This document shows, piece after piece, positions 1 to 64,000 of a stretch of DNA of 64,000 nt. The position numbers and the translations under genes are program-made. A model generated the notes under the pieces. It made no database searches. It saw only the letters and a list, made by a program, of their open reading frames with translations, and had not been told where the DNA came from. Source of the DNA: a virus; IMG/VR virus record IMGVR_UViG_3300023176_005537, positions 1 to 64,000 of that record, one strand, 5' to 3'. Each line of letters opens with the position of its first letter. The first letter of the stretch is position 1.

Positions 1-1
1 T

Positions 2-475
2 CCGGAGTCTATTGAAATGGCTAAAAAGCTGTTTCCAAAGCAAAGGTTCTTCTCGCCTGTCCTCGTTCGAGGAAAAGAAGAAGAAGGTGTGAAGATTTGG
101 GGTTACTCCAAAACTGTTTATGAGCAATTGCTTCAATTGGTTTTGAACCCCGACTACGGTGATATTACCGATACTGACACTGGAACCGATTTGGTTCTTG
201 CTTATGGTAAAGCACCGGGAGCAATGTTCCCCTCTACCACTCTTACTCCGAAGCGTCGAGCTTCGAAAGCATGCGAAGATGGTGACGAGGAATGCGCTCA
301 ACTTCTGGAGGCTATTCCGGACTTTGATGGTCTTTTCGAAAGAAAAACCACACAAGATGTTCAAGCTCTGCTTGATAGATACCTTGCTGGTGGCGACAAA
401 GATGAAGTTGAGAAATACTCTTCTAATGTCGAAGACAAAGTTGGAAAGGCTTTCAACGAACTTCTTGGGGGTTGA
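2..475 (+). CDS. Single-stranded DNA-binding protein, gp32-like, C-terminal part (5' end outside window)
   Basis: The reading frame is open to the left edge, so the first ATG (position 17) is probably internal and the gene is truncated by the window. The visible part has an aromatic/basic stretch (KQRFFSPVLVRG, WGYSKTVYEQLL), as in the OB core of T4-type gp32 helix-destabilising proteins. It ends in an acidic tail, the part that in gp32 contacts replication partners. It lies 3 bp upstream of uvsX, the usual partner in recombination-dependent replication. The family call rests on fold-level resemblance and context and is moderately sure; the partial state is certain. Confidence 0.7.
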   Translation, partial: PESIEMAKKLFPKQRFFSPVLVRGKEEEGVKIWGYSKTVYEQLLQLVLNPDYGDITDTDTGTDLVLAYGKAPGAMFPSTTLTPKRRASKACEDGDEECAQLLEAIPDFDGLFERKTTQDVQALLDRYLAGGDKDEVEKYSSNVEDKVGKAFNELLGG

Positions 476-478
476 TAA

Positions 479-1561
479 ATGACCGCTGGTAAAGTAGACA
501 TGGATGTGTACCGCAAGCTGCTGAATAAAAAGGTAGGCATGACGGTTGCACACAACCTCAACAAAGAAAATCCAACAGAAGTCAAAGAATGGATTCCCAC
601 CGGCTCACGCTGGTTGGACTCTATCATTTGCAGAGGTCAATTGGCTGGCATCCCTGTTGGAAAGATCACGGAGATTGCAGGACTTGAAGCTAGTGGGAAA
701 AGCTTCATGGCTGCACAAATTGCTGGTAACGCACAAAAGATGGGCATTAGAGTTGCTTACTTCGACGCTGAATCAGCAATTGATCCTACTTTCTTGGCAA
801 AAGCTGGTTGTAATGTTGATGACTTGCTTTATGTCCAAGCAGCATCTGTTGAGAAAGTATTCGAAATGATTGAAACTCTTTTGGCAGATGAAGAGAAATG
901 GCTGTTTATTTGGGATTCCCTAGCACACACTCCTGCGGAGAAAGACGTTGAAGGCGACTTCAACCCTCAATCTTCCATGGCAATGAAAGCTAGGATTCTT
1001 TCCAAAGCCTTCTCGAAGGTGACGATTCCTTTGGCGAACACACAATCAACTTTCTTGATTGTTAATCAGCTTAAAACGAATATCACCAGTAATATTGCAG
1101 AAGCTTTGACTACTCCTTATTTCACACCGGGAGGCAAAGCTGCTCATTATACCTATTCTTTGAGAATCTGGCTCACTGCCAGAAAAGCAAAGGCTGCTTA
1201 CATTTTGGATTCCAATGGTGTTAGGATTGGTTCTGAAGTGAAAGTTAAACTTGAAAAGTCTCGTTTTGGTTCCGCTGGAAGGACTTGCAACTTTAAGTTG
1301 CTTTGGGGTCAGCAAGTTGGAATTCAAGATGAGGAAAGTTGGCTTGATGCCATCAAAGGCTCTGAAAGATTGAAAGCCGGAGGAGCTTGGTACACTCTGA
1401 CCTCGAAAGAGGGAAGAGAGTTTAAGTTTCAAGCAAAGCAATGGGTCGAGAAACTTCAAGACCCAGAGTTCAGACAAGTTATCTTTGACGTTATGGATGA
1501 ACATGTTATCTATAAACCAGCCGAAGATAGCGAAGAAGCATTAGAAACACAGGAGGATTAA
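479..1561 (+). CDS. uvsX: UvsX-like RecA recombinase
   Basis: RecA-family ATPase of 360 residues that would form filaments on ssDNA and drive strand exchange in phage recombination-dependent replication. Walker A is GLEASGKS (about residues 68-75), the catalytic-glutamate strand is YFDAE (94-98) and Walker B is WLFIWDS (141-147). The length is that of UvsX rather than of bacterial RecA with its longer C-terminal domain, and the tail is strongly acidic. It starts 3 bp after the SSB-like gene and is followed after 1 bp by a small gene behind GGAGG, so these are one operon. Confidence 0.93.
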   Translation: MTAGKVDMDVYRKLLNKKVGMTVAHNLNKENPTEVKEWIPTGSRWLDSIICRGQLAGIPVGKITEIAGLEASGKSFMAAQIAGNAQKMGIRVAYFDAESAIDPTFLAKAGCNVDDLLYVQAASVEKVFEMIETLLADEEKWLFIWDSLAHTPAEKDVEGDFNPQSSMAMKARILSKAFSKVTIPLANTQSTFLIVNQLKTNITSNIAEALTTPYFTPGGKAAHYTYSLRIWLTARKAKAAYILDSNGVRIGSEVKVKLEKSRFGSAGRTCNFKLLWGQQVGIQDEESWLDAIKGSERLKAGGAWYTLTSKEGREFKFQAKQWVEKLQDPEFRQVIFDVMDEHVIYKPAEDSEEALETQED

Positions 1562-1562
1562 A

Positions 1563-1793
1563 ATGCGAAGCAAAAACCCTTATGAATTGAGATTTGATAT
1601 CTTTCATTCTGCTCAACAAAGAAAGATGGATGAATATTACGAAAGTATGACTGACTACCGTCAAGCGTGGAACCTTTCTCAAGAAGGCCGTTCGGTCGAT
1701 GTTCCAGTCCGTCCAGAATTTCCCACCTTGGACGAAGTCTTCAACGAAGCTTACCGCATCAAAGCTTTCGTAGAAGAGCGCGAAGATAGCTAA
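1563..1793 (+). CDS. Small conserved-type phage protein next to uvsX, unknown function
   Basis: 76 residues with a near-perfect GGAGG 5 bp before the ATG. It begins NPYELRFDIFHSA, a pattern I recall from small T4-like phage proteins of unknown function; the rest is charged and helical with no catalytic motif. It is the last gene before a terminator hairpin and the tRNA cluster, co-transcribed with uvsX. No function is proposed. Confidence 0.78.
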   Translation: MRSKNPYELRFDIFHSAQQRKMDEYYESMTDYRQAWNLSQEGRSVDVPVRPEFPTLDEVFNEAYRIKAFVEEREDS

Positions 1794-1807
1794 TATCTTC
1801 CAACCCT

Positions 1808-1830
1808 GAAGCCCGAAAGGGCTTCTTTTC
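1808..1830 (+). terminator. Intrinsic terminator after the uvsX operon
   Basis: GAAGCCC-gaaa-GGGCTTC, a 7-bp stem with a tetraloop, followed by TTTT. Almost the same hairpin recurs at 2076-2096, between tRNA genes. Confidence 0.75.
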
Positions 1831-1903
1831 GACTCGTAGCTCAGTAGGTAAGAGCGCACAACTTATAATTGTGAGGGTGAGGGTTCAAATCCCTCCGGGT
1901 CAA
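1830..1903 (+). tRNA. tRNA-Ile(UAU)
   Basis: A cloverleaf folds with D stem GCTC/GAGC, anticodon stem CACAA/TTGTG around loop CTTATAA (anticodon TAT, reads AUA) and T arm GAGGG-TTCAAAT-CCCTC. The acceptor pairs six bases. Counting back from T8-A9, position 1 is C and position 72 is A, so the top pair is a C-A mismatch, like initiator tRNAs. No CCA is encoded. A rare-codon Ile tRNA is common phage cargo. Confidence 0.85.
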
Positions 1904-1906
1904 TTT

Positions 1907-1979
1907 TCCGACATAGCTCAGTTGGTAGAGCAGGTGGCTGTTAACCACCTTGTCGCAGGTTCGAGCCCTGCTGTCGGAG
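1907..1979 (+). tRNA. tRNA-Asn(GUU)
   Basis: Full cloverleaf with acceptor TCCGACA/TGTCGGA, discriminator G, anticodon stem GGTGG/CCACC with loop CTGTTAA (anticodon GTT) and T loop TTCGAGC. It begins 3 bp after the previous tRNA. CCA is not encoded. Confidence 0.95.
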
Positions 1980-1987
1980 CAAATTTT

Positions 1988-2069
1988 GGGGGTGTGCCCG
2001 AGCGGCCAAAGGGAGCAGACTGTAAATCTGCCGGCGATGCCTTCGGTGGTTCGAATCCACCCGCCCCCA
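1988..2069 (+). tRNA. tRNA-Tyr(GUA)
   Basis: Class II tRNA with a long variable arm. Acceptor GGGGGTG/CGCCCCC, discriminator A, anticodon stem GCAGA/TCTGC with loop CTGTAAA (anticodon GTA), T loop TTCGAAT. Confidence 0.95.
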
Positions 2070-2075
2070 CTTTAA

Positions 2076-2096
2076 AAGCCCGAAAGGGCTTCTTTT
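2076..2096 (+). terminator. Terminator-like hairpin between tRNA-Tyr and tRNA-Glu
   Basis: AAGCCC-gaaa-GGGCTT followed by CTTTT. It repeats the hairpin at 1808-1830. Its T-run abuts the start of tRNA-Glu, so it may be a processing hairpin or a leaky terminator. Confidence 0.6.
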
Positions 2097-2168
2097 GGCT
2101 CCTTCGTCTAGTGGTTAGGACGCTGGTCTTTCACATCAGTAACACGGGTTCAAATCCCGTAGGAGTCA
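2097..2168 (+). tRNA. tRNA-Glu(UUC)
   Basis: Acceptor GGCTCCT/AGGAGTC with one G-U pair, anticodon stem CTGGT/ATCAG, loop CTTTCAC (anticodon TTC), T arm ACGGG-TTCAAAT-CCCGT. Confidence 0.93.
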
Positions 2169-2196
2169 CAATTAGTTTCCAACAAAGGAGAATAAA

Positions 2197-2448
2197 ATGT
2201 CAAAGATTAAAATCACAGAACACCCTGAATTAACCTCACTTTGTAAACAATACATTGATGGAGATAAAGAAGACAAGCAAATTGTTTGGATGGAGATGGC
2301 CGATCTTTGTTTGGAAAAAGGTTTGAACAATCATCTTTTCTTTGAAGAGTATTGCAGAGTTCACGGAGTTGGTCTTTTTGAAGGTCAAAAAAAGAAAAAG
2401 AAAGCCAGACCATCCAACAAAGAAATGAAAAGAATGAAGAAAAGATGA
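2197..2448 (+). CDS. Small lysine-rich protein, unknown
   Basis: 83 residues preceded by AAAGGAG. The N-terminal half looks helical and acidic; the C-terminus is very basic (QKKKKKAR and KEMKRMKKR), suggesting nucleic-acid or tRNA/ribosome contact. No family recognised. It follows tRNA-Glu directly and probably shares its transcript. Confidence 0.75.
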   Translation: MSKIKITEHPELTSLCKQYIDGDKEDKQIVWMEMADLCLEKGLNNHLFFEEYCRVHGVGLFEGQKKKKKARPSNKEMKRMKKR

Positions 2449-2475
2449 AGAATATTACTACGGGAACAGAATCAA

Positions 2476-2706
2476 ATGAAAGAGAAAGTGAATCATCCAA
2501 AGCATTATAATGTAGGCAAAATTGAAGTTATTGATGCAATTCAAGATTGGGAGCTTGACTTTTGCTTAGGAAATGTTGTAAAATATATAGCAAGACACAA
2601 CCACAAGAAAGATCCTTTAACAGATCTTAAGAAAGCAAAGTGGTATTTGGATTATGCTATAAAAGAAAAGGAGAGATTAGATGAAGAGGTCGAAAGCAGA
2701 CGTTAA
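2476..2706 (+). CDS. DUF3310-type small phage protein
   Basis: 76 residues with the DUF3310 pattern: NHPKHYNVG near the N-terminus, then EVIDAIQDW and GNVVKYIARHNHK, and a charged helix. The family is frequent in phage replication/nucleotide modules and has been annotated loosely as nucleotide-kinase-related, but its biochemical role is not established. It overlaps the next gene by 26 bp. Confidence 0.85.
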   Translation: MKEKVNHPKHYNVGKIEVIDAIQDWELDFCLGNVVKYIARHNHKKDPLTDLKKAKWYLDYAIKEKERLDEEVESRR

Positions 2707-2902
2707 AAACCTTGTCGAAGCCGCTGTGGTTCCACACCACATCCACTCAACCGATGAAGAAAGGGAAAAGTTCATTAAGTTTCTCAAGAAAGACATCAAA
2801 GCTGCAAATCTAAAAGCAAGAGTATACAGACGAAAGGTTTCTTTTGATGGAAACTCAATTGACTTGACAGTTGTTGCAGGTTATGGTATACTAGATGAGT
2901 AA
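2681..2902 (+). CDS. Small basic protein, unknown
   Basis: 73 residues, start preceded by AAAGGAGAG inside the DUF3310 gene. Charged helical N-terminus and a beta-rich C-terminus (SIDLTVVAGYGIL). No recognised family. It ends just before tRNA-Met. Confidence 0.72.
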   Translation: MKRSKADVKNLVEAAVVPHHIHSTDEEREKFIKFLKKDIKAANLKARVYRRKVSFDGNSIDLTVVAGYGILDE

Positions 2903-2909
2903 TTTGATC

Positions 2910-2984
2910 GTGCCCGTAGCCAAGTCTGGTTAAGGCATTCCGCTCATAACGGAGTTATCGTAGGTTCGAATCCTACCGGGCACA
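2910..2984 (+). tRNA. tRNA with CAU anticodon (Met, or Ile2 if lysidinylated)
   Basis: Acceptor GTGCCCG/CGGGCAC, discriminator A, loop CTCATAA (anticodon CAT), T arm GTAGG-TTCGAAT-CCTAC. The 1-72 pair is a normal G-C, so it is not an initiator. Elongator Met and Ile(k2C) cannot be separated by eye. Confidence 0.92.
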
Positions 2985-2989
2985 TTTCG

Positions 2990-3073
2990 GGGGCTGTGGT
3001 GGAATTGGTAGACACTGGGCACTTAAAATGCCTTGCTCGTAAGAGCGTGAGGGTTCGAGTCCCTCCAGCCCCA
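2990..3073 (+). tRNA. tRNA-Leu(UAA)
   Basis: Class II tRNA with a long variable arm. Acceptor GGGGCTG/CAGCCCC, discriminator A, anticodon loop CTTAAAA (anticodon TAA), T arm GAGGG-TTCGAGT-CCCTC. Confidence 0.95.
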
Positions 3074-3116
3074 CTGGTCGCGGAACCGAAAGTGAGGTGA
3101 TATCATTAATGCGACT

Positions 3117-3130
3117 GGGGCTTTGCCCCA
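3117..3130 (+). terminator. Hairpin after the tRNA-Leu gene
   Basis: GGGG-ctttg-CCCC followed by ACTTAT. The U-tract is poor, so this is a weak terminator or a processing stop. Confidence 0.4.
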
Positions 3131-3154
3131 CTTATACCACACAAGGAAAAGACA

Positions 3155-3538
3155 ATGAGAAGAAAACCTTTACATGACCCTGTTCTTATTTCAAACAATG
3201 TTTATTTATTTTCTGCTTTCTCGGCATATCTAGATAACTTTCCTTATTTGTCTGTAATGATATTAATATCTTGGACTTTGTCTTTTCTTTATCATTATTC
3301 TAAAGAGCAAGACTTCCACAAGCTAGATGTCAAAATGGCTTGCACAACAGTTGGATATGCTCTTTGGTGCTTTATTGTGGTTGATCCTCCTCCTCCAATT
3401 TATTTGTTTGTTGGTGTGGGGGTCTTCACTTTGGGAATGTTTTGTTTGAAGATTGAAAGTTATGATGATAGGTACGACCTTTATCACACCCTCTGGCATT
3501 TGCTGTCAGGTTTGTCAATTATTATTCTTTGCCATTAA
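3155..3538 (+). CDS. Integral membrane protein, possibly CREST-like hydrolase
   Basis: 127 residues with about four hydrophobic segments. Polar residues sit in or near them: S and YH in the segment ending FLYHYS, an Asp shortly after (FHKLDVKMA), and a C-terminal YHTLWHLLSG with HxxxH. The S-H, D, HxxxH pattern resembles the CREST membrane hydrolase superfamily (ceramidase/PAQR/TMEM8), but this is by eye only. It is preceded by AAGGAAAAG and followed 21 bp later by the next gene. It could instead be an unrelated small membrane protein. Confidence 0.75.
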   Translation: MRRKPLHDPVLISNNVYLFSAFSAYLDNFPYLSVMILISWTLSFLYHYSKEQDFHKLDVKMACTTVGYALWCFIVVDPPPPIYLFVGVGVFTLGMFCLKIESYDDRYDLYHTLWHLLSGLSIIILCH

Positions 3539-3559
3539 AATTTATCAATAGGAGAGAAA

Positions 3560-3970
3560 ATGGAATACTATCCAGTACACAAAATTGGTTTTGAGTTTAC
3601 AGATGAAAATATGAATTACTTTCTTGATTATTTTGATCCAGAAGAGCTAGAAGAAGGAGAAGAGCCTCAGACTGCTAGGATGGATTGGGAAAGCAGCTTT
3701 GGAGACTTTTCTTGCAACAAAGCCGACTACGAGTTTGAAATGGAGTTTATTGACTTTATTTGGAATCACCTCCAAGAGGACTGTGAAATTAGGTCTTACG
3801 AGTGGCGTAAGGGGGGCTATATTCAAGGTTTGAGCGGTTTTGAGTATGGTAAGACCTATCTTACTTTTGAAGCGCCTGAAGACGGCGATGAGCGCCTCCA
3901 ACTTTGCAGGGAACTGGAAGAGCGATTTGGTCTTCCAATGATTGAAGCAACATATTCTGAACTTGGCTAA
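3560..3970 (+). CDS. Acidic protein, unknown
   Basis: 136 residues, strongly acidic, preceded by AGGAGAG. Alternating beta and helical segments; the C-terminus (LQLCRELEERFGLPMIEATYSEL) looks like a helix plus strand. No motif recognised. It is the last gene before the 3978 promoter. Confidence 0.75.
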   Translation: MEYYPVHKIGFEFTDENMNYFLDYFDPEELEEGEEPQTARMDWESSFGDFSCNKADYEFEMEFIDFIWNHLQEDCEIRSYEWRKGGYIQGLSGFEYGKTYLTFEAPEDGDERLQLCRELEERFGLPMIEATYSELG

Positions 3971-3977
3971 TTTCTTC

Positions 3978-4006
3978 TTGACTTCCTTCCTATAATCTGC
4001 TATAAT
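3978..4006 (+). promoter_or_regulatory. Sigma70-type promoter for the replication operon
   Basis: TTGACT, 17-bp spacer, perfect TATAAT. It lies 34 bp upstream of the 5' nuclease gene and drives nuclease, helicase and probably RNR. Confidence 0.85.
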
Positions 4007-4039
4007 CCTACCATACTTTTCACCACACAGGAGAACAAA

Positions 4040-5005
4040 ATGAAAGAAAGAGTTGTGATCATTGATGGGCTCAATTTGTATTTGAGAAACTACATTGTCA
4101 ACCCCAGCCTTTCAACCAATGGCGATCCGATCGGAGGCGTTAAGGGCTTTCTTGCATCTGTGCAAAAGATGATCAGAGAGCTTAAACCAGATCGGATCAT
4201 TGTTGCTTGGGATGGCCCCGGAGGCTCTCAAAAAAGAAGAGCGCAAAACAAAAACTACAAAGCTGGTCGCAAGCCTATTCGCTTCAATCGTGGTGTCAAG
4301 CTGATGTCCGAAGAAGAAGAGGTCAAGAACAAGATTTGGCAACAAACTAGACTGCTGGAATACATCAACATGATGCCTATCCCACAGATCCTCTTGCAAG
4401 GTATTGAAGCTGATGACGTTATCGCAAAGATTTGCAGAACAATGCGAGGCTGTCAGAAAGTGATCGTGTCCAGCGACAAAGACTTTATTCAACTGTGTGA
4501 TGAAGAAACAGTGCTTTATCGCCCAATTCAAAAAGAACTGGTCACAAAAAAGACTGTCTTGGAAGAGCATCAGATCTCCCCAGCAAACTTTGCAATGGCA
4601 AGAGCAATTGCAGGAGACAAGTCTGATAACCTTGCCGGTGTTCCCGGAGCAGGTTTGAAAACAATTGCAAAAAGACTTCCTTTCCTTAAAGAGGAGAAGG
4701 ACGCAACCTTTGAAGATGTCTTCCAAGCCTGTGAGAAAGAAGAAAAGAAGCTGAAGTTTCACAATGGTATTTTGGAAAACAAAGATCTGATCAAAAAGAA
4801 CTATGGACTCATGCAACTTTACACTCCAAACATTTCGCCAAACAACTCGGCAGTGATTAAAGAAGCGATTGAAGAGATCAAACCAGACTTTAACAAAACG
4901 AATATTATTAAGATGATGAATGAAGATGGCTTCGGTGTGTACGACTGGAGCGACCTTTGGAGGTTTTGCAGAAAAAATGTAGTTGACTTAAAGAATAAAG
5001 TCTGA
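4040..5005 (+). CDS. 5'-3' exonuclease / RNase H (FEN family)
   Basis: 321-residue flap/5' nuclease that would remove RNA primers and trim flaps at the phage fork. The acidic two-metal motifs are visible: IIDGLNLYLRN at the N-terminus, VAWDG, GIEADDVIA, VSSDKDF and AGDKSDNLAGVPG. The last runs into a helix-hairpin-helix (GAGLKTIAKRL) that binds DNA. Length matches phage RNase H/T5 D15-type enzymes. ATG follows CAGGAGAAC. Helicase follows after 54 bp. Confidence 0.93.
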   Translation: MKERVVIIDGLNLYLRNYIVNPSLSTNGDPIGGVKGFLASVQKMIRELKPDRIIVAWDGPGGSQKRRAQNKNYKAGRKPIRFNRGVKLMSEEEEVKNKIWQQTRLLEYINMMPIPQILLQGIEADDVIAKICRTMRGCQKVIVSSDKDFIQLCDEETVLYRPIQKELVTKKTVLEEHQISPANFAMARAIAGDKSDNLAGVPGAGLKTIAKRLPFLKEEKDATFEDVFQACEKEEKKLKFHNGILENKDLIKKNYGLMQLYTPNISPNNSAVIKEAIEEIKPDFNKTNIIKMMNEDGFGVYDWSDLWRFCRKNVVDLKNKV

Positions 5006-5059
5006 TAGAATTCTATTTAAACTCACCCCCTCAAGAAACAAAATCTAACAGGAGTAGAT

Positions 5060-6433
5060 ATGATTAACACACATGACAAGATAGACTTCTCTCGGTTCGG
5101 CAAAAAGTTCCAAGAAAGTCTCTGCCGAATTGTATTAGATGATCGCGAGTTTTGTGATCAAGTCTTTGAAGTTTTGAAGGTGGAGTTTTTTGAGGTCAAG
5201 TATCTTCAGCTTTTCGTTCAAGTTATCGTCGATTACAAAAGGGAATTTGGAACACACCCCTCAAGAGATATTGTTGCAACCATTCTTCGCTCTGGTATCG
5301 AAGATGAATCTGATGTCCTCAAGAAGCAAGTGCGAGATTACTTCACAAAGCTGATGACAACAGTGCCAGACTTTGAAGGGGACGCATTCATCAAGAAAAA
5401 GGCTTTGGACTTTTGCAGAAAGCAAAACTTGAAAGAGGCCATGATCAAATCAGCAAAGCTGATTCATTCTGCTTCTTTTGAAGAGATCAGCAAGATTATC
5501 AACGATTCTTTGAAGCTTGGATCGAACACAGACTTTGGCTATGATTACCTGAAAGACTTTGAGAAAAGGTATGAAGTGAAGTTTCGAAGGCCAATCACAA
5601 CAGGCTGGAAGCAAGTCGATGCTATCACTGGCGGCGGCCTTGGTAAGGGAGAGTTGGGTGTTGTTGTGGCTCCCACTGGCGCAGGAAAATCAATGGCCTT
5701 GGTCCATCTGGCTGCACAAGCTCTGAAGCAAGGCAAAACAGTTGTTTATTACACTTTGGAGTTGGAAGATACCGTTGTTGCAAAAAGGTTTGACTCATGC
5801 CTCACCGGTGTTCATCTAACTGACCTTAACGACATGAAAGAAGTTGTTTTGGAAAAGGTTCGGGAACTTAATGGGCATTTGATTGTAAAAGAGTACCCAA
5901 CAAAGTATGCTTCAACTGAAACAATCAAAGCGCACCTTCTTCGTTTGAAGAATAGAGGCATTGAGCCAGACTTTATTGCAATTGATTATGCTGATCTTTT
6001 AAAGCCAGTGCGACATCAAAGAGAAAAAAGACAAGAGTTGGAAGAGATTTATGAAGAACTGCGAGGAATTGCAAAGCTTTCAGAAGCAACTCTCTACACA
6101 GCTTCTCAAACAAACCGCTCTGGCTTGAACGCAGAGGTTGTTACAATGGAGTCAATCTCTGAAGCGTTTAACAAATGTTTTGTTGCAGACTTTATCTTTT
6201 CGCTTTCAAGAACAGTCGAAGATAAAAACAACAACACAGGAAGGATCTTTATTGCAAAGAACCGAAACGGAGCAGATGGAATGGTTTATCCTCTCTTTAT
6301 GGATACTTCCAACGTTTGCATTAAAGTTATTGATGACAATGGAGAAAGTCCATCTGTTGTGATGGACAGAGCAGCGAAAAAGCAAGATGAATTGTTAAGA
6401 GAAAAGTACAAGAAATTTAAGAGCAGTCAATAA
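5060..6433 (+). CDS. Replicative DNA helicase, DnaB/gp41 family
   Basis: 457 residues with a small N-terminal domain and a RecA-fold C-terminal domain. Walker A is APTGAGKS (204-211), Walker B-like IAIDYADLL, then TASQTNRSG and a helicase-type ...SLSRTVEDKNNNTGRIFIAKNRNG segment. It would unwind the fork ahead of the DnaE-type polymerase. It starts after ACAGGAG and is 11 bp from the RNR gene. No primase was found in the window, so primase is encoded elsewhere or supplied by the host. Confidence 0.92.
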   Translation: MINTHDKIDFSRFGKKFQESLCRIVLDDREFCDQVFEVLKVEFFEVKYLQLFVQVIVDYKREFGTHPSRDIVATILRSGIEDESDVLKKQVRDYFTKLMTTVPDFEGDAFIKKKALDFCRKQNLKEAMIKSAKLIHSASFEEISKIINDSLKLGSNTDFGYDYLKDFEKRYEVKFRRPITTGWKQVDAITGGGLGKGELGVVVAPTGAGKSMALVHLAAQALKQGKTVVYYTLELEDTVVAKRFDSCLTGVHLTDLNDMKEVVLEKVRELNGHLIVKEYPTKYASTETIKAHLLRLKNRGIEPDFIAIDYADLLKPVRHQREKRQELEEIYEELRGIAKLSEATLYTASQTNRSGLNAEVVTMESISEAFNKCFVADFIFSLSRTVEDKNNNTGRIFIAKNRNGADGMVYPLFMDTSNVCIKVIDDNGESPSVVMDRAAKKQDELLREKYKKFKSSQ

Positions 6434-6444
6434 GGAGACAAGTA

Positions 6445-8307
6445 ATGGAAAAGAGTAGTGAGATTTTGAGCGATGTCGTACAGTGGATGAAGTATTCCAA
6501 GTACGATGATAGAAAGAAAAGAAGAGAGTTGTTTCACGAAGCGGTCAATAGAAACCGCGCAATGCATTTGAAAAAGTTTAAACACATTCCCGGGTTTGAA
6601 GAAGAACTTATCAATGCTTATATGACAGTTTATGACAAGAAAGTTCTTGGTTCGATGAGGGCAATGCAGTTCTCCGGTCGTCCTATTGAGATCAACCCGG
6701 CAAGACAATACAACTGCTCTTATCTGGCAATGGATGATTGGCGAGCCTTTTCGGAGATTATGTTTCTTCTTCTCGGCGGTACTGGTGTTGGCTTCTCTGT
6801 GCAGAACCACCACATTGAAAAGCTCCCAGAGATCAAAAAGCCAATCAAAAGAAAGCGGCGTTATCTGATCGGAGACTCCATTGAAGGTTGGGCAGATGCA
6901 GTCAAGACTTTGATGAAGTCTTACTTCTCTGGAACCAGCACGATTGTATTTGACTATAGCGATATCAGAGCGAAAGGTGAGCGTTTGATCACTTCAGGCG
7001 GAAAAGCTCCCGGCCCACAACCTCTCCATGATTGCCTCCACAATATCCGAAAGGTTTTGGAAGCAAAAGAAACTGGAGAAAAGTTGACTTCTCTTGAAGT
7101 TCATGATATTGTATGTTATATTGCTGATGCTGTGTTAGCTGGTGGTATTCGCCGCGCTGCTTTGATCTCTCTTTTTGATTTTGACGACGAGCAAATGATT
7201 AGCTGTAAGGCCGGCAACTGGTGGGAATACGCTCCTCAAAGAGCAAGGTCGAACAACTCCGCTGTTGTTCTTCGTCACAAGATCAAGAAAGAAGAGTTCT
7301 TGAAGTTCTGGGAAAAGATTGAAGCTTCCAACTCTGGTGAGCCCGGTATTTACTTCTCGAACAATGCTGATCGCGGAGTCAACCCATGTTGCGAGATCTC
7401 CCTGAAGAGCCACCAGTTCTGCAACTTGACAACTGTGAATGTCTCTGATGTTTACGATCAAGAAGAATTGGAGAAGAGAGTGAGGGCTGCTGCGTTCATA
7501 GGGACGGTTCAGGCGGCGTATACGGACTTCCACTACCTAAGAGATAGTTGGAGGAAGGTTACGGAAAAGGATGCCCTTATTGGCGTTTCTATGACCGGTA
7601 TCGCATCCGGTGGAGTGATGAGCCTTGACCTTAAAAGAGCAGCGCAAGTTGTCAAAGAAGAGAACGCAAGAGTGGCAGAGATGCTTGGCATCAATCCCGC
7701 TGCAAGAACAACTTGCGTGAAACCTGAAGGAACTGCTTCGATCATTCTGGGAACTTCCAGCGGTATCCACGCTTGGCACGACCAGTATTACATTCGTCGT
7801 GTTCGCGTTGGAAAGAATGAAGCAATCTATCCTTACCTGAAGGAAGTTGCTCCTGAAATGTTGGAAGATGAATTGTTTAACCCTTCAACGCAGGCTGTCA
7901 TTAGCGTCCCGCAAAAAGCCCCTGAAGGTGCTATTACTAGAGACGAAGATGTTATGGACATGTTGGAGAGGGTTCGCAAGTTCAACGTTGAATGGGTTCA
8001 AGAAGGCCACAGAAGTGGACAGAACACAAACAATGTTTCTGCAACTGTTAGCATTGGTCAAGGTGAGTGGGAAAAGGTTGGAGAATGGATGTGGGAAAAC
8101 CGACACAACTTCAACGGACTTTCTGTGCTTCCCAAAGACCTAGGAACTTACAAGCAAGCACCTTTTGAGACTTGCACCAAAGAAGAATACGAAAGACTTC
8201 TTGGCACACTTAAGTCACTTGACCTTTCAAAAGTTGTGGAAGAAGTGGACAACACCAATCTTTCAGGCGAGATTGCTTGTGGCGGTGGGTCTTGTGAAAT
8301 AATTTAA
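6445..8307 (+). CDS. nrdJ: Adenosylcobalamin-dependent (class II) ribonucleotide reductase
   Basis: 620 residues, monomeric RTPR-like size. Reduces ribonucleotides to deoxyribonucleotides using B12 rather than an iron or glycyl radical. Seen: FSGRPIEINPARQYNCSY (first redox Cys region), GGTGVGFSVQ, the active-site NPCCEI at 313-318 with FCNLTTVN after it, PEGTASIILGTSSGIH, and a C-terminal redox pair CGGGSC (612-617). The usual NPCGE motif has Cys for Gly here. It needs no NrdB partner and none is present. It ends at a combined terminator/promoter and works with ThyX and dUTPase downstream. Confidence 0.93.
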   Translation: MEKSSEILSDVVQWMKYSKYDDRKKRRELFHEAVNRNRAMHLKKFKHIPGFEEELINAYMTVYDKKVLGSMRAMQFSGRPIEINPARQYNCSYLAMDDWRAFSEIMFLLLGGTGVGFSVQNHHIEKLPEIKKPIKRKRRYLIGDSIEGWADAVKTLMKSYFSGTSTIVFDYSDIRAKGERLITSGGKAPGPQPLHDCLHNIRKVLEAKETGEKLTSLEVHDIVCYIADAVLAGGIRRAALISLFDFDDEQMISCKAGNWWEYAPQRARSNNSAVVLRHKIKKEEFLKFWEKIEASNSGEPGIYFSNNADRGVNPCCEISLKSHQFCNLTTVNVSDVYDQEELEKRVRAAAFIGTVQAAYTDFHYLRDSWRKVTEKDALIGVSMTGIASGGVMSLDLKRAAQVVKEENARVAEMLGINPAARTTCVKPEGTASIILGTSSGIHAWHDQYYIRRVRVGKNEAIYPYLKEVAPEMLEDELFNPSTQAVISVPQKAPEGAITRDEDVMDMLERVRKFNVEWVQEGHRSGQNTNNVSATVSIGQGEWEKVGEWMWENRHNFNGLSVLPKDLGTYKQAPFETCTKEEYERLLGTLKSLDLSKVVEEVDNTNLSGEIACGGGSCEII

Positions 8308-8326
8308 CAAAAGCTTAAACAAAGTG

Positions 8327-8355
8327 TTGACAAAGACCCCTACATTTGCTATAAT
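8327..8355 (+). promoter_or_regulatory. Sigma70-type promoter inside the RNR terminator
   Basis: TTGACA, 17-bp spacer, TATAAT. The spacer forms the left arm of a perfect 14-bp inverted repeat and the -10 box spans the loop and the start of the right arm. RNA starting here would begin within or after the right arm. Confidence 0.75.
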
Positions 8356-8369
8356 GTAGGGGTCTTTTT
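8332..8369 (+). terminator. Intrinsic terminator of the RNR operon
   Basis: A perfect 14-bp inverted repeat (arms 8332-8345 and 8354-8367, loop TTGCTATA) ends in TTTTT. It overlaps the promoter at 8327-8355. Confidence 0.85.
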
Positions 8370-8401
8370 GTTTGAGTTGGAGATTATTTAAAATAAAAAC
8401 C

Positions 8402-8430
8402 TTGACAAAAGTTGTCACAATTGATATAAT
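8402..8430 (+). promoter_or_regulatory. Promoter of the restriction-modification operon
   Basis: TTGACA, 17-bp spacer, TATAAT: a consensus sigma70 promoter, the second within 75 bp. The transcript would have a leader of about 100 nt before the nuclease ATG at 8541. Confidence 0.87.
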
Positions 8431-8437
8431 TGTGACA
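8413..8437. promoter_or_regulatory. Palindromic operator covering the R-M promoter -10
   Basis: Perfect 10-bp arms TGTCACAATT and AATTGTGACA separated by GATAT. The palindrome covers the spacer, the -10 box and the start site, a classic repressor position. No C-protein or repressor gene lies in the R-M unit, so the regulator must come from elsewhere or be one of the two enzymes. Confidence 0.75.
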
Positions 8438-8540
8438 TAAAGTCGAGACAGAAAAGAGTGGGTTGTGTTTCATGATAGGCAACGTGCTTAAGAACTGTTT
8501 TGACAAATTAGCTGTTAACGACACAAAGGAGAAAGAAGAC

Positions 8541-9128
8541 ATGTCAATTAGTGTAAAACAGGCAAAACAAATTTGGAAAGAGGAAGTTAGAAGGGTAAAT
8601 TTTCAAAAAAAACAAACCATCAAGGTTAGTGCAAAAGGACTGCTGTTCCCAGAACAGCAGGGGTTTTCCATACAGTCTGTATGCATTAAGGCTGGAAATA
8701 TTATTGAAAAAGTATTTAATAGGCTAGCAAAAGAAAGTAACAAAGTTAATTATCATGAATTAGACCACGTAACGATCCCGGGAAAGAAAAATAAAGTGCA
8801 GATTGATCTAGCCTATAGTAATAAATATTATGAAATTAAGTGTAATATTGATTTTGACACAGAAAAAAATCCAGCAGTTATTCAAAAGCTTGATCTTGTT
8901 GCGGAACATCTTTCTAAACAAAGTCTTGATAGAGAAAGATTTGCTGGAAAGATACTCGTCCCAACCATGTGGGAAGCAGCCGGATATAAATATTTTAAAG
9001 AAGGGCAAGAAGATGTAACGGTTGGTGTGAAGTCTTTTTTTGACGATATTGGCTTGGATATGACAGAGAAAGAATACAAAGATATGTGGGCTTGGATGGG
9101 TAAATACTCAAAAGGAGAAGTAAAATGA
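8541..9128 (+). CDS. Type II restriction endonuclease-like protein (PD-(D/E)XK)
   Basis: 195 residues from ATG 8541, chosen because AAAGGAG lies just upstream; an in-frame ATG at 8463 lacks a ribosome site. A PD-(D/E)XK core is visible: VQIDLAYSNKYYEIK gives D89, E98 and K100. An earlier GNIIEKVFNRLAKE helix would supply another acidic residue. Size and genetic linkage (ATGA overlap with a Dam-class methylase) make a type II restriction enzyme the best reading. The recognition site cannot be told. Its codons are more A/T-rich than its neighbours, consistent with recent transfer. It could also be a stand-alone nuclease. Confidence 0.78.
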   Translation: MSISVKQAKQIWKEEVRRVNFQKKQTIKVSAKGLLFPEQQGFSIQSVCIKAGNIIEKVFNRLAKESNKVNYHELDHVTIPGKKNKVQIDLAYSNKYYEIKCNIDFDTEKNPAVIQKLDLVAEHLSKQSLDRERFAGKILVPTMWEAAGYKYFKEGQEDVTVGVKSFFDDIGLDMTEKEYKDMWAWMGKYSKGEVK

Positions 9129-10114
9129 TTCCGATGTTTAAGTGGTCTGGTGGAAAAAGACGAGAATTGAATTCGATTAAAGAGTGGATGCCAGAAAAAT
9201 ATGAAACATATTGCGAACCATTCATTGGAGGCGGCGCTCTCTGGTTAAACTTGGAGCATGATAAGTGCATTATCAATGATAGCTATTTTGATTTGATTAA
9301 CTTTTATAACGTTTGTAAAAGCGATCCTAAAAAACTAGCTGATCATCTTAATTCAATAACGTCTGATTATAATAAAGATGTCAAGGCTTTAAATGCACAG
9401 TCTAAAGACGACTACAAAGATGTAGCTAAAAAGTATTTTTATGATGTTAGAGATGGTGAGGTTGCTAGCGATTTTGAGAATGCCGTTAGGTTTTATACAC
9501 TTAGGCAGCTTAGTTATGGCGGCATGCTCAGGTTCAACAAAGATGGAAAATTCAACGTTCCATATGGCTATTACAAGACATTTAAAACATTTGATACGGA
9601 TGTTAAAAAGCTTACAACTTTATTGAACAATACAGAGATACTTCATGGAGATTGGAAAGACGCTGTTAAAAATTGTGGGCCAAATGACTTTGTTTTTATA
9701 GATCCCCCTTACACTAGGGAATTTACAAAGTACCATCCGAATGGCGAGTTTCTAGACAAAGAGCAAGAAGAGCTAGCCAACTGGTTTAAAACAACGAAAA
9801 CAAGAGCGTTGATTATTATCAACAAAGATGAATTTACTAGTAAACTGTACGATGGCTACATCAAAAAGGAGTACGAACACAATTATGGCGTTAAATATAG
9901 AAAAAAAGAAGTAGAAGATGGGGTAGAATATGTTGTTGTTTCTGAGAAGGATGTCACAGAGCCCTTGAAAGACAAGGACGCCAAGAAAGCAAATGCTGCT
10001 GTGAAAAGTTTGCAAAAGCTTGGAATCAATAATATATCTTTTGAAAGAGTTGACAAAGAAAAAAGAGATTCTCATTCTTATTCTGCTGTTCATATTATTT
10101 GCACAAACTACTAG
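9125..10114 (+). CDS. DNA adenine-N6 methyltransferase, D12 (Dam/DpnII) class
   Basis: 329 residues. Seen: the D12-class N-terminal motif FKWSGGKRREL (5-15), SAM motif I EPFIGGGALWLNL (31-43), YGGMLRFNKDGKFNVPYG (alpha-class target region) and catalytic DPPY (193-196). It would transfer methyl groups to adenine in its target, protecting phage DNA from the neighbouring nuclease. GATC or a related site is typical of the class but is not shown by the sequence. It overlaps the nuclease gene by 4 bp, with AAAGGAG for initiation. The C-terminal extension after about residue 255 is lysine-rich. Confidence 0.93.
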   Translation: MIPMFKWSGGKRRELNSIKEWMPEKYETYCEPFIGGGALWLNLEHDKCIINDSYFDLINFYNVCKSDPKKLADHLNSITSDYNKDVKALNAQSKDDYKDVAKKYFYDVRDGEVASDFENAVRFYTLRQLSYGGMLRFNKDGKFNVPYGYYKTFKTFDTDVKKLTTLLNNTEILHGDWKDAVKNCGPNDFVFIDPPYTREFTKYHPNGEFLDKEQEELANWFKTTKTRALIIINKDEFTSKLYDGYIKKEYEHNYGVKYRKKEVEDGVEYVVVSEKDVTEPLKDKDAKKANAAVKSLQKLGINNISFERVDKEKRDSHSYSAVHIICTNY

Positions 10115-10122
10115 GAGGAAAA

Positions 10123-10386
10123 ATGAAGCCGTTAAACAGACATTATTTGGTTAAGAAAGAAGACAAAAAGAAAGAACAATCTGCTGTTCTTCTTCCGGAC
10201 AATTACAGAAAGGAAGAAGATCCCCTAGTTGTTGTGGAGATTTTGCAGGCTAGTGACAATTGTACAACTAGCGTCCCAGTTGGTTCTAAAGTTGTTGTAG
10301 AGAAAACAATGATTAGAGAAGTTAAAGCATTGGGTGAAACTTATCACCTAATTCAAGAAAATTATCTTCTGGGGGTGGTTCAATGA
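10123..10386 (+). CDS. groES: GroES-like co-chaperonin
   Basis: 87 residues. Start 10123 is preceded by TAGGAGG. It has the Cpn10 pattern: MKPLNRHYLVKKE at the start, a mobile-loop-like stretch (SAVLLPDNYRKEED), PVGSKVVVEK, and a C-terminal strand YLLGVV. It would cap a chaperonin, either the host GroEL or the phage GroEL at 23404, as T4 gp31 does. It overlaps the next gene by 4 bp. Confidence 0.8.
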   Translation: MKPLNRHYLVKKEDKKKEQSAVLLPDNYRKEEDPLVVVEILQASDNCTTSVPVGSKVVVEKTMIREVKALGETYHLIQENYLLGVVQ

Positions 10387-10670
10387 AAGTGGGAGATATT
10401 GTATATACAATTTATTCAACGCATGTTCTTCGCTTTGGAAGGATTACCGGCACAACTACCAGAGAAGGTTGGAACGGAGAGAACTCCACTGATTGGAAAT
10501 ATTATGTTGTGGATTGGTTTCCAAACAAGCAATTTGAAAAATGCTTTGAGGAAGCAAAGCAGGGGTTTTATGAATATTACCAAGCGAAGCCGATCAGGTG
10601 TGATAATGTTTACCCTGTTGACGAAGACATGAAAAAACTTTTGAGAATGGCACTGGGAGAAGAAAATTGA
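10383..10670 (+). CDS. Small SH3/KOW-like protein, unknown
   Basis: 95 residues. It begins MKVGDIVYTIYS...RFGRITG, the KxGDxV...GxI beta-barrel pattern that recurs in many small genes of this phage (29345, 29532, 29755, 31183, 39494, 39681). ATGA overlaps join it to the genes on both sides, so it is translated with GroES and ThyX. Function unknown. Confidence 0.75.
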   Translation: MKVGDIVYTIYSTHVLRFGRITGTTTREGWNGENSTDWKYYVVDWFPNKQFEKCFEEAKQGFYEYYQAKPIRCDNVYPVDEDMKKLLRMALGEEN

Positions 10671-11383
10671 AATATTCTAAATCAATTGAACTGTACGGAG
10701 ACGGCATTGGCAAAGTTGAGTTTGTTGAGCATATGGGAACCGACCTTACAGTCGTCAACTCTGCTCGCGTGAGCTTTGGCAAACACAAAGAGATTATGGA
10801 TCTGAAAGATCAAAAGCTGATTAAATATTTGATCAAACACAAGCATACTTCTACTTTGGAACACAACAATGTTACGTTTCGGTTTAAAGTTCCGCTTTTT
10901 GTCCGCTCGCAGCATCATCGCCATCGTACTTGGAAGTACAATGAGATTTCCAGAAGATATACAGACTTCAACATTGAGTTTTATGAGCCGACCCAATTCA
11001 GAACTCAACATAAGTCTAACAGGCAAGCTAGCAATGAAGATGAATTGGTCAATCCCAATGTTTATTCAAGATATTTGGGGTATGCTGCTCCGGCTAATTT
11101 AGTAATTCAAGATCATCACACAAGATCGTTGAAGCTTTTCAATGAATTGATTGACAAAGGCATTTGTAGGGAGCAAGCAAGGGGAGTGCTTCCTCAAAAC
11201 ATGTACACAGAATATTATGGCACAGTCGATCTAAACAACCTTCTTAAGTTTATTGGCCTTCGCACACACGAAGGAGCGCAATGGGAAATTCAAAAAGCAG
11301 CCGAAGCTTGTTTGGAGATTGCAGAAGACCTTTGGCCCGTTACTGTTAGAGCGTATAGAGAGATCAACAAAGAGGATAAATGA
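10667..11383 (+). CDS. thyX: FAD-dependent thymidylate synthase ThyX
   Basis: 238 residues. Converts dUMP to dTMP with methylene-THF and FAD. The ThyX signature RHRTWKYNEISRRY (85-98) is intact, with H residues in KHKHTSTLEH upstream and the C-terminal IGLRTHEGAQWEI. Length is typical. With dUTPase (16915) and the class II RNR it completes a phage dTTP supply route. It is part of an overlapping operon. Confidence 0.95.
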   Translation: MKYSKSIELYGDGIGKVEFVEHMGTDLTVVNSARVSFGKHKEIMDLKDQKLIKYLIKHKHTSTLEHNNVTFRFKVPLFVRSQHHRHRTWKYNEISRRYTDFNIEFYEPTQFRTQHKSNRQASNEDELVNPNVYSRYLGYAAPANLVIQDHHTRSLKLFNELIDKGICREQARGVLPQNMYTEYYGTVDLNNLLKFIGLRTHEGAQWEIQKAAEACLEIAEDLWPVTVRAYREINKEDK

Positions 11384-12156
11384 TCAAGTGTGACAAAATA
11401 GTTATTGGCTCTTCTCATAAAGCGGTTAAGTTCGCTGTTCAAAACAACCTACCAATTATTAGAACCAAGCCCCTTCCTTTCTTCTTCTTTGACCATACCA
11501 AAGAAGAAGAAAGATCAGAAATGCTTTACTGGCATTCTTTGAAGGGGTTGGTTTCTACCCTTTCTGATTTCAATCCTTCAATCAAAATAGAAGATAATCT
11601 TATTTCTTTCCATGATGGAAAAGCCTCAAAGGAATTTGAATTTAATCATTGTTTTGTTTTTGATTATGTTCAGATTATTTCAGATCAATTCCAAGTTTTG
11701 GAAACAGAATTGTTGTGTAATAAGGTTGTTGATTGGCTTAAATTAAGAACAGGTATATACAACGAAGAAGGTTTGATTGAGGAAGATCTTGTTTTTGAGG
11801 ATGATAACAGAGTGATCAACAAGATCTTCTTACACTCAACAAGTCGCGACAACCACAACAAGAATGAAAAAGACATAGCGATCTTGTCTTATCTTGAAGG
11901 CAGTGAGTTGAATGATGCAGACCTAGAAGGCTCGATCTTTCGATTGACAGTGTTGGCGAGGCTAAAAGAAGAAGGGTATAGAACTGATAGGATCGCAACA
12001 GTCTATAACGGCAGGAAATATTATAAACCAATAAAACTAGAGCATATGCACAGAGATGTCGTAAAGATACAAAAACACAAAGTAGAGACAGGTAAGAGAA
12101 TAACATTTGAAAATTCGTATTACAAGGAGGTGTTAAATGGAAAAACCATACTTTGA
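11380..12156 (+). CDS. Hypothetical protein, unknown
   Basis: 258 residues, ATGA overlap with thyX. The N-terminus (CDKIVIGSSHKAVKFAVQNNLPII) looks like a Rossmann-type strand-loop-helix, as in proteins handling nucleotides or dinucleotides, but no complete motif is present. It overlaps the next gene by 20 bp. I do not recognise a family; a nucleotide-related enzyme would fit the operon. Confidence 0.78.
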   Translation: MIKCDKIVIGSSHKAVKFAVQNNLPIIRTKPLPFFFFDHTKEEERSEMLYWHSLKGLVSTLSDFNPSIKIEDNLISFHDGKASKEFEFNHCFVFDYVQIISDQFQVLETELLCNKVVDWLKLRTGIYNEEGLIEEDLVFEDDNRVINKIFLHSTSRDNHNKNEKDIAILSYLEGSELNDADLEGSIFRLTVLARLKEEGYRTDRIATVYNGRKYYKPIKLEHMHRDVVKIQKHKVETGKRITFENSYYKEVLNGKTIL

Positions 12157-12985
12157 CGCAATGATAGCAAATGTCGTCGCAGTCATTCCAATAACTGATC
12201 AGAAGACAGATTATCGCTTCCCTTGGCATCCCGCCCTTCAACCGGTAGGAAAATCATTCACAGCAATACAGCGCGTCGTAGCAGATGCTTGTTTTATGGG
12301 CGTTAGTTCAATTTGGCTTGTCTGTAACAAGAATATGCAACCTCTAATCAAAAAGGTTGTTGGAGAGAGATTAAGACATCCAAGCACCTTTCTTCTGGAG
12401 AGAAGAGATACTAAACATACAGTCCCAATTTATTACGTTCCGGTTCATATCAAAGATAGACACAAAGCAGAATGCCCTTCTTGGTCTGTGCTTCACGGCT
12501 GCTTGGAGGCATATGAGATGTCTGGATTGATCTCCAAGTGGACTTTGCCTGATCGCTTTCTTATTATTGATCCTTATTTGGTATGTGATTATTATGATGC
12601 AATATACGAGAAGAAGCATATGAAGCAAGACATAAACTTTGCTTTTAAATCAGAAGGTAAAACATACAAAGATGGTGTCAACGTTCCTTTTACTATCACT
12701 TACAAGGATTGTATCGAAGCAAAAGAGAAATATGATGAACTGGCCTATGAATTTTATGAAGAAAATTCAATGGTTGAAGCAAGCATAAAAATACCTCTTG
12801 ACAAAATCTTTAATTCTGCTACAATAGATCGTGATTTTGAAATTGGAAAGACATATGACATAAGAAAGTGGGAGGGCTACATGGAGTATATGCGAACAGA
12901 TTTTGCAGCAGAGCTTCATAAGCCCGGCTTTGTTGCGTCATATTCTTTTGGAGAGCTTTTTAAAGAGGAGGAAGAAGATGCTTGA
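12137..12985 (+). CDS. Hypothetical protein, possibly nucleotidyltransferase-fold
   Basis: 282 residues, start behind AAGGAGG. The N-terminal part (NVVAVIPITD...GKSFTAIQRVVADACFMGVSSIWLVCNK) resembles the strand-turn-helix of sugar-nucleotide transferases: a pyrophosphorylase-like start, then a helix and a strand with WLVCN. Without a clear catalytic Asp motif this is weak. It sits between ThyX and DnaE. Confidence 0.75.
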   Translation: MEKPYFDAMIANVVAVIPITDQKTDYRFPWHPALQPVGKSFTAIQRVVADACFMGVSSIWLVCNKNMQPLIKKVVGERLRHPSTFLLERRDTKHTVPIYYVPVHIKDRHKAECPSWSVLHGCLEAYEMSGLISKWTLPDRFLIIDPYLVCDYYDAIYEKKHMKQDINFAFKSEGKTYKDGVNVPFTITYKDCIEAKEKYDELAYEFYEENSMVEASIKIPLDKIFNSATIDRDFEIGKTYDIRKWEGYMEYMRTDFAAELHKPGFVASYSFGELFKEEEEDA

Positions 12986-13235
12986 ACCAGACAAAGTTTA
13001 TGATCGGATCATAAACCAACTCAAAATTGACGCAGAGATGCCTAGAAGTTACGCAGATTTAAACTACGACGAGCAAGTTTTGATTGACACAATCTGTGAA
13101 GAGTGCTATAATGAATACCTCAACAACACTAGATTAGGCTCAATTGAAAGAATGTTGGAAGACATTGCTTTCTCTGTTGAAGAAATTGAAGACGCTGTTG
13201 TGTATTTGAAAAGAGACATAAAAAGATCCAAATAG
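12978..13235 (+). CDS. Small acidic helical protein, unknown
   Basis: 85 residues from ATG 12978 (GAGGAGG upstream), overlapping the previous gene by 8 bp. Mostly helical and acidic (SIERMLEDIAFSVEEIEDAVVYLKRD) with no motif. It lies 9 bp before DnaE and may be a replication accessory protein; that is inference from position only. Confidence 0.75.
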   Translation: MLEPDKVYDRIINQLKIDAEMPRSYADLNYDEQVLIDTICEECYNEYLNNTRLGSIERMLEDIAFSVEEIEDAVVYLKRDIKRSK

Positions 13236-13244
13236 GAGTATTAA

Positions 13245-16200
13245 ATGGAAAGAGTAAAATCAAAACTTAAGTTTGTCGGACTTCACGCTCACTCTGTTGC
13301 TGGCTCACCCTTCGACGCTCTTGGTTACCCAAGTGATCATATGGACTTTGCCTATGAGAACGGCATGGATGCAATGGCTTTGACCGATCACGGAAACATG
13401 AATGGCTTCTCTTGGCAGCTTCTTCACGCAAAGAAGATGAACAAAGAAGGAAGAACATTCAAACCTCTCTTTGGTTGCGAAGCTTATTACATCAAAGATG
13501 TTGAAGAGTGGCAAGAAGCTTTTGATGCTGCGAATGAAAAGAAGAAAAAAGAAAAGGCAAAGGGTGTTAACATGGAAGCTTCCGAAGGAAAGAACCGTGT
13601 TCGCACCTACAACCACCTCCTCTTGATCGCACAGAACCAAAAGGGATTGAACAACCTTTTCAAGTTGGTTTCCACTTCTCACGAAGATAAATACTTTTAT
13701 CGTAAGCCTCGTATCGATCTAAAGCTTTTGAAAGAATACAATGAAGGTTTGATCTGCTCTACTACTTGCATCAGTGGGCCTTTCGCACAGGTTGTCTGGG
13801 ACAACCCTGAAGCTAGTCACGAAGAGCTTGTGGCCTTGATGCGTCCCGTTGTTGAAGACTTTATTGATATCTTTGGCAAAGAAAGATACTTTGCAGAACT
13901 TCAATGGAACAACATTCCAGAGCAACACAAGCTTAATAAATGTATCATTGAGCTTTCCAAGGAATATGGCATCAAGCTGATCTCGACTGTGGACTCTCAC
14001 TACGCTCGACCAGAGCTTTGGAAAGACCGCGAACTTTACAAGAGGCTCGGCTGGCTTGGAATGTCGAAGAAGCCAGACTGGCTGTCTGACGAGCTTCCGC
14101 AGTCTGTTGATGAGATTGGCTATGAGTTGTATCCAAAGAACGGAGATCAAGTCTTTGAATCTTACTTGAAGTATTCCAAACTTTCCGGTCACGAATACAA
14201 CGATGAAGATGTTCGACAAAGTATTGAGAACACTTACTACATTGCTCATGAGTTGGTTGAAGACTTTGAACCAGATGCAACTGTTCGACTGCCAGACTTT
14301 GTCGTCCCAGAAGGAAAGGACGAAGACCAAGCTCTAATTGAACTTTGTTTTGAAGGTTTGAAGGCTAAAGGACTGGACAAGAAGAGAGATTATGTTGCTC
14401 GCTTGAAAGAGGAGGTGACTGTTATTTCTTCTCGTGGCTTCTCAAAGTATTTCTTGACGATGAAAGCAATCTCCGATAAAGCATTGGAGTATCAGTTGAC
14501 AGGAGCCGGACGCGGCTCTGCTGCTGGTTCTTTGGTTGCTTATGTTCTGGGTATCACGCAGATTGATCCAATCAAGTGGGGTCTTCTGTTCTCACGCTTT
14601 CTTCGCAAAGATGCGACAGACTATCCTGACATTGACTATGACGTTTCCGACCCTATGGCTTTGAAGGATATGTTTATTCAAGAGTGGGGTGATGATGTTG
14701 TTGTCCCTATTTCGAACTGGAACACTTTGCAGCTTCGTTCCCTGATCAAGGACATTGCAAAGTTCTATGACATTCCCTTTACGGAAGTCAACCCTGTTAC
14801 CAGCAGGATGCTGAAGGAAGCTACGCCGATTGCAAAGCAAGTTCACGGCATAAAGGCGGGTGTTTACACCCCGACTTTTGAAGAAGTGATGGAGTACTCT
14901 GATTCCTTGAAAGCTTTCTTGCAGAAGTACCCAAACGTTAAGACGCACGTCTTGCAATTGTATGGGCAGGTTCGATCATGTTCAAGACACGCAGGGGGCG
15001 TGGTGGTCGGAGAGAACTTAGATAAATATATGCCTCTGATCAAGAACGGTGGCGTTCGTCAAACTCCTTGGTCGGAAGGTCAGAACGTTCGTCACTTGGA
15101 GCCTCTTGGCTTCATCAAGTTTGATATTCTTGGATTGGCTTCGCTTCGGATGATTGAATCTTGCATTGAGCATATCCTGACTAGGCAGGGAAAGAAAGAC
15201 GTTTCTTTCAATGACATTAAAGAGTTCTACAACAAACACTTGCATCCGGACGTGATGGACATTAAAGACAAGGAAGTTTATGAGAATGTTTTCCACAAAG
15301 GCAACTTCGCTGGGACATTCCAGTTCACAGAAACAGGAGCGCAAAACTTTTGTGTTAAAGCAAAACCTAACAGCATCATTGATATTTCTGCTATCACTTC
15401 GATCTTTCGCCCCGGTCCCCTATCAGCCGGCGTTGATCAAGAATATGTGGATGCAAAAGAAGGCTTGAAACATGTTGAATACATTCATCCGATTGTTGAA
15501 GAAGTAACAAAAGAAACTCACGGCTTCCTGATCTTTCAAGAGCAGATTGCTTTGCTAGCTCACAAGTTGGGCAAGAACGTTTCTTTGGATGAGGGTAACA
15601 AACTTCGCAAACTTCTGACAAAGAAAGGAACGGGCAAAGGTCATGAAGAGAAAGACAAGATATACAAAAAGTTCATTCGCGGATGTTCTGAAAAGAAAAT
15701 CCCAAACGGTGATGCAGAAAAGTTGTGGAAAACTTTCGAATACTTTTCGGGATATGGTTTTAATAAGTCGCATGCTGTTTCTTATTCTATGCTTTCTTAC
15801 CAATGCGCTTGGTTATCATATTACTATCCTGTGGAATGGATGGCAGCGTTCCTAGATAAGGAGCCAGAAAGCAGGAAAGAGAAGGCAATCTCTATTGCAA
15901 AAGGTTTGGGCTTTGACATTCAAGAGGTCAGCATCAACAAGTCGGAAAGGCATTGGGCTATCTTGGACGACAAGACCTTGGTTCAGCCCCTTCTTTCGAT
16001 CAAAGGATTGGGTGAGAAAGCAATTGATGAGCTTTTGATGCACAGACCTTTTGATACAATTGATGAGCTTTTGTTTCACGACGAGATAAAGCACAACAAA
16101 CTCAACAAGAAAGCGGTGGATGTCTTGATTAGAGCCGGAGCAATGAACGAACTTATTGATGATCGCTTCACTGGTGACAAACACTTCTGGTCTGCTGTCG

Positions 16201-16643
16201 CTGTTGACAAACCTAGAAACAAAAAGAAGCTAGCGGAGAACATCGAACTTTACAAACCAGAGGGAGAGTTCTCCGAAGAGGAAAGGATTGAGTATCTTGT
16301 CGGGTTGACTGGTATGTATCCCTTCCACAAGGTTATGGACGACGATGTTGTGAGGCAATTGGAGCAGCATTGTGTTCCGCCCCTCTCCCAGTTCGATGAG
16401 GATCTTATGGTTGCTTGGTTTGTTCCAAGAGAGATCATCAAAAAGAAAACAAAGAATGGCAAACTTTATTGGATCTTGAAGACTATTGATGATTCAGGTA
16501 TGGTCGATATCAAATGTTGGGGGGTTGATCCTGAGAAAGACAAGATCCATATTAATCGTCCCTACATGGCGAAGCTTGAGTATCACCCCACTTGGGGGTT
16601 CAGCACTCGCTCTATCCGAAAAAACTTTAAACTATTAGCTTGA
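13245..16643 (+). CDS. dnaE: DNA polymerase III alpha subunit (DnaE-type replicase)
   Basis: 1132 residues, full length for DnaE. The N-terminal PHP domain shows FVGLHAHSVAGSPFDALG and ALTDHGNMNGF metal-ligand motifs. The catalytic core shows GRGSAAGSLVAYVLGIT followed by YPDIDYDVSD (palm aspartates), then SRHAGGVVVGE, FDILGL and FRPGPL, and a C-terminal helix-hairpin-helix with an OB-like region (DLMVAWFVPREI). It would replicate the phage genome; T4-type phages normally use a family B enzyme, so this is a different replicase class. No separate proofreading subunit is seen, and whether the PHP domain proofreads is not known here. Confidence 0.95.
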   Translation: MERVKSKLKFVGLHAHSVAGSPFDALGYPSDHMDFAYENGMDAMALTDHGNMNGFSWQLLHAKKMNKEGRTFKPLFGCEAYYIKDVEEWQEAFDAANEKKKKEKAKGVNMEASEGKNRVRTYNHLLLIAQNQKGLNNLFKLVSTSHEDKYFYRKPRIDLKLLKEYNEGLICSTTCISGPFAQVVWDNPEASHEELVALMRPVVEDFIDIFGKERYFAELQWNNIPEQHKLNKCIIELSKEYGIKLISTVDSHYARPELWKDRELYKRLGWLGMSKKPDWLSDELPQSVDEIGYELYPKNGDQVFESYLKYSKLSGHEYNDEDVRQSIENTYYIAHELVEDFEPDATVRLPDFVVPEGKDEDQALIELCFEGLKAKGLDKKRDYVARLKEEVTVISSRGFSKYFLTMKAISDKALEYQLTGAGRGSAAGSLVAYVLGITQIDPIKWGLLFSRFLRKDATDYPDIDYDVSDPMALKDMFIQEWGDDVVVPISNWNTLQLRSLIKDIAKFYDIPFTEVNPVTSRMLKEATPIAKQVHGIKAGVYTPTFEEVMEYSDSLKAFLQKYPNVKTHVLQLYGQVRSCSRHAGGVVVGENLDKYMPLIKNGGVRQTPWSEGQNVRHLEPLGFIKFDILGLASLRMIESCIEHILTRQGKKDVSFNDIKEFYNKHLHPDVMDIKDKEVYENVFHKGNFAGTFQFTETGAQNFCVKAKPNSIIDISAITSIFRPGPLSAGVDQEYVDAKEGLKHVEYIHPIVEEVTKETHGFLIFQEQIALLAHKLGKNVSLDEGNKLRKLLTKKGTGKGHEEKDKIYKKFIRGCSEKKIPNGDAEKLWKTFEYFSGYGFNKSHAVSYSMLSYQCAWLSYYYPVEWMAAFLDKEPESRKEKAISIAKGLGFDIQEVSINKSERHWAILDDKTLVQPLLSIKGLGEKAIDELLMHRPFDTIDELLFHDEIKHNKLNKKAVDVLIRAGAMNELIDDRFTGDKHFWSAVAVDKPRNKKKLAENIELYKPEGEFSEEERIEYLVGLTGMYPFHKVMDDDVVRQLEQHCVPPLSQFDEDLMVAWFVPREIIKKKTKNGKLYWILKTIDDSGMVDIKCWGVDPEKDKIHINRPYMAKLEYHPTWGFSTRSIRKNFKLLA

Positions 16644-16668
16644 CATTTGTGTAACATTTTGCTATAAT
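16640..16668 (+). promoter_or_regulatory. Sigma70-type promoter for the dUTPase-purA-guaB operon
   Basis: TTGACA overlaps the dnaE stop codon; 17-bp spacer; TATAAT. A short repeat TGCTAT-aatg-ATAGCA spans the -10 box. Confidence 0.85.
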
Positions 16669-16694
16669 GATAGCATAACTTAAAAGGAGAAAAG

Positions 16695-16931
16695 ATGAGT
16701 ACACTTAAGTATGATGCGCTTGTGCGCCGTTATGAAGCAGAGATTGCCGAAGCAAAGGCTGTTCTCGAAGTTTATTTTGCAGCTTCCGTTGGAGTTGGGG
16801 ATCATCCCAATATTGTCAACTCGATGGACAAGATGGTTCAAAAGCTGGCAGATGCAGAAGGAAAGCTTCTTTCCCTGCAACAGTTGGTTTCTGTACAAGC
16901 AGAGGAGGTTGAAGATGGAGACGAAGGTTAA
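16695..16931 (+). CDS. Small helical acidic protein, unknown
   Basis: 78 residues with AAAAGGAG before the ATG. Almost entirely helical with heptad-like spacing (YEAEIAEAKAVLEVYF, MVQKLADAEGKLLSLQQLV), so a short coiled coil. It overlaps the dUTPase gene by 17 bp and is the first gene of this transcript. Confidence 0.78.
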   Translation: MSTLKYDALVRRYEAEIAEAKAVLEVYFAASVGVGDHPNIVNSMDKMVQKLADAEGKLLSLQQLVSVQAEEVEDGDEG

Positions 16932-17382
16932 GAAGTTGAGGCCAGACGCTGTGATCCCTCGCAAGGCTCACCTTAGTGATACTGGATATGATCTTTGGGT
17001 TCTTGACAAACACAAAGAGTTGGACAATGGTGTTGTAATGTTTTCAACTGGGTTGGCTATTGAGCCGCCATGTGGTTATTACTTTGAGATTGTTCCACGC
17101 TCCAGTATCATTAAGTCCGGATACATTCAAGCTAACTCTATTGGGGTTGTTGACTCTGGATATAGAGGAGAGCTTTTTGTTCCTCTTCTCAAGCTGGATC
17201 AGGCATCGCCCGATATTGAATTTCCAAAGAAGATCGCACAGTTGGTTCTCCGCAAAGTGGAGACTTGTGCTTTTATCGAGGCTGATGAACTTTATGACTC
17301 CAGCAGGGGTGATGGCGGCTTTGGCTCGACTGACGGAAAAGAAGAAGCATACTGGAAAAGAGAACTGTTCAATCAAAATTAA
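16915..17382 (+). CDS. dut: dUTP diphosphatase (trimeric Dut)
   Basis: 155 residues from ATG 16915, chosen because GGAGG lies 7 bp upstream and the protein then has normal Dut length. All five trimeric dUTPase motifs are present: LSDTGYDLWV, PRSSI, GVVDSGYRGEL, KIAQLVL and RGDGGFGSTD. It hydrolyses dUTP to dUMP, which feeds ThyX and keeps uracil out of phage DNA. It overlaps the preceding small gene. Confidence 0.95.
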   Translation: METKVKKLRPDAVIPRKAHLSDTGYDLWVLDKHKELDNGVVMFSTGLAIEPPCGYYFEIVPRSSIIKSGYIQANSIGVVDSGYRGELFVPLLKLDQASPDIEFPKKIAQLVLRKVETCAFIEADELYDSSRGDGGFGSTDGKEEAYWKRELFNQN

Positions 17383-17391
17383 GGAGAGAGA

Positions 17392-18402
17392 ATGAACATC
17401 ACAGCAGACGTAGTGGTAGGTCTTCAAGCAGGAGACGAAGCAAAAGGCAAAGTTACATATCAACTGTTGCAACAAAAGTCATATGATTATTGTATTAGGT
17501 TCAATGGTAGTGCAAACGCAGGCCATACAATTTATCACAATGGCAAGAAGTTTGTAACACACCAAATCCCAACAGGAGTTTTCTTTGGCGTTAAGTCTAT
17601 CATTGGGTCTGGCTGTGTTGTTGATTCTCAAGCTCTTTACAAAGAGATTGAAGACTTGGAAGAGCAAGGCATCAAAGTTCGTGGTAATCTTTTTGTTTCA
17701 AAGAAAGCCCATATCATCCATGAGAAGCATCGCAAAGAGGATGCAACTGGTTCTAATGTTGGTTCAACAAAGAAAGGTGTCGGCCCTGCTTACAAAGATA
17801 AAGTAGGAAGGGTTGGCATTAGAGCAGACCAGATCATTCAAAAAGATATGTTGATTGATCTTTACGAAGAGCTTTACTCGGATGACAGAGAGAAAGAAGT
17901 TCTTTTTGAAGGCGCGCAAGGCTACAACCTAGACATTGACTGGGGTGATTACCCTTATGTTACTTCTTCAGTTTGTACAACAGCCGGAGCCATTCAGAAT
18001 GGTGTTCCGCATTCTTGCATTCGTCGTGTTTATGGCGTTGCAAAATGTTATGAAACTTATGTTGGAGCAAAAGAGTTTCAATCGGACGATCCAGTCTTTG
18101 TTGATATTGCCAACATTGGGCAGGAGATTGGCTCAACAACAGGGCGAAGGCGACAATGCAACTGGATGGACTTGACAAAGCTTAAGAAAGCTGTTATAAT
18201 GAACGGGGTAACACACCTAGTGGTCAACAAACTAGATGTTATGAGAGAAGTTGGGAAGTGGGCTTGCTTCTCGAAAGGAATCAGGTTCACTTATGCAGAC
18301 GAGGTAAGTTTTAAACTAACAATCATCAAAGAGTTTGACAAGATCGTAGAAAGAACAATGTTTTCTGATAACCCGAAAGAAGTGAGAGGCTTGCTAATAT
18401 GA
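17392..18402 (+). CDS. purA: Adenylosuccinate synthetase homologue (PurA / PurZ0 type)
   Basis: 336 residues, the short archaeal/phage form (E. coli PurA has 432). Seen: GLQAGDEAKGK (10-20; E. coli has QWGDEGKGK) keeping the catalytic Asp15, NAGHT with His45, GPAYKDKVGRVG, LFEGAQG, DIDWGDYPYVTSS, STTGRRR, and NKLD for guanine recognition, so GTP is the likely phosphate donor. The loop after VGA differs from PurA (KEFQSDD instead of GPFPTE), and TRVGA is TYVGA. Known family roles: IMP to adenylosuccinate (PurA) or dGMP to the 2-aminoadenine precursor (PurZ/PurZ0). The retained Asp and NKLD argue against ATP-using PurZ. It is co-transcribed with dut and guaB-like genes. Confidence 0.88.
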   Translation: MNITADVVVGLQAGDEAKGKVTYQLLQQKSYDYCIRFNGSANAGHTIYHNGKKFVTHQIPTGVFFGVKSIIGSGCVVDSQALYKEIEDLEEQGIKVRGNLFVSKKAHIIHEKHRKEDATGSNVGSTKKGVGPAYKDKVGRVGIRADQIIQKDMLIDLYEELYSDDREKEVLFEGAQGYNLDIDWGDYPYVTSSVCTTAGAIQNGVPHSCIRRVYGVAKCYETYVGAKEFQSDDPVFVDIANIGQEIGSTTGRRRQCNWMDLTKLKKAVIMNGVTHLVVNKLDVMREVGKWACFSKGIRFTYADEVSFKLTIIKEFDKIVERTMFSDNPKEVRGLLI

Positions 18403-18641
18403 GACAGATTAAAAGAAGAATTGAAAAGCAAAAGAAAAAGGAAGCAAAAAAGCAAATGAAATCAGTAATTGATCTAATGTTGAACGGTGTGCCAGACAAA
18501 TGCACAACTTGTGGAACAAAGTATAACAAACAAGACAAACAACACGTTCAGACTTTCAAAGTAGAAGTAACGGAAAGCTTGAAACAAGTTTTGCTTTATT
18601 GTCCAGATTGTCAAGAAAAGGAGACAACTTATGGATGCTAA
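18399..18641 (+). CDS. Small zinc-ribbon protein, unknown
   Basis: 80 residues. A very basic N-terminal helix (KRRIEKQKKKEAKKQMK) precedes a four-cysteine ribbon, CTTCGTKY...LLYCPDC, which would bind one zinc. It overlaps purA (ATGA) and the following methylase by 11 bp. Probably nucleic-acid binding; target unknown. Confidence 0.8.
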   Translation: MRQIKRRIEKQKKKEAKKQMKSVIDLMLNGVPDKCTTCGTKYNKQDKQHVQTFKVEVTESLKQVLLYCPDCQEKETTYGC

Positions 18642-19101
18642 CACACAGAAGGTGATGTTTTCTTCGAAGACACCGGAATGGGCAACTCCACAAGACTTTT
18701 ATGACAAACTGGATAGAGAGTTCAACTTTGATCTTGATCCCTGTTCGACAGAAGATAATGCAAAGTGCGACAACTTCTTTACGGAAGAGGACAACGGCTT
18801 GGAGCAGGACTGGGAAGGCTTTGTCTTTATGAACCCCCCATACGGCAGAACAATCAAGCAATGGGTCAAGAAAGCTTATCAAGAGTCTTACAAGGATGGG
18901 ACAACAGTTGTGTGTCTCCTGCCCGCCAGAACTTGTACTCAATGGTGGCACGATTACTGTATGAAAGCTAGAGAAATTCGCTTTGTCAAGGGAAGACTTA
19001 AGTTTGGTGCAGGAACCAACTCTGCTCCTTTTCCTTCTGCTGTTGTTATCTTTGATGGCTTTGATTACCTTGCGCCTAAAACTTCCACAATGGAGAGATA
19101 A
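18631..19101 (+). CDS. Phage DNA N-6-adenine methyltransferase (phage Dam family)
   Basis: 156 residues, typical of the small phage Dam family (Pfam DNA_N-6-adenine methyltransferase). Seen: EWATPQDFYDKLD, FDLDPCST, FVFMNPPYG with catalytic NPPY (68-71), and VCLLPARTCTQWWHDY. It methylates adenine in DNA; the target is unknown. It is a different family from the D12 enzyme at 9125, so the phage has two adenine methylases. It is inside the purine operon and its stop abuts the next start. Confidence 0.9.
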   Translation: MDANTQKVMFSSKTPEWATPQDFYDKLDREFNFDLDPCSTEDNAKCDNFFTEEDNGLEQDWEGFVFMNPPYGRTIKQWVKKAYQESYKDGTTVVCLLPARTCTQWWHDYCMKAREIRFVKGRLKFGAGTNSAPFPSAVVIFDGFDYLAPKTSTMER

Positions 19102-20115
19102 ATGTTAGAAAAAACTTATTGCTTTGATGATGTTCTTTTGGTTCCAGCTTACTCACAGATCAGAACAAGAAAGGACGTAGACATTTCAGTTGAACTGTCG
19201 CCGGATCTTAAGCTTCATATCCCAATCATTGCGTCCCCAATGGACACGGTGTCTGGTTCAAAGATGGCTATCCGCCTAAATGAACTGGGAGGTATCGCAA
19301 TCCTTCATCGCTACTGTACAATTGAAAGACAAGTGGAAATGGTTGATGAAGTTGTTTCCGCCGGAAGAAAAGTTGGAGCAGCAGTGGGTGCAGTCGGAGA
19401 CTATCTAGAACGCGCTCAGAGGCTCGTAGAGGCTGGTGTATCACTTCTTTGTGTGGATGTGGCTAATGGAGACCACATCTTGGTTGAAGAGGCTCTATAC
19501 CACCTTAAAAGGGTTGTTTCAAATGACATCCACATTATGACAGGGAACGTTGCAACTTTGGCTGGCTTCTCACACAATGCCAGCCACGGAGCGAGTTCTG
19601 TTCGTTGTGGTGTTGGCGGCGGCTCAATGTGTACAACTCGAATTCAAACCGGTCACGGCGTTCCAACTCTACAAACTATCATGTGGGCTTCGAAAGCAAA
19701 GAGAGGCGGAACAAAGATTGTAGCAGATGGTGGGATTAAAACAGCGGGAGATATTGTTAAGTCTCTTGCAGCAGGGGCAGACGTTGTGATGCTTGGCTCT
19801 CTGCTCGCTGGGACAGATGAAGCTCCGGGTCAAATCTTGAACTTGGATGGTAGGCTTTATAAACAATTCAGAGGGATGGCTTCAAAAGAAGCGCAAACAG
19901 ATTGGAGAGGAATGGCAAACTCTGTTGAGGGTGTTACAAGTTATTCTCCCTATAAAGGAAGTGTTGATGGTGTTGTTAAAGGTTTGGTGGATGGCATTCG
20001 CTCTGGCCTTTCCTACTCCGGTGTAACAAGCATCAAAGAACTTCAAGAGAAAGCTAGGTTCTGTCAGATCTCCTCTGCTGGTATGGCAGAATCAAAACCT
20101 CACGGACTGCGATAA
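19102..20115 (+). CDS. IMP dehydrogenase / GMP reductase family protein
   Basis: 337 residues, a TIM barrel without the CBS pair found in most IMPDHs. Seen: the start YCFDDVLLVPAYS, IIASPMDTVSG, GVGGGSMCTTR with catalytic Cys177 (usual GIGPGSxCTT), and ADGGIKTAGDIVKSLAAGADVVMLG. The C-terminus (DGIRSGLSYSG, then ESKPHG) is closer to IMPDH. The length and the lack of an Arg-Tyr flap motif are closer to GMP reductase. So the direction (IMP to XMP, or GMP to IMP) is not decided. It shares a transcript with the PurA homologue, so both acting at the IMP branch point is plausible. Confidence 0.87.
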   Translation: MLEKTYCFDDVLLVPAYSQIRTRKDVDISVELSPDLKLHIPIIASPMDTVSGSKMAIRLNELGGIAILHRYCTIERQVEMVDEVVSAGRKVGAAVGAVGDYLERAQRLVEAGVSLLCVDVANGDHILVEEALYHLKRVVSNDIHIMTGNVATLAGFSHNASHGASSVRCGVGGGSMCTTRIQTGHGVPTLQTIMWASKAKRGGTKIVADGGIKTAGDIVKSLAAGADVVMLGSLLAGTDEAPGQILNLDGRLYKQFRGMASKEAQTDWRGMANSVEGVTSYSPYKGSVDGVVKGLVDGIRSGLSYSGVTSIKELQEKARFCQISSAGMAESKPHGLR

Positions 20116-20456
20116 TGTCAAAGATTTATGGCATTCAAACTAGAGAGAATATAAAAAGACTTTGCCTCTGGATCGACACAGACAAACACGCTAGATTTTT
20201 AATGTGGCTTCGTTACCACGGGCTTTTAAGGCAAGGTGACTTCTTTCGGACATTTGTTGATCTTTGCAACGAAGAGAACCCCGAAGCAATTAAGTTGGTT
20301 GAGCAAGTTAAAACAGAACTTAAACTGGGGAAAAGAAACAATCAATATGCAGCAAAGAAGTTAAGAGAGTCCGAAGGGATAATGGAAGATTATAATTTTG
20401 ATGAGGAAGAGTTGGAGGATCTCTTCAATCTTATCGCAAAAGAAAGGGATTTTTAA
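20115..20456 (+). CDS. Hypothetical protein, unknown
   Basis: 113 residues, start overlapping the previous stop. The first half (LWIDTDKHARFLMWLRYHGLLRQGDFFRTFVDL) looks like a helical, possibly ribbon-helix-helix-type DNA-binding domain. The tail is very acidic (DYNFDEEELEDLFNLI). It precedes a sigma-region-4-like gene by 1 bp. Together they might be late-transcription factors; this is inference only. Confidence 0.75.
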   Translation: MSKIYGIQTRENIKRLCLWIDTDKHARFLMWLRYHGLLRQGDFFRTFVDLCNEENPEAIKLVEQVKTELKLGKRNNQYAAKKLRESEGIMEDYNFDEEELEDLFNLIAKERDF

Positions 20457-20457
20457 T

Positions 20458-20700
20458 ATGAAAGCGTGTGTGAAAAAATGTGTAATAATGAAAAAGGAGT
20501 GCGAAGAAAGATTATGTAGAATGTGGATCAATTTCCCAGAAGAACTTAATTGTTCTTTTGTTTCAATACAGTTAAACGGTCACATGACACTCAAAGAGAT
20601 TGCAACTAGGTTAAATACTTCTGCGGTTACAATACACGAAACAGAAAAAAAAGCTGTCAATAAAGTGAAATATTTACTTGAATTTGATCTTTTGCCTTAA
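20458..20700 (+). CDS. Sigma-factor region 4-like small protein
   Basis: 80 residues. An N-terminal Cys-rich segment (CVKKCVIMKKECEERLC) precedes a helix-turn-helix: MTLKEIATRLNTSAVTIHETEKKAVNKVKYLLE. This is the layout of sigma70 region 4.2 (LT..EIA..L..S...V...E..A..K). I recall similar small sigma-like HTH proteins in several bacteria and phages. It could recognise a -35-type element or act as a late-gene activator. It is the last gene before the first CTATTTAT motif. Confidence 0.72.
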   Translation: MKACVKKCVIMKKECEERLCRMWINFPEELNCSFVSIQLNGHMTLKEIATRLNTSAVTIHETEKKAVNKVKYLLEFDLLP

Positions 20701-20705
20701 AAGGA

Positions 20706-20713
20706 CTATTTAT
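20706..20713 (+). promoter_or_regulatory. CTATTTAT motif (candidate late promoter)
   Basis: Exact CTATTTAT in the gap before the acidic head-type gene, 50 bp upstream of its ATG, followed by TGTAAC. It is one of seven intergenic copies in the window. Confidence 0.55.
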
Positions 20714-20762
20714 TTGTAACTGAAACAAATTATATTTGCGCAAATATAAAGGAGAATACGCA

Positions 20763-21311
20763 ATGTCTAAAAGACTGTTGAACGAAGAGGCGATCAGACG
20801 CTTCCAAAAACTGGCTAACATCGCCAGTGGCAAACTTAATGAAGGCATGTACAAAGACGATGAGCCGGCGTACATGGGCCGCGCTTACAAAGAAGATGAG
20901 CCCGAAATGGACGCTCCGGAAATGGACGAGCCGATGCCCGAAAAGAAAACCTTTGACGAAGATGATCTGGTCGCAGGTATCAAAGCAATGATGGACTCTT
21001 TAGGTGTAGACGCAGAAGTTGAGGCCGGCGATGTTGATGAAGCTCCCGAAATGGATGACATGGAAGCTGACGAAGAAGACCTCGAAGTGGACATGGAAGA
21101 AGAGGCCCCCGCTGAAGACTTGATGGAAGCTATGGCTAGCCGTATCACTAAGCGAGTTGTTCGTCGCCTTGACGAAACAAAAAGAAAAAGCAGGAAAGCA
21201 GAAGCTGTCGCTGAAGGAGTGATGAGGCGACTTGATGAAGCAAAGCGAAAAGACAGAAAAGCAGAAGTTATCGCTGAAAGAGTGATGAGACGACTTCAGA
21301 AGCTGAAATAA
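20763..21311 (+). CDS. Acidic head-type protein (scaffold- or structural-like), unknown
   Basis: 182 residues from ATG 20763 (AAAGGAG upstream). It begins MSKRLLNEEAIRRFQKLANI, a start I recall from marine T4-like phage structural proteins. The middle is extremely acidic (blocks of D/E with Met and Pro). The C-terminus carries two similar basic helices (RVVRRLDETKRKSRKAEAVAE, VMRRLDEAKRKDRKAEVIAE). Such a charge layout is common in prohead core proteins. It is preceded by a CTATTTAT motif and followed by a ClpP-like protease gene. Confidence 0.8.
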   Translation: MSKRLLNEEAIRRFQKLANIASGKLNEGMYKDDEPAYMGRAYKEDEPEMDAPEMDEPMPEKKTFDEDDLVAGIKAMMDSLGVDAEVEAGDVDEAPEMDDMEADEEDLEVDMEEEAPAEDLMEAMASRITKRVVRRLDETKRKSRKAEAVAEGVMRRLDEAKRKDRKAEVIAERVMRRLQKLK

Positions 21312-21334
21312 TTTGATTTATTTCAAGAAAAGTA

Positions 21335-21363
21335 TTGACTTTTAAAGAACCCGTGAGTATAAT
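21335..21363 (+). promoter_or_regulatory. Sigma70-type promoter inside a terminator hairpin
   Basis: TTGACT, 17-bp spacer, TATAAT. The -10 box lies in the loop of the hairpin at 21348-21377, the same design as at 8327-8369. It drives the ClpP-like gene and GroEL. Confidence 0.75.
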
Positions 21364-21381
21364 AATATTCACGGGTTTTGT
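21348..21381 (+). terminator. Intrinsic terminator after the acidic head-type gene
   Basis: AACCCGTGA and TCACGGGTT form a 9-bp stem around a 12-nt loop, followed by TTGTTTT. Confidence 0.75.
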
Positions 21382-21418
21382 TTTATCTGCAAACTAATTA
21401 TTAAAAAAGAGGTGAAAT

Positions 21419-22099
21419 ATGAAGATTTCCGAAGAAAAACAAGCAAAAGAAGAGAAAAAAGAAGAAAAAGGTCTTGATCTTCTTTCTGCGTTTTACATTG
21501 ATGATGTTGCCGGAGGCAAAGAAGAGAACCGTTCGTTTGGTCTTTATGAAGACCTTACCGAAGAAGCAGGAGCTTCTATGGTTTATTCTCTCCTGCATCT
21601 CCACAAAACAGGAAAACAAAGTGTTCTCAAAGAAGAGGCAATGGACAAAGAAGAGCCTACTGACGAAGATTATGAAGAAACATATAAACCAATCAAGTTT
21701 ATTATCTCAACGCACGGCGGCTCCGCTCACGAAATGTTTGCCATTTATGATGTAATGGATCTTGTCAAAGAAGACTGTGAGATTGAAACAATCGGTCTTG
21801 GAAAGGTTATGTCAGCAGGAGTTCTTCTTCTCGCAGCAGGAACAAAAGGCAAGAGAAAGATTGGAAAGAATTGCAGGGTGATGATCCACCCTGTTGCTGG
21901 TGGGGCAGTTGGAGATCTTCAAGACATTGAAAACGACACAAAAGAAATCAAAGTTCTTCAAAAGCAATACATTGAATGCCTTGCAAGAGAAACAAACCTT
22001 TCAGAGAAAAAGTTGAGGTCTTTGATCAAAAAGAAAGTGAATTGTTATTTTTCAGCAGAAGAAGCAATTGAAATGGGAATTGCAGATCAAATTTTATAA
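21419..22099 (+). CDS. clpP: ClpP-like serine protease
   Basis: 226 residues. After an extra charged N-terminus (about 90 residues) comes the ClpP fold: IKFIISTHGGSAHEMFAIYD (oxyanion/first repeat), VMSAGVLLLAAG with nucleophile Ser132, RVMIHPVAGG with His157, and the C-terminal FSAEEAIEMGIADQIL. It could act with a host Clp ATPase or as a head-maturation protease; ClpP/S49-type enzymes serve that role in some phages. Head context is suggested by the preceding acidic protein. Confidence 0.9.
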   Translation: MKISEEKQAKEEKKEEKGLDLLSAFYIDDVAGGKEENRSFGLYEDLTEEAGASMVYSLLHLHKTGKQSVLKEEAMDKEEPTDEDYEETYKPIKFIISTHGGSAHEMFAIYDVMDLVKEDCEIETIGLGKVMSAGVLLLAAGTKGKRKIGKNCRVMIHPVAGGAVGDLQDIENDTKEIKVLQKQYIECLARETNLSEKKLRSLIKKKVNCYFSAEEAIEMGIADQIL

Positions 22100-22111
22100 G
22101 GAATTGTTAAA

Positions 22112-23395
22112 ATGGAATTGAAAATTAATGAACTTTTGGAACTTATCCGTGAACAAGTTGAATTGTTTGAAGAAAGATCACCTTCTGTCCAAGCACAGGT
22201 TAACGCTCGCGCTTCGGATGACATGTCTATTCCCTTCCCGACAATCAAGATCACGGAAGCGTGGGGACAGCCAGACTCGGAAGATCGACAGGTTCTAGAA
22301 CTTCTTATGAAGAATGTTAAGGGAAACACTGTTGAGGAAAAATTGGACAGTGTGAGTAAGTTCTTGGAATATCAACCGGAAAGAAAGATCAATGAGATCT
22401 TTTCAAATCTTTTGTTCACAGAGATTTTCTCTAATATTATGGATGAGTACAATGCTTCAACGGCTGGGTTTCTGTTTGAAGCTTTCCTAGCAGGTCTTTT
22501 TGGTGGTTCGCGCTCTTTGCAGATTGCTGATAAAGATGAAGAAACTGGAAACCTTCCAATTGTTGACGTTGAATTGAATGGAGAGCCTTATAGTTTGAAA
22601 GTCCTTTCTCCTAAAACTTCTGTCAAGGGATCGTTTTTTAACTTGGTTAACCATTTTGATAAAAGCGACTATGTAAAATACTTGGTCGTTGAAAAACAAG
22701 GCGAAGGGGTACTGGCGTTTTATGAATTTGAACTTAACTTAAAGACATTTCTGGACTACATCGGCTTCAGCAGTGGTGAAATGAAAGATAAGTACTATAC
22801 AGGTCTTGTGAAGGTTAAGGATCTTAAGATCGACTCCGACGGCAAATTATACTACGTCCCCGAAGACAATGATGAAGAGGATCCGGAAGAGTATCCGGTC
22901 ACAGGCGGAGTACAAGCAGCAAAAGAAGCTATTAAAAACTTGAAAGACGGCGAAGACGCGGAAGTCCAAATTAAATATTCTCCGGGACAGGCCCCAGTTG
23001 TCAGCGCGAATACAAAAAAGCTGTATGGTAGTCTTGAAGCTTATAAGGAATTGCGTGAAAAGAGGCCAAACGAGTTGCTCGACGCACTGAAGTTAACTCC
23101 CGGATATCAAAAAGAAGAACAATTCTTGATCAGTCCAGCGTATGTGAAAAATACAGCAGTACTAATCGGTAAGTTAGATCTGGGTCGCGAAAAGTTAAAA
23201 GCCGTTGCAAAAGAATATGCCAAAGATCTAGAAGATAGTTTGATTCCAATTTACAGAGCATTGCAAGAAATTACAATGAATACAAATAAATATTTCTTAT
23301 CAGATGAGGGTGAAACTGGAAGAAAGAAACACGCTTTGCAGGCATCCGGCAATGCCGGAACTTTGAAAACAGAAACGGATAAGCTGATTAAATAG
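22112..23395 (+). CDS. Conserved-type phage protein, unknown
   Basis: 427 residues. The N-terminus MELKINELLELIREQVELF resembles the helical start module of the 45-52 kb genes. The middle (TAGFLFEAFLAGLFGG, YSLKVLSPKTSVKGSFFNLVNHF) is a pattern I recall from large marine T4-like phages without known function. The strand-rich acidic core with 'VDVELNG..YSLKV' could be a nuclease-like fold, but no catalytic triad is clear. It sits between ClpP-like and GroEL genes. Confidence 0.8.
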   Translation: MELKINELLELIREQVELFEERSPSVQAQVNARASDDMSIPFPTIKITEAWGQPDSEDRQVLELLMKNVKGNTVEEKLDSVSKFLEYQPERKINEIFSNLLFTEIFSNIMDEYNASTAGFLFEAFLAGLFGGSRSLQIADKDEETGNLPIVDVELNGEPYSLKVLSPKTSVKGSFFNLVNHFDKSDYVKYLVVEKQGEGVLAFYEFELNLKTFLDYIGFSSGEMKDKYYTGLVKVKDLKIDSDGKLYYVPEDNDEEDPEEYPVTGGVQAAKEAIKNLKDGEDAEVQIKYSPGQAPVVSANTKKLYGSLEAYKELREKRPNELLDALKLTPGYQKEEQFLISPAYVKNTAVLIGKLDLGREKLKAVAKEYAKDLEDSLIPIYRALQEITMNTNKYFLSDEGETGRKKHALQASGNAGTLKTETDKLIK

Positions 23396-23403
23396 GAGGG
23401 CAT

Positions 23404-24972
23404 ATGCCGCTAGAATACAATTCAAAAAAACAACTTCAAGAAAAGATCCAAAAAGGGATCAAAACCCTAACAGAGTATGTTTCTTCAACTCTCGGCCCGA
23501 AAGGAAGAAATGTTATTCTACATCAAAAAGATACAACCCCAATCATCACAAAAGATGGAGTAACAGTTGCAAACTTTGTTTCATTTGAAGATCCATTTGA
23601 AAACATCGGAGCGCAGGTTCTTAAACAAGCATCACAAAAAACAGCAAACGACGCTGGCGATGGAACCACAACAACAACTGTTCTTGCTTCTGCAATCTAC
23701 GAAGAGTCCCAGAAATACATTTCAGCAGGACTTTCCCCTACTGATCTGAAAAGAGGAATGGAGAAAGCAGCAGAAGATCTTATTGGGAACCTTCAAAAGC
23801 AAAGCAACCCTGTTTCTTCAATTGAAGATATTGAAAGGGTTGCAACAATCTCTGCCAACAACGATCAAAAGATTGGTTCTCTTATTGCAGAAGCAATTGA
23901 GAAAGCAGGTAGAGACGGTGCAATCAACATTGAAGAAGGCAACAGCCTAGAAACCACCTTACAGACCATTGAAGGCTTTAGAATCGACACAGGCTGGGTA
24001 GCATCGGCTTTCATCACAGATGAGCGTAGAGGGGCTGCTAGGCTGTCTAACGCGCATATTCTAATCACTGACCACAAGGTAGAGATGGTCGAAGATATGC
24101 TTCCTGCTTTGGAACTGGTCGCAAGAGATGGAAGGCCACTAGTGATCGTGGCTGATGCCCTTGAGGGTCAAGCATTAGCTGCTTTGATCATGAACACTGT
24201 TCGAGGCTCTTTGAAGATCTTGGCTGTTAAGCCTCCTCGCTTTGGAACAGAGCGAAGAAAGATCATGGAAGACCTTGCAATCTCTACGGGAGCCACAATG
24301 GTTTCAATGGAGAAAGGAATGTCTTTGCGAGATGTTACTTTGGAAATGCTCGGCTCAACAAAGTCTGTTGATTCAATCAAGAACAACACAGTCTTTATGG
24401 GAGGTGGCGGAGATCCTGAAAAGATCGACAAAAGAATTGACGCACTAACAGAAGAGATCAAACAAACAGATGACATTCACGAGTGCGAAAGAATCCAAGA
24501 AAGGATCACAAGGTTGGCTTCTGGCGTGTCAGTTATCAGAGTTGGTGGTCTAACAGAAGTGGAAATGATTGAAAGAAAACATCGCATTGAAGATGCTTTG
24601 GAGGCAGTTCGCTCCGCACAGGAAGAAGGGATCGTTGTTGGAGGAGGGATGGCTCTCCTGAAAGCTAGAAGAAAGCTCAAGCCCAAAGGAGACAACGAAG
24701 ATCAGATCGCTGGCTACAAGATTGTTTTGAAGGCTTGCGAGAAACCTTTCAGGCAGATTGCAGACAACTGTGGTCTGGATGCTTCTGTTTGTTTGGAGAG
24801 AGCAGAGAAGGGAAAGAAAGACTGGGGTTACAACTTCCAGAGAAACAAGTTGACAAACTTTGTTGAAGATGGTATCATTGATCCTGTTAAAGTCACACGA
24901 TGTGCTTTGCTCAACGCTGTCTCTGTCGCTGGAACTTTAATTACTTCCAACCACGCCATTGTAGAGGTTTGA
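23404..24972 (+). CDS. groL: GroEL-type chaperonin (phage-encoded)
   Basis: 522 residues, close to full-length Cpn60. Seen: STLGPKGRNVIL, TKDGVTVAN, the ATPase motif AGDGTTTTTVLA, the apical-domain segment around DERRGAARLSNAHILITD, and VVGGGMALLKAR near the C-terminus. The GGM tail is missing. It would fold phage proteins, probably with the small GroES-like protein at 10123. The gene starts behind AGGAGG in an operon with the ClpP-like gene. Confidence 0.95.
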   Translation: MPLEYNSKKQLQEKIQKGIKTLTEYVSSTLGPKGRNVILHQKDTTPIITKDGVTVANFVSFEDPFENIGAQVLKQASQKTANDAGDGTTTTTVLASAIYEESQKYISAGLSPTDLKRGMEKAAEDLIGNLQKQSNPVSSIEDIERVATISANNDQKIGSLIAEAIEKAGRDGAINIEEGNSLETTLQTIEGFRIDTGWVASAFITDERRGAARLSNAHILITDHKVEMVEDMLPALELVARDGRPLVIVADALEGQALAALIMNTVRGSLKILAVKPPRFGTERRKIMEDLAISTGATMVSMEKGMSLRDVTLEMLGSTKSVDSIKNNTVFMGGGGDPEKIDKRIDALTEEIKQTDDIHECERIQERITRLASGVSVIRVGGLTEVEMIERKHRIEDALEAVRSAQEEGIVVGGGMALLKARRKLKPKGDNEDQIAGYKIVLKACEKPFRQIADNCGLDASVCLERAEKGKKDWGYNFQRNKLTNFVEDGIIDPVKVTRCALLNAVSVAGTLITSNHAIVEV

Positions 24973-25011
24973 ACTAATTATTGTGTATGACATTGAAAGG
25001 AGGGAAATAAA

Positions 25012-25305
25012 ATGACACCATCTAAAGATTCAATGCAAGCGATTAAAAACTTGGACATGGAGATCGACTTTGAATTAAAAAAGATTTCCCTTACAGTAGA
25101 CGAGATTAATAAACGCCAAGAGCAAATGGCATCGGACATTAAACAAATTAAAGACGCAGTGTACAACCCTGAAACTGGTTTGTACGCTAGAATTAAACAG
25201 TTGGAAAACTGGAAGAACGGAGTATCAAAAGTTCTTTGGTCTGTTGCTACAACAACCTTGGGACTTTTGGTCGTTACTGTATGGAAACTAATCACAACAA
25301 AATAA
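25012..25305 (+). CDS. Coiled-coil protein with C-terminal membrane anchor (XhlA-like)
   Basis: 97 residues: a coiled coil (INKRQEQMASDIKQIKDAV), then ARIKQLENWKNGV, then one TM helix (LWSVATTTLGLLVVTVWKLI). The layout matches hemolysin XhlA/phage lysis-accessory proteins, often found with holin and endolysin, neither of which is seen here. GAAAGGAGG precedes the start. Confidence 0.75.
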   Translation: MTPSKDSMQAIKNLDMEIDFELKKISLTVDEINKRQEQMASDIKQIKDAVYNPETGLYARIKQLENWKNGVSKVLWSVATTTLGLLVVTVWKLITTK

Positions 25306-25317
25306 CAGGAGGCAGGA

Positions 25318-25614
25318 ATGCTGGTAGAATTGGTTGAAGTTTTTGCAAGAACAAATTACACAAATGCTCCCAAAAGGGATTTTAATTTAAGAAAAGTTTA
25401 TGTTAATCCAAAAAGCGTTTCTCTGATTAGAGAAGAAACAATGATGAGAACTTATCTACAAGAAGGTGTTCTTCCTGAAGGTTTGAATGAGGCAACTTCT
25501 TTTACTAGGTTGAACCTCCATGACTCTGGCTCTGTTTCTTCTATTGTTGTTGTGGGAACACCGCAAGCTATCAACGAAAAGCTAGCCACCCAAAGAGGTC
25601 TTTTAAAAGGTTAA
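25318..25614 (+). CDS. Hypothetical protein, unknown
   Basis: 98 residues behind CAGGAGG. Mixed strands and helices, no catalytic motif (MLVELVEVFARTNY..., SSIVVVGTPQAINEKLA). It begins 12 bp after the coiled-coil/TM gene and abuts the next gene. Confidence 0.75.
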   Translation: MLVELVEVFARTNYTNAPKRDFNLRKVYVNPKSVSLIREETMMRTYLQEGVLPEGLNEATSFTRLNLHDSGSVSSIVVVGTPQAINEKLATQRGLLKG

Positions 25615-25950
25615 ATGAAGTTTTTCATCCTAATGTTCCTATTCACAATAGGACACGCATTAAGCTGGTTACAACTTAATGCAGGGTTTTGTATTAAGTG
25701 GTTTGAAGGCAAGCTCTTCACTCCACTTTTTTTGTTTGGAACTCCTTCTGGTATAATTTTTATGCTTGGTTTCAAGTACGGTTACGAGGACTTTGGCTCG
25801 TGGGGCAATCGTTTTATTGCGTTTGCAGCGAGCTTTTTGGTTTGGCCTGTATTTAGTTATATGTTTCTAAATGAGCCTTTCTTTACTTTACGGTCTTTGA
25901 CTTGTTTTGTTTTGGCTTGTTTGATCTTGTTGGCACAATTTAAACTATGA
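25615..25950 (+). CDS. Small integral membrane protein, unknown
   Basis: 111 residues with about four hydrophobic helices. Conserved-looking short motifs are absent. The start codon follows the previous stop directly and the stop overlaps the next ATG. A holin role cannot be excluded, but the length and four helices do not point to a known class. Confidence 0.75.
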   Translation: MKFFILMFLFTIGHALSWLQLNAGFCIKWFEGKLFTPLFLFGTPSGIIFMLGFKYGYEDFGSWGNRFIAFAASFLVWPVFSYMFLNEPFFTLRSLTCFVLACLILLAQFKL

Positions 25951-26615
25951 AGGTAATACCAATGGCTTGTTCTTTTTGCGGTAAGAAAAATCACAATGTT
26001 CGCACTTGTAGAAGATACATACAGCACGAGCATCTGCAAAAAGAAATCACCCATTGGCTAACAGAGATAGCAAAAGACATTATCGTGTCAACTGGACTTC
26101 ACCGTGGGGTCTTTTGTCAGGTTTACAAATCAAAAGAGATTACTCCAACAAACGGTGTCATCCTAGATATTGCTTGGAGAAACTTCTCTGCCAATTCTCT
26201 TTTTGAGTTTAATTGGAAAAACAATAACAACTGGTTCTTCCCTCACACCTACTACTGTATTAAAGTATTAAATCAAAAAACAATGAAGCCAGACCATTTC
26301 CATCTAACACAGATAGAACAAGTCAGGATGTTCTTGTTGAAAAAGTTCCCAGAAGTTAGAGAACAGAACAGCCTTATTAAACTAAATCATACAACTGGTG
26401 TCAATTCAAAGCTGTACTCCGATGTTATCAATGTTTATCAGACAGACAACGAAAAAAGTATCCAAGAAGAGTTGGGGAGGTTATCTGATATAAACAATAT
26501 TGTTTTGTCAGGTGAATACCCAAACAACCTTCATCACTCCTACAATCGCTCCTACACAAAGTTCTACACCCTCGTCCACCAGTATCTTAAAGACCACTTC
26601 AAAAAAACTTCTTGA
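25947..26615 (+). CDS. CCHC zinc-knuckle protein, unknown
   Basis: 222 residues. The N-terminus has an exact retroviral-type zinc knuckle, C-x2-C-x4-H-x4-C (CSFCGKKNHNVRTC), usually a single-strand nucleic-acid binder, followed by a basic/aromatic region. The rest is unrecognised. ATG 25947 overlaps the previous stop; ATG 25962 has a better ribosome site (GAAGG) and may be the true start. The gene ends just before a promoter. Confidence 0.8.
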   Translation: MKVIPMACSFCGKKNHNVRTCRRYIQHEHLQKEITHWLTEIAKDIIVSTGLHRGVFCQVYKSKEITPTNGVILDIAWRNFSANSLFEFNWKNNNNWFFPHTYYCIKVLNQKTMKPDHFHLTQIEQVRMFLLKKFPEVREQNSLIKLNHTTGVNSKLYSDVINVYQTDNEKSIQEELGRLSDINNIVLSGEYPNNLHHSYNRSYTKFYTLVHQYLKDHFKKTS

Positions 26616-26640
26616 CATTTCAGCCCAACTTTGCAATAAT
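26612..26640 (+). promoter_or_regulatory. Sigma70-type promoter for the MORN genes
   Basis: TTGACA, 17-bp spacer, AATAAT. The -35 overlaps the end of the zinc-knuckle gene. It opens the accessory region. Confidence 0.8.
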
Positions 26641-26663
26641 GGCTGCAAACGTTGGAGGTTCAA

Positions 26664-26984
26664 ATGAGAACAAAAGAGATCAGAAAATGGATCAATGAAG
26701 GAGGATCGCTCCCTCAAGATCTGACACAAGAAGAAAAAGAACACCTCAAGGGATTGGAGTGTTTGAAGTTGCAAGGCTGGCATAACAACGGGCAGAAGAG
26801 CTATGAACGGTACTACCTCCGAGGGAAACAGCACGGAAAGAAAGAATCATGGTGGAGCAGCGGACAGAAGTCTTATGAATGGAACTTCCTCCACGGAATG
26901 AAGCACGGTGTGTTCAAAGGTTGGGATAAAGACGGAAACCTCTTCATTGACGAAGAATATTTCTACGGGAACAAAATCAAATGA
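26664..26984 (+). CDS. MORN-type repeat protein 1
   Basis: 106 residues from ATG 26664 (TTGGAGG upstream). A start module, MRTKEIRKWINEGGSLPQDL, is followed by repeats of the MORN_2/YwqK kind (GQKSYERYY..GKQHGKKESWW, GQKSYEWNFLHGMKHGVFKGW). Such repeats occur in bacterial YwqK-family proteins called antitoxins, and their partner here is unknown. Two paralogues lie at 26981 and 31358, with near-identical DNA at the gene starts, so recent tandem duplication is likely. Confidence 0.82.
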   Translation: MRTKEIRKWINEGGSLPQDLTQEEKEHLKGLECLKLQGWHNNGQKSYERYYLRGKQHGKKESWWSSGQKSYEWNFLHGMKHGVFKGWDKDGNLFIDEEYFYGNKIK

Positions 26985-27382
26985 GAACAAAAGAGATCAG
27001 AAAATGGATCAATGAAGGCGGATCACTCCCTCAAGATCTAACTCAAGAAGAACACAAATACCTTTCAAGGTTGGGGTGGAGGAAGATGGTGATGGAGTAT
27101 GATAATGGACAGAAAGAGTTTGAATGGCACTATCTCCATGAAGAGTGGCACGGAGAGTGGAAAAAGTGGTATCCGAACGGGCAGAAGTTCTGTGAACGGC
27201 ACTACCTCCACGGGGAAAAGCACGGAAAGCAGGAAGGGTGGTGGGAAAACGGAAAGAAGAGTTTTGAACAACACTGCTTCCACGGAATGAAGCACGGTGT
27301 GTTCAAAGAGTGGTATGAAGATGGAGACCTCCTCATTGACGAAGAGTATTTCTATGGGAACAAAATCAAAAAAACTTCTTGA
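26981..27382 (+). CDS. MORN-type repeat protein 2
   Basis: 133 residues, ATGA overlap with its paralogue. Same start module as 26664, then about four repeats (GQKEFEWHYLHEEWHGEWKKW, GQKFCERHYLHGEKHGKQEGW and so on), each roughly 23 residues. One repeat more than copy 1. It ends at the Hsp20 promoter. Confidence 0.83.
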   Translation: MRTKEIRKWINEGGSLPQDLTQEEHKYLSRLGWRKMVMEYDNGQKEFEWHYLHEEWHGEWKKWYPNGQKFCERHYLHGEKHGKQEGWWENGKKSFEQHCFHGMKHGVFKEWYEDGDLLIDEEYFYGNKIKKTS

Positions 27383-27407
27383 CAAGCAAAGACAGAATGG
27401 TTATACT
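27379..27407 (+). promoter_or_regulatory. Sigma70-type promoter for hsp20
   Basis: TTGACA, 17-bp spacer, TATACT, 48 bp before the Hsp20 ATG. The -35 overlaps the preceding stop codon region. Confidence 0.8.
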
Positions 27408-27455
27408 TTCAACACAAAAGGGCAAAAGCCCATTTCAAACAAAAGGAGATTTATT

Positions 27456-27842
27456 ATGTTTGCACTTACCACAAAAAACGATGGACTTTTTGATCTTTTC
27501 TTTGATCGACCTCTGGATGTTAGGTCAAGCTATCAAAGAACAAAAGTTCAAACAAAGGTTGTTTCGGAGAGCGATCAGTTCAAGATCCAGATTGCAGCCG
27601 TTGGTGTCCCCAAGGAATTGGTTGACATTCAGGTTGTTGGGGATGTTTTGACAGTTTCTCACGAACACAACGAAGAAAAAGAAAACAGTTACTTCTGTTC
27701 TTCTTTCAAGAAAAGCTGGACACTCCCAGAAAACACTGATCTTGAAAAGATCTCGGCAAAAGCACAGGATGGCATCTTTGAGATTTCAATTCCAAAAGTG
27801 GAGCCTGTCAAGCCGACAACAAAAAAGATCGAAATTAATTAA
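27456..27842 (+). CDS. Small heat-shock protein Hsp20 / alpha-crystallin family
   Basis: 128 residues from ATG 27456 (AAAAGGAG upstream). The alpha-crystallin domain shows VVSESDQFKIQIAAVGVPKELVDIQVVGDVLTVSHEH, and the terminal strand QDGIFEISIPK. The N-terminal arm (DGLFDLFFDRPLDV) is typical. It would hold unfolded proteins, complementing phage GroEL/GroES. It has its own promoter. Confidence 0.93.
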   Translation: MFALTTKNDGLFDLFFDRPLDVRSSYQRTKVQTKVVSESDQFKIQIAAVGVPKELVDIQVVGDVLTVSHEHNEEKENSYFCSSFKKSWTLPENTDLEKISAKAQDGIFEISIPKVEPVKPTTKKIEIN

Positions 27843-27861
27843 GAAAACACTGGGATTTCTT

Positions 27862-27869
27862 CTATTTAT
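27862..27869 (+). promoter_or_regulatory. CTATTTAT motif (candidate late promoter)
   Basis: CTATTTATA followed by TACAAAAAGGAGG, 21 bp before a 27-residue ORF. One of seven intergenic copies. Confidence 0.5.
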
Positions 27870-27889
27870 ATACAAAAAGGAGGTTAAAA

Positions 27890-27973
27890 ATGGACTTTAG
27901 AGAAAAATGCTGTGCAGGTGCAATTGGATTTTATATTTCTTGTATTGTTACTTTGTGCTTTATGTTTTATTAA
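27890..27973 (+). CDS. 27-residue membrane peptide (too short for usual gene calling)
   Basis: ATG 27890 is preceded by an ideal AAGGAGG and a CTATTTAT motif. The peptide MDFREKCCAGAIGFYISCIV... is Cys-rich at the start and then one hydrophobic helix of about 18 residues. It could be a small membrane effector or a leader peptide for the next gene, whose ATG lies 13 bp after its stop. Confidence 0.5.
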   Translation: MDFREKCCAGAIGFYISCIVTLCFMFY

Positions 27974-27986
27974 TAGAGGAAATCTT

Positions 27987-28367
27987 ATGAAGAAATTATT
28001 ACTAGAAGACCTTGAGTTTGAGATTTTTGAAGTTTATGTTTTGTTTTCTTTTGCTCGCGACCGTGACATTGAAACAAAGAAGTTTGAAAACATTCTTCGC
28101 TCTGTTCCAAACGTCACAGTTACGCGAGGGTTGGAAACAATCAAAAGACCAAGCAGGACTTACATTAAAACTATCGTAAAGTTTAACTCAATGTTTATTG
28201 GAGATAGAACACCTGAAAAATATGTTAGAGATGTTCTGATCCCCTCTATCAAGAAAAACATTCCCTTTAAGTATCGCCCTTCTATCTTGGATTGGAAAAT
28301 GGAAGGCTCCTATGGTTCCGAAAAATCCAACCTCCAGCCCGGACACGCCACACGAGAAACCTCTTGA
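27987..28367 (+). CDS. Hypothetical protein, unknown
   Basis: 126 residues from ATG 27987 (AGAGGAAA upstream). Starts MKKLLLEDLEFEIFEVYVLFSFARDRDIETKKFENILRSVPNVTVTRG, which looks like an alpha/beta ferredoxin-type fold. I recall similar small proteins in marine phages but know no function. Confidence 0.75.
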   Translation: MKKLLLEDLEFEIFEVYVLFSFARDRDIETKKFENILRSVPNVTVTRGLETIKRPSRTYIKTIVKFNSMFIGDRTPEKYVRDVLIPSIKKNIPFKYRPSILDWKMEGSYGSEKSNLQPGHATRETS

Positions 28368-28392
28368 CATTCCCTTGAAATTGTGCTATCCT
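28364..28392 (+). promoter_or_regulatory. Sigma70-type promoter
   Basis: TTGACA, 17-bp spacer, TATCCT, overlapping the stop of the previous gene. Drives the ImmA-like gene. Confidence 0.72.
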
Positions 28393-28410
28393 TTATAAAA
28401 AGGAGCAGCA

Positions 28411-28824
28411 ATGGACAAAAAACTAACCGATTGGATCGAATCAAAAGGGATCACCCTGATCCCTGACAAGATCGATCTTTTCGATCGCTACACCAAAACA
28501 ATCAAATACAACAAGCACAACAAGAAAGAGAATCAATTGTTCTCTATCCTGCATGAGTGCGGTCACTTCCTGCTACAACAAAACATATATACATACGCGA
28601 AGAAGTACAAGGCGCAAGTAGATTTCAATACAAGGTTGTTTGATAAGCCTTTTCGTCCTTACAAGATCTCTGTTTTGAAAGAAGAATACGATGCTTGGGA
28701 CAGAGGCTTGGCTTTGGCAAAAAGGTTAAAGATTGACATTGACGAAGAAAAGTATTACAATTACGCTTCAAAGTTTTTGTACACATACTGCAAATGGGTG
28801 GTATCAAGGAGGAGAAATGTGTAA
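28411..28824 (+). CDS. ImmA/IrrE-like zinc metallopeptidase
   Basis: 137 residues. LFSILHECGHFLLQ contains HExxH-type HECGH (48-52), and a later acidic EEYDAWDRGLALAKRL supplies a third ligand in the IrrE/ImmA arrangement (EYDAW). ImmA-type enzymes cleave phage or ICE repressors; a target in a lytic phage is unknown. Preceded by AAAGGAGC. Confidence 0.8.
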   Translation: MDKKLTDWIESKGITLIPDKIDLFDRYTKTIKYNKHNKKENQLFSILHECGHFLLQQNIYTYAKKYKAQVDFNTRLFDKPFRPYKISVLKEEYDAWDRGLALAKRLKIDIDEEKYYNYASKFLYTYCKWVVSRRRNV

Positions 28825-29026
28825 GATCGCAGAAAAGATCGCAAAAAAGATCACAAGGAAAAGATCAGTTTGCAACGGAGTGATCCCAGAGATCGAAAAA
28901 GAGATCAAAGAAGTTATTGAATTACTTCTTTGCCATTCAGAAAATCATCCGGAAACGTTTGGTTCATTGATGGTTGGGAGTAAAGAAGTGGCAATTCAAA
29001 AGCTAGAACAGTGGATGGAAAAATGA
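28817..29026 (+). CDS. Small charged protein, unknown
   Basis: 69 residues from ATG 28817 (AAGGAGGAG upstream), overlapping the previous gene by 8 bp. Basic N-terminus (KIAEKIAKKITRKR) and a helical remainder. No family recognised. Confidence 0.7.
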   Translation: MCKIAEKIAKKITRKRSVCNGVIPEIEKEIKEVIELLLCHSENHPETFGSLMVGSKEVAIQKLEQWMEK

Positions 29027-29083
29027 GAACTGGAGAGAACGACAAGTGGAAAGTAATCATTTCAACCGCTTGTGAAATAGTTC

Positions 29084-29113
29084 TTGACTGATCCTGCCAG
29101 ATCGTGCAATAAT
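29084..29113 (+). promoter_or_regulatory. Sigma70-type promoter, TTGACTGATCC family
   Basis: TTGACT, 18-bp spacer with GATCCTGCCAGATC, AATAAT. The core recurs at 31644, 32346 and 34942, with relatives at 33404 and 34216. Confidence 0.8.
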
Positions 29114-29154
29114 GATTTCACACTGGCAAAAGCCCAAACAAAAAGGAGAACACA

Positions 29155-29343
29155 ATGTCTTGGGTTATACTTTTCTTTCTTTCTACTCTTTTCGTTTCAC
29201 AAATAATGAGAACAGTGTTAAGAACAGGAGACACTGTTATCGGTGCTTGGATTGCAATTTCAGCAATCGCAGCGTTCTGGATCGGGGTAGCAGTTGTTAT
29301 GTATCAGATCTTTATCTTCTTGGTTAATTTAATTGGAGCCTAA
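29155..29343 (+). CDS. Small membrane protein, two TM helices
   Basis: 62 residues behind AAAAGGAG. Two hydrophobic helices (SWVILFFLSTLFVSQIM and AISAIAAFWIGVAVVMYQIF) with a short TVLRTGDTV loop. It is an early-class gene by its promoter; a role in host membrane takeover or exclusion is possible but not shown. Confidence 0.75.
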   Translation: MSWVILFFLSTLFVSQIMRTVLRTGDTVIGAWIAISAIAAFWIGVAVVMYQIFIFLVNLIGA

Positions 29344-29344
29344 C

Positions 29345-29539
29345 ATGAAGAGCTTATTCTACAAAGGACAATATTGGAAAGTCGGAGACCTTGTTAAAGG
29401 CAGAGATGGTCGTTGTGGTTATATTGTGGGGTTAAATGTTCAAGAATATATTGATGTATATGTTAGTGCTGACGTTATTTGGCAAGACGGAGAGAAATTA
29501 TCCTTCTCTTTGAATTACTTGGAGTTGGTCAATGAATAA
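29345..29539 (+). CDS. Small SH3/KOW-like protein A
   Basis: 64 residues from ATG 29345. FYKGQYWKVGDLVKGRDGRCGYIVG, then ADVIWQDGEKLSFSLNYLELVNE: a KxGDxV-turn-GxIV-WxDG-YLEL pattern, as in small all-beta barrels. It overlaps its paralogue at 29532 by 8 bp. Confidence 0.75.
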   Translation: MKSLFYKGQYWKVGDLVKGRDGRCGYIVGLNVQEYIDVYVSADVIWQDGEKLSFSLNYLELVNE

Positions 29540-29762
29540 CATGAGATATAAAGGAAAAACTTGGAAAGTAGGGGACTTCGTTTATAATAGAGCCGAAATC
29601 AGATTCTATCCTCGTCGCTTTGGTCACATTTTGAAGCTGGTCAAGGAAGAGTGCCAAGATGCTTATTCAGTTGGCCTTTTCAGGTATGAAGCCAATGTTG
29701 TTTGGCAAAACGGAGAGATTCATAGAATTAGCTTGGATTACTTGGAGTTGATCAATGAATGA
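29532..29762 (+). CDS. Small SH3/KOW-like protein B
   Basis: 76 residues, clearly paralogous to 29345: RYKGKTWKVGDFVYNR, FGHILKLVKEE, ANVVWQNGEIHRISLDYLELINE. Tandem duplication. It overlaps the next gene by 8 bp. Confidence 0.75.
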   Translation: MNNMRYKGKTWKVGDFVYNRAEIRFYPRRFGHILKLVKEECQDAYSVGLFRYEANVVWQNGEIHRISLDYLELINE

Positions 29763-29958
29763 TTTCAAAGTCGGAGATCTTGTCGTGGTCTCTCCAAACG
29801 CAACCCGTTGGTGTTCACTCAAGCCCCATCTGGGAATAGTGGTTAAGTGCCGTGGCAGTCTTATTGGGACTTGTGTTGTTGTTCTACAGGATGGGCGAAA
29901 AAGATTATTTAAAACATCGCAATTGCAAAAACTACTTGACAAACCAGAAAAATCCTGA
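29755..29958 (+). CDS. Small SH3/KOW-like protein C
   Basis: 67 residues: FKVGDLVVVSPNATRW, LGIVVKCRGSLIGTCVVVLQDGRKRLFKTSQLQKL. Third member of the tandem set, more diverged. Its stop falls inside the next promoter. Confidence 0.72.
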   Translation: MNDFKVGDLVVVSPNATRWCSLKPHLGIVVKCRGSLIGTCVVVLQDGRKRLFKTSQLQKLLDKPEKS

Positions 29959-29964
29959 TACCAT
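29936..29964 (+). promoter_or_regulatory. Sigma70-type promoter
   Basis: TTGACA, 17-bp spacer, TACCAT (4 of 6), 40 bp before the next ATG. Likely drives the 80-residue gene and UvdE. Confidence 0.6.
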
Positions 29965-30004
29965 TTAGAACAAGCTGGAAACACAAAACACAGGAGAATA
30001 TAAC

Positions 30005-30247
30005 ATGAAAACAGCTTACATCGCCTACTCAGACTGGGATGATGGTGTAATCATCTCGTCAAAAGTCTTTCAAACCGAACACGAGGCTAAAGCAGAACTC
30101 GAAATGATTCTCTGCGAAATTGCCGAAGCTAACGAGATCACATATACACCGCCCGAAAACCCTCAAAGGGATGAGTTTGAAGAAATCCTGCTCGATTGTG
30201 CTGGAACCTTCCACTTCGGAGTCCATAAGGTAAGACTTGTCTGGTAA
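30005..30247 (+). CDS. Small acidic protein, unknown
   Basis: 80 residues behind CAGGAGA. MKTAYIAYSDWDDGVIISSKVFQTEHEAKAEL is a strand-turn-strand-helix layout, followed by an acidic region and a terminal strand. No recognised family. It precedes UvdE by 31 bp. Confidence 0.72.
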   Translation: MKTAYIAYSDWDDGVIISSKVFQTEHEAKAELEMILCEIAEANEITYTPPENPQRDEFEEILLDCAGTFHFGVHKVRLVW

Positions 30248-30278
30248 CTAAAGAACACAAATACAGGAGAACAAAGAC

Positions 30279-31199
30279 ATGATGGGCTATGCTTGCATCA
30301 ACACCGATCTCTCAAGCCGATCCAAAAAAGATCGCATCACAACCAACCGCACAATGATCAAAAGAACCTTTGAACAGAAAGGTGTTGAGTATGCCTCTGA
30401 ATTGGCTGTGCAAAACTGTGCAGACCTTCTTCCCATCCTCCAGTGGAACGAGAAGAACGGCATTCGCTTCTTCCGCCTTTCATCGGAGTTCTTCCCGTGG
30501 GCATCCGAATATGATCTCAAAGATCTCCCGCACTACGAGCAGATCAAGAAATCACTTGCACAAGCGGGTGCATACGCAAAAAAACACAATCATCGCTTGA
30601 CTTGTCATCCCGGACATTTCAACAAGCTGGCCTCTCCAAAACCCAAGGTTGTCGAGAATACAATCAGGGATCTGGAAATCCACGGAGAATTGTTTGATCT
30701 TCTTGGCCTTTCAAGAACCCCTTACAACAAAATCAATATTCATGTGGGCGCAACGTATGGCGACAAAGAATCTGCCTGTGCCACATTCAATTCCAACTTC
30801 AAGAAATTATCAGACGCAGTGCGCTCCCGCCTGACCGTGGAGAACGACGACAAGGCATCCCTTTATTCTACAAAGGATCTGCACGAATTGATCTGGAAAA
30901 AGATCGGCACACCAATTGTTTTTGACTACCACCACCACAAGTTCTGTACTGGTGGGCAATCAGAAGAAGAAGCCCTCAAACTGGCAGCGTCCACTTGGGG
31001 TAAGTACAAGCCCGTTGTCCATTATTCAGAGAGCAGGGCAAAAGAGCAAAACGATTCAAAGATCAAGCCACAGGCGCATTCCGACTACATTCAAGAAAAG
31101 ATCTTGACTTATGGCGTTGACGTTGATATAATGGTCGAAGCCAAAGCAAAAGAGCAGGCTTTGTTGGAATGGAGCAAAAAACATGGAACGCTGGTATAA
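30279..31199 (+). CDS. uvdE: UV-damage endonuclease UvdE
   Basis: 306 residues, TIM-barrel UVDE family. It nicks 5' to UV photoproducts to start excision repair. Seen: MMGYACINTDL, FFRLSSEFFPWASEYDL, RLTCHPGHF (metal His), NIHVGATYGDKESACATF, RLTVENDDKASLY (acidic ligands), IVFDYHHHKFC and VVHYSESR. All family motifs seem intact. CAGGAG precedes tandem ATGs; the second is equally possible. Rare in phages as far as I recall; it would protect the phage genome in a sun-exposed habitat. Confidence 0.93.
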   Translation: MMGYACINTDLSSRSKKDRITTNRTMIKRTFEQKGVEYASELAVQNCADLLPILQWNEKNGIRFFRLSSEFFPWASEYDLKDLPHYEQIKKSLAQAGAYAKKHNHRLTCHPGHFNKLASPKPKVVENTIRDLEIHGELFDLLGLSRTPYNKINIHVGATYGDKESACATFNSNFKKLSDAVRSRLTVENDDKASLYSTKDLHELIWKKIGTPIVFDYHHHKFCTGGQSEEEALKLAASTWGKYKPVVHYSESRAKEQNDSKIKPQAHSDYIQEKILTYGVDVDIMVEAKAKEQALLEWSKKHGTLV

Positions 31200-31392
31200 A
31201 GAGGGAGAAGTAGTCAGAGATTGGAAAGGAAGGGTGGGCGTGATCATCCGTATGTACGACAAGAAAGCATACGGGCAAGAGATCTTCAAAGTGATCTGGC
31301 AAGATCAAACACAAACAACAGAGACGATCAGATCGGTTTGGTCTGGGGAGCAGGAAGATGAGGACAGCAGAGATCAACAAGTGGATCAATGA
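31183..31392 (+). CDS. Small SH3/KOW-like protein D
   Basis: 69 residues, overlapping the uvdE end. RWYKEGEVVRDWKGRVGVIIRM, FKVIWQDQTQTTE: again GxVV..GxVGVI...VxWxD. It overlaps the next MORN gene by 35 bp in another frame. Confidence 0.68.
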   Translation: MERWYKEGEVVRDWKGRVGVIIRMYDKKAYGQEIFKVIWQDQTQTTETIRSVWSGEQEDEDSRDQQVDQ

Positions 31393-31606
31393 AGGCGGAT
31401 CACTCTCTCAAGATCTAACACAAGAAGAGAAAGACCACCTCACAAAGTTGGGGCGGAGTGTTGACGAACACTGGCATTCCAACGGACAGAAGTCTTATGA
31501 ATGGAACTGGTTCCACGGAATGAAGCACGGCGTGTTCAAACATTGGGATAGAGACGGAATCCTCACCTATGATGCAGAATATTACTATGGGAACAAAATC
31601 AAGTAA
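31358..31606 (+). CDS. MORN-type repeat protein 3
   Basis: 82 residues. Same start module as at 26664 and 26981 (MRTAEINKWINEGGSLSQDL) followed by only two repeats (NGQKSYEWNWFHGMKHGVFKHW, DAEYYYGNKIK). DNA of this copy is near-identical in blocks to the 27 kb pair, making a dispersed direct repeat. Confidence 0.78.
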   Translation: MRTAEINKWINEGGSLSQDLTQEEKDHLTKLGRSVDEHWHSNGQKSYEWNWFHGMKHGVFKHWDRDGILTYDAEYYYGNKIK

Positions 31607-31643
31607 TCATTTCAGTTGTTTACAAAATAGTTGAAAATAGTTC

Positions 31644-31673
31644 TTGACTGATCCTTCGAGATCGTGCAATAAT
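31644..31673 (+). promoter_or_regulatory. Sigma70-type promoter, TTGACTGATCC family
   Basis: TTGACT, 18-bp spacer, AATAAT. Just upstream is TTTACAAAATAGTTGAAAA, an A/T-rich UP-like block shared with 34942 and the 41446 promoter. Confidence 0.8.
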
Positions 31674-31715
31674 GTTTGCACATTGGCAGAAACACACCCC
31701 AAGGAGTACAAGAAA

Positions 31716-32099
31716 ATGGAATTGGTTGAACACGTTAAAGAATTGCTTCCCACCTGTGAGGAAGGCGCATACGGTGATCTGGAAGTAGTCGCATCCTGTC
31801 TTCAAGGTCTGCTTATCGCGGAAAACGCGGAGTTGGCAGACACCCATCTGGAGAGAATCTTCGATGCGATCAAAGAAGATCGGATCGTTGAGGATCACTG
31901 GGTGGAGGTATGGCTAGAGAACCGGGAGCCAGAAAGACGAGAGCTTCCGGGTCTCGTAGCCTTCGCAAGTTGGCTGCACACTTGGGATCTGATCGAGGAC
32001 GAGGAGTGGTATCACCACTTCGACAAATGGTGCGATGAGGAGTTTGGACAGTGCTATGATGGCGCACTATTCGAGTACGACAAGGAGTTGGGAGCATGA
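31716..32099 (+). CDS. Acidic protein, unknown
   Basis: 127 residues from ATG 31716 (CAAGGAG upstream). Very acidic, helical, with many Trp and Glu (VEVWLENREPERRELPG, EDEEWYHHFDKWCDEEFG). It might mimic DNA surface charge; that is inference from composition only. It overlaps the next gene by 4 bp. Confidence 0.75.
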   Translation: MELVEHVKELLPTCEEGAYGDLEVVASCLQGLLIAENAELADTHLERIFDAIKEDRIVEDHWVEVWLENREPERRELPGLVAFASWLHTWDLIEDEEWYHHFDKWCDEEFGQCYDGALFEYDKELGA

Positions 32100-32332
32100 A
32101 AAAGCTGAACGCATTTCTCGAAGAATGGGGCGATCTCGTCTTTGAATACGGGATCAAATACAGTGACGACGACTTTCCGTTGGATGATCGCTTTGAGCCA
32201 ATGGCGCGAGCGATCGAAAGACAAGGCGTGTGGTGGCACATGCCCAAAGGCATTCAAAACTATGTGGTCATGTCCGACAGGGCAATGATGATCATGGAAA
32301 AAGCCTTTCAAAATCTGGCACTTACAGAATAA
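32096..32332 (+). CDS. Small acidic protein, unknown
   Basis: 78 residues, ATGA overlap with the previous gene, starting behind AGTTGGGAG. KLNAFLEEWGDLVFEYGIKY, then DDDFPLDDRFEPMARAIERQGVWWHMP. No family recognised. Confidence 0.72.
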   Translation: MKKLNAFLEEWGDLVFEYGIKYSDDDFPLDDRFEPMARAIERQGVWWHMPKGIQNYVVMSDRAMMIMEKAFQNLALTE

Positions 32333-32345
32333 TCGAAAAAAGATC

Positions 32346-32375
32346 TTGACTGATCTCACCAGATCGTGCAATAAT
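32346..32375 (+). promoter_or_regulatory. Sigma70-type promoter, TTGACTGATCC family
   Basis: TTGACT, 18-bp spacer, AATAAT; leader TCGTTGGTGAGAACA shared with 33404 and 34216 transcripts. Confidence 0.8.
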
Positions 32376-32413
32376 GATTGTCGTTGGTGAGAACAAACAC
32401 AGAGGAGGCTGAT

Positions 32414-33325
32414 ATGCCGCACATGACTTGGAAGTCGGAATTGGAAAAAAGAGTCGCAATCATCGAGGAGTTTCTCCGTTTTCACAATGAAAACAAGGAG
32501 TTCAACAAAGAGGCTTCGTATGGGCTACACAGGTTCCTCAAAGAAGAGGAGACTGTCTCGGTTCTTCGCGATCTGGCGGCTATCGCACCAGCAGATCACA
32601 GGATCAATGTTGCGACATACTCGGAGGACGTGTGTCCACCCCTGCACAAACGCTACATGGAGATCGGATATACAATGCGCAACGCTATTGATCAGACTTC
32701 AGGGAACCTTCAGGATTATCTGGAAGACTACAAGAAGCTGATCGCGTCGGAGGTGACATTCAGAGACAAAACACATTCTGAAGAAATGCTCGCCCTCTGG
32801 GAGCTTTTCAAAAGATCAGCCCGTGAAGGTTCCCTGAAGCCCGGAGGTGATCAATTCAAGAACATGGGGGCGGAACCAACAAAGCAGCAGCATGATGAGC
32901 TTTTCTACTACGATGGCGACAAGGTATGCCTCAAGTACAACAGTTGGGCTAACGACCAGTTTAAAACGAAGTACCAGTGGATGAGGTGTCTTTCAAAGCC
33001 AAAATACAATCAGGGTCAGACCGTTTATTTCAAGACCAACGCCCCTGTTCGCAAGGGTCGCGGCTACTGGTACAGCAGCATTACTGACGTAGAAAAAGCC
33101 GAGAGAAAGCTGGCAGAAGAGAAGGCGGCTGGTACGCTGACAAACAAACCTGCCCTTGTTATCGAGGTTCCGGAGATTGTTCCGGAGGGTGATTACCAAG
33201 GCAACCGTCTTTACAAGGTGATGCTTCCGGGGTATCCTGCTCCTGTTTGCCTCCCAGAGCGGTGCTTCAAGAAGTCTATTTCTACCAGAGGTAGGAAGAA
33301 AAACAAAAGCAATCTTCCTGCATAA
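32414..33325 (+). CDS. Accessory protein with C-terminal barrel domain, paralogue 1
   Basis: 303 residues from ATG 32414 (GAGGAGG upstream). A helical N-terminal half is followed by a domain also present in 33473: LWELFKRSAREGS, FKNMGAEPTKQQHDELFYYDG, LSKPKYNQGQTVYFKTNAPVRKG, and PALVIEVPEIVPEGDYQGNRLYKV...PAPVCLPERCFKKS. The last part is an all-beta, SH3-like region ending in a basic tail. Function unknown. Confidence 0.8.
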   Translation: MPHMTWKSELEKRVAIIEEFLRFHNENKEFNKEASYGLHRFLKEEETVSVLRDLAAIAPADHRINVATYSEDVCPPLHKRYMEIGYTMRNAIDQTSGNLQDYLEDYKKLIASEVTFRDKTHSEEMLALWELFKRSAREGSLKPGGDQFKNMGAEPTKQQHDELFYYDGDKVCLKYNSWANDQFKTKYQWMRCLSKPKYNQGQTVYFKTNAPVRKGRGYWYSSITDVEKAERKLAEEKAAGTLTNKPALVIEVPEIVPEGDYQGNRLYKVMLPGYPAPVCLPERCFKKSISTRGRKKNKSNLPA

Positions 33326-33340
33326 AAAAAGATTCACCAG

Positions 33341-33402
33341 CAAGATCAAGGGGTTGGAAACCAGAGTGCGTCAACCCCCTGATTTTGTTGAAGATCTTTT
33401 TC
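33341..33402 (+). terminator. Large terminator hairpin before paralogue 2
   Basis: ATCAAGGGGTTG and CAACCCCCTGAT form a stem around a 15-nt loop; U-rich GATCTTTTT follows. Near-identical hairpin at 34152-34214 and relatives at 38121 and 39381. Confidence 0.75.
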
Positions 33403-33403
33403 C

Positions 33404-33432
33404 TTGATCGATCCTACCAGATCGGCTATAAT
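33404..33432 (+). promoter_or_regulatory. Sigma70-type promoter, terminator-linked cassette
   Basis: TTGATC, 17-bp spacer, TATAAT, directly after the hairpin T-run. Same leader as 34216. Confidence 0.8.
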
Positions 33433-33472
33433 GGTCGTCGTTGGTGAGAACACAAATGACAAGGAGAAAAGA

Positions 33473-34138
33473 ATGTTCAGCGCAGAATACTGTAAAGCGT
33501 CGGAACGAGATCTACGAAGACTCATTGAGTCAGAGGAGGCTTTCAAAAATAAAACACACTGGGATCAAATAATCCCCCTGTGGGATCTTTTCCGTAGATC
33601 CGCACGGGAGGGTTCGATCGTACCCAGAGGCGGCTTTGCAGCCCCCAACCTCTTCGAGAACATGGGGGCGGAGCCAACAAAAGAGCAGTATGATAGGCTT
33701 TTTTACTGTGATGGAGGGCGGCTTTTCCTCCAGTATAACTCCTGCGTCACCGACTCATTCACCGACAGGTACGGGTGGATGAAGCAGCTTTCAAAGCCAA
33801 AATACAAACAGGGGCAGACGATCTACTTCAAGGCAAACGCCCCTGTTCGCAAGGGTAAGCGCGGTATCCTCCAGAAGTTGTCGCGCTGGGGCAACTTCAA
33901 CGAAGTAGAGAAAGCCGAGGAGAAGCTAGCCAAAGAGAAGGAGGCTGGCACGTTGGCAAACAAGCCCGCCCTTGTCATCGAGGTTCCGGAGATCGTCCCG
34001 GAGGGCGACTATAAAGGGAACCGTCTCTATAAGCTTGAGATTTCGGGGTATCCTGCTCCGGTGATCCTTCCAGAGAGGTGCTTCAAGAAGTCTAACACGG
34101 TCAGACGTAGGAAGAAGAAAAGCAACAAACCTTCATAA
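33473..34138 (+). CDS. Accessory protein with C-terminal barrel domain, paralogue 2
   Basis: 221 residues from ATG 33473 (AAGGAG upstream). Matches the C-terminal two-thirds of 32414 closely (LWDLFRRSAREGS, ENMGAEPTKEQYDRLFY, LSKPKYKQGQTIYFKANAPVRKG, PALVIEVPEIVPEGDYKGNRLYKL) but lacks its helical N-terminus. A tandem duplicate with its own terminator-promoter unit. Confidence 0.8.
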   Translation: MFSAEYCKASERDLRRLIESEEAFKNKTHWDQIIPLWDLFRRSAREGSIVPRGGFAAPNLFENMGAEPTKEQYDRLFYCDGGRLFLQYNSCVTDSFTDRYGWMKQLSKPKYKQGQTIYFKANAPVRKGKRGILQKLSRWGNFNEVEKAEEKLAKEKEAGTLANKPALVIEVPEIVPEGDYKGNRLYKLEISGYPAPVILPERCFKKSNTVRRRKKKSNKPS

Positions 34139-34151
34139 AAAAGATTCATCA

Positions 34152-34214
34152 GCAAGATCAAGGAGTTGGAAACCAGAGTGCGTCAACGCTTTGATTTTGT
34201 TGAAGATCTTTTTT
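34152..34214 (+). terminator. Large terminator hairpin before 34282 gene
   Basis: Near-copy of 33341-33402: AAGGAGTTG and CAACGCTTT arms, then GATCTTTTTT. Confidence 0.65.
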
Positions 34215-34215
34215 G

Positions 34216-34244
34216 TTGACCGATCCTGCCAGATCGGCTATAAT
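34216..34244 (+). promoter_or_regulatory. Sigma70-type promoter, terminator-linked cassette
   Basis: TTGACC, 17-bp spacer with GATCCTGCCAGATC, TATAAT. Spacer and leader match 33404. Confidence 0.82.
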
Positions 34245-34281
34245 GGTCGTCGTTGGTGAGAACACAAACGAGGAGGATGCG

Positions 34282-34908
34282 ATGAGCGTCAAAAAGAAGA
34301 TCAAAGAGATGAAGGATCGCGGTGGCTACAAGGCTCTCACAGAGTGGGAGCAGCGGTTCTGTGATTCTGTTCTTTCCTCCAAGTATGACTCCCTGACCTA
34401 TCGACAGGAGCCGTACTTTGAGAGGATCATGAAGAAAACCTCCCCAGAGCGTATGAATGGCCTCGCCCTCTGGCAGAGGAGCGGCGGCTACACTGAAGAA
34501 AGAAAGGCGATCGCAAAGATCGTCGCCCCTTATTACCTGCGAGGCAAGAAGTATTTCTATGACCTCGCCAAGCAAGCCCTCGAAGGGAAAGAGCTTTCCT
34601 TTGGTCAATACAAGGCTATGTGCGAGAACAAGTACGCACGAGCCATTGTAGAGGCTCACAGAGCCAAGCCAAAATACAAAGAAGGCGATCAAGTCTTCGT
34701 CACCACCAACATAAAGGGGGATTCCTCTACACAGAAGAGGGAATACTTCAGCAAAATCAGAGGTTTGCGAGGAACGCCTCTTTTTATTCTCGAAGTCAAC
34801 GCGGAGACACCCCTATCCCCCGCGAAGGGCGCGAAACAATACCGCGTTCTTCCGATCGGAGGGGAGCCAGTTTTGATTGAGGAGCGAAACCTCAAAAAGC
34901 GGAAGTAA
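34282..34908 (+). CDS. Accessory basic protein, diverged paralogue 3
   Basis: 208 residues from ATG 34282 (GAGGAGG upstream). A different helical N-terminal region, then KPKYKEGDQVFVTTN and FILEVN...YRVLPIGGEPVLIEERNLKKRK, which repeats the layout of the 32414/33473 barrel (KPKYxxGQxVYF ... PVxLPERCFKK). Basic ends. Function unknown. Confidence 0.76.
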   Translation: MSVKKKIKEMKDRGGYKALTEWEQRFCDSVLSSKYDSLTYRQEPYFERIMKKTSPERMNGLALWQRSGGYTEERKAIAKIVAPYYLRGKKYFYDLAKQALEGKELSFGQYKAMCENKYARAIVEAHRAKPKYKEGDQVFVTTNIKGDSSTQKREYFSKIRGLRGTPLFILEVNAETPLSPAKGAKQYRVLPIGGEPVLIEERNLKKRK

Positions 34909-34941
34909 ACCAAGAACTTACAAAATAGTTGAAAAAAGTTC

Positions 34942-34971
34942 TTGACTGATCCTGTCAGATCGTGCAATAAT
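34942..34971 (+). promoter_or_regulatory. Sigma70-type promoter, TTGACTGATCC family, upstream of an attenuator
   Basis: TTGACT, 18-bp spacer, AATAAT, with the UP-like CAAAATAGTTGAAAA upstream. A terminator hairpin begins 15 bp after the -10 box. Confidence 0.8.
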
Positions 34972-34985
34972 GTTTGCACATCGTC

Positions 34986-35015
34986 GGGAGTGAGATTGTC
35001 TCCTCCCATTTTTTT
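34986..35015 (+). terminator. Leader terminator/attenuator before the MoxR gene
   Basis: GGGAGtGAGA-ttg-TCTCCTCCC, a strong stem with one bulge, followed by ATTTTTTT. It lies between promoter 34942 and ATG 35043, so transcripts must read through it to reach the MoxR gene. Confidence 0.72.
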
Positions 35016-35042
35016 CAAGCCATTCTTTCTAGGAGAAACATC

Positions 35043-36092
35043 ATGGCTATTGATTTCAAAACCTTCAATTCCGTCGTCCCCCATGTTGTCGCAGACCTCA
35101 AACCCGTCCTGATCCGTGGTAGACACGGGGTCGGAAAGTCCGAGACCGTCTATCAGATCGCAGAAAAGATCGGCCTGCCCGTGGTGGAGCGTCGTGCTTC
35201 TCAAATGACCGAGGGCGATCTGATCGGATTGCCCGTCGTGGACGGAGAAGCTACAAGCTGGAACCCTCCCGACTGGTTCAAGACCGCTTGCAGCGAGCCT
35301 GTGGTCTTGTTTCTTGACGAGATTGATCGAGCCACCCTCGAAGTCCGTCAAGGGATCTTCGAGCTTACCGATAGCCGCAAGCTCAACGGTCACGCTCTCC
35401 ACGAGCAGACCGTGATCTTCGGTGCTATCAACGGTGGGGAGCATGGCTCCCAATACCAAGTCGGCGAGTTTGACCCTGCCGAATTGGATCGCTGGACGGT
35501 CTTCGATGTTGAGCCAAGCGTCGAGGACTGGCTCACTTGGGCAGCGGATCACGTTGACCAGAAGATCTGGGACTTCGTGAACCAGAACCGCCAACACCTC
35601 GAACACAAGGAAGACTTTGAGCCAAACAAAGTGTACCCTTCCCGACGTTCGTGGAAGCGGCTGTCCGATTGTCTCGTCAAAGGCGACCTCTTGAACGAGG
35701 CCTCGCCTGTTCTGTTCCAGTTGTCCGTAGCCTACGTCGGCTTCGAGGCTGGCGTGGCTCTCAACGACTTCATCGACCAGTACAAGAGCGTCGTTACCAT
35801 CGAGCAACTGCTCGACAAGGGCGATGTGAAGGCAACCAAAGACTTCAGCATCAACGACCACTGCGCGATGATCGAGAAGATCGACGCTGCAAAGGTGTTT
35901 GACTCCATCCTTCCTGCGGGAAGAATGAAGAACCTCGCCAAGTACTTTGTGACGCTTCCCTCCGAGGTGGCGGTCAAACTGTGGGCTCAGATGGGCTCCT
36001 CCGGTCGTCCGGTGGAGAACAGCACCGCGTTCCACAAAGAGCCGGGTGTGTCCGAGGCTTTCGTCAAAATGTACGCTTCTCAAAACAAATAA
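35043..36092 (+). CDS. MoxR-type AAA+ ATPase
   Basis: 349 residues from ATG 35043 (AGGAG upstream). Walker A GRHGVGKS (26-33), Walker B LFLDEID (89-95), sensor-like IFGAINGG, and an arginine-finger-like LDRWTVFDV. The MoxR pattern 'GDLIGLPV..GEATSWNPPDW' is present. MoxR ATPases act as chaperones with VWA proteins, remodelling or loading metal/cofactors on targets (RavA-ViaA, NorQ-NorD types). The next gene is a VWA protein, so they likely work as a pair. Confidence 0.92.
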   Translation: MAIDFKTFNSVVPHVVADLKPVLIRGRHGVGKSETVYQIAEKIGLPVVERRASQMTEGDLIGLPVVDGEATSWNPPDWFKTACSEPVVLFLDEIDRATLEVRQGIFELTDSRKLNGHALHEQTVIFGAINGGEHGSQYQVGEFDPAELDRWTVFDVEPSVEDWLTWAADHVDQKIWDFVNQNRQHLEHKEDFEPNKVYPSRRSWKRLSDCLVKGDLLNEASPVLFQLSVAYVGFEAGVALNDFIDQYKSVVTIEQLLDKGDVKATKDFSINDHCAMIEKIDAAKVFDSILPAGRMKNLAKYFVTLPSEVAVKLWAQMGSSGRPVENSTAFHKEPGVSEAFVKMYASQNK

Positions 36093-36104
36093 TCCTTTTT
36101 CCGC

Positions 36105-36134
36105 TTGACAAACGATCGGGGTTTTTGCTATAAT
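36105..36134 (+). promoter_or_regulatory. Sigma70-type promoter for the VWA gene
   Basis: TTGACA, 18-bp spacer, TATAAT; leader GGACATTGGCAAAAC similar to 29084 and 31644 transcripts. Confidence 0.82.
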
Positions 36135-36177
36135 GTGTGGACATTGGCAAAACCCCTTTCGTTTTTGGAGGATCGCT

Positions 36178-37341
36178 ATGTTCGATCTAAATGATCACAC
36201 CGCCCGTGTTCTCGTGGGTGAACCGTTCTTTGCTGCCCTGTCCCGCAGGGTGGAGAAGAGGATCAACAAGGACATCCCGACCGCTGGCGTTCGCGTCAAC
36301 GAGCGCGGGTTCTACGAGATGGTCTACAATCCGGATTTCTTCGAGACTCTCACAGACCGAGAGATCGGTGGTGTCCTCAAGCACGAGTTTTACCACCTGA
36401 TCTTCCGGCATTGCGAAGAGCGTCTCCCCGAAGGGGGCATGTCGAAGATTTGGAACATTGCCACCGATCTGGCTATCAACAGCCACCTGATCGGTGAACT
36501 GCCGGAGAATGGCTGCATTCCGGGTCAGGGGCATTTCAAGGACTATCCTGTCGGCCTCTCTTCCGAGCAGTATCTCAAAATGCTGCAAGATGATCCACGC
36601 TCCCAGTCCAGTGGTGGCGGGGAAGATGGAGAAGAAGGAGACGGTCTTCCCGATAACATGGACGATCACTCCGGCTGGGGTGGTGACAAGGACAGCGAAG
36701 ACAAAAAGGAGCAAGCCAAGCAGAGGCTCAAGGAAGCCCTCAAAGGGGCTGCTGAGGAGGCTGCGAAGCGTGACTGGGGGTCTGTGTCCAATTCCGTGCG
36801 AGAGACCGTTATGGAGGCTCTCAAGAGCCGTCTGGACTGGCGCAAGGTTCTGCGTTACTTCGTAAAGTGTTCACAGAACGCTCACAAGAAAAGCACGATC
36901 AAAAGGATCAACAAGCGGTTTCCCTACATCCACGCCGGACGTAGAGCAGACCGCGTTGCCAACGTCGCGATCTCGATTGATCAGTCCGGATCGGTGTCTG
37001 AAGAGATGCTAGCCGCGTTCTACGCGGAGTTGGACAAGCTGTCCACACTGGCAACGTTCACTGTGATCCCCTTCGACACGAGGGTAGAAGAGGAGCATGT
37101 CTTCATCTGGAAGAAGGGAATGACCCACAAGAAGGAGCGTTACCTTCACGGTGGGACTTGTTTCGACGCTCCCACCGCGTTTGTGAACGATCGTGACTTC
37201 GACGGTCACATCATCCTGACGGACATGGAGGCTCCTAAGCCTCGGCGTTCAAAGTGTCAGAGAATGTGGCTCACAACCCAAGACTGCAAAGACAGAGTGT
37301 ACTGGTCAACCCACGAGAGAATCGTCGCTATCGACGATTGA
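36178..37341 (+). CDS. VWA domain protein with metallopeptidase-like N-terminus (DUF2201 type)
   Basis: 387 residues from ATG 36178 (TGGAGG upstream). N-terminal zincin-like part with LKHEFYHLIFRH (HExxH 69-73) and IWNIATDLAINSHL; an acidic, glycine-rich linker (about 140-175); then a VWA domain with MIDAS SIDQSGSVS (DxSxS 268-272), FDTRVEE and ILTDMEAP. It is the natural partner of the MoxR ATPase. In host pathways such pairs mature metalloenzymes or protein complexes; the phage target is unknown. Confidence 0.9.
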   Translation: MFDLNDHTARVLVGEPFFAALSRRVEKRINKDIPTAGVRVNERGFYEMVYNPDFFETLTDREIGGVLKHEFYHLIFRHCEERLPEGGMSKIWNIATDLAINSHLIGELPENGCIPGQGHFKDYPVGLSSEQYLKMLQDDPRSQSSGGGEDGEEGDGLPDNMDDHSGWGGDKDSEDKKEQAKQRLKEALKGAAEEAAKRDWGSVSNSVRETVMEALKSRLDWRKVLRYFVKCSQNAHKKSTIKRINKRFPYIHAGRRADRVANVAISIDQSGSVSEEMLAAFYAELDKLSTLATFTVIPFDTRVEEEHVFIWKKGMTHKKERYLHGGTCFDAPTAFVNDRDFDGHIILTDMEAPKPRRSKCQRMWLTTQDCKDRVYWSTHERIVAIDD

Positions 37342-37355
37342 GAGGAAAGAAAAGA

Positions 37356-37787
37356 ATGTATCAACCCCATGCCTTCGACGAGAGAGTAGCAGAAGGTTTC
37401 GCAAACTACGAGAAAGAGGAGAAGACAATGACAGACGTATCCATTTCAAGCGGCGCATTCCGCGCTTACATGGAGCAGAATTATTTAAACCAGTTGGACA
37501 AGGAAGCTCTGTTGGAGATGCTGGTGGAGGTTCTTCCCCTCGAAGACCTCGTGCTTCTAGCAAGAGAAGTGTGGGATCTTCCCTTCGCGATGAAGCCAGA
37601 TGGCTCCGTTGCCATCGAGGATGTGGAGCAGTTGCTAGTCCCAGACTACAACGATCCTCTCGACGACGACGAGGATTGTGGCTGTGATGAATGGCAAGAG
37701 GACGAGGAATACCTCGAATACACGGGGATGGGAGAAGACCTCGAAACCTCTTACCGCGAGGACTTCGAAAGGTTGGTCGGACAATGA
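37356..37787 (+). CDS. Acidic protein, unknown
   Basis: 143 residues from ATG 37356 (AGAGGAAAG upstream). Strongly acidic C-terminal half (PLDDDEDCGCDEWQEDEEYLEYTG); N-terminal helix-rich. It follows the VWA gene by 14 bp, so it may be made with it. A DNA-mimic role is possible on charge alone. Confidence 0.75.
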   Translation: MYQPHAFDERVAEGFANYEKEEKTMTDVSISSGAFRAYMEQNYLNQLDKEALLEMLVEVLPLEDLVLLAREVWDLPFAMKPDGSVAIEDVEQLLVPDYNDPLDDDEDCGCDEWQEDEEYLEYTGMGEDLETSYREDFERLVGQ

Positions 37788-38017
37788 GAGAGTTGATACA
37801 GGAGACATATCAAAAATACCGTGATATTTCACAGTGTTCCCCCCAAATGTTTGTGACAGCCACTTGGACTGATCTTCTCGCTCTTGCCGAGGGTGACAGG
37901 CTTGAAGAGCTTTTGGAGGAAGGGTTGATCCCCAACCTCCCACCAGAGGCTTGGCAGGGGATTGTGGAAGACCTAAAGCCCCACTACGAGCTAGCTTTGT
38001 GGAAGGTATCGCCATGA
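37784..38017 (+). CDS. Small acidic protein, unknown
   Basis: 77 residues from ATG 37784, ATGA overlap with 37356. MRELIQETYQKYRDI then acidic helices (EGDRLEELLEEGLIPNLPPEAWQGIVEDL). No family recognised. Confidence 0.72.
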   Translation: MRELIQETYQKYRDISQCSPQMFVTATWTDLLALAEGDRLEELLEEGLIPNLPPEAWQGIVEDLKPHYELALWKVSP

Positions 38018-38109
38018 GAGACAGGGAATGGTGGGGGGATTTCCTTTTACTTATCGGGATGTTGCTGGCCTTTCTCTGGGTCAATTCCCTTTTCTTTTTG
38101 TCCAGATAA
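38014..38109 (+). CDS. 31-residue membrane peptide
   Basis: ATG 38014 overlaps the previous stop (ATGA). MRDREWWGDF followed by one hydrophobic helix (LLLIGMLLAFLWVNSLFFL) and SR at the end. Overlap with an upstream gene makes it likely translated; function unknown. Confidence 0.5.
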   Translation: MRDREWWGDFLLLIGMLLAFLWVNSLFFLSR

Positions 38110-38120
38110 AATATTTTCTT

Positions 38121-38186
38121 CAATGAGATCAGGGGGTTGAGAGAGCATCGGCCTCAACTCCTTGGTTTCATTGAGGATCTTTTTTG
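38121..38186 (+). terminator. Large terminator hairpin before the ardC gene
   Basis: Outer arms CAATGA/TCATTG and inner arms GTTGAG/CTCAAC, then GATCTTTTTT. Same class as 33341. Confidence 0.7.
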
Positions 38187-38215
38187 TTGATCGATCCTGA
38201 TCTTTTTGCTATAAT
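38187..38215 (+). promoter_or_regulatory. Sigma70-type promoter, terminator-linked
   Basis: TTGATC, 17-bp spacer (GATCCTGATCTTTTTGC), TATAAT. Spacer identical to 39443. The leader contains the GGGC...GCCC stem-loop (38227-38240) shared with the 40-44 kb transcripts. Confidence 0.82.
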
Positions 38216-38262
38216 AGAGGACACAAGGGCAATGAAGCCCCCAAGAAGGTGGAGACAACGCC

Positions 38263-39141
38263 ATGTCTAGCAAGATCACAAACATCATCATCGAGGACAT
38301 CATCAACCTGATCGAAGAAAGCAAGGAGTTGCCGTGGGAAAAGCCGTGGAACGCGGCAGCATCCAGCCCGCAGAACATGGTATGGCAGAAGCCGTACCGT
38401 GGGATCAACCGCTTCATGTGTTCGCTCACGGCGACCGTGCGAGGCTACAACAGCCCCTTCTGGCTCACCTTTGGGCAGGTCAAGAAGGCCGGAGGCAAGA
38501 TCAAGAAAGGAGAAAAGGCGACAAAGATCGTCAAATGGGGGGCGATCGAGATCAAAGACAAGCAGACGGGAGAGGTGAAAGATAAAATCTGGAAGCCTTT
38601 CAAGTACTTCAAGATCTTCAACGTCGATCAGTGCGAGGGGATCGAGGTTCCAGAACAGGAGATCGAAACCCTCGAATGGAAGCCGCTTGAGCGGTGCGAC
38701 ATGATCATCGAAGGATACGCAGACATCCCCAGCATCGGGGAAGGAGGAGACAGGGCATGCTACATTCCAGCGATGGATGTGATCAAAATGCCCAACAAAA
38801 CGACGTTCAAGAGCGTGGAAGGGTTCTATGCGACCCTGTTCCACGAGCTTGCACACTCAACTGGTGCGAAGCAAAGACTCAACAGGGTCGGCGTGACCGA
38901 TCCGATCCAGTTTGGATCGCACCAATACAGCAAAGAGGAGTTGATCGCGGAGTTTTGCTCCGCCCTGCTTTGCGCTCACGCAGGAATCGAACGCGAAACC
39001 CGAAAGAACTCGGCTGCTTACGTCAAAGGATGGTGTAAGTATCTGAGAGAAAAAGGGAAAGAGATCTTCTCTGCTGCTTCACAGGCAGAGAAGGCTTTTG
39101 ATTACATTGTTTCTCAACAAAAACAGGAGGTTACAGAATGA
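38263..39141 (+). CDS. ArdC-like antirestriction protein (ssDNA-binding + zincin)
   Basis: 292 residues. An N-terminal ArdC/DUF1738-like domain (IINLIEESKELPWEKPWN, NRFMCSLTATVRGYNSPFWLTF, KKGEKATKIVKWG) precedes a zincin-like peptidase domain with FHELAHSTG (HExxH 194-198) and KEELIAEFCSALLC (third ligand). ArdC proteins bind ssDNA and can protect incoming DNA from restriction. That suits an early gene, and this phage also has its own R-M pair. It overlaps the lipoprotein gene by 4 bp. Confidence 0.88.
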   Translation: MSSKITNIIIEDIINLIEESKELPWEKPWNAAASSPQNMVWQKPYRGINRFMCSLTATVRGYNSPFWLTFGQVKKAGGKIKKGEKATKIVKWGAIEIKDKQTGEVKDKIWKPFKYFKIFNVDQCEGIEVPEQEIETLEWKPLERCDMIIEGYADIPSIGEGGDRACYIPAMDVIKMPNKTTFKSVEGFYATLFHELAHSTGAKQRLNRVGVTDPIQFGSHQYSKEELIAEFCSALLCAHAGIERETRKNSAAYVKGWCKYLREKGKEIFSAASQAEKAFDYIVSQQKQEVTE

Positions 39142-39365
39142 GAAAAGCAATTTTGATTATGGTGGTCTTCATGACCCTCGTGTCCATCGGATGCACAGCA
39201 AGCAAAGGAGGCGAAACCGTCGCTGGTGACGCAGCCAGTGAAAAGGTGGCGGAGCCACGAGAAGAGAAAAAAGAAGAAAAACAGGAGGTTGACGGAGGTG
39301 TAGCCGAAGGAGACACAAAAGAAGGAGGCGTTGTGCTTCCCGGAGGCGGCACAAACAAAGACTGA
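39138..39365 (+). CDS. Small lipoprotein
   Basis: 75 residues: signal peptide MRKAILIMVVFMTLVSIGC with lipobox VSIGC, then a mature part of about 55 residues rich in Glu, Lys and Gly. Early expression with ardC fits a superinfection-exclusion or receptor-masking lipoprotein (like T5 Llp), by analogy only. Confidence 0.82.
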   Translation: MRKAILIMVVFMTLVSIGCTASKGGETVAGDAASEKVAEPREEKKEEKQEVDGGVAEGDTKEGGVVLPGGGTNKD

Positions 39366-39380
39366 AAGTTTTTTCCTTAG

Positions 39381-39440
39381 CAAGATCAGGGGGTTGAGTC
39401 AACCAAAGGCTCATCCCCTTGATTTTGTTCAGGATCTTTT
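39381..39440 (+). terminator. Large terminator hairpin after the lipoprotein gene
   Basis: GATCAGGGGGTTGA...CTCATCCCCTTGATT stem, then GATCTTTTATT. Same class as 38121 and 33341. Confidence 0.68.
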
Positions 39441-39442
39441 AT

Positions 39443-39471
39443 TTGATCGATCCTGATCTTTTTGCTATAAT
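39443..39471 (+). promoter_or_regulatory. Sigma70-type promoter, terminator-linked
   Basis: TTGATC, 17-bp spacer identical to that at 38187, TATAAT. Confidence 0.82.
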
Positions 39472-39493
39472 AGGTGCAGAAAGGAGGGAGAGC

Positions 39494-39694
39494 ATGAAAA
39501 GACCAACTGAAGGAGATTGGGTTCACTGTAATTTCCGAGACGAGGAGGGGATCGTTGTTCGCGACTTCTCGCAGACTGAGGGTTGTGGTCATTGGTTGCT
39601 CGTCCTTTTTGTGGGAAGAACCACCCCTGCAAGAACCCTCGGATTCAACCTGCTCGTCCTCGAAAGAGCCGAGGATAACAATGACAAAAATTAA
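39494..39694 (+). CDS. Small SH3-like protein E
   Basis: 66 residues from ATG 39494 (AAGGAGGGAG upstream). RPTEGDWVHCNFRDEEGIVVRDF, LLVLFVGRTTPARTLGFNLLVL: GDWV...GIVV pattern of the family. It overlaps the next gene by 14 bp. Confidence 0.74.
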   Translation: MKRPTEGDWVHCNFRDEEGIVVRDFSQTEGCGHWLLVLFVGRTTPARTLGFNLLVLERAEDNNDKN

Positions 39695-39935
39695 AAAAGG
39701 AGATTGGGTCAGGTATAGCAGCCCTCTCATCAGGTTTAGTTTCCAGTTCATGAAAGAGACTCCGCTGTTTTCTCCAACAGACTACAAGGATGCCGAGAAG
39801 CGACTGCATGGGTTCGTGGTCGGTGAGGAGGGTGATCAATTGCTTGTCCTTCACGCTGGGCAGGACAGCCCCGTCCTGCGTGACAGGCGAGACCTCAAAA
39901 AGATCGAGGATAACAAAACAAACCTTTGTCTTTGA
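39681..39935 (+). CDS. Small SH3-like protein F
   Basis: 84 residues from ATG 39681. KIKKGDWVRYSS, LHGFVVGEEGDQLLVLHAGQDSPVLRDRRDLKKIED: same pattern and order as 39494, so a tandem pair. Last gene before the iteron region. Confidence 0.74.
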   Translation: MTKIKKGDWVRYSSPLIRFSFQFMKETPLFSPTDYKDAEKRLHGFVVGEEGDQLLVLHAGQDSPVLRDRRDLKKIEDNKTNLCL

Positions 39936-40145
39936 TTTAAAAGGAGGAATCACCTTCGAGTGAGAAATCACCTGCGGGGGCAAGAAATCACCTGTGGGTG
40001 GGCAGGAGAAACCACCTAACACCCCCACAGATACGAGAGGAGAAATCACCTGCGCCTTGCCAGAAATCACCTACGGGGGCGCGTGTTTGGAAATCATTGA
40101 AAAGTGTGGGGCTCTTAACCCCAGTAATGGCGCGGGTTTGCGGGG

Positions 40146-40177
40146 TTTTCCACAGGTTTTTCCACAGGAAATCCACA
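40146..40177 (+). other. Three phased DnaA-box-like sites
   Basis: TTTTCCACA at 40146-40154 and 40158-40166 and AAATCCACA at 40169-40177. The first two differ from the DnaA consensus TTATNCACA at one position. Starts are 12 and 11 bp apart. Confidence 0.5.
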
Positions 40178-40273
40178 GGTAATGACAAGTTCGCAAATCC
40201 CCACCAATAGGGGATTAGAGACCTGCTGGAGAAATCACCTGTACCTGTGGGAAATCACACAGGAAATCACCTG

Positions 40274-40305
40274 TGTCACGATATGACACATATGCATGGT
40301 ATAAT
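40274..40305 (+). promoter_or_regulatory. Palindrome-type promoter 1
   Basis: 15-bp palindrome TGTCACGATATGACA, 11 bp, TATAAT. No -35 match at the usual place. Precedes the repeat-flanked ORF at 40416. Confidence 0.7.
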
Positions 40306-40344
40306 AAAAGGACGAGGCAGAGGAGAAATCACCCACACACGAGA

Positions 40345-40413
40345 AAACAGCGTTTTTCGCAAACACCGAGAAATAGGGGGGTTTGATTAGCACCCCCCCT
40401 AAAGGAGACTCGA
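40345..40413 (+). repeat. Direct repeat left copy flanking the 40416 ORF
   Basis: The block CGCAAACACCGAGAAA...GGGGGGTTTGATT..CCCCCC..CTAAAGGAGACTCGA recurs with changes at about 40594-40664. Each copy contains a G6/C6 hairpin around TTTGATT (40376-40399 here). Confidence 0.65.
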
Positions 40414-40415
40414 AA

Positions 40416-40637
40416 ATGTCCAAAGAAATCAAGCAAGTACAGGCACAGATTGGCGGCACACGCCCACAGGAAATCACCCCTGCACGAGCGCAAACCCCGC
40501 CCCTGTGGGCGGCAGCGATTGTCCTGCACCCGCAACGCAGGCAAACCGCGCTTGACTGGACACGGGTCATGGCGCACCCACGAGGGAACACGCCAGATCC
40601 CCAATTCCCGCAAACCCCGAGAAACACGGGGGTTTGA
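40416..40637 (+). CDS. Doubtful small ORF in the repeat region
   Basis: 73 residues with AAAGGAG 11 bp before the ATG, which supports translation. The protein is Pro/Arg/Thr-rich with no hydrophobic core (IGGTRPQEITPARAQTPP), and one iteron (40471) lies inside it. It may be a real small early protein or an accidental ORF in regulatory DNA. The only gene in a promoter-terminator unit between two direct repeats. Confidence 0.4.
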   Translation: MSKEIKQVQAQIGGTRPQEITPARAQTPPLWAAAIVLHPQRRQTALDWTRVMAHPRGNTPDPQFPQTPRNTGV

Positions 40638-40664
40638 TTTACCCCCCTCCTAAAGGCCACTCGA
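40594..40664 (+). repeat. Direct repeat right copy flanking the 40416 ORF
   Basis: Matches the left copy (40345-40413): CGCAAACCCCGAGAAACACGGGGGTTTGATTT...CCTAAAGGCCACTCGA. Here the Shine-Dalgarno-like AAAGGAG has become AAAGGCC and no gene follows directly. Confidence 0.65.
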
Positions 40665-40719
40665 TTTCATTTTGAGATCAAGGGGTTGGAGATCCCTGGA
40701 ATCCTTTTCTAGAAACGTG

Positions 40720-40751
40720 TGTCACGATCTGACACAGATCGATCGTATAAT
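40720..40751 (+). promoter_or_regulatory. Palindrome-type promoter 2
   Basis: TGTCACGATCTGACA, 11 bp (CAGATCGATCG), TATAAT. Three GATC sites. Leader stem-loop GGGC-aagaaa-GCCC at 40761-40774. Confidence 0.75.
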
Positions 40752-40806
40752 AGAGGGCGAGGGCAAGAAAGCCCCAGAAACCACACACCGATCAAAGGAG
40801 ATCGCC

Positions 40807-41046
40807 ATGAGGAACGAGCTTTGGGAGCAGCACGAGGCTTTCCTGTTACGCAATGGGATCAAGAGCTTAGGAGACGAGGAGGCTTTCCAGTGGGCGCACA
40901 ACGATCTACAATGGGCGATCTCCGACCTTCGCGTCTATCTCCGCAAGAACCCCTGCGACCGTCTCGCGATTGTGATCGAGGAGCGCAAGGGAGACCTCGC
41001 GAGGCTCGAAGAGGTCTGGTTTCTCGCTTCTGGGAAGCACCTGTGA
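40807..41046 (+). CDS. Small protein, unknown
   Basis: 79 residues from ATG 40807 (AAAGGAG inside GATCAAAGGAGATC). Helical, Trp- and charge-rich (AFQWAHNDLQWAISDLRVYLRK). A unit of its own between two palindrome-type promoters. No family recognised. Confidence 0.74.
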   Translation: MRNELWEQHEAFLLRNGIKSLGDEEAFQWAHNDLQWAISDLRVYLRKNPCDRLAIVIEERKGDLARLEEVWFLASGKHL

Positions 41047-41075
41047 CACGATCTGACACAGGTCGATCGTATAAT
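41044..41075 (+). promoter_or_regulatory. Palindrome-type promoter 3
   Basis: TGACACGATCTGACA (left half changed by one base), 11 bp (CAGGTCGATCG), TATAAT. The box overlaps the previous stop codon. Confidence 0.72.
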
Positions 41076-41130
41076 GTAGCACGAGGGCAAGAAAGCCCCA
41101 CCAACCCAAAACGATCAAAGGAGATCGCTC

Positions 41131-41403
41131 ATGAAAGTCTTCACCGTCTGGTTCGCTCAGTCCCCCGATCGCACCTTCCGCCTCTTCGATCGCTCCCCCG
41201 AAGGTGCGCCTCTCTGGTTCGTCACTCGCTCCCATGCCGTCGAATGGTGCAGGGACGAGATCTTCGGGGATCTCGATCGTCTTCCTGTCCCCTATTCCAT
41301 CGAGATCAGAGAGATCCACGTCGACGATCTGCCCCTTGAATCCCCGATCACATGGGACGTGGAAGCAGCCTGCGAAGGCTGGCACGAATCCAGTTGGGTC
41401 TGA
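41131..41403 (+). CDS. Small protein, unknown
   Basis: 90 residues behind AAAGGAG. MKVFTVWFAQSPDRTFRLFD, then WFVTRSHAVEWCRDEIFGDLDRLPV and a strand EIREIHVDDL: compact alpha/beta. No family recognised. Confidence 0.74.
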   Translation: MKVFTVWFAQSPDRTFRLFDRSPEGAPLWFVTRSHAVEWCRDEIFGDLDRLPVPYSIEIREIHVDDLPLESPITWDVEAACEGWHESSWV

Positions 41404-41445
41404 TTCCCCTTCAAAATCAACTGTTTACAAAATAGTTGAAAAAAA

Positions 41446-41476
41446 TTGTCAGAAAGATCCACCCCGATCGTATAAT
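41446..41476 (+). promoter_or_regulatory. Related promoter with half palindrome
   Basis: TTGTCA 19 bp before TATAAT; the GATCG-TATAAT end matches the palindrome family but the right half-site is missing. An A/T-rich TTTACAAAATAGTTGAAAA block lies upstream, as in the 31644 and 34942 promoters. Confidence 0.6.
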
Positions 41477-41519
41477 AGGGGGCAAGGGCAATTCAGCCCC
41501 AGAAAATGGAGAACACGCC

Positions 41520-42023
41520 ATGAGAGTCACATTCCGCACCTACAACACCAACCTTGACGGCTTCGCAATCTCCCACTGGCTCGACGATTTGCACCAATCC
41601 GAGGCTTGCTACTGGAACATCCTTCCCCGCTGGTGCTGGGAAACCAGCACCTTCCACACCGCCACCAGCGGCTACACCTACCGCCTCATGTCCAAGCACG
41701 ACCACTGGCACATGTGGGTCTACGAAGGCGCAGACAAGGGCTTCATGGCTCAGGCGTTCCTCCCAGACTTCGGTGGCTGGGAGGTCGTAGAGGTCGAAGG
41801 CTCCTTCGGCCTGTTTGTCGGGTCTTCCGCTCTGCTTCATTACCGCGAGGTGAAGGAGGGCAGCGGCTTCTACGCAATCTCTCACACCCTCACAGACCCA
41901 GAGGCGTGGATCAAGCGCAACTGGGGGTGGATCAAGGGCGAACCTGTCCCTGTTCCCCTCCATGAGGCTCTCGCAGAGCCTGTCGTCCGTCAATGGGATC
42001 GTGACCTGTACGGGGCGCGCTGA
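41520..42023 (+). CDS. Trp-rich protein, unknown
   Basis: 167 residues from ATG 41520 (ATGGAG upstream). Beta-rich with many Trp/Tyr (EACYWNILPRWCWETSTFHTATSGYTYRL, HDHWHMWVYEG). No catalytic motif. The stop is followed directly by an exact iteron copy (42025). Confidence 0.76.
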   Translation: MRVTFRTYNTNLDGFAISHWLDDLHQSEACYWNILPRWCWETSTFHTATSGYTYRLMSKHDHWHMWVYEGADKGFMAQAFLPDFGGWEVVEVEGSFGLFVGSSALLHYREVKEGSGFYAISHTLTDPEAWIKRNWGWIKGEPVPVPLHEALAEPVVRQWDRDLYGAR

Positions 42024-42068
42024 GAAATCACCTGCACATGTGCGAAATCGCACAGGAAATCACATGTG

Positions 42069-42100
42069 TGACGCGATCTGTCACAGATCGATCGTATAAT
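42069..42100 (+). promoter_or_regulatory. Palindrome-type promoter 4
   Basis: TGACGCGATCTGTCA (half-sites in swapped order; wider repeat TGTGAC/GTCACA), 11 bp, TATAAT. Iteron-like AAATCACATG just upstream. Confidence 0.72.
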
Positions 42101-42144
42101 AGAGGACACAGGGCAACAACGCCCACCAACTGAGGAGAGATCAC

Positions 42145-42435
42145 ATGCGAAAGATCACGCAAGAAGCCTTCACCGCTTGGAAGACCGGAAAATCATTCAA
42201 CAAATCCAACACCCGCGTCACCCCTGACGGATCGGTCTTCCTCCACGGAAACCAGATCGTCCGCGTCACCCCTGACGCCGTTCTTGTCTCTGACGGGGGT
42301 TTCGGCTGGTCGAAGACCACCAGAGAGCGTCTCAGCCCGTGGATCACGTTCTCCCAGAAAAACTGGGAGCCCCTGATGGATGGAAACCCTTACAAATCAG
42401 GTACTTGGGTGGCTCTCACCCGCAAGACTTGGTAG
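42145..42435 (+). CDS. Small basic protein, unknown
   Basis: 96 residues behind TGAGGAGAG. MRKITQEAFTAWKTGKSFNKSNTRVTPDGSVFLHGNQIVRVTPDAVLVSDGG: a helix then a beta meander; a KSFNKSNT-type 'AWxxGxxFxxxNT' pattern is common in small phage proteins of unknown role. Confidence 0.75.
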   Translation: MRKITQEAFTAWKTGKSFNKSNTRVTPDGSVFLHGNQIVRVTPDAVLVSDGGFGWSKTTRERLSPWITFSQKNWEPLMDGNPYKSGTWVALTRKTW

Positions 42436-42444
42436 CCTCAGCCC

Positions 42445-42491
42445 CTAACCCTTTGATTTCCTTTCATTTTTTCCCTTCAGGAGAAAAACCT
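42445..42491 (+). repeat. Pyrimidine-rich intercistronic leader, copy 1
   Basis: AACCCTTTGATTTCCTTTCATTTTTTCCCTTCAGGAG before ATG 42492, shown in parts: AACCCTTTGATT, a CT tract, then CAGGAG. Copies at 43147, 44353 and 44641. Confidence 0.65.
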
Positions 42492-42695
42492 ATGCATTTT
42501 CAATACTTTGTCGCTGCTGTCTGCCAGACCCTCGAAAGCATGGATCACCCGATCGAGAAGCTTCTTTCCCGCAGGGAGGCGGAAATGCTCCTCTGCGATT
42601 GCTTCGAGGCTGGCTGGACACCAGACCAAACGATCGACAAGGTTCTCTCTGATGCCCGCGGGGACTGGCTTTTCAACGATTTCTGGAGGGATTGA
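42492..42695 (+). CDS. Small acidic protein, unknown
   Basis: 67 residues from ATG 42492 (CAGGAG upstream). Helical (YFVAAVCQTLESMDHPIEKLLSRREAEMLL) with a conserved-looking end DWLFNDFWRD. Second gene of the 42069 transcript, behind the pyrimidine leader. Confidence 0.72.
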   Translation: MHFQYFVAAVCQTLESMDHPIEKLLSRREAEMLLCDCFEAGWTPDQTIDKVLSDARGDWLFNDFWRD

Positions 42696-42704
42696 TCCAA
42701 CGTG

Positions 42705-42736
42705 TGTCACGATCTGACACAGATCGATCGTATAAT
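42705..42736 (+). promoter_or_regulatory. Palindrome-type promoter 5
   Basis: TGTCACGATCTGACA, 11 bp (CAGATCGATCG), TATAAT; identical core to promoter 2. Confidence 0.76.
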
Positions 42737-42787
42737 AGGGGACACAGGGGGCAACGAAGCCCCACACAACGATCCAAGGAGATCACT

Positions 42788-43111
42788 ATGCAGTACCGCG
42801 AATGGCGAAAAAACAAAGCAAAATCAGACACTTCCTTCGTTTCGGCGTGGAGAGATTCCAGGGGTCTCCCGAAGCTCTCTGATGCCGAGAACAGCGAGCG
42901 TTTCGACAGCTACCTCTGGCTGATGCGCGAGCTAGACAAGATCGTGCTTCGCAAGATGCGCGCCGAAGAGCGCGAGGAGCGCGGGCTTTCCGGCTCCCTG
43001 TCCTTTGAGGCCGAGCGTCACGGGGAAAAGGTCGATTTCGACGACATCTCCCTCGACTATGCCGAAGAGGTCGACGTTGACGGCCTCACAGACGAAGACG
43101 TTGCTTTCTGA
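42788..43111 (+). CDS. Acidic protein, unknown
   Basis: 107 residues from ATG 42788 (CCAAGGAG upstream). Basic start (YREWRKNKAKS), long charged helix (RMRAEEREERG-like) and an acidic end (DYAEEVDVDGLTDEDVAF). No family recognised. Confidence 0.74.
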   Translation: MQYREWRKNKAKSDTSFVSAWRDSRGLPKLSDAENSERFDSYLWLMRELDKIVLRKMRAEEREERGLSGSLSFEAERHGEKVDFDDISLDYAEEVDVDGLTDEDVAF

Positions 43112-43119
43112 CCCTCACC

Positions 43120-43140
43120 ACCGCCCTTTTGGGCGGTTTC
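43120..43140 (+). terminator. Hairpin after the 42788 gene
   Basis: ACCGCCC-tttt-GGGCGGT then TTCCC. Weak U-tract; partial termination before the small membrane peptide. Confidence 0.55.
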
Positions 43141-43146
43141 CCTTCT

Positions 43147-43187
43147 AACCCTTTGATTTTCTTTTCCTTTTCCTCCAAAGAGGTGCT
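43147..43187 (+). repeat. Pyrimidine-rich intercistronic leader, copy 2
   Basis: AACCCTTTGATTTTC, a CT tract, then AAAGAGG before ATG 43190. Confidence 0.65.
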
Positions 43188-43189
43188 AA

Positions 43190-43288
43190 ATGTCTGAAAC
43201 AATTAAGCTTTTCGCTGGTGTCCTGATTGCTTCCCTCTTCTACTTCGCCCCCGCCCTGATTTTCTTCTTTTTGCAGCTTCCCTCATGA
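43190..43288 (+). CDS. 32-residue membrane peptide
   Basis: ATG 43190 behind AAAGAGG and the shared pyrimidine leader. MSETIKLFAG then a hydrophobic helix (VLIASLFYFAPALIFFFLQL). Its position behind the same leader as 42492, 44392 and 44689 supports it as a real second cistron. Confidence 0.6.
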   Translation: MSETIKLFAGVLIASLFYFAPALIFFFLQLPS

Positions 43289-43292
43289 CCTG

Positions 43293-43324
43293 TGACACGA
43301 TCTGTCACACGTTGATCGTATAAT
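43293..43324 (+). promoter_or_regulatory. Palindrome-type promoter 6
   Basis: TGACACGATCTGTCA (swapped half-sites; wider TGTGAC/GTCACA), 11 bp (CACGTTGATCG), TATAAT. Confidence 0.74.
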
Positions 43325-43375
43325 AGAGGGCAAGGGGGCAACAACGCCCCACACAATGATCGAAGGAGATCAAGC

Positions 43376-43807
43376 ATGAGAATCGACAGCTACGCAACCA
43401 AAGACCTTTTCCTCTTTGAAATCGCAGACATGGAGCGCAAGATCGACGCACACGTCGCAATGCGCGACCACGTCGACGCTTCCGGCAAACTCTCCGAGGA
43501 GATGGACGCTCTCTTCGCGTCCATCCTCACGCCCCTCCGCGAGGGGGTTGCAGCCCGCAAGGCTGCCATTGCTGCGCTCACAACGGCGGATCATCTCCGC
43601 CTAGCGGAGCAGGAAGAGGAGCGCATGCGCTTCGTGGAGACCTCCACAGAGGAGGAGGAGGCGATCAAAGCGGAGATCTCCTTCTACCGCTGCAAGCTCC
43701 TGCGTGAAGGGGGTTTTCGCATCCCTCTGGCCTCCAGCCCCGAAGCCGCGGGGGCTATGATGGAACGCATGGGCGAAGCGCACGACCTGCGACGTTTGCG
43801 CAATTAA
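43376..43807 (+). CDS. Helical coiled-coil-like protein, unknown
   Basis: 143 residues behind GAAGGAG. Nearly all helix, acidic, with heptad-like leucines (LFEIADMERKIDAHVAMRDHV, RLAEQEEERMRFV). No family recognised. Own promoter. Confidence 0.76.
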   Translation: MRIDSYATKDLFLFEIADMERKIDAHVAMRDHVDASGKLSEEMDALFASILTPLREGVAARKAAIAALTTADHLRLAEQEEERMRFVETSTEEEEAIKAEISFYRCKLLREGGFRIPLASSPEAAGAMMERMGEAHDLRRLRN

Positions 43808-43817
43808 TGCGGACATG

Positions 43818-43849
43818 TGTCACGATCTGACACTGTTGGATCGTATAAT
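43818..43849 (+). promoter_or_regulatory. Palindrome-type promoter 7
   Basis: TGTCACGATCTGACA, 11 bp (CTGTTGGATCG), TATAAT; leader hairpin GGGGC-aacgaa-GCCCC at 43859-43874 (approx.). Confidence 0.76.
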
Positions 43850-43898
43850 AGGGGAGAAGGGGCAACGAAGCCCCCAACACTGATCGAAGGAGATCAAA

Positions 43899-44309
43899 AT
43901 GGCAAACGCTAACTACCTGAAATATACCGTGATTCCCGGTCTCGCTGAATCCCTTCGCGAAGCAGACGAGCTTCAGGGTATCCTCCGCACCTTCCCCGAC
44001 CTCAGCCCCCTCAACAAGGGGCTGATCGAGGGTCGTTTGATCACCGTCAACGAGGCGGTGGAAGACTACTCTGCCGAAATGCGCGCTGAATACGAGGTTT
44101 CGGAGCAGTTGAACGCTGTGCGCGAATACCGCGCCGGCTTCGGGTCTTACGTCCACCCCACTATCGAAAGGTTCGTGGAACAGGAGATCACAGCCCTTGA
44201 GGCTGCTCTAGCCCTCGAAGAGGCTCGTAGCGACGGGGAACGCCTCACCTTCGCAAGCTTCGAGGATTTCGAGGCTTTCGTCCGGTCTACCTTCAACGTG
44301 GTGGAATGA
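43899..44309 (+). CDS. Acidic helical protein, unknown
   Basis: 136 residues behind GAAGGAG. Helical and acidic (ITALEAALALEEARSDGERL) with an aromatic end (FEDFEAFVRSTFNVVE). No family recognised. Confidence 0.76.
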   Translation: MANANYLKYTVIPGLAESLREADELQGILRTFPDLSPLNKGLIEGRLITVNEAVEDYSAEMRAEYEVSEQLNAVREYRAGFGSYVHPTIERFVEQEITALEAALALEEARSDGERLTFASFEDFEAFVRSTFNVVE

Positions 44310-44327
44310 CCGCCAACCCCGGAGCAG

Positions 44328-44350
44328 CCGCCCTTCGGGGCGGTTGTTTC
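44328..44350 (+). terminator. Hairpin after the 43899 gene
   Basis: CCGCCC-ttcg-GGGCGG then TTGTTTC. Followed by the pyrimidine leader and a membrane-protein gene. Confidence 0.6.
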
Positions 44351-44352
44351 CC

Positions 44353-44384
44353 AACCCTTTGATTTTCTTCACCTTTTCAGGAGC
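44353..44384 (+). repeat. Pyrimidine-rich intercistronic leader, copy 3
   Basis: AACCCTTTGATTTTCTTCACC, then TTTTCAGGAG, before ATG 44392. Closest match to copy 2. Confidence 0.65.
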
Positions 44385-44391
44385 AACAATC

Positions 44392-44637
44392 ATGGCTATC
44401 TCCCTGTCTTCATTGGCAAATCTCTTCTTCTTCGTTTCCCTCGCTGCCGTGGGCTTCTACGGCGTGATCATGTTCGTTCTGTGCGATCAATACGTCCGAG
44501 CGATCATGGGCTCCCCAGAAGTCGACGGCTACGAGGTGATCGAAGCCACCCCTTCGATCCTCCTCTTGTTCTCGGTGTCTCTGACCGGTTCGATCGTTTG
44601 GTTCGCTGTCGGCGGGTTTTGCCAGACCTTCGCCTGA
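44392..44637 (+). CDS. Small membrane protein, two TM helices
   Basis: 81 residues from ATG 44392 (CAGGAG upstream). Two hydrophobic helices (LANLFFFVSLAAVGFYGVIM, SILLLFSVSLTGSIVWFAVG) with a short acidic connection. Second cistron after the 43899 gene. Confidence 0.75.
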   Translation: MAISLSSLANLFFFVSLAAVGFYGVIMFVLCDQYVRAIMGSPEVDGYEVIEATPSILLLFSVSLTGSIVWFAVGGFCQTFA

Positions 44638-44640
44638 CCC

Positions 44641-44680
44641 CTAACCCTAACCCCTTCTTTTCTTTCACTTTTTTTCAGGA
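44641..44680 (+). repeat. Pyrimidine-rich intercistronic leader, copy 4
   Basis: CTAACCCTAACCCCTTC, a CT tract, then TTCAGGAG before ATG 44689. Most diverged copy. Confidence 0.6.
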
Positions 44681-44688
44681 GTTTCAAA

Positions 44689-45036
44689 ATGAAAAAGGCT
44701 TTCACTGTAACTATCGAGAATGGCTCAAGAATTGGCAAGGCTGTCTTCGAGGCTGCGAGCTTCGCGGAGGTTCGCCGGCAGTTCGCCCTGATGCAGCGTA
44801 ACGACGCGAATCTGAAAGGGTTTTGCATCGTCAAAATACAGGAGAACGAAAAGCCCCAGCGGGTCGGGCGTTTCGAACGCCCCGTTCTCAAGAGCGCGAT
44901 GGGCAGGGCGCTTGACGCTGCCAGCAATTCTAAGTCCTTGGGATCAAAGCGAAATCCGTTTCGCGATCCCAAACAAGCCGCGAAGATTCGCCGCGAGCAA
45001 AACGCGATCTTGAAAAAGGAGAACAAAAACAAATAG
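44689..45036 (+). CDS. Small basic protein, unknown
   Basis: 115 residues behind CAGGAG. Beta-rich start (KKAFTVTIENGSRIGKAVFEAASFAEVRRQFAL), then a strongly basic tail (PKQAAKIRREQNAILKKENKNK) that could bind nucleic acid. Last gene of the accessory region. Confidence 0.75.
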   Translation: MKKAFTVTIENGSRIGKAVFEAASFAEVRRQFALMQRNDANLKGFCIVKIQENEKPQRVGRFERPVLKSAMGRALDAASNSKSLGSKRNPFRDPKQAAKIRREQNAILKKENKNK

Positions 45037-45263
45037 TTAGAGGGGGGGCTCCCCCTCCCCCCCTATTCCTCGCCCTTCCGGAAAGTAAAATCCCCTGAGA
45101 GATCAGGGGGTTACAGGCGCGGCCTAGTCCCAACGACACACACAGAAAAATTCCACAAATTCGAACCCTTTCCAATGACTTCCCAAAAATCCAAAGCTTT
45201 CCAAAAGAAAGCCAAAGAGAAAAAATCCCCAAAAAAAAATTCCAAAATTTGAACCTTTTCAAC
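45037..45263. other. Boundary region between early-type and CTS-type genes
   Basis: No gene. It begins with a G7/C-tract hairpin (about 45041-45063), then CCCCTGA-gaga-TCAGGGG (45092-45109), a perfect 7-bp stem whose T-rich side faces left. A long A-rich stretch follows. The last 40 bp (AAAAAATCC..., AATTTGAACCTTTT) are shared with the sequences upstream of the CTATTTAT motifs at 47260 and 49560. Confidence 0.6.
45092..45109. terminator. Perfect hairpin, possible bidirectional terminator
   Basis: CCCCTGA/TCAGGGG with GAGA loop; read leftward it is followed by ATTTTA. It separates the accessory region from the 45-52 kb block. Confidence 0.45.
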
Positions 45264-45271
45264 CTATTTAT
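45264..45271 (+). promoter_or_regulatory. CTATTTAT motif (candidate late promoter)
   Basis: CTATTTATGATAAAC, 23 bp before ATG 45294, with AAAAAGG for initiation. Confidence 0.6.
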
Positions 45272-45293
45272 GATAAACAAAAAGGAAACCCCA

Positions 45294-47147
45294 ATGAAGA
45301 TCACCAAATCAGATCTAACCAAAATCATCAAAGAAGAGATCTTTGAACTTCTCCTAATGGAAGCAAAAGTTAAAGTTTCTTATGAAGATATAGAAAGTGT
45401 TAAAGCTTTGTACCCTAATGAACAAGATGAGAAGGCTCTTGAAGATCTGTGGAAGAAGTATGAAAAAGCAAAAGAAGACCAAAAAGCTAGAGCTAAAACA
45501 AAAGCTTTGATAGTTTGGCTTAAAACCAACTACATTTCCAAAAAAAGAACAGACCATCCGCCTCATGAGGCTCTTCCTGTGGTGGAAAGATTCATTGGAA
45601 AAATGAATAGTGTTAAACAAAAGTACAAAGACAATCCAGAATTCAAAGAAAAAGTTAACAAACTAACCAAAGGAAAACCACCTCAAATCAATCTTTTTTC
45701 TGCAATTAACATGGAAGGTCTTGAAGATGCCCTTGAGAAAAAAGTCGGGGATATCGAAGGAAACAAAGAGCTAGCTCAAGGTGACAAAATAGGTGAAACT
45801 CAAAACTGGGAAGTTTTCATGCCCACCAGAGTAGATTCCTCTTGTGAGCTTGGCAAAGGAACCACTTGGTGTACTGCTCGAACGAGAGGAGACAACCTTT
45901 TTTACAATTACATATCTCGATCTATTGTTTTGTTTTATGTGATCAAAAAAAATGCCGGCACTCCTCCGGACGAACATCCAAATGATTATCTAAGCTTGGG
46001 TTATAAAGAAGATGGCTCTAAGATAGAGGTATATTCTGATGGTCAAACCAACATCAACTCTGACAACAAAGGAATCGATCCAGAACAATTTGAAGCTATT
46101 GTGGGAGCGGAGGAAAGCAAAGAAGTTTATCAAATCATCGAAAAAATATTTCAAAACTTTGAAGAGCACCCAGCAAAAGAATTGCTCAGAAAAGCAGGTC
46201 AAGACTTGAATACTTTTCATTCCATGTTTACAAGAGGCCAAAGCTTTCAAGTTACCTTCGATATAATTGCAGAGATACGACGACTTGCAAAAAAAGAGAA
46301 AGGGTTGTCCACAGAAGTAGAAAAAGCTATAAATGATAAAATGATTAAAGTGATCAAAAAGGATAATTTGAAAGAAAAATTAAAGTGGACGTGGTTTCGT
46401 AATGTTGATTTTCGAGGGGTTGAACTTAAAGGTATAGATTTTAGCGGAAGAAAGCTTGATCATCCCAACTTTGAAGGGGTCAACCTAGAAGGGATTAATT
46501 TTTCTAGATCACAACTGTCATATGCTAATTTTAAAGGAGCTAAACTTCAAAAGGTTAAATTTAATTTTTGTTCTCTTCCGGATGCCGATTTTGAAGCGGC
46601 AGATCTTCGAGAGGTTGATTTTGAAGAAGCTGACCTTTCTATTGCTAAGTTTGTAAGGGCGAAGCTTCAAGGGGCGAAGCTTCAAGGGGCGAAGCTTTAC
46701 CGTTCAAATTTGAGCGAGGCTGATTTTAGCGGGGCTGATCTTGAAAGGGCATCTGCCCCCCTCGCCAACTTTGAAAAATGTAACCTTGAAAAATGCAACC
46801 TTCGAAAGGCCTTTCTTCTAGAAGCCAAGCTTAAAGGAGCTAACCTTAAAGGGGGCTACCTTGGCAGTGCCAACCTTGAAAAATGCAACCTTGAAAAATG
46901 CAACCTTGAAGGGGCCTATCTCAACAAGGCCAACCTTTGGCAGGCTGATCTTCGAGGGGCCAACCTTGAAGGGGCTAGCCTTAAAGGTGCCTATCTTGTA
47001 GGGGTCAACCTTGAAGGGGTTAACCTTAAAGGAGCCAAATACAACTCTGAAACAACATTTCCAGTAGGATTTGAAGAAAAGTTTACTAAATCAAAATTAT
47101 TTAAAATGATCAAAGAAGAGATTTTAAAAGAAATGAATGACTGGTGA
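45294..47147 (+). CDS. Pentapeptide-repeat protein with N-terminal CTS-like module
   Basis: 617 residues from ATG 45294. Residues 1-15 MKITKSDLTKIIKEE are the shared start module. Residues about 100-290 form an unrecognised domain with ELGKGTTWCTARTRGDNLFYNYI. From about residue 370 to 590 there are some 40 pentapeptide repeats of A(D/N)LxG type, forming a right-handed beta-helix like those of Qnr/MfpA, which mimic DNA and bind gyrase. The C-terminus (KSKLFKMIKEEILKEM) repeats the start module. Repeats also exist at DNA level (46661-46695, 46780-46915). Best guess: an injected head protein acting on host topoisomerase or another target. Confidence 0.82.
   Translation: MKITKSDLTKIIKEEIFELLLMEAKVKVSYEDIESVKALYPNEQDEKALEDLWKKYEKAKEDQKARAKTKALIVWLKTNYISKKRTDHPPHEALPVVERFIGKMNSVKQKYKDNPEFKEKVNKLTKGKPPQINLFSAINMEGLEDALEKKVGDIEGNKELAQGDKIGETQNWEVFMPTRVDSSCELGKGTTWCTARTRGDNLFYNYISRSIVLFYVIKKNAGTPPDEHPNDYLSLGYKEDGSKIEVYSDGQTNINSDNKGIDPEQFEAIVGAEESKEVYQIIEKIFQNFEEHPAKELLRKAGQDLNTFHSMFTRGQSFQVTFDIIAEIRRLAKKEKGLSTEVEKAINDKMIKVIKKDNLKEKLKWTWFRNVDFRGVELKGIDFSGRKLDHPNFEGVNLEGINFSRSQLSYANFKGAKLQKVKFNFCSLPDADFEAADLREVDFEEADLSIAKFVRAKLQGAKLQGAKLYRSNLSEADFSGADLERASAPLANFEKCNLEKCNLRKAFLLEAKLKGANLKGGYLGSANLEKCNLEKCNLEGAYLNKANLWQADLRGANLEGASLKGAYLVGVNLEGVNLKGAKYNSETTFPVGFEEKFTKSKLFKMIKEEILKEMNDW
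46375..47040 (+). repeat. Pentapeptide-repeat coding DNA with local tandem duplications
   Basis: 15-bp periodicity from the A(N/D)LxG codons. Near-exact tandem units: GGGGCGAAGCTTCAA (46668-46695) and AACCTTGAAAAATGC (46784-46800 and 46878-46902). Confidence 0.7.
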
Positions 47148-47259
47148 GTGATTGGAACAAATTGGACACCTACCTAACCCCTCATGGCATAAAAGCCTTG
47201 ACAACATCTTGAATCCAAAAAAAAATCCCAAAATTGAAAAAAATGTCCGATCCTTTGAC

Positions 47260-47267
47260 CTATTTAT
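47260..47267 (+). promoter_or_regulatory. CTATTTAT motif (candidate late promoter)
   Basis: CTATTTATAATAAAC, 23 bp before ATG 47290; the same spacing as at 45264. Confidence 0.6.
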
Positions 47268-47289
47268 AATAAACAAAAAGGTACCCCTA

Positions 47290-48066
47290 ATGAAAATCAG
47301 CAAATTAATCTTGAAAAGAATCATCAAAGAAGAAATCCTTCGAGAAGCATATGGTCGCGAAGAGTTGACCCAAATCAGACACTTAGCAAGCCCTCCGGGA
47401 AATAAAAGGCTTTCCAACGCCTTGAAAGCATACAGGCTAGTGGCCTCAATAGAAGATGCTAATATGAAAAGTCTGGCACAAGACTATTTCATGAAACACT
47501 TTGGAAAGGACGCTTTTGAAAAGGTAGAGCGCCTTATTAATCATAACCCCGAAAGTAAGGAAATACTTGACTTATCCGGGGTGGACCTTTCTGGGGGGGA
47601 ACTCTCAGGTGTAAACTTGAGCCGCGCAAACTTGAGCGGTGCAAACTTGAGCGGTGCAAACTTGAGCGGTGCATATCTGAGAAGTGCAACCTTGAACGGT
47701 GCAAACTTGAGCGGTGCTAGCCTTACCGGTGCAGACCTTATTAACTGTTTTTTGTTTGAAACTGATCTCACCGGTGCTGATTTGACAAACTCATTCATGA
47801 CAAATGTTAGATTAGATAAGACTAATTTTACAAATGCAAATCTAGCAAATGTTCGCTTGCTCCCATTTGCCTCTGGAGATCTCGCAGGAAGCATTTTTAA
47901 AGGGGCTAAATGGAATTCTAAAACCATGATTAACAATTTTTGGTTCGGCAGCACTTATGTCAGACCACAGGCTGCACGATTCAGGGACGAAAACGAGTTG
48001 GTTCAAACGGACGAAGTAGGTCCAATGGGCGCTCCTGACGATGCGGTTCTTTTGAGCGATCTTTAA
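47290..48066 (+). CDS. Pentapeptide-repeat protein 2 with N-terminal CTS-like module
   Basis: 258 residues from ATG 47290. Start module MKISKLILKRIIKEEILREA, a helical segment to about residue 90, then about 20 pentapeptide repeats (LSGVDLSGGELSGVNLS, ANLSGANLSGAYL...) to about residue 205, and a non-repeat tail. Shorter than 45294, without its central domain. A DNA-mimic/gyrase-binding role is suggested by the family, not proven here. Confidence 0.82.
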   Translation: MKISKLILKRIIKEEILREAYGREELTQIRHLASPPGNKRLSNALKAYRLVASIEDANMKSLAQDYFMKHFGKDAFEKVERLINHNPESKEILDLSGVDLSGGELSGVNLSRANLSGANLSGANLSGAYLRSATLNGANLSGASLTGADLINCFLFETDLTGADLTNSFMTNVRLDKTNFTNANLANVRLLPFASGDLAGSIFKGAKWNSKTMINNFWFGSTYVRPQAARFRDENELVQTDEVGPMGAPDDAVLLSDL

Positions 48067-48086
48067 AATAAAAGGAGAATATATAA

Positions 48087-48698
48087 ATGAAAATCACTAA
48101 ATCAATTTTAACCAAAATCATCAAAGAAGAAATCCTTCGAGAAAGTGGATACATGGAAAGAGAACCCCTCAGCCCACGAGGCTTTCACAACGTTGGGATT
48201 GATGATGATCGCCTTCAGCAAATTCGACTTTTTATGAGCGGAACAAAAATCCACCCCCTCAAAAATCTAACAGATATGGAAAAAGACTATATCCTGAATT
48301 TTCTTGGAGATACTCCGGGAATTCGAAAAAAACTTCAAGACGACAGAGACAAGTTCCCCTTGGGAACCGGTGACGCAATTATTGCAGCTTTTGAAGACTT
48401 TGTTGCAGAGAATGGCTTGAATGAAGACCCCCAGTTCAAAGATGGATTTGAGGACCACGATTATACCACTCATTATTTCGATGCCCATAATCAATTGGTT
48501 CTTGGCACGATCAGGCGCGCTGGTGGCGATTATCTTTATGAACACATTGAAAAGAGTGGTCTCTTGCCTGAATTGGAAGAAAAAATACGCGACTACGTTC
48601 AAAAGTATACCAACCCTAGGAAAAGACCAGCAAAAATTCAAGTCATTCCTTACACCAACTATCAGTGGAATGAAGATAGATACGGAGAAGAGCTTTGA
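48087..48698 (+). CDS. CTS-module protein, unknown
   Basis: 203 residues. Start module MKITKSILTKIIKEEILRES; ribosome site AAAGGAGAATATATAA is shared with 48761 and 49275. The rest is alpha/beta without a known motif (IVLGTIRRAGGDYLYEHIEKSGLLPELEEKI). Follows 47290 by 20 bp. Confidence 0.78.
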   Translation: MKITKSILTKIIKEEILRESGYMEREPLSPRGFHNVGIDDDRLQQIRLFMSGTKIHPLKNLTDMEKDYILNFLGDTPGIRKKLQDDRDKFPLGTGDAIIAAFEDFVAENGLNEDPQFKDGFEDHDYTTHYFDAHNQLVLGTIRRAGGDYLYEHIEKSGLLPELEEKIRDYVQKYTNPRKRPAKIQVIPYTNYQWNEDRYGEEL

Positions 48699-48715
48699 AG
48701 TTCACCAAATCATCA

Positions 48716-48723
48716 CTATTTAT
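48716..48723 (+). promoter_or_regulatory. CTATTTAT motif (candidate late promoter)
   Basis: CTATTTATAATAACG, 38 bp before ATG 48761. Confidence 0.6.
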
Positions 48724-48760
48724 AATAACGAAAGAATTTTCATAAAAGGAGAATATATAA

Positions 48761-49261
48761 ATGAAAATTACAAAGAAACTGCTGAAAAAGCTGATCTTGG
48801 AAGCAATGGAAGAAGAGGAGCGTGGATCTGGGGTCGTCGCAAAGCTTAAAGCAAAGCTTGGCGAAATCGCAAATCGTGAAAAGATTAAACCAGAAGATCG
48901 GGAGGACTTTATGGATGAAGCCTTGAAGACCGCAAGAATGATGAAGCCAGAAGCTCAAAAAGATCTTGAAGCGCTTCTTGATGCTGGCGCACTGGAGCAC
49001 TTCGCGGTGGATTGGAATACCCAGCCGCAGGGCCTTGTATATATGGTTGCTTATGCTCACGATCCCGTTGGCGAGGACTACTTCGAAGATATATTGTCAG
49101 CCGAGTATGATGACCCACTTAAGGCATTTGTTAGAGACACTGGAAATCCCGTCGCAGAGAAAATTTTAAACCTAGTCCTCCAACACATCTTGGATCGACA
49201 CGAACAAATAAGAAGAGAAGACGACGAGTATGAAGAAAGGTTGGCTCAGGGTCTCATTTAA
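48761..49261 (+). CDS. CTS-module protein, unknown
   Basis: 166 residues. Start module MKITKKLLKKLILEAMEEEE. The rest is helical and acidic (REDFMDEALKTARMMKPEAQKDLEALL, and an acidic C-terminus). Its first 45 bp nearly match those of 49275, showing that the start module moves or is copied as a cassette. Confidence 0.78.
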   Translation: MKITKKLLKKLILEAMEEEERGSGVVAKLKAKLGEIANREKIKPEDREDFMDEALKTARMMKPEAQKDLEALLDAGALEHFAVDWNTQPQGLVYMVAYAHDPVGEDYFEDILSAEYDDPLKAFVRDTGNPVAEKILNLVLQHILDRHEQIRREDDEYEERLAQGLI

Positions 49262-49274
49262 GGAAAATATATAA

Positions 49275-49490
49275 ATGAAAATTACAAAGAAAATTCTGAA
49301 AAGAATGATCTTGGAAGCACTTCAAGAAGAAGTTGTGGAGATGCCCCCATCTTATCTGCAAGCCAGAGAAGTTGAAGAGCCCACCCCACGGGAAGAGTCT
49401 CTGGAAGAAAAACTGGCAAGACTGGAAATGGAAAGGCCGGAAGATTATGCTCTGGTTATGAAAATTCTTATGAGTTTGAGCCCCAACTAG
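49275..49490 (+). CDS. Short CTS-module protein, unknown
   Basis: 71 residues. Start module MKITKKILKRMILEALQEEV, then an acidic, Pro-containing tail. Similar in form to T4 internal proteins with a signal and a short charged body. Translated from the 48716 transcript. Confidence 0.75.
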   Translation: MKITKKILKRMILEALQEEVVEMPPSYLQAREVEEPTPREESLEEKLARLEMERPEDYALVMKILMSLSPN

Positions 49491-49559
49491 ATTGCCCTCA
49501 CTTTGTTCAAAAGTGAAAAACCCTTCAAAAAAAAATCCTCAAATTTGAACCTTTTTGAT

Positions 49560-49567
49560 CTATTTAT
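49560..49567 (+). promoter_or_regulatory. CTATTTAT motif (candidate late promoter)
   Basis: CTATTTATTGTAAGC, 25 bp before ATG 49592; AATTTGAACCTTTTT upstream as at 45264. Confidence 0.6.
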
Positions 49568-49591
49568 TGTAAGCAAAAAGGACAAATGCAA

Positions 49592-49831
49592 ATGAAAATC
49601 ACAAAAGATCAAATAACTCAAATTCTTTTTGAAGAGATCACAAAATCCGAAGTGAAAAAGATCTCTAAAAAAGAAGCAAAGAAAATCAAAAAAGAGATTG
49701 AAAAAAGCTTTGAAAAAAACCTTCGCTCCAAGATCTCAAAAGAAATCATTGAAGATGTTGTGAAGCAACTCCTCAAAAAGTTCCATCGTGAGCTTTCTGT
49801 TAATTATCCACAATTAATCAATCGTCTTTGA
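49592..49831 (+). CDS. Lysine-rich CTS-module protein
   Basis: 79 residues from ATG 49592; the ATG two codons upstream lies too close to AAAAGGA. Start module MKITKDQITQILFEEITKSE, then a very Lys/Glu-rich helix (KKISKKEAKKIKKEIEKSFEKN). A basic packed head protein that can neutralise DNA is a plausible reading. Confidence 0.75.
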   Translation: MKITKDQITQILFEEITKSEVKKISKKEAKKIKKEIEKSFEKNLRSKISKEIIEDVVKQLLKKFHRELSVNYPQLINRL

Positions 49832-49857
49832 TTTATTAAGAAAGGTTTAGATTTAAT

Positions 49858-50820
49858 ATGTTTACTGCTTTTGAAATTGAAAAAAATGTTTTTTCAAACA
49901 TTATTATGGAAGAAATGATTTCTTCCCTTTCTTACTCTGATTCTTGTCGTGTTTTGCAAGAGCAACAAAAGGTTTTCACTCCTGATGTGATTGTTCAAAG
50001 TTTTTTTATTAATTTTCTTGAAGGCCAAGCCGTTAATGTTGATCCTAAAAGAGAAAAAATGAACGCTGCTTTTAAAGGTGTTTTTTCCACTCTTAAAACA
50101 GTTATGGGACAGCACAATGAAAAGGAGAAAGATCCTTTTGAGTTTGCTTTTAACGGAAAAATTGATAAATCCAATCCAGTAGATGACAACGAATATGTTG
50201 AAGCATTTATTTATTTTCTACTCTCGGAGAAGAAAAGCAAAATTGCAAATTGGTTTAAACAAAAAACTCCAAAGTCATACAATTCCGCGCTTCAAGCCTT
50301 CAAAGGTGGAAAAAAACAAGGAGGCGGAGCTTCTTCCAACATTAGCAAACTTTTAATCGATTTAGTAAAACAACTCACTGGTCTTCTTGAAAAAGGAAAT
50401 GAAAGAAACATTTTATTTTTCATAACTCAAAATTTAGAAAATAACAATCTAAAACAAGAAGAAAATAAAAATAAAATATTAACTCAACTTGTAAAAACTG
50501 GTAAAAGTTACAAAAACGACACAAAAGTGGTTCAAGCAATTGAAATCTTAATAGAAATTGTTAAAGGAGAAAAAGACGAAGAAGAGATTAGGAAAATGGC
50601 GGCAAAAACCATCAAACCAGAAGGAGAAGGAAAACCGAGGTTTCAACCTCTAAAACATCCAATATTTAATATTAATAAAAAAACACCAAGGTTTCAACCT
50701 CTAAAACATCCAATGTTTAATATTAATAAAAAAACCTTGTCTGAATCTAAAATCAGAATTTCCAAAAGAAAAGTAAACAAAATACTTTCCGAAGAAGTTG
50801 AAAAACTATTTAATATATAA
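49858..50820 (+). CDS. Protein with C-terminal CTS-like module, unknown
   Basis: 320 residues. The N-terminus (FEIEKNVFSNIIMEEMISSL) has the IIxEE core without MKITK, and the C-terminus (KIRISKRKVNKILSEEVEKLF) has the full pattern at the other end. A 19-residue tandem repeat precedes it (PRFQPLKHPIFNINKKT then PRFQPLKHPMFNINKKT, 50633-50731). Middle region helical. Function unknown. Confidence 0.78.
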   Translation: MFTAFEIEKNVFSNIIMEEMISSLSYSDSCRVLQEQQKVFTPDVIVQSFFINFLEGQAVNVDPKREKMNAAFKGVFSTLKTVMGQHNEKEKDPFEFAFNGKIDKSNPVDDNEYVEAFIYFLLSEKKSKIANWFKQKTPKSYNSALQAFKGGKKQGGGASSNISKLLIDLVKQLTGLLEKGNERNILFFITQNLENNNLKQEENKNKILTQLVKTGKSYKNDTKVVQAIEILIEIVKGEKDEEEIRKMAAKTIKPEGEGKPRFQPLKHPIFNINKKTPRFQPLKHPMFNINKKTLSESKIRISKRKVNKILSEEVEKLFNI

Positions 50821-50838
50821 AACAAAAAGGAAATTAAC

Positions 50839-51783
50839 ATGAAAATCTCAAAAAACCAATTAGAACAACTTATTCTAGAAGAACTGCGAGAGCAGCTTCT
50901 AGAGCAAAGCCGACTTGAAAAGATGGCCGGTGCTCTCAAAAAAGGAGCAAAAAGCGTAGGCTCCGCTCTCAAAAAAGGAGCAAAAGCTGCTGGTCAAGAA
51001 CTTGGATTGTCAAACATTGACGTTCAAAAAGCAGCAAAAGATTTTAAAAAAATGATCCAAAGCTCCGGAGGCGATTACTTTAAGGCATTGTCTGATTTTA
51101 TTGGAAAATATGGTGATCCAAAAGACGACAAATTGCAAGGTCTCAGGGTGGAATTTGATAAACTAACTCAAAGAGGATCAGGTACAAAGGCAAAAAACCC
51201 AGTGGCTGCATCTAATCCTCTTAGATTTGGACTTGAGGAAGATTTCAAAAAAGGCAAAATGAGTTTCAATGATTTTCTAGATCTTAGAGGTGAATTGTTC
51301 TTCAAAGTATATAAAGATATTCCTTCGAAGGAAATGGAAAAAAACTTGGTAAAATTAAATGGCGTAATTGATAAATACTACAATGAAAATAGTACGTCAA
51401 TGGCAATCCCAAAAACTTCACAAGAAATTGAAGAAGAACCAAAAAAATCAGAAGAAGTCCCAACACAACTTCAAAGTTTGATAAGAACAACTTTCGAACA
51501 AGACGAATTAGAAGTAATTATGCCCAAAATCAGAAGAAAAGTTAAAACGCTTTCGATCGGTCAAAAGTTACAATTTTTCAACTGGATGGCCAACCAATTT
51601 GGTCTTTATGATGTAATCACAAAAAGACCCTCTGATATTTTAAAAATGGCAAAGAACGCAGTCGGTCTTAGGGAATACAAGATTTCCAACGAAGAGTTGA
51701 GCCATCTAATCCTAGAAGAAGCCATAATGGAAGTCTACTCCTTCTCTATGGGAGAGCGCTCAAGTAACCATTGGCAGCGATAA
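50839..51783 (+). CDS. CTS-module protein with modules at both ends, unknown
   Basis: 314 residues. Start module MKISKNQLEQLILEELREQL; near the C-terminus YKISNEELSHLILEEAIMEV repeats it. Between them an Ala/Lys/Gly-rich stretch (MAGALKKGAKSVGSALKKGAKAAG, amphipathic and possibly membrane-active) and a charged helical body. Follows 49858 by 18 bp. Last rightward gene before a convergent gene. Confidence 0.78.
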   Translation: MKISKNQLEQLILEELREQLLEQSRLEKMAGALKKGAKSVGSALKKGAKAAGQELGLSNIDVQKAAKDFKKMIQSSGGDYFKALSDFIGKYGDPKDDKLQGLRVEFDKLTQRGSGTKAKNPVAASNPLRFGLEEDFKKGKMSFNDFLDLRGELFFKVYKDIPSKEMEKNLVKLNGVIDKYYNENSTSMAIPKTSQEIEEEPKKSEEVPTQLQSLIRTTFEQDELEVIMPKIRRKVKTLSIGQKLQFFNWMANQFGLYDVITKRPSDILKMAKNAVGLREYKISNEELSHLILEEAIMEVYSFSMGERSSNHWQR

Positions 51784-51803
51784 TATAGACTTGGACTTAG
51801 AAA

Positions 51804-51830
51804 GTTATCTGAGAAACTACTACAGATAAC
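51804..51830. terminator. Hairpin between convergent genes
   Basis: GTTATCTG and CAGATAAC around an 11-nt loop, no U-run. Sits between the stops of 50839 (+) and 51837 (-). Confidence 0.4.
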
Positions 51831-51836
51831 GAAACC

Positions 51837-52607
51837 TCAAGGACACCACTCGGTTCTTTTAAAAGGGCATTTTGAACAAGAAGTCTTTTTCTTTGGATAA
51901 AATCCTTTATCAATAAAATGAACAGCTTTGCTCAAAGCTTCTTCCGCATTCTTCATCTTCCTATTGCCAGTTGTTATTCTTACAAATTCTACTTGGTCTT
52001 TCTTTGCAGTTCTTTTTAAGAGGGCAAAGAAGCATTCAATCATTTTTGGTTCGACTTTAAGCTTTTCAGCAATGAACTTTTTGTAAAAAACCAACTGATA
52101 GCCTGTGATCTTGTCAGATTTTCTTCTAGCATCCCATCCCCAAGAACATGTTTTCCAATCAATGATGTAATATTTACCAGTTTTTGGATTTTTTAAGATC
52201 AGATCCACAAATCCTTTGAACTTTAAGTTAGAACCTTCAATGTTTTCATAAAGATCCATCTCTGTTTGAACAACTTCGCAGCCTTCAAAGACTTTTTTAA
52301 GTTCTGGAATGCAAATTGGAGCTAATTTTTTGCCTTGTTCCATGAAAACATCCAAATCTTTTTCAACTTTTAGGTCTTCGTCAAGACTTTCCCACTCTTT
52401 TTGAAAGGATTGTGAGAAATTTTGAGCTTCTTCGCCAGTTTTCCACTCATTTAGAAGCGTTTTTTCACAAACTTCGTGGATTGCTGTTCCAAAAGCAGTG
52501 AAAATGTTGCCCGTGAAGCCTTTTTTTCCGTCAATGTATTCGATCTTGAAGCGATGAGGGCACTCATCCCAAATTTTGAACCCTGAAAATGAAATATGCT
52601 GAACCAT
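51837..52607 (-). CDS. Cas4/RecB-family PD-(D/E)XK nuclease with Fe-S cysteines
   Basis: 256 residues. SFSGFKIWDECPHRFKIEYI at the start, AIHE with His44, GFVDLILKNPKTGKYYIIDWKT with D135, D150 and K152, and QLVFYKKF (QxxxY motif). Cys17 plus C244, C247 and C255 (SCSKCPFKRTEWC) give the one-plus-three arrangement of a 4Fe-4S cluster as in Cas4/AddB. A 5'-3' or DNA-end nuclease for recombination is likely. Leftward, behind its own consensus promoter. Confidence 0.9.
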   Translation of the reverse strand: MVQHISFSGFKIWDECPHRFKIEYIDGKKGFTGNIFTAFGTAIHEVCEKTLLNEWKTGEEAQNFSQSFQKEWESLDEDLKVEKDLDVFMEQGKKLAPICIPELKKVFEGCEVVQTEMDLYENIEGSNLKFKGFVDLILKNPKTGKYYIIDWKTCSWGWDARRKSDKITGYQLVFYKKFIAEKLKVEPKMIECFFALLKRTAKKDQVEFVRITTGNRKMKNAEEALSKAVHFIDKGFYPKKKTSCSKCPFKRTEWCP

Positions 52608-52636
52608 TTTGGTCTCCTTTGTGTTTGTTGACCTCT

Positions 52637-52665
52637 ATTATACTAGTTATCGGTGTCAAAGTCAA
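52637..52665 (-). promoter_or_regulatory. Sigma70-type promoter for the Cas4-like gene
   Basis: On the minus strand TTGACT, 17-bp spacer, TATAAT, 30 bp before the ATG (CAAAGGAG for initiation). Confidence 0.87.
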
Positions 52666-52690
52666 CCTTTTTCTCGTGGGAGGATAAAAA

Positions 52691-53332
52691 ATGTCTGAAA
52701 AAATCTTCAACCTTACAAGAATCCGATGGAAATTGGAAAACATGATCCTTGATGACATTCCAAACTTTGAGATCGTGTCAAAAACAACTTCTTTTTTGAT
52801 GAAAGTTCTTTCTGTTATTCTTTTTTTCAACAAATCCTTTATGACTTCGTACATTTCTGTGATTTATCCCCGAATGTATGTTCCAAAATTGCCTTGGAAA
52901 GAAAACGATCATTATTCAGCCATTTTGGTGCTTGCTCACGAATGGGTCCATTTAAGCGATAGGAAGCGTTTTGGGCTCCTATTCGACATTGGATACCTTT
53001 TTCCACAATGCCTAGCCTTCTTGAGCCTCCTAGCCCCCTTCTTGAGTGTCTGGTGGCTTCTTTGTTTGCTGTTTCTGCTTCCGATACCTTCTCCGACCCG
53101 TGCTTGGTTGGAGTTTCGTGGTTATTCAATGACAATGGCTTGCAAATGGTGGTTGACTGGTAATGAAATTAACTATTATTGGATTGAAAGGCAATTTGTT
53201 GGTCAATGGTATTACTTTATGTGGCCTTTCAAAGGCATTGTTCGCAAAATGTTCGAAAAACAAATGGAAAAAATCAAAAACGACGACCTTTCGCCGGAAC
53301 AAAGAAAGGTTAAAGAAATCATCTTCTCTTAA
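52691..53332 (+). CDS. Membrane-associated zinc metallopeptidase-like protein
   Basis: 213 residues behind GGGAGG. LAHEWVHLSDRKRFG gives HExxH (83-87), followed by a hydrophobic hairpin (LAFLSLLAPFLSVWWLLCLLFLLP), ARAWLEFRGYSM with a possible third ligand, and a charged C-terminus. I recall this layout (HEWVH..D, then TM, then E) in marine phage proteins of unknown role. Confidence 0.8.
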   Translation: MSEKIFNLTRIRWKLENMILDDIPNFEIVSKTTSFLMKVLSVILFFNKSFMTSYISVIYPRMYVPKLPWKENDHYSAILVLAHEWVHLSDRKRFGLLFDIGYLFPQCLAFLSLLAPFLSVWWLLCLLFLLPIPSPTRAWLEFRGYSMTMACKWWLTGNEINYYWIERQFVGQWYYFMWPFKGIVRKMFEKQMEKIKNDDLSPEQRKVKEIIFS

Positions 53333-53333
53333 A

Positions 53334-53341
53334 CTATTTAT
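53334..53341 (+). promoter_or_regulatory. CTATTTAT motif (candidate late promoter)
   Basis: CTATTTATTTATGTG, 33 bp before ATG 53374. Confidence 0.55.
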
Positions 53342-53373
53342 TTATGTGATACTATAACATAAAGGTAGTTTAC

Positions 53374-53676
53374 ATGTCAAATAATAAATCAAAAAACCAT
53401 TCAAAGTTTCTTTCTGCCTCGGTGGAGTCGGCAAAAGACATTCTAGGCTTAAAAAATCCTTGGGTTGTCAATGATTTTGAATCTGAAGCTGGAAACACGA
53501 ACATGAATGACGAAGAAATCTATTACATTGCTGTTTTTGTTGCTGATTTGAAAACTTTGAAAGAACAAAGAGCCGTTTTTGATATTATTCATCTAAAATG
53601 TGACGATGATACAGTTGCTCGCTTCAAAACTTTGTTTTCAAACGAAAATTTAAACAAAATTATGTTATCTTGCTAA
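53374..53676 (+). CDS. Small protein, unknown
   Basis: 100 residues (ATAAAGGTAG upstream). SKNHSKFLSASVESAKDILGLKNPWVV, then a strand-helix-strand region (YIAVFVADLKTLKEQRAVFDIIHLKC). No family recognised. Confidence 0.72.
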   Translation: MSNNKSKNHSKFLSASVESAKDILGLKNPWVVNDFESEAGNTNMNDEEIYYIAVFVADLKTLKEQRAVFDIIHLKCDDDTVARFKTLFSNENLNKIMLSC

Positions 53677-53690
53677 AAAAGGGAAAATAA

Positions 53691-54716
53691 ATGTCTGATT
53701 TTATGGAAGAATGGAAGTTTTTCTTGGAAAACAAGAAAGATCCTTTGCCAAAGTCTCCTTTTCAAAAGAAAATGTTCAAAAATCATCCAAAAAAGAAGAA
53801 AGATCTTATTGGAAAGGGTGGAAACAAGTACAAGTCCAAACCTTATACCAAAAAGCCTTCAATGAAAAGGTCAAAGTCTGCTCCTCCTATTGGAGAAGCA
53901 AAGATTAAGGTTATTTTGAAAGAGTTTATCTCAATGTTTGATTATTCTTCTTTCAATGTTCGAGATTCTCTCAATCCAGCCTTTTGGGGTGAAAGGGATG
54001 TCCTTAAAGCAGAAGTTGCAAACAAATTGATTCAAATTGGAAGAGACTTTTTTGAAAATAATCTTAAATTTCCAAAAAATGTTGAATTGATCGATATCAA
54101 GTTCACAGGATCTTTGGCAAATTACAACTGGACTGATAATTCTGATATTGATCTTCATCTTGTGATTGACTTCAAGAAAACTGGGGCTGATCCCAAACTG
54201 ATTCGTGATTATGTTAATTCTAAAAAGAACCTTTGGAATGAACAACACGATATTATGATGAAAGGTCACGAAGTTGAAATTTATGTTGAAAATTTAAATG
54301 AAAAGCATTATTCAACCGGTGTTTATTCTCTTTTAAACAACGAGTGGATTGTGAAACCTTCTCCTGCAAAGCCGAACATTGACGACCAACAGATCATGGT
54401 CAAAATCAATGGCTTTCAGCAAAAGCTGGATCATTTAAAAGACCTTTTTGCAAAAGGACAATACAAGTCTTCTTTTATTTACGCAGAAAATTTAATGGAC
54501 AAGTTAAAAAATATGAGAACTGCTGGCCTTGTGAAGGGAGGCGAGTTTTCTGTTGAAAATCTAACTTACAAAGCACTTCGAAAAGTCGGAGTTATTGAAG
54601 AGATCTTTGATCTTAAACACGAAGCATACGACAAGATGATGTCTGTTGATGCATCTGGTAATACACCGGGAGAACACCCCGTAGATCAAGGAACTTTAGT
54701 TTATTCAAACCTATAA
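53691..54716 (+). CDS. Pol beta-fold nucleotidyltransferase
   Basis: 341 residues. A basic N-terminal extension (KKKKDLIGKGGNKYKSKPYTKK), then the nucleotidyltransferase core VELIDIKFTGSLANYNW and NSDIDLHLVID (GS..., then D-x-D metal ligands), a third Asp/Glu around GHEVEIYV, and a helical C-terminus. Would transfer an NMP to an RNA or protein; the substrate is unknown. Basic N-terminus MSDFMEEWKFFLEN could be another packaging signal. Confidence 0.86.
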   Translation: MSDFMEEWKFFLENKKDPLPKSPFQKKMFKNHPKKKKDLIGKGGNKYKSKPYTKKPSMKRSKSAPPIGEAKIKVILKEFISMFDYSSFNVRDSLNPAFWGERDVLKAEVANKLIQIGRDFFENNLKFPKNVELIDIKFTGSLANYNWTDNSDIDLHLVIDFKKTGADPKLIRDYVNSKKNLWNEQHDIMMKGHEVEIYVENLNEKHYSTGVYSLLNNEWIVKPSPAKPNIDDQQIMVKINGFQQKLDHLKDLFAKGQYKSSFIYAENLMDKLKNMRTAGLVKGGEFSVENLTYKALRKVGVIEEIFDLKHEAYDKMMSVDASGNTPGEHPVDQGTLVYSNL

Positions 54717-54725
54717 GGCCTTACT

Positions 54726-55034
54726 ATGTTTAATGAAAAACAAATCAAACTCTTTCTTTGGGCAACCATCATCTTTAATCTGATCGATACAGTTGTCTCA
54801 ATTTATGTTATCAAGTTTGGGCATTTAAAAGAATCAAATCCAATAATGGACTTCTTTTTGAAGTTTGATTCAATTATGCCCTTTGTTTTTGCAAAAATGT
54901 TCTTGATCTGTTCTGGATCTTATATTATCTGGAAAAGAAGAGATATGTTGATCGCTCAGTTGGGAGCTTATTTTGTTTTTGGATTTTATTGGGCTTTAAT
55001 TATTCAATTTTACTTTTTTTTAGTTTTAAAATAA
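54726..55034 (+). CDS. Small membrane protein, DUF5658-like
   Basis: 102 residues, three TM helices. FNLIDTVVSIYVIKFGHLKESNPIMDFFL is the typical N..D..S...E.NP pattern of DUF5658 membrane proteins of unknown function, and KMFLICSGSYIIWKRR follows. Starts 10 bp after 53691. Confidence 0.8.
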   Translation: MFNEKQIKLFLWATIIFNLIDTVVSIYVIKFGHLKESNPIMDFFLKFDSIMPFVFAKMFLICSGSYIIWKRRDMLIAQLGAYFVFGFYWALIIQFYFFLVLK

Positions 55035-55065
55035 CTAATTAAGTTAAATGAAAGGGAGTTTATAT

Positions 55066-56145
55066 ATGTCTACTTTTAGTTCATATGAAAAAGATAAAAA
55101 AATATTTGATAATTGGCGACAATTTGTAATTAGAGAACAAGCGGAGATTGACGAAGATTTGGAGCTTACCGAAGATGCGGCAAAAACTCTGCAAGAATTA
55201 CAGATTGGTGAAAAATACGCGGCGGTGGAAGGAATTGGAGATATAAAAAACGTTGGCGAATTGTTGTATTATTTAACCGCCAAAGGCGTTCTTAAACCTT
55301 CACAATGGGATAAAGTCAAACTCGATATAGCGAAAAAATTGGAAAGCCTTAGAGAGACGCGCTTTGGAAAGTTAGCTGACTTTCTTAGTAGTGGAATTGT
55401 GGCGGGTTTAGGCACAGCGGCTGTTGCCACTATTTTATCTGCAGCGGGGGTTGATGCGGAGACTATAGCCGCAGCATCAGTCCCCACCGGTGGCCTGTCT
55501 TTTATTGGGTTAGCTGTTCTTAATCAAGCTGGTGGTGGAGGTTTTGGTAAGATCACTGATTTCCTGTTTGATTCTGGTTTGAAGGTATTGGTAGGTGAGA
55601 ACAAAGAAGTGCTAGCTCAATTAATAGGCTGGCCAGATACCGGAAAAGGTAAAAGCGGAGAGGCTCCTTTGATTGGCCTGTTTGACTTGGATGATGATTA
55701 TCAAGCTCTTGCTAGGGTTTTCGAAAAGAAAGAGCCATCTGATTTCTCTGATTTGGAAAAGGAATCTTTGGAATTGTTTATAAAAAAGATTATCAAAGCT
55801 AGTATTAGCAATTTAGATACCACGATTGAAAAAATCTCTTCTGACCTGAACCATGATGAACAATTTAAAGATCTTATCAAAAAAAACTTAGGCATCGATG
55901 TAGACAAAACAGAGGCTGAAGATAGTCTTCATATGCAACCAAATAGAAAACCAAAAAGACCTATAGCCTCGGACGATTATTTTGGAACACCTAGGGCTAC
56001 AGCCCCGAGAAAGCAGAGGAAGACCTCATCGGACTCCAGATTCGATTGGGAGAAGTACTCCCCGAAAAGCAGAAGAAAACCTCGTGTTCGTGAGGCTCGA
56101 TTGAGAGAAAGTACTACTAGTACTTTAAAGATTAATAGGAATTAG
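55066..56145 (+). CDS. Protein with a hydrophobic centre, unknown
   Basis: 359 residues from ATG 55066 (AAAGGGAG upstream). Start MSTFSSYEKDKKIFDNWRQFVI resembles a start common in marine phage head or internal proteins. A glycine/alanine-rich hydrophobic region (VAGLGTAAVATILSAAGVDAETIAAASVPTGGL) follows, which could insert in a membrane, then a basic C-terminal tail. Function unknown. Confidence 0.78.
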   Translation: MSTFSSYEKDKKIFDNWRQFVIREQAEIDEDLELTEDAAKTLQELQIGEKYAAVEGIGDIKNVGELLYYLTAKGVLKPSQWDKVKLDIAKKLESLRETRFGKLADFLSSGIVAGLGTAAVATILSAAGVDAETIAAASVPTGGLSFIGLAVLNQAGGGGFGKITDFLFDSGLKVLVGENKEVLAQLIGWPDTGKGKSGEAPLIGLFDLDDDYQALARVFEKKEPSDFSDLEKESLELFIKKIIKASISNLDTTIEKISSDLNHDEQFKDLIKKNLGIDVDKTEAEDSLHMQPNRKPKRPIASDDYFGTPRATAPRKQRKTSSDSRFDWEKYSPKSRRKPRVREARLRESTTSTLKINRN

Positions 56146-56152
56146 TTTTATA

Positions 56153-56839
56153 ATGCAAGAAATCAATAACAATACAGATCGAGATCTTTCTTCTCTTCAA
56201 AACATTTTAACTTCCTTTCTTCCTTATGCAAAAGAAAGATTGGGTTACGACAAGCCTTGCTGTGTCAACTTTGTTTCAGATATTGAAAACTCAAAAATGG
56301 ACTTTGGCAAAACTGCTTATTATGATCCCTCCAATATGGAAATTGTAATTTATGTGGATGGAAGACATCCAAAAGATATGCTTCGCTCTATCTCGCACGA
56401 ATTGGTTCATCATGCACAAAATTGTAGAGGAGACTTTGATTTTCAGTTTGAAACAAAGCCCGGATACGCCCAAAACAACCAAAAATTAAGAGAATTGGAA
56501 GCTGAAGCCTATTTACTAGGAAACGGATTTCTTGTAAGAGATTTCGAAGATTCAATCAAATTAGGAGACCAAGTTCTTATGGAATGGAAAAATAAAGAAA
56601 AGAAAAAACTTTTGAAAGAAGCCAAAACAGAAAAATATAATGACGCTCCGGAACTAGAGGGTAAACAGGCAACGGAATTGCCTGATCACCTTCAAAAAGC
56701 AATTATTGACAAAGATAAAGATGCCGGTGGCAAAAAAGATGAGAAAGAAGATGAGAAAGAAAATGTCAAAGAACATTACATCACTCGTTCTGAAATCGTT
56801 GGAAATGAATTAATGAAACGTTGGTTTTCTAAAAAATAA
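56153..56839 (+). CDS. Zinc metallopeptidase-like protein (HELVH)
   Basis: 228 residues. IVIYVDGRHPKDMLRSISHELVHHAQNCRG gives HELVH (82-86), and LRELEAEAYLLGNG supplies a third ligand Glu. The C-terminal third is very charged (DKDKDAGGKKDEKEDEKENV) and ends with SEIVGNELMKRWFSKK. I recall it in large marine phages near the NAD-like fusion gene. Substrate unknown. Confidence 0.83.
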   Translation: MQEINNNTDRDLSSLQNILTSFLPYAKERLGYDKPCCVNFVSDIENSKMDFGKTAYYDPSNMEIVIYVDGRHPKDMLRSISHELVHHAQNCRGDFDFQFETKPGYAQNNQKLRELEAEAYLLGNGFLVRDFEDSIKLGDQVLMEWKNKEKKKLLKEAKTEKYNDAPELEGKQATELPDHLQKAIIDKDKDAGGKKDEKEDEKENVKEHYITRSEIVGNELMKRWFSKK

Positions 56840-56854
56840 AAAGGATTTGTAAAA

Positions 56855-57106
56855 ATGGGTAGAAAAAAGAAAAGACTTCGAATTTTGAAAAGGCAGCTTG
56901 ATGCTAAAAAAGCATTGGAAGCTCTTGAATTGGAAAAAGAACTTGCTTTGAAAGCTGAAGTTGAAAAGAGAGCGGCAGCAGAAGCCGAAGCGAAAAAGAA
57001 AGCAGAAGCCGAAGCAAAAAAGAAAGCAGAAGCTGAAGCAAAGAAAAAAACCGAAGCAAAACCCAAAAAAACCACCAAGAAAAAGGTAGTTAAAAAAGAT
57101 GACTGA
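56855..57106 (+). CDS. Lys/Ala/Glu-rich helical protein
   Basis: 83 residues, low complexity: AEAEAKKKAEAEAKKKAEAEAKKK-type 7-residue repeats (about four) and a basic end. A long single helix, as in TolA linkers. The DNA carries the matching 21-bp repeat. Overlaps the next gene by 8 bp. Confidence 0.72.
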   Translation: MGRKKKRLRILKRQLDAKKALEALELEKELALKAEVEKRAAAEAEAKKKAEAEAKKKAEAEAKKKTEAKPKKTTKKKVVKKDD

Positions 57107-57290
57107 TCATCGCAAAATGACCCGCGAGTTTCTTGAAGGAAAAACAAAACAAGAGTATACCCTCTTGGAGCACCTTCAAGAGATCGAAAAACAAGTTGAG
57201 CAGCTACCTTCCGGATGGAAAAAAGAGCAAGTTAAAGAGCACATCAAGAGTGCTAAAAGAAAAGCAAGAATTTTAACCAAGGATAACTAA
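57099..57290 (+). CDS. Small charged protein, unknown
   Basis: 63 residues, start inside the previous gene. MTDHRKMTREFLEGKTKQEYTLLEHLQEIEKQVEQL, helical. Ends 4 bp before the 960-residue gene. Confidence 0.7.
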   Translation: MTDHRKMTREFLEGKTKQEYTLLEHLQEIEKQVEQLPSGWKKEQVKEHIKSAKRKARILTKDN

Positions 57291-57294
57291 CAAC

Positions 57295-60177
57295 ATGCAA
57301 GAAGAACTTCTTCTAGAGGGCGGCTTGGCCGGCCACATGTCCCACCTTTATGAAAATCCAAAACTTAAGTTTTCCGACATTAAAGAGATTTTCCGGAAAG
57401 CTGGTGTTGGAGAGCTAGAAGGGACTGAAAAAACAGATGGCCAGAACCTTTTTATTTCATATGATCTAGCATCTGGCGAAGCAAGAGCCGCTAGAAACAA
57501 AGGGAATATTGCTAAAGGCGGGATGAACGCTGCTGAATTAGCTCAAAAGTTTGGTGGGCGTGGTTCTTTGGAAATTGCTTTCACGGAAGCTTTCAGCGCC
57601 TTTGAGAAAGCAGTTCAAGCCCTCTCTGACGAAGAAATTTTAGACCTCTTTGGAGAAAGCGCAGATATTTTCTACAATGCTGAGATCCAAGATCCAAGAA
57701 ACCCCAACGTTATTCAATACTCTATTCCAACTTTGAATATTCATCGTGTTGGTCATGTTAAAGTTGAAAATGGAAAACCTGTTGCCACAGATGATGTATC
57801 TTCAGGCTTGGTTGCAAAATTGGAAAATGCAATTGAAAAGATCAAAGAAAAAGATGTTTTAGATAATTTTAGAATTCAAGTCAATGCTATTCGAAGATTG
57901 GAAAGCCTTGACAATGAAAACATTGCAAATGAATTCATTAATAGATTAGAAAGTTTAACTTCTGCCGCTGGCCTTTCTGATTCAAACACCGTTGGAGATT
58001 ATCTTACTTTAAAGATTGTTCCAATGATTGTTGAAGATTTTCCTTTAATTCCGGAGGAAAAGCTGACACTCCTGATGAAAAGGCTTTTCGAAGGAACTTC
58101 TGTTAAGCTCAATGATATCAAGGAAGGTCTTCCAAGGGAAGCCCAGCAGCAAGTTTCAGCAGCATCTAAAAAGCTGGGAAAATACTTTAAAAAGGCAGTC
58201 AAGCCTTTGGAAATGATCATCCACCAGTTCGCTGTTGAAATTCTTAAAAACTTTCAAAGTGCTTTTGTTTTAGATAACAAAGAAGAAGTCCAAAGACTGC
58301 AAAAAGAAGTTTCTGATGCTATCTCTGCTATCCGAAGCTCCGGCGTTGAAGAAGCTATTGGGATCTTGAACACGCAGTTGGAAAAACTTGTCGATGCAGA
58401 GGGTGTTTCCACTGCTGCTGAAGGTTTTGTTTTTGATTACGATGGAAAAACATACAAGTTCACCGGTAACTTTGCTCCTGCTAACCAACTCCTAGGGTTG
58501 TTTAAGTATGGCAGAGGAAAGATCCCAGCTTTGCAAAGCCTTTTGAAAGAAAATAAAAAGCTGGTTCTCCTTCCCGGCGGTTTCAAGCCACCTACCAAAG
58601 CTCACAAAGCAATGATTGACTACTATGCTAGTCTGCCCGATGTTGAGAAGATTTTGGTCCTGATCGGCCCCAAGGCTAGAGAAGGGTTTTCTAGAGAACA
58701 ATCAATGAAAGTTTTTGATCTTTATAATTTAGATGGGAAAGTAGAAGTGTTGGAGACTGATTACAACTCTCCCATTATGGCTGCTTATGAGTTTTTGATC
58801 AGTGATGAAAGAAGGGAAGCTTACAAAGATTTAGCTTTCACAATGGGTGCTGGCTCAAAAGACGCCGATGCAAGAAGAATCGAAGAGTTTAAAAACTATT
58901 TTGAAGTTAAAAACCCGGACAAACTTCCGGAAGGCTTTTCGGTCGATGTTATCTCGCCTTGCGAAACACAACCTTGTGTGGGTCCAGATGCTACTCCAGT
59001 CAGCGCCACAAAGCTTCGAAATGCGATTAGTTCTAGAGACAAAGAAGCTATTAAAACAATGATTCCGGATAACATTGATGTTGATCGTTTTATAGAAATC
59101 TATGACACTGAAAGACTTGAAGAAGCCTCTTCAATGGCCGCTGGAAATGTTGCTGGGCATTCTGGTCGTCCTTTTAAAAAGGACGAAGATGATGAAAAGA
59201 AAAAAGAATTGAAAAAACTCATTAACAAAGGGATAAAAACCGTGAAAGAGCAAAAAAGAATAGAAGAAGCAAAGTTTCGACAGATTGTTCAAGCTTTGGT
59301 TGTAAAGAAATACAAAACACTTATGGAACAAGAAGAAATGAAAGCAGGAGAAAGATCGACTGCTATCAACTATCTTGAAAAAGTTCTGAAAATGATCATT
59401 CCCGGGAAAGTGGGCGGTTCCCAGTTGGAACCAGAGTATAGCGCGCTTTCTACAGCGGCAGAGCGTAGGTCTTTTATCAAGCACGTTATTCAAGGTCTTT
59501 ACGACGAGATTGCACCTGAAATGTCTTTGGATGGACTTATTTCTCGATTTGAGAGAAGAAAAGAATCTTTCTTACAGAAAGATCAAAAACCCCTCATGGA
59601 GCAAGAAGATATCAAAATCACTTTGGATGCTGAAGGGTTACCAAAAACCGAAAAAGAAGTAGAAGAAGATGAACTAGCAGCATCAGACAGCTTGACAACC
59701 GGTCGGGTTACTGACCGTGGCCCGGAAGATGACTTTCCAGAACCTATCTCTGGCGAGAACTCAATTGGTCGAAAAGCAGCTTATCGGTTCATCTCTACCC
59801 AAAAAGCAACCATCGAGAATGCTTTGAAAGACCTTCAAATGACACCGGAAGAATTGGAAGTTTTCAAAAGAGAAAGTCCCGGAAAAGATGAACCTCAAGT
59901 TGAATTCTTGGACTTTTTGTTCACCAATATCGCTCTTCACTTTGATCGCCTAGAGAACAAATACTTCAACTCTGAAGTTTCAATCTCGCAAGACTTCTTT
60001 CAAGATGTCTTGAAGCAAGCGACGGGCGAAAAAGAAGCTGGTGCAGAAATTGCAACCGCTTCAGATAATATTGAGTTAACCGGACCTGAAGAAGGCGGTG
60101 AAGAGGAAATTGAACTTGATCTGGGAGAGGAGGGGCCAGAAGGCGGTGAAGAGGAAGAATTGGAGTTGGAACTTTAA
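57295..60177 (+). CDS. Fusion of RNA/DNA-ligase-like domain and HxGH-type nucleotidylyltransferase
   Basis: 960 residues. N-terminal part: EGTEKTDGQNLFISYDL, a KxDG ligase/adenylation motif (KTDG 46-49), then AARNKGNI. Middle: LVLLPGGFKPPTKAHKAMIDYY (about 420-445; TKAH stands for the HxGH of NMNAT/PPAT-type transferases), VLIGPKAREGFSREQSMKVF, and SATKLRNAI (about 570; ISTTxxR motif). The C-terminal part ends in a long acidic tail with repeated GPEEGGEEE. A marine-phage family as far as I recall; known function not established. A nucleotide repair or NAD-linked role is a guess. Confidence 0.85.
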   Translation: MQEELLLEGGLAGHMSHLYENPKLKFSDIKEIFRKAGVGELEGTEKTDGQNLFISYDLASGEARAARNKGNIAKGGMNAAELAQKFGGRGSLEIAFTEAFSAFEKAVQALSDEEILDLFGESADIFYNAEIQDPRNPNVIQYSIPTLNIHRVGHVKVENGKPVATDDVSSGLVAKLENAIEKIKEKDVLDNFRIQVNAIRRLESLDNENIANEFINRLESLTSAAGLSDSNTVGDYLTLKIVPMIVEDFPLIPEEKLTLLMKRLFEGTSVKLNDIKEGLPREAQQQVSAASKKLGKYFKKAVKPLEMIIHQFAVEILKNFQSAFVLDNKEEVQRLQKEVSDAISAIRSSGVEEAIGILNTQLEKLVDAEGVSTAAEGFVFDYDGKTYKFTGNFAPANQLLGLFKYGRGKIPALQSLLKENKKLVLLPGGFKPPTKAHKAMIDYYASLPDVEKILVLIGPKAREGFSREQSMKVFDLYNLDGKVEVLETDYNSPIMAAYEFLISDERREAYKDLAFTMGAGSKDADARRIEEFKNYFEVKNPDKLPEGFSVDVISPCETQPCVGPDATPVSATKLRNAISSRDKEAIKTMIPDNIDVDRFIEIYDTERLEEASSMAAGNVAGHSGRPFKKDEDDEKKKELKKLINKGIKTVKEQKRIEEAKFRQIVQALVVKKYKTLMEQEEMKAGERSTAINYLEKVLKMIIPGKVGGSQLEPEYSALSTAAERRSFIKHVIQGLYDEIAPEMSLDGLISRFERRKESFLQKDQKPLMEQEDIKITLDAEGLPKTEKEVEEDELAASDSLTTGRVTDRGPEDDFPEPISGENSIGRKAAYRFISTQKATIENALKDLQMTPEELEVFKRESPGKDEPQVEFLDFLFTNIALHFDRLENKYFNSEVSISQDFFQDVLKQATGEKEAGAEIATASDNIELTGPEEGGEEEIELDLGEEGPEGGEEEELELEL

Positions 60178-60833
60178 TTCAACAAAGAATGGATCTTATC
60201 ACAAACCTCTGGACATTTCCTGCAAACTTCTTCCCTATCATAACAAAAATAATCAGTGAAAACAACCGCATAATACTCCCTCAAGGAAGCCGTTGAATAA
60301 GGGGAGGGAAAGCCTCCCAAGTGACCCCTCAATTTAGAATATCCAACCTCTTCGTGGAAAAACACATCCAAGTTTGGATTGAAATCCACCTTCAAGAAAG
60401 CTTTCTTGTCACAGTCGTAGCCAGCGCTTGTCAAATTGTTGTAAAGATTGTATCTTTTGTTGATAAAGTGATCTCGGATCTCTCCATCGCCATAGATATG
60501 ATCTTGAAACTTCACTTCAGTGAAGTGAGCCAGTTCATGAACAATATCATCCAACATATCTTTAAAGTCATCTTGCTCGTTTGTAATGTAGATTGTGTTG
60601 TCTTTGAACACTGCGTTTCTGTTCAACTCATCAAATTCTTTTAGATGAGCCATATAAAAACCATCCAAACCATCAACCAGTCGCGCAGGGATCATGTCTT
60701 CTACCCTTTGAATGACTTCTTCAGGGTTCACCTTTGAATAGTCAGGTTCGTGAACAATAACGAAAGGAACTCCGTGGATAGAATATTCTTTCATTCTTTT
60801 GTTTGAATAGTTATTTGTTTTGTGTCGTTCCAT
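60174..60833 (-). CDS. Zinc metallopeptidase-like protein (HELAH)
   Basis: 219 residues from ATG 60833 (GAGG upstream, overlapping the 60811 gene); an alternative start is 60794. DIVHELAHFTEVKF gives HELAH (99-103). SLREYYAVVFTDYF (third Glu ligand) and four C-terminal Cys (CYDREEVCRKCPEVC) follow. The stop overlaps the end of the plus-strand 57295 gene. Leftward operon. Confidence 0.8.
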   Translation of the reverse strand: MERHKTNNYSNKRMKEYSIHGVPFVIVHEPDYSKVNPEEVIQRVEDMIPARLVDGLDGFYMAHLKEFDELNRNAVFKDNTIYITNEQDDFKDMLDDIVHELAHFTEVKFQDHIYGDGEIRDHFINKRYNLYNNLTSAGYDCDKKAFLKVDFNPNLDVFFHEEVGYSKLRGHLGGFPSPYSTASLREYYAVVFTDYFCYDREEVCRKCPEVCDKIHSLLN

Positions 60834-61059
60834 TAAAAGTTGCCTCACGCTCATTTTCAATAAATTCCTTTGCAAAGTCAAAATCTTGTGCTGCTTGTTC
60901 ATATCCTCGAAAAAAGTTCTCTTCCGCAATAGCAATAACAAATTCAGGAAACTCATCAGCAACAACTTCAACAATGTTTTCAACTGTTACTTCTTCTGTT
61001 TCCTTATCGAGGAGGAGCTTCTCTCCAGCATAATCAATCAAATATTGTTTTAAATCCAT
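60811..61059 (-). CDS. Small acidic protein, unknown
   Basis: 82 residues (ACGAGGTG before the ATG). LKQYLIDYAGEKLLLDKETEEVTVENIVEVVADEFPEFVIAIAEENFFRGYEQAAQDFDFA: helical and acidic. First gene of its transcript and overlaps the zincin by 23 bp. Confidence 0.75.
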   Translation of the reverse strand: MDLKQYLIDYAGEKLLLDKETEEVTVENIVEVVADEFPEFVIAIAEENFFRGYEQAAQDFDFAKEFIENEREATFNGTTQNK

Positions 61060-61083
61060 TTTACACCTCGTTTTCTTTTTTAC

Positions 61084-61112
61084 ATTATAACACAGTTTGA
61101 TTACAATTTAAA
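61084..61112 (-). promoter_or_regulatory. Promoter for the small acidic gene and zincin
   Basis: On the minus strand TTTAAA (4 of 6), 17-bp spacer, TATAAT, 25 bp before the ATG. Confidence 0.65.
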
Positions 61113-61625
61113 GTGTTTTATGCAATTTTTTATTCCAAAGTGAATTGGGGCATTTACGCTTCTTTTTCTGCTTCCGGGAAATTTAAACTTGGAAGACTTA
61201 AGTTTGCAATCTTTTTTAATGCACATTTTGATCTCGTCCAGATCTACCCAGCACCAAGCATCGTGCTCGGAGTTCAGCCTAGGCTCAAACTCATCAACAA
61301 CTTCAACCAAGAAAGTGGTATATTTAAAGTCGTCCCTTTCATTGACAAACTTGTCCATATAATCACGACCAGAAAGATCTTTTCCAATTTCCTCTAGGGT
61401 TTCTCTTTGTGCTGTTTTCTCTGGTTTTTCGCCTACTTTGGCGTGTCCGCCGGGAGAAGCAAGATGGCCTGTTTCAGAACCATCTGCCCTTCTTAGGAGC
61501 AAGACGCTATCTTTTTGAGGGCAGTAAATAAAAAAGCCAGCGCCTTCATCTTGAGAATCTTCGTTTCTCAGACTTTCTCTAATAAACTTGCCCCAACCAA
61601 ATTGGATATACTCTTCTTTTGACAT
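61101..61625 (-). CDS. Nudix hydrolase
   Basis: 174 residues. A full Nudix box is visible: GX5E as G60-HAKVG-E66, then RETLEEIG (74-81). LASPGGHAKVG precedes it. It would hydrolyse a nucleoside diphosphate linked to X, such as a mutagenic dNTP or an RNA cap. Its ATG (61625) abuts the PhoH stop, so it is translated with PhoH. Confidence 0.92.
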   Translation of the reverse strand: MSKEEYIQFGWGKFIRESLRNEDSQDEGAGFFIYCPQKDSVLLLRRADGSETGHLASPGGHAKVGEKPEKTAQRETLEEIGKDLSGRDYMDKFVNERDDFKYTTFLVEVVDEFEPRLNSEHDAWCWVDLDEIKMCIKKDCKLKSSKFKFPGSRKRSVNAPIHFGIKNCIKHFKL

Positions 61626-62936
61626 TTACAAAATCCTCGCTGCTAAACTGGCGACTTTCGATCTTTCGCCTTTTTGTAGGGTGATATGACCAGCTAATTC
61701 AGTTTCTTTGAAACTTTCAACTGCATATGTCAGCCCGTTGGTTGTTTCATCAATGTAAGCATTGTCAATCTGCTCAATATCTCCTGTTAGAACAATCTTT
61801 GTGTTCTCACCCACACGAGTGATGATCGTTTTCAACTCATGTCTAGACAAGTTTTGAGCTTCATCAATAATAATATAAGCATCAGAAATAGAACGACCCC
61901 TTATGTAAGTGAGAGCCTCTACTTCAATCAAGCCGTTTGAAAGGTATTCTTCCATTAGAATCTTATCATTGCCCATAAGATACTGCAAGTTGTCTCTGAT
62001 CGGAGCTAACCATGGTCTCATTTTCTCTTCCATTGAGCCCGGAAGAAAGCCAATGTCCTTTCCAAGAGGCTGAACGGGTCTGGAAACAACAAGGGTTTTG
62101 TACCTTTCTGTGTTTAAGACCTGCTCCATCCCAGCAGAAATAGCAGCAAGCGTCTTACCAGACCCTGCTTTCCCAATCAAAGTAACCACAGGAACGTCAG
62201 GGTTCATTAGAAGGTCAATAGAGAACCTCTGCTCCTTATTACGGGGCTTGATTAACCATTCGTGACCCTTGCTATCAAAAATGTGTTTAAGGGGCATAGA
62301 ATGGCTTAAAAAGCGCGCTAACGCAGTCTTCTTTTCATTTGAAGAGGAAACCAGCATCACAAACTGGTTTGGATGGAGATTGTGCTCTTCTTTTTCAACA
62401 AAGACATCTTTCTTTGCATAAAACTGATCCACAATCTCTTCATCTACAAGGATTTGCTTTAGGCCGGTGTAAAGCTCGGAAGAGTCTTTTACAACCTTGG
62501 AGGCAACGTATTCTTCACATTCAATACCAATAGCGTCACATTTAACTCGCATATTGATATCACGAGAAACAACAACAACTTTCTTTTTGGGATTTTCTCT
62601 TTTTTCGGTGAGAGCTACGCAGATAATCTGATTGTCGGGGTGTTTAGGGTCAAAGCCTTCTGGAAGATACTCGATATTATACCCTTTGGTATAAATTAAG
62701 CCTTTTCCTTTTTCAATTCGAACACCTTTTTGAAGTGAACCTTTTGTTCTTAACTCATCTAAAATTCTGATAATCTGTCTTGCCTGTGCTCCAACTCCGT
62801 CTTGTCTTGTTTTGTGTTTATCGATTTCCTCTAGAACCTTCAGGGGGATGATAATGTCGTTCTTTTTGAATTCTTTGATTGAGTTTGCGTCTGTGAGATA
62901 AACTGAAGTATCTAGGATGTAAGTTTTCTTTCTCAT
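61626..62936 (-). CDS. phoH: PIN domain + PhoH-family ATPase
   Basis: 436 residues from ATG 62936 (CAAGGAAAG upstream). N-terminal PIN nuclease domain (YILDTSVYLTD, with acidic Asp9, and VVSRDINMRVKC), then the PhoH P-loop: TLIGKAGSGKT, the VSRPVQPLGKDIGFLPGSMEEKM motif, YIIIDEAQNL (Walker B) and VLTGDIEQID. PhoH2-like RNA helicase/nucleases act on RNA. Common in marine phages. First gene of the leftward pair with Nudix. Confidence 0.93.
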   Translation of the reverse strand: MRKKTYILDTSVYLTDANSIKEFKKNDIIIPLKVLEEIDKHKTRQDGVGAQARQIIRILDELRTKGSLQKGVRIEKGKGLIYTKGYNIEYLPEGFDPKHPDNQIICVALTEKRENPKKKVVVVSRDINMRVKCDAIGIECEEYVASKVVKDSSELYTGLKQILVDEEIVDQFYAKKDVFVEKEEHNLHPNQFVMLVSSSNEKKTALARFLSHSMPLKHIFDSKGHEWLIKPRNKEQRFSIDLLMNPDVPVVTLIGKAGSGKTLAAISAGMEQVLNTERYKTLVVSRPVQPLGKDIGFLPGSMEEKMRPWLAPIRDNLQYLMGNDKILMEEYLSNGLIEVEALTYIRGRSISDAYIIIDEAQNLSRHELKTIITRVGENTKIVLTGDIEQIDNAYIDETTNGLTYAVESFKETELAGHITLQKGERSKVASLAARIL

Positions 62937-63049
62937 AATGCTTTCCTTGCAGTGGTTTAGAGTTAAAACTCTATGATTAAATAGTTTTGATACTTTAAAC
63001 AAATTAGAAAACTAGTTAAAATTGTAACCCTAATTTGCGAGGAAAAGCA

Positions 63050-63829
63050 ATGAGGAAACGTTTAATTTACTTTTATCTTTTTTTTATCCCTCTCTGCTTC
63101 CATTTTGCTGGATGTTCCCACCTCACTTATTTCCGCTCGTTCGCAAAGAAAAACCCATTCAAACAAAGAGCCTTTTTCAAATTTGTTCGAGTAGCAACAA
63201 TTCAAATCTGTAAGCCAGAAAGATTTCACATTGCTTGCAGGTCTAGACAAGTAAGATATGAAGGTTCAGCTTTCCATGTCCACAAAGAAGGTAAGTGGAG
63301 TTATGCTTTGACTGCTGCTCACAACATATACCTTGATCCGGTACATCCAATGCACAGAAGAATGTTAAGTGCAATGAAATACAAGATCTCTGTGTCTAAT
63401 GACCATTCCTACTTGATCGATTGGCACAAAAGAAAACACAAGATCGTTGGCTTCAAAATGGTGAAAAAAGCTGATCTGGGCATTGTAAGAGTCAAGTTGG
63501 TCGAAGACCTGCCTACTTACAGGATCGCCACGGAAATGCCCCAAAAAGGCGAGAAAGTTTATAATACAGCCTCACCCCTAGGTTTCTTTTCAGGAAACGT
63601 TCTAGGGCTATATGAAGGGCGTTATCTGGGTAAAAAGATTGTGCCTATCAAAGGATATAAATCTTTAATGGCTGTTTACACGATTCCTGTGATTGGTGGT
63701 TCATCTGGTTCTCCGATCCTGAATAAATGCGGAGAGGTGATCGGCATTGTTTCTTCTGTTCATAGAAGGTTCCATCATATCAGCTTTGGTGTGCCTCTTT
63801 CAGCCATTCGCTCTGCAATGTATAAATAA
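63050..63829 (+). CDS. Lipoprotein trypsin-like serine protease
   Basis: 259 residues from ATG 63050 (GAGGAAAAG upstream). Signal peptide with lipobox FAGC (Cys22). Then a chymotrypsin-fold protease: TAAH (His91), KKADLGIVRV (Asp142) and GGSSGSP (Ser219). All three triad residues are in order with normal spacing. Exported and lipid-anchored at the periplasmic or outer face, it could cut envelope or superinfecting-phage proteins. No chaperone-type PDZ domain is seen. Confidence 0.88.
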   Translation: MRKRLIYFYLFFIPLCFHFAGCSHLTYFRSFAKKNPFKQRAFFKFVRVATIQICKPERFHIACRSRQVRYEGSAFHVHKEGKWSYALTAAHNIYLDPVHPMHRRMLSAMKYKISVSNDHSYLIDWHKRKHKIVGFKMVKKADLGIVRVKLVEDLPTYRIATEMPQKGEKVYNTASPLGFFSGNVLGLYEGRYLGKKIVPIKGYKSLMAVYTIPVIGGSSGSPILNKCGEVIGIVSSVHRRFHHISFGVPLSAIRSAMYK

Positions 63830-64000
63830 TCACTTATTCTTCTGTCTTAAATCAAATCTAGTTAAAAGCTCTCCGAATCTTTCTGTTGTTACACCTAGGA
63901 AAGACGCTGCCCCTCTTATATCTACAGCGGCTGAAATAGCCGTTTTTACTATTGCTTCTTTAATTATTTTGTCTATGTTGTAAAAGATCCTCAAACCATA
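63830..64000 (-). CDS. C-terminal end of a leftward HTH-like protein (cut by the window)
   Basis: 56 codons open from the right edge to TGA at 63830-63832 on the minus strand. The end reads IIKEAIVKTAISAAVDIRGAASFLGVTTERFGELLTRFDL, a Fis-type or phage-regulator helix-turn-helix tail. Convergent with the lipoprotein protease (1-bp gap). Full gene lies outside the window. Confidence 0.6.
   Translation of the reverse strand, partial: YGLRIFYNIDKIIKEAIVKTAISAAVDIRGAASFLGVTTERFGELLTRFDLRQKNK

Follow-up and report, generated by a model that had tools for sequence, protein, structure and literature searches.

We interrogated the 5′ leader of a MoxR-type ATPase gene in a large uncultured phage. The window analysed here covers the first 64 kb of a virus record of 156,945 bases, in which nearly all genes lie on the plus strand. 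The features in and around the leader are as follows.

33344–33432, plus strand: comparison module, a terminator (33344–33384) followed by a promoter (33404–33432)
34213–34908, plus strand: open frame preceding MoxR, with its own promoter at 34216–34244
34942–34971, plus strand: MoxR promoter TTGACT-N18-AATAAT, with the -35 at 34942–34947 and the -10 (AATAAT) at 34966–34971
34978, plus strand: predicted MoxR transcription start, 7 nt past the -10, placed by standard -10-to-start spacing
34986–35007, plus strand: putative terminator hairpin GGGAG-T-GAGA-TTG-TCTC-CTCCC, beginning 14 nt past the -10
34986–34990/35003–35007 and 34992–34995/34999–35002, plus strand: stems of this hairpin, with a bulged U at 34991 and the loop TTG
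35009–35015, plus strand: T7 tract, separated from the stem by a single A (35008)
35031–35036, plus strand: MoxR Shine-Dalgarno sequence AGGAGA
35043–36092, plus strand: MoxR-type AAA_5 ATPase gene (phrog_1297), whose start is kept in relatives
36105–36156, plus strand: VWA promoter TTGACA-N18-TATAAT (36105–36134), nested in a terminator hairpin (36118–36156)
36178–37341, plus strand: DUF2201/VWA gene (phrog_1314), a unit separate from MoxR

The initial annotation had described a promoter, a hairpin, seven T residues and the MoxR ATG in this order, and each of them is present in the sequence where it was placed. Folding bears out its strong GGGAG/CTCCC hairpin and adds an upper stem, GAGA/TCTC, that it had not listed. 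The MoxR leader folds as a single GC-rich hairpin of 5 + 4 = 9 bp with one bulged U, at an energy of about -12 to -13 kcal/mol (-13.1 with flanks; z = -3.4), which is equalled by one of 200 shuffled sequences. Relative to the predicted start, the hairpin would extend from about +9 to +30 and the T-tract from +32 to +38, with the MoxR ATG at about +66, after a gap of 27 nt from the T7. Both components of an intrinsic (Rho-independent) terminator, a stable G+C-rich hairpin and a T-tract after the stem, are present in the leader. Judged by sequence and folding, the intrinsic-terminator sequence in the MoxR 5′ leader is genuine, and from it we infer termination activity. The MoxR promoter belongs to a set of four near-copies (29084, 31644, 32346 and 34942) with an almost identical spacer, which excludes a chance match to the consensus, and no consensus promoter was found between the hairpin and the ATG, including 35016–35043, as had been claimed. 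The palindrome GTGCAATAATGTTTGCAC surrounding the MoxR -10 has matches in unrelated sequences only. Two other arrangements were considered and rejected: the -10 does not lie within the hairpin as it does at 8332, 21346 and 36118, since the stem begins 14 nt past it, and a second, downstream hairpin occluding the Shine-Dalgarno sequence and AUG of MoxR is no better than shuffles.

We compared the combination of hairpin and T-tract with chance using a strict scan, which replaced an earlier permissive scan whose 494 overlapping matches were uninformative. The whole 157-kb record contains 32 strict sites on both strands, versus 4, 7, 6, 4 and 4 in five dinucleotide-shuffled genomes, an approximately sixfold excess that is a guide and no proof, as several of the 32 sites are intragenic and may be noise. 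By a terminator score, the MoxR site ranks 11th of the 32. T runs of at least 7 number 17 on the plus strand of the 157 kb, two of them following a hairpin better than -10 kcal/mol. The MoxR hairpin with its T-tract exceeds chance.

Terminators and promoters adjoin each other in three arrangements in this record, with the terminator before, around or after the promoter. The terminator comes first at 33344/33404 and 39383/39443, and in weaker copies at 34156/34216 and, probably, 38108–38183. In the nested layout, seen at 8332, 21346 and 36118, the promoter -10 sits in the loop or upper stem of the terminator hairpin; at these sites (8327–8367, 21335–21379 and 36105–36156, plus strand) the hairpin forms in read-through RNA, and new RNA is without the 5′ arm. 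Inverted repeats that nest a promoter with a score of at least 12 are found at four promoters against 0.28 expected, and random re-pairing of upstream and downstream halves gives at most two; among relatives, nested promoter hairpins are barely above control. Only at 34986 does the terminator follow the promoter. The earlier contention that in other early units the promoter comes after the terminator is correct for the first of these groups and fails both for the nested sites and for the sister promoters at 29084, 31644 and 32346, which have no adjoining strict terminator.

The genes on either side bear on what the hairpin might do. After the 34213–34908 frame, only one strict sense terminator was found, the hairpin at 34986, with none in the interval from the stop at 34908 up to it. 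The two paralogous units preceding this frame have terminators approximately 20 nt past their stops, and the distance from the stop at 34908 to the MoxR hairpin is about 78 nt. Ribosomes suppress terminators only at a short stop-to-hairpin distance, with more than 30 nt being beyond range (PMC4824070), and the MoxR hairpin is thus outside the range of such suppression. Ending the upstream unit is a simpler reason for the hairpin than a regulated switch. The region from 32378 to 34908 consists of tandem related units with one promoter each, and contains direct repeats 204 and 238 nt long that are 75–78% identical. On the other side of MoxR, the VWA promoter matches the consensus at 12 of 12 positions. 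Since VWA is served by a promoter and terminator of its own (36105–36156), its expression is independent of the MoxR leader, and the original description of MoxR-VWA as one unit under this leader has to be abandoned.

We also looked for the elements of a regulatory switch. Only 8 nt of the MoxR RNA lie 5′ of the stem; the leader has no leader ORF and no space for an antiterminator fold, partial leader transcripts show weak folding before the hairpin is completed, and an Rfam search returned nothing relevant. The leader therefore has none of the classical marks of an attenuator or riboswitch, namely a leader peptide, an antiterminator fold or membership of a known RNA family. Homologues of the three families searched, Q (PF06530), Antiterm (PF03589) and NusG (PF02357), are absent from the record. 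The spacer between the -35 and -10 of the MoxR promoter is conserved, but it is common to three promoters without a terminator. Nothing so far points to a dedicated regulatory switch at the MoxR leader. The proposal that MoxR needs read-through would stand if the hairpin terminates, for which its structure argues, whereas the regulated switch attached to that proposal finds no counterpart in a leader peptide, an alternative fold, an Rfam family, a known antiterminator gene or conservation in relatives.

Among viral contigs, the nearest MoxR proteins (70 loci) are 52–70% identical, and most of these relatives have a sigma-70-like promoter directly 5′ of MoxR. Of the 69 relatives' MoxR leaders scanned, a set that includes near-duplicates, none has a strict hairpin-T site in the interval from promoter to start. 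Two loci that a classifier had matched as post-promoter sites (L004 and L058) were rejected, their sites lying past a start codon, within coding sequence. Many relatives carry a terminator and then immediately a promoter at the MoxR/VWA boundary, the counterpart of which in the window is the nested site at 36105–36156. Some have MoxR leader stem-loops without a T-tract, and a group test of leader structure among MoxR relatives gave a weak signal (mean z -0.7, with 10 of 41 below -1.5). Exact searches of viral contigs for the MoxR hairpin gave no match; the phage collection contains no DNA relative of 34800–36800, with short matches to 34900–35050 at chance level, and the plasmid collection none of 34780–35043. 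A search of genome contigs identified two MoxR relatives, one of which (L082) has, by eye, a leader without hairpin-T. Near-identical contigs stop on either side of the MoxR leader (window 29478 and 36960). From these comparisons, the leader hairpin appears to be lineage-specific.

Stem-loops of a different kind are found in other leaders of this phage. The sequence GGGCAA-N-GCCC forms stem-loops on the plus strand at 27420, 38227, 40761, 41085, 41486, 42111, 42749, 43336 and 43860, each 9–12 nt past a promoter -10 (27402, 38210, 40746, 41070, 41471, 42095, 42731, 43319 and 43844, respectively). On the plus strand of the 157 kb, 9 of 14 occurrences of GGGC-N3-8-GCCC are in such leader positions (binomial P about 1e-17, a significance that is overstated because the motif was noticed before testing and the copies are partly related). 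The MoxR hairpin occupies a similar place, 14 nt past its -10, but differs in sequence and has an added T7, and is not a member of this family. In five of the GGGCAA-N-GCCC leaders, against 0.01 expected, GATCNAAGGAGATC puts the Shine-Dalgarno sequence between two GATC arms (40790, 41113, 42771, 43358 and 43882, plus strand). The joint leader pattern was found among viral contigs in L094 only, a contig that represents the same phage at 99.8% identity. Promoters of a second class (40746, 41070, 42095, 42731, 43319 and 43844, plus strand) lack TTGACA at the usual distance; they show a TGTCACGATCTGACA-like palindrome followed by GATCGTATAAT, and may require an activator. Repeated GAAATCACCTG motifs at 39960–40330 and 42020–42065, mostly non-coding, are a possible protein-binding or replication region. 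The record ends (about 47–625 and 155460–156034) have similar, non-identical sequence with the same hairpins, and the record is not classed as end-repeated.

By analogy, the nearest described case is the greA leader of E. coli with its short RNA GraL, where a functional terminator hairpin at +19 to +48 still allows read-through (PMC6829880). Both leaders have an intrinsic terminator directly after the promoter and no leader peptide, an arrangement that in greA gives rise to a short RNA and to read-through into the gene, and the MoxR leader has the GraL-type layout, with a terminator no more than about 50 nt from the start, a same-strand gene downstream and no leader ORF. In contrast to greA, the MoxR hairpin would start at about +9, the gene belongs to a phage and encodes MoxR, and termination and any autoregulation are putative. 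The order of promoter, intrinsic terminator and gene is also that of antitermination by AlpA and lambda Q, whose binding element is located between -35 and -10 (PMC7969949), but here no antiterminator homologue was found and the MoxR spacer recurs in promoters without a terminator. The boundary modules of related phages and of this phage (33344, 39383) similarly consist of a hairpin and T-tract adjoining a sigma-70-like promoter; however, their terminator precedes the promoter, whereas that of MoxR follows it. In T4 genes e, soc and 49, leader hairpins cover the start region and block translation (PMC3014915). Like these, the MoxR hairpin lies in a phage mRNA leader, past the promoter and ahead of the gene start, but a T7 tract follows it and its stem does not include the Shine-Dalgarno sequence.

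The explanation we prefer, and to which we give about an even chance of being correct, is that the hairpin is a real but leaky intrinsic terminator, closing the upstream unit and at the same time attenuating MoxR, constitutively and with no sensed switch. Transcription arriving from the 34213–34908 unit would end at the hairpin. Because the hairpin lies downstream of the MoxR start, it would, if active at all, act on the MoxR RNA too: with the stem 8 nt past the predicted start, part of the transcripts from the MoxR promoter would stop at about 36–39 nt. MoxR is probably made only via leaky read-through, and this fraction would set a low MoxR level, as expected of a constitutive leaky attenuator. 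Several observations speak against this explanation. The terminator would be complete by +38, very near the start, and the single A between stem and T-tract may weaken it; three sister promoters are without an adjoining terminator, indicating no general need for an upstream terminator; and the hairpin is missing in 69 of 69 relatives' leaders, with no close relative spanning the leader.

The main rival is a leader stem-loop that works post-transcriptionally, in mRNA protection or as a U-rich translation enhancer, with the likeness to a terminator being incidental. It would fit the nine promoters of this phage with a GGGCAA-N-GCCC stem-loop and no T-tract, as well as the stem-loops without a T-tract in some MoxR relatives, and the hairpin may keep the Shine-Dalgarno sequence AGGAGA free from the hairpin's own 3′ arm UCUCCU, which could alternatively pair with it (-8.5 kcal/mol). 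We nevertheless consider this role unlikely: the MoxR hairpin differs from the GGGCAA family in sequence, a T7 immediately following a stem would seldom arise by chance given 17 such runs on the strand, and the test for structured leaders in relatives was weak. A search of the available literature for terminator-like U-rich leaders of the rnd kind found no match. An unlikely alternative to the leaky terminator is regulated antitermination, in which a phage or host factor would load at the MoxR promoter, like Q or AlpA, and let RNAP through the terminator at a defined stage of infection. Its layout, a promoter and then a close intrinsic terminator, is that of Q and AlpA (PMC7969949), and the spacer is conserved in four promoters; yet three of these have no terminator to overcome, the record contains no Q, Antiterm or NusG homologue (other factors would escape such a search), and the hairpin is not kept in relatives. 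A timed switch of a new phage type, with a factor at the GATC-rich MoxR promoter passing a terminator complete by about +38 and an RNA of roughly 38 nt made without the factor, seems to us quite improbable.

Two further readings differ from the leaky terminator in leaving MoxR unaffected. The hairpin could serve as the terminator of the upstream unit alone, with the true MoxR start elsewhere, which would agree with the finding of no other terminator after 34908. However, the 34942 promoter belongs to a repeated family at gene starts and 35016–35043 contains no consensus promoter, and we regard this reading as distinctly doubtful. A chance hairpin and T-run of no effect is very unlikely: although a single genome is concerned and relatives do not keep the hairpin, approximately 5 sites per shuffled genome correspond to an estimated 0.02 expected in roughly 1 kb of promoter leaders.

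If the hairpin terminates, promoter and terminator would be very tightly spaced, with the hairpin from about +9 and the end at about +38, and the site would provide a compact insulation of one phage gene while the next stays low. The occurrence of terminators before, around and after promoters, together with a common 5′ stem-loop on many early mRNAs, may matter more than the MoxR site.
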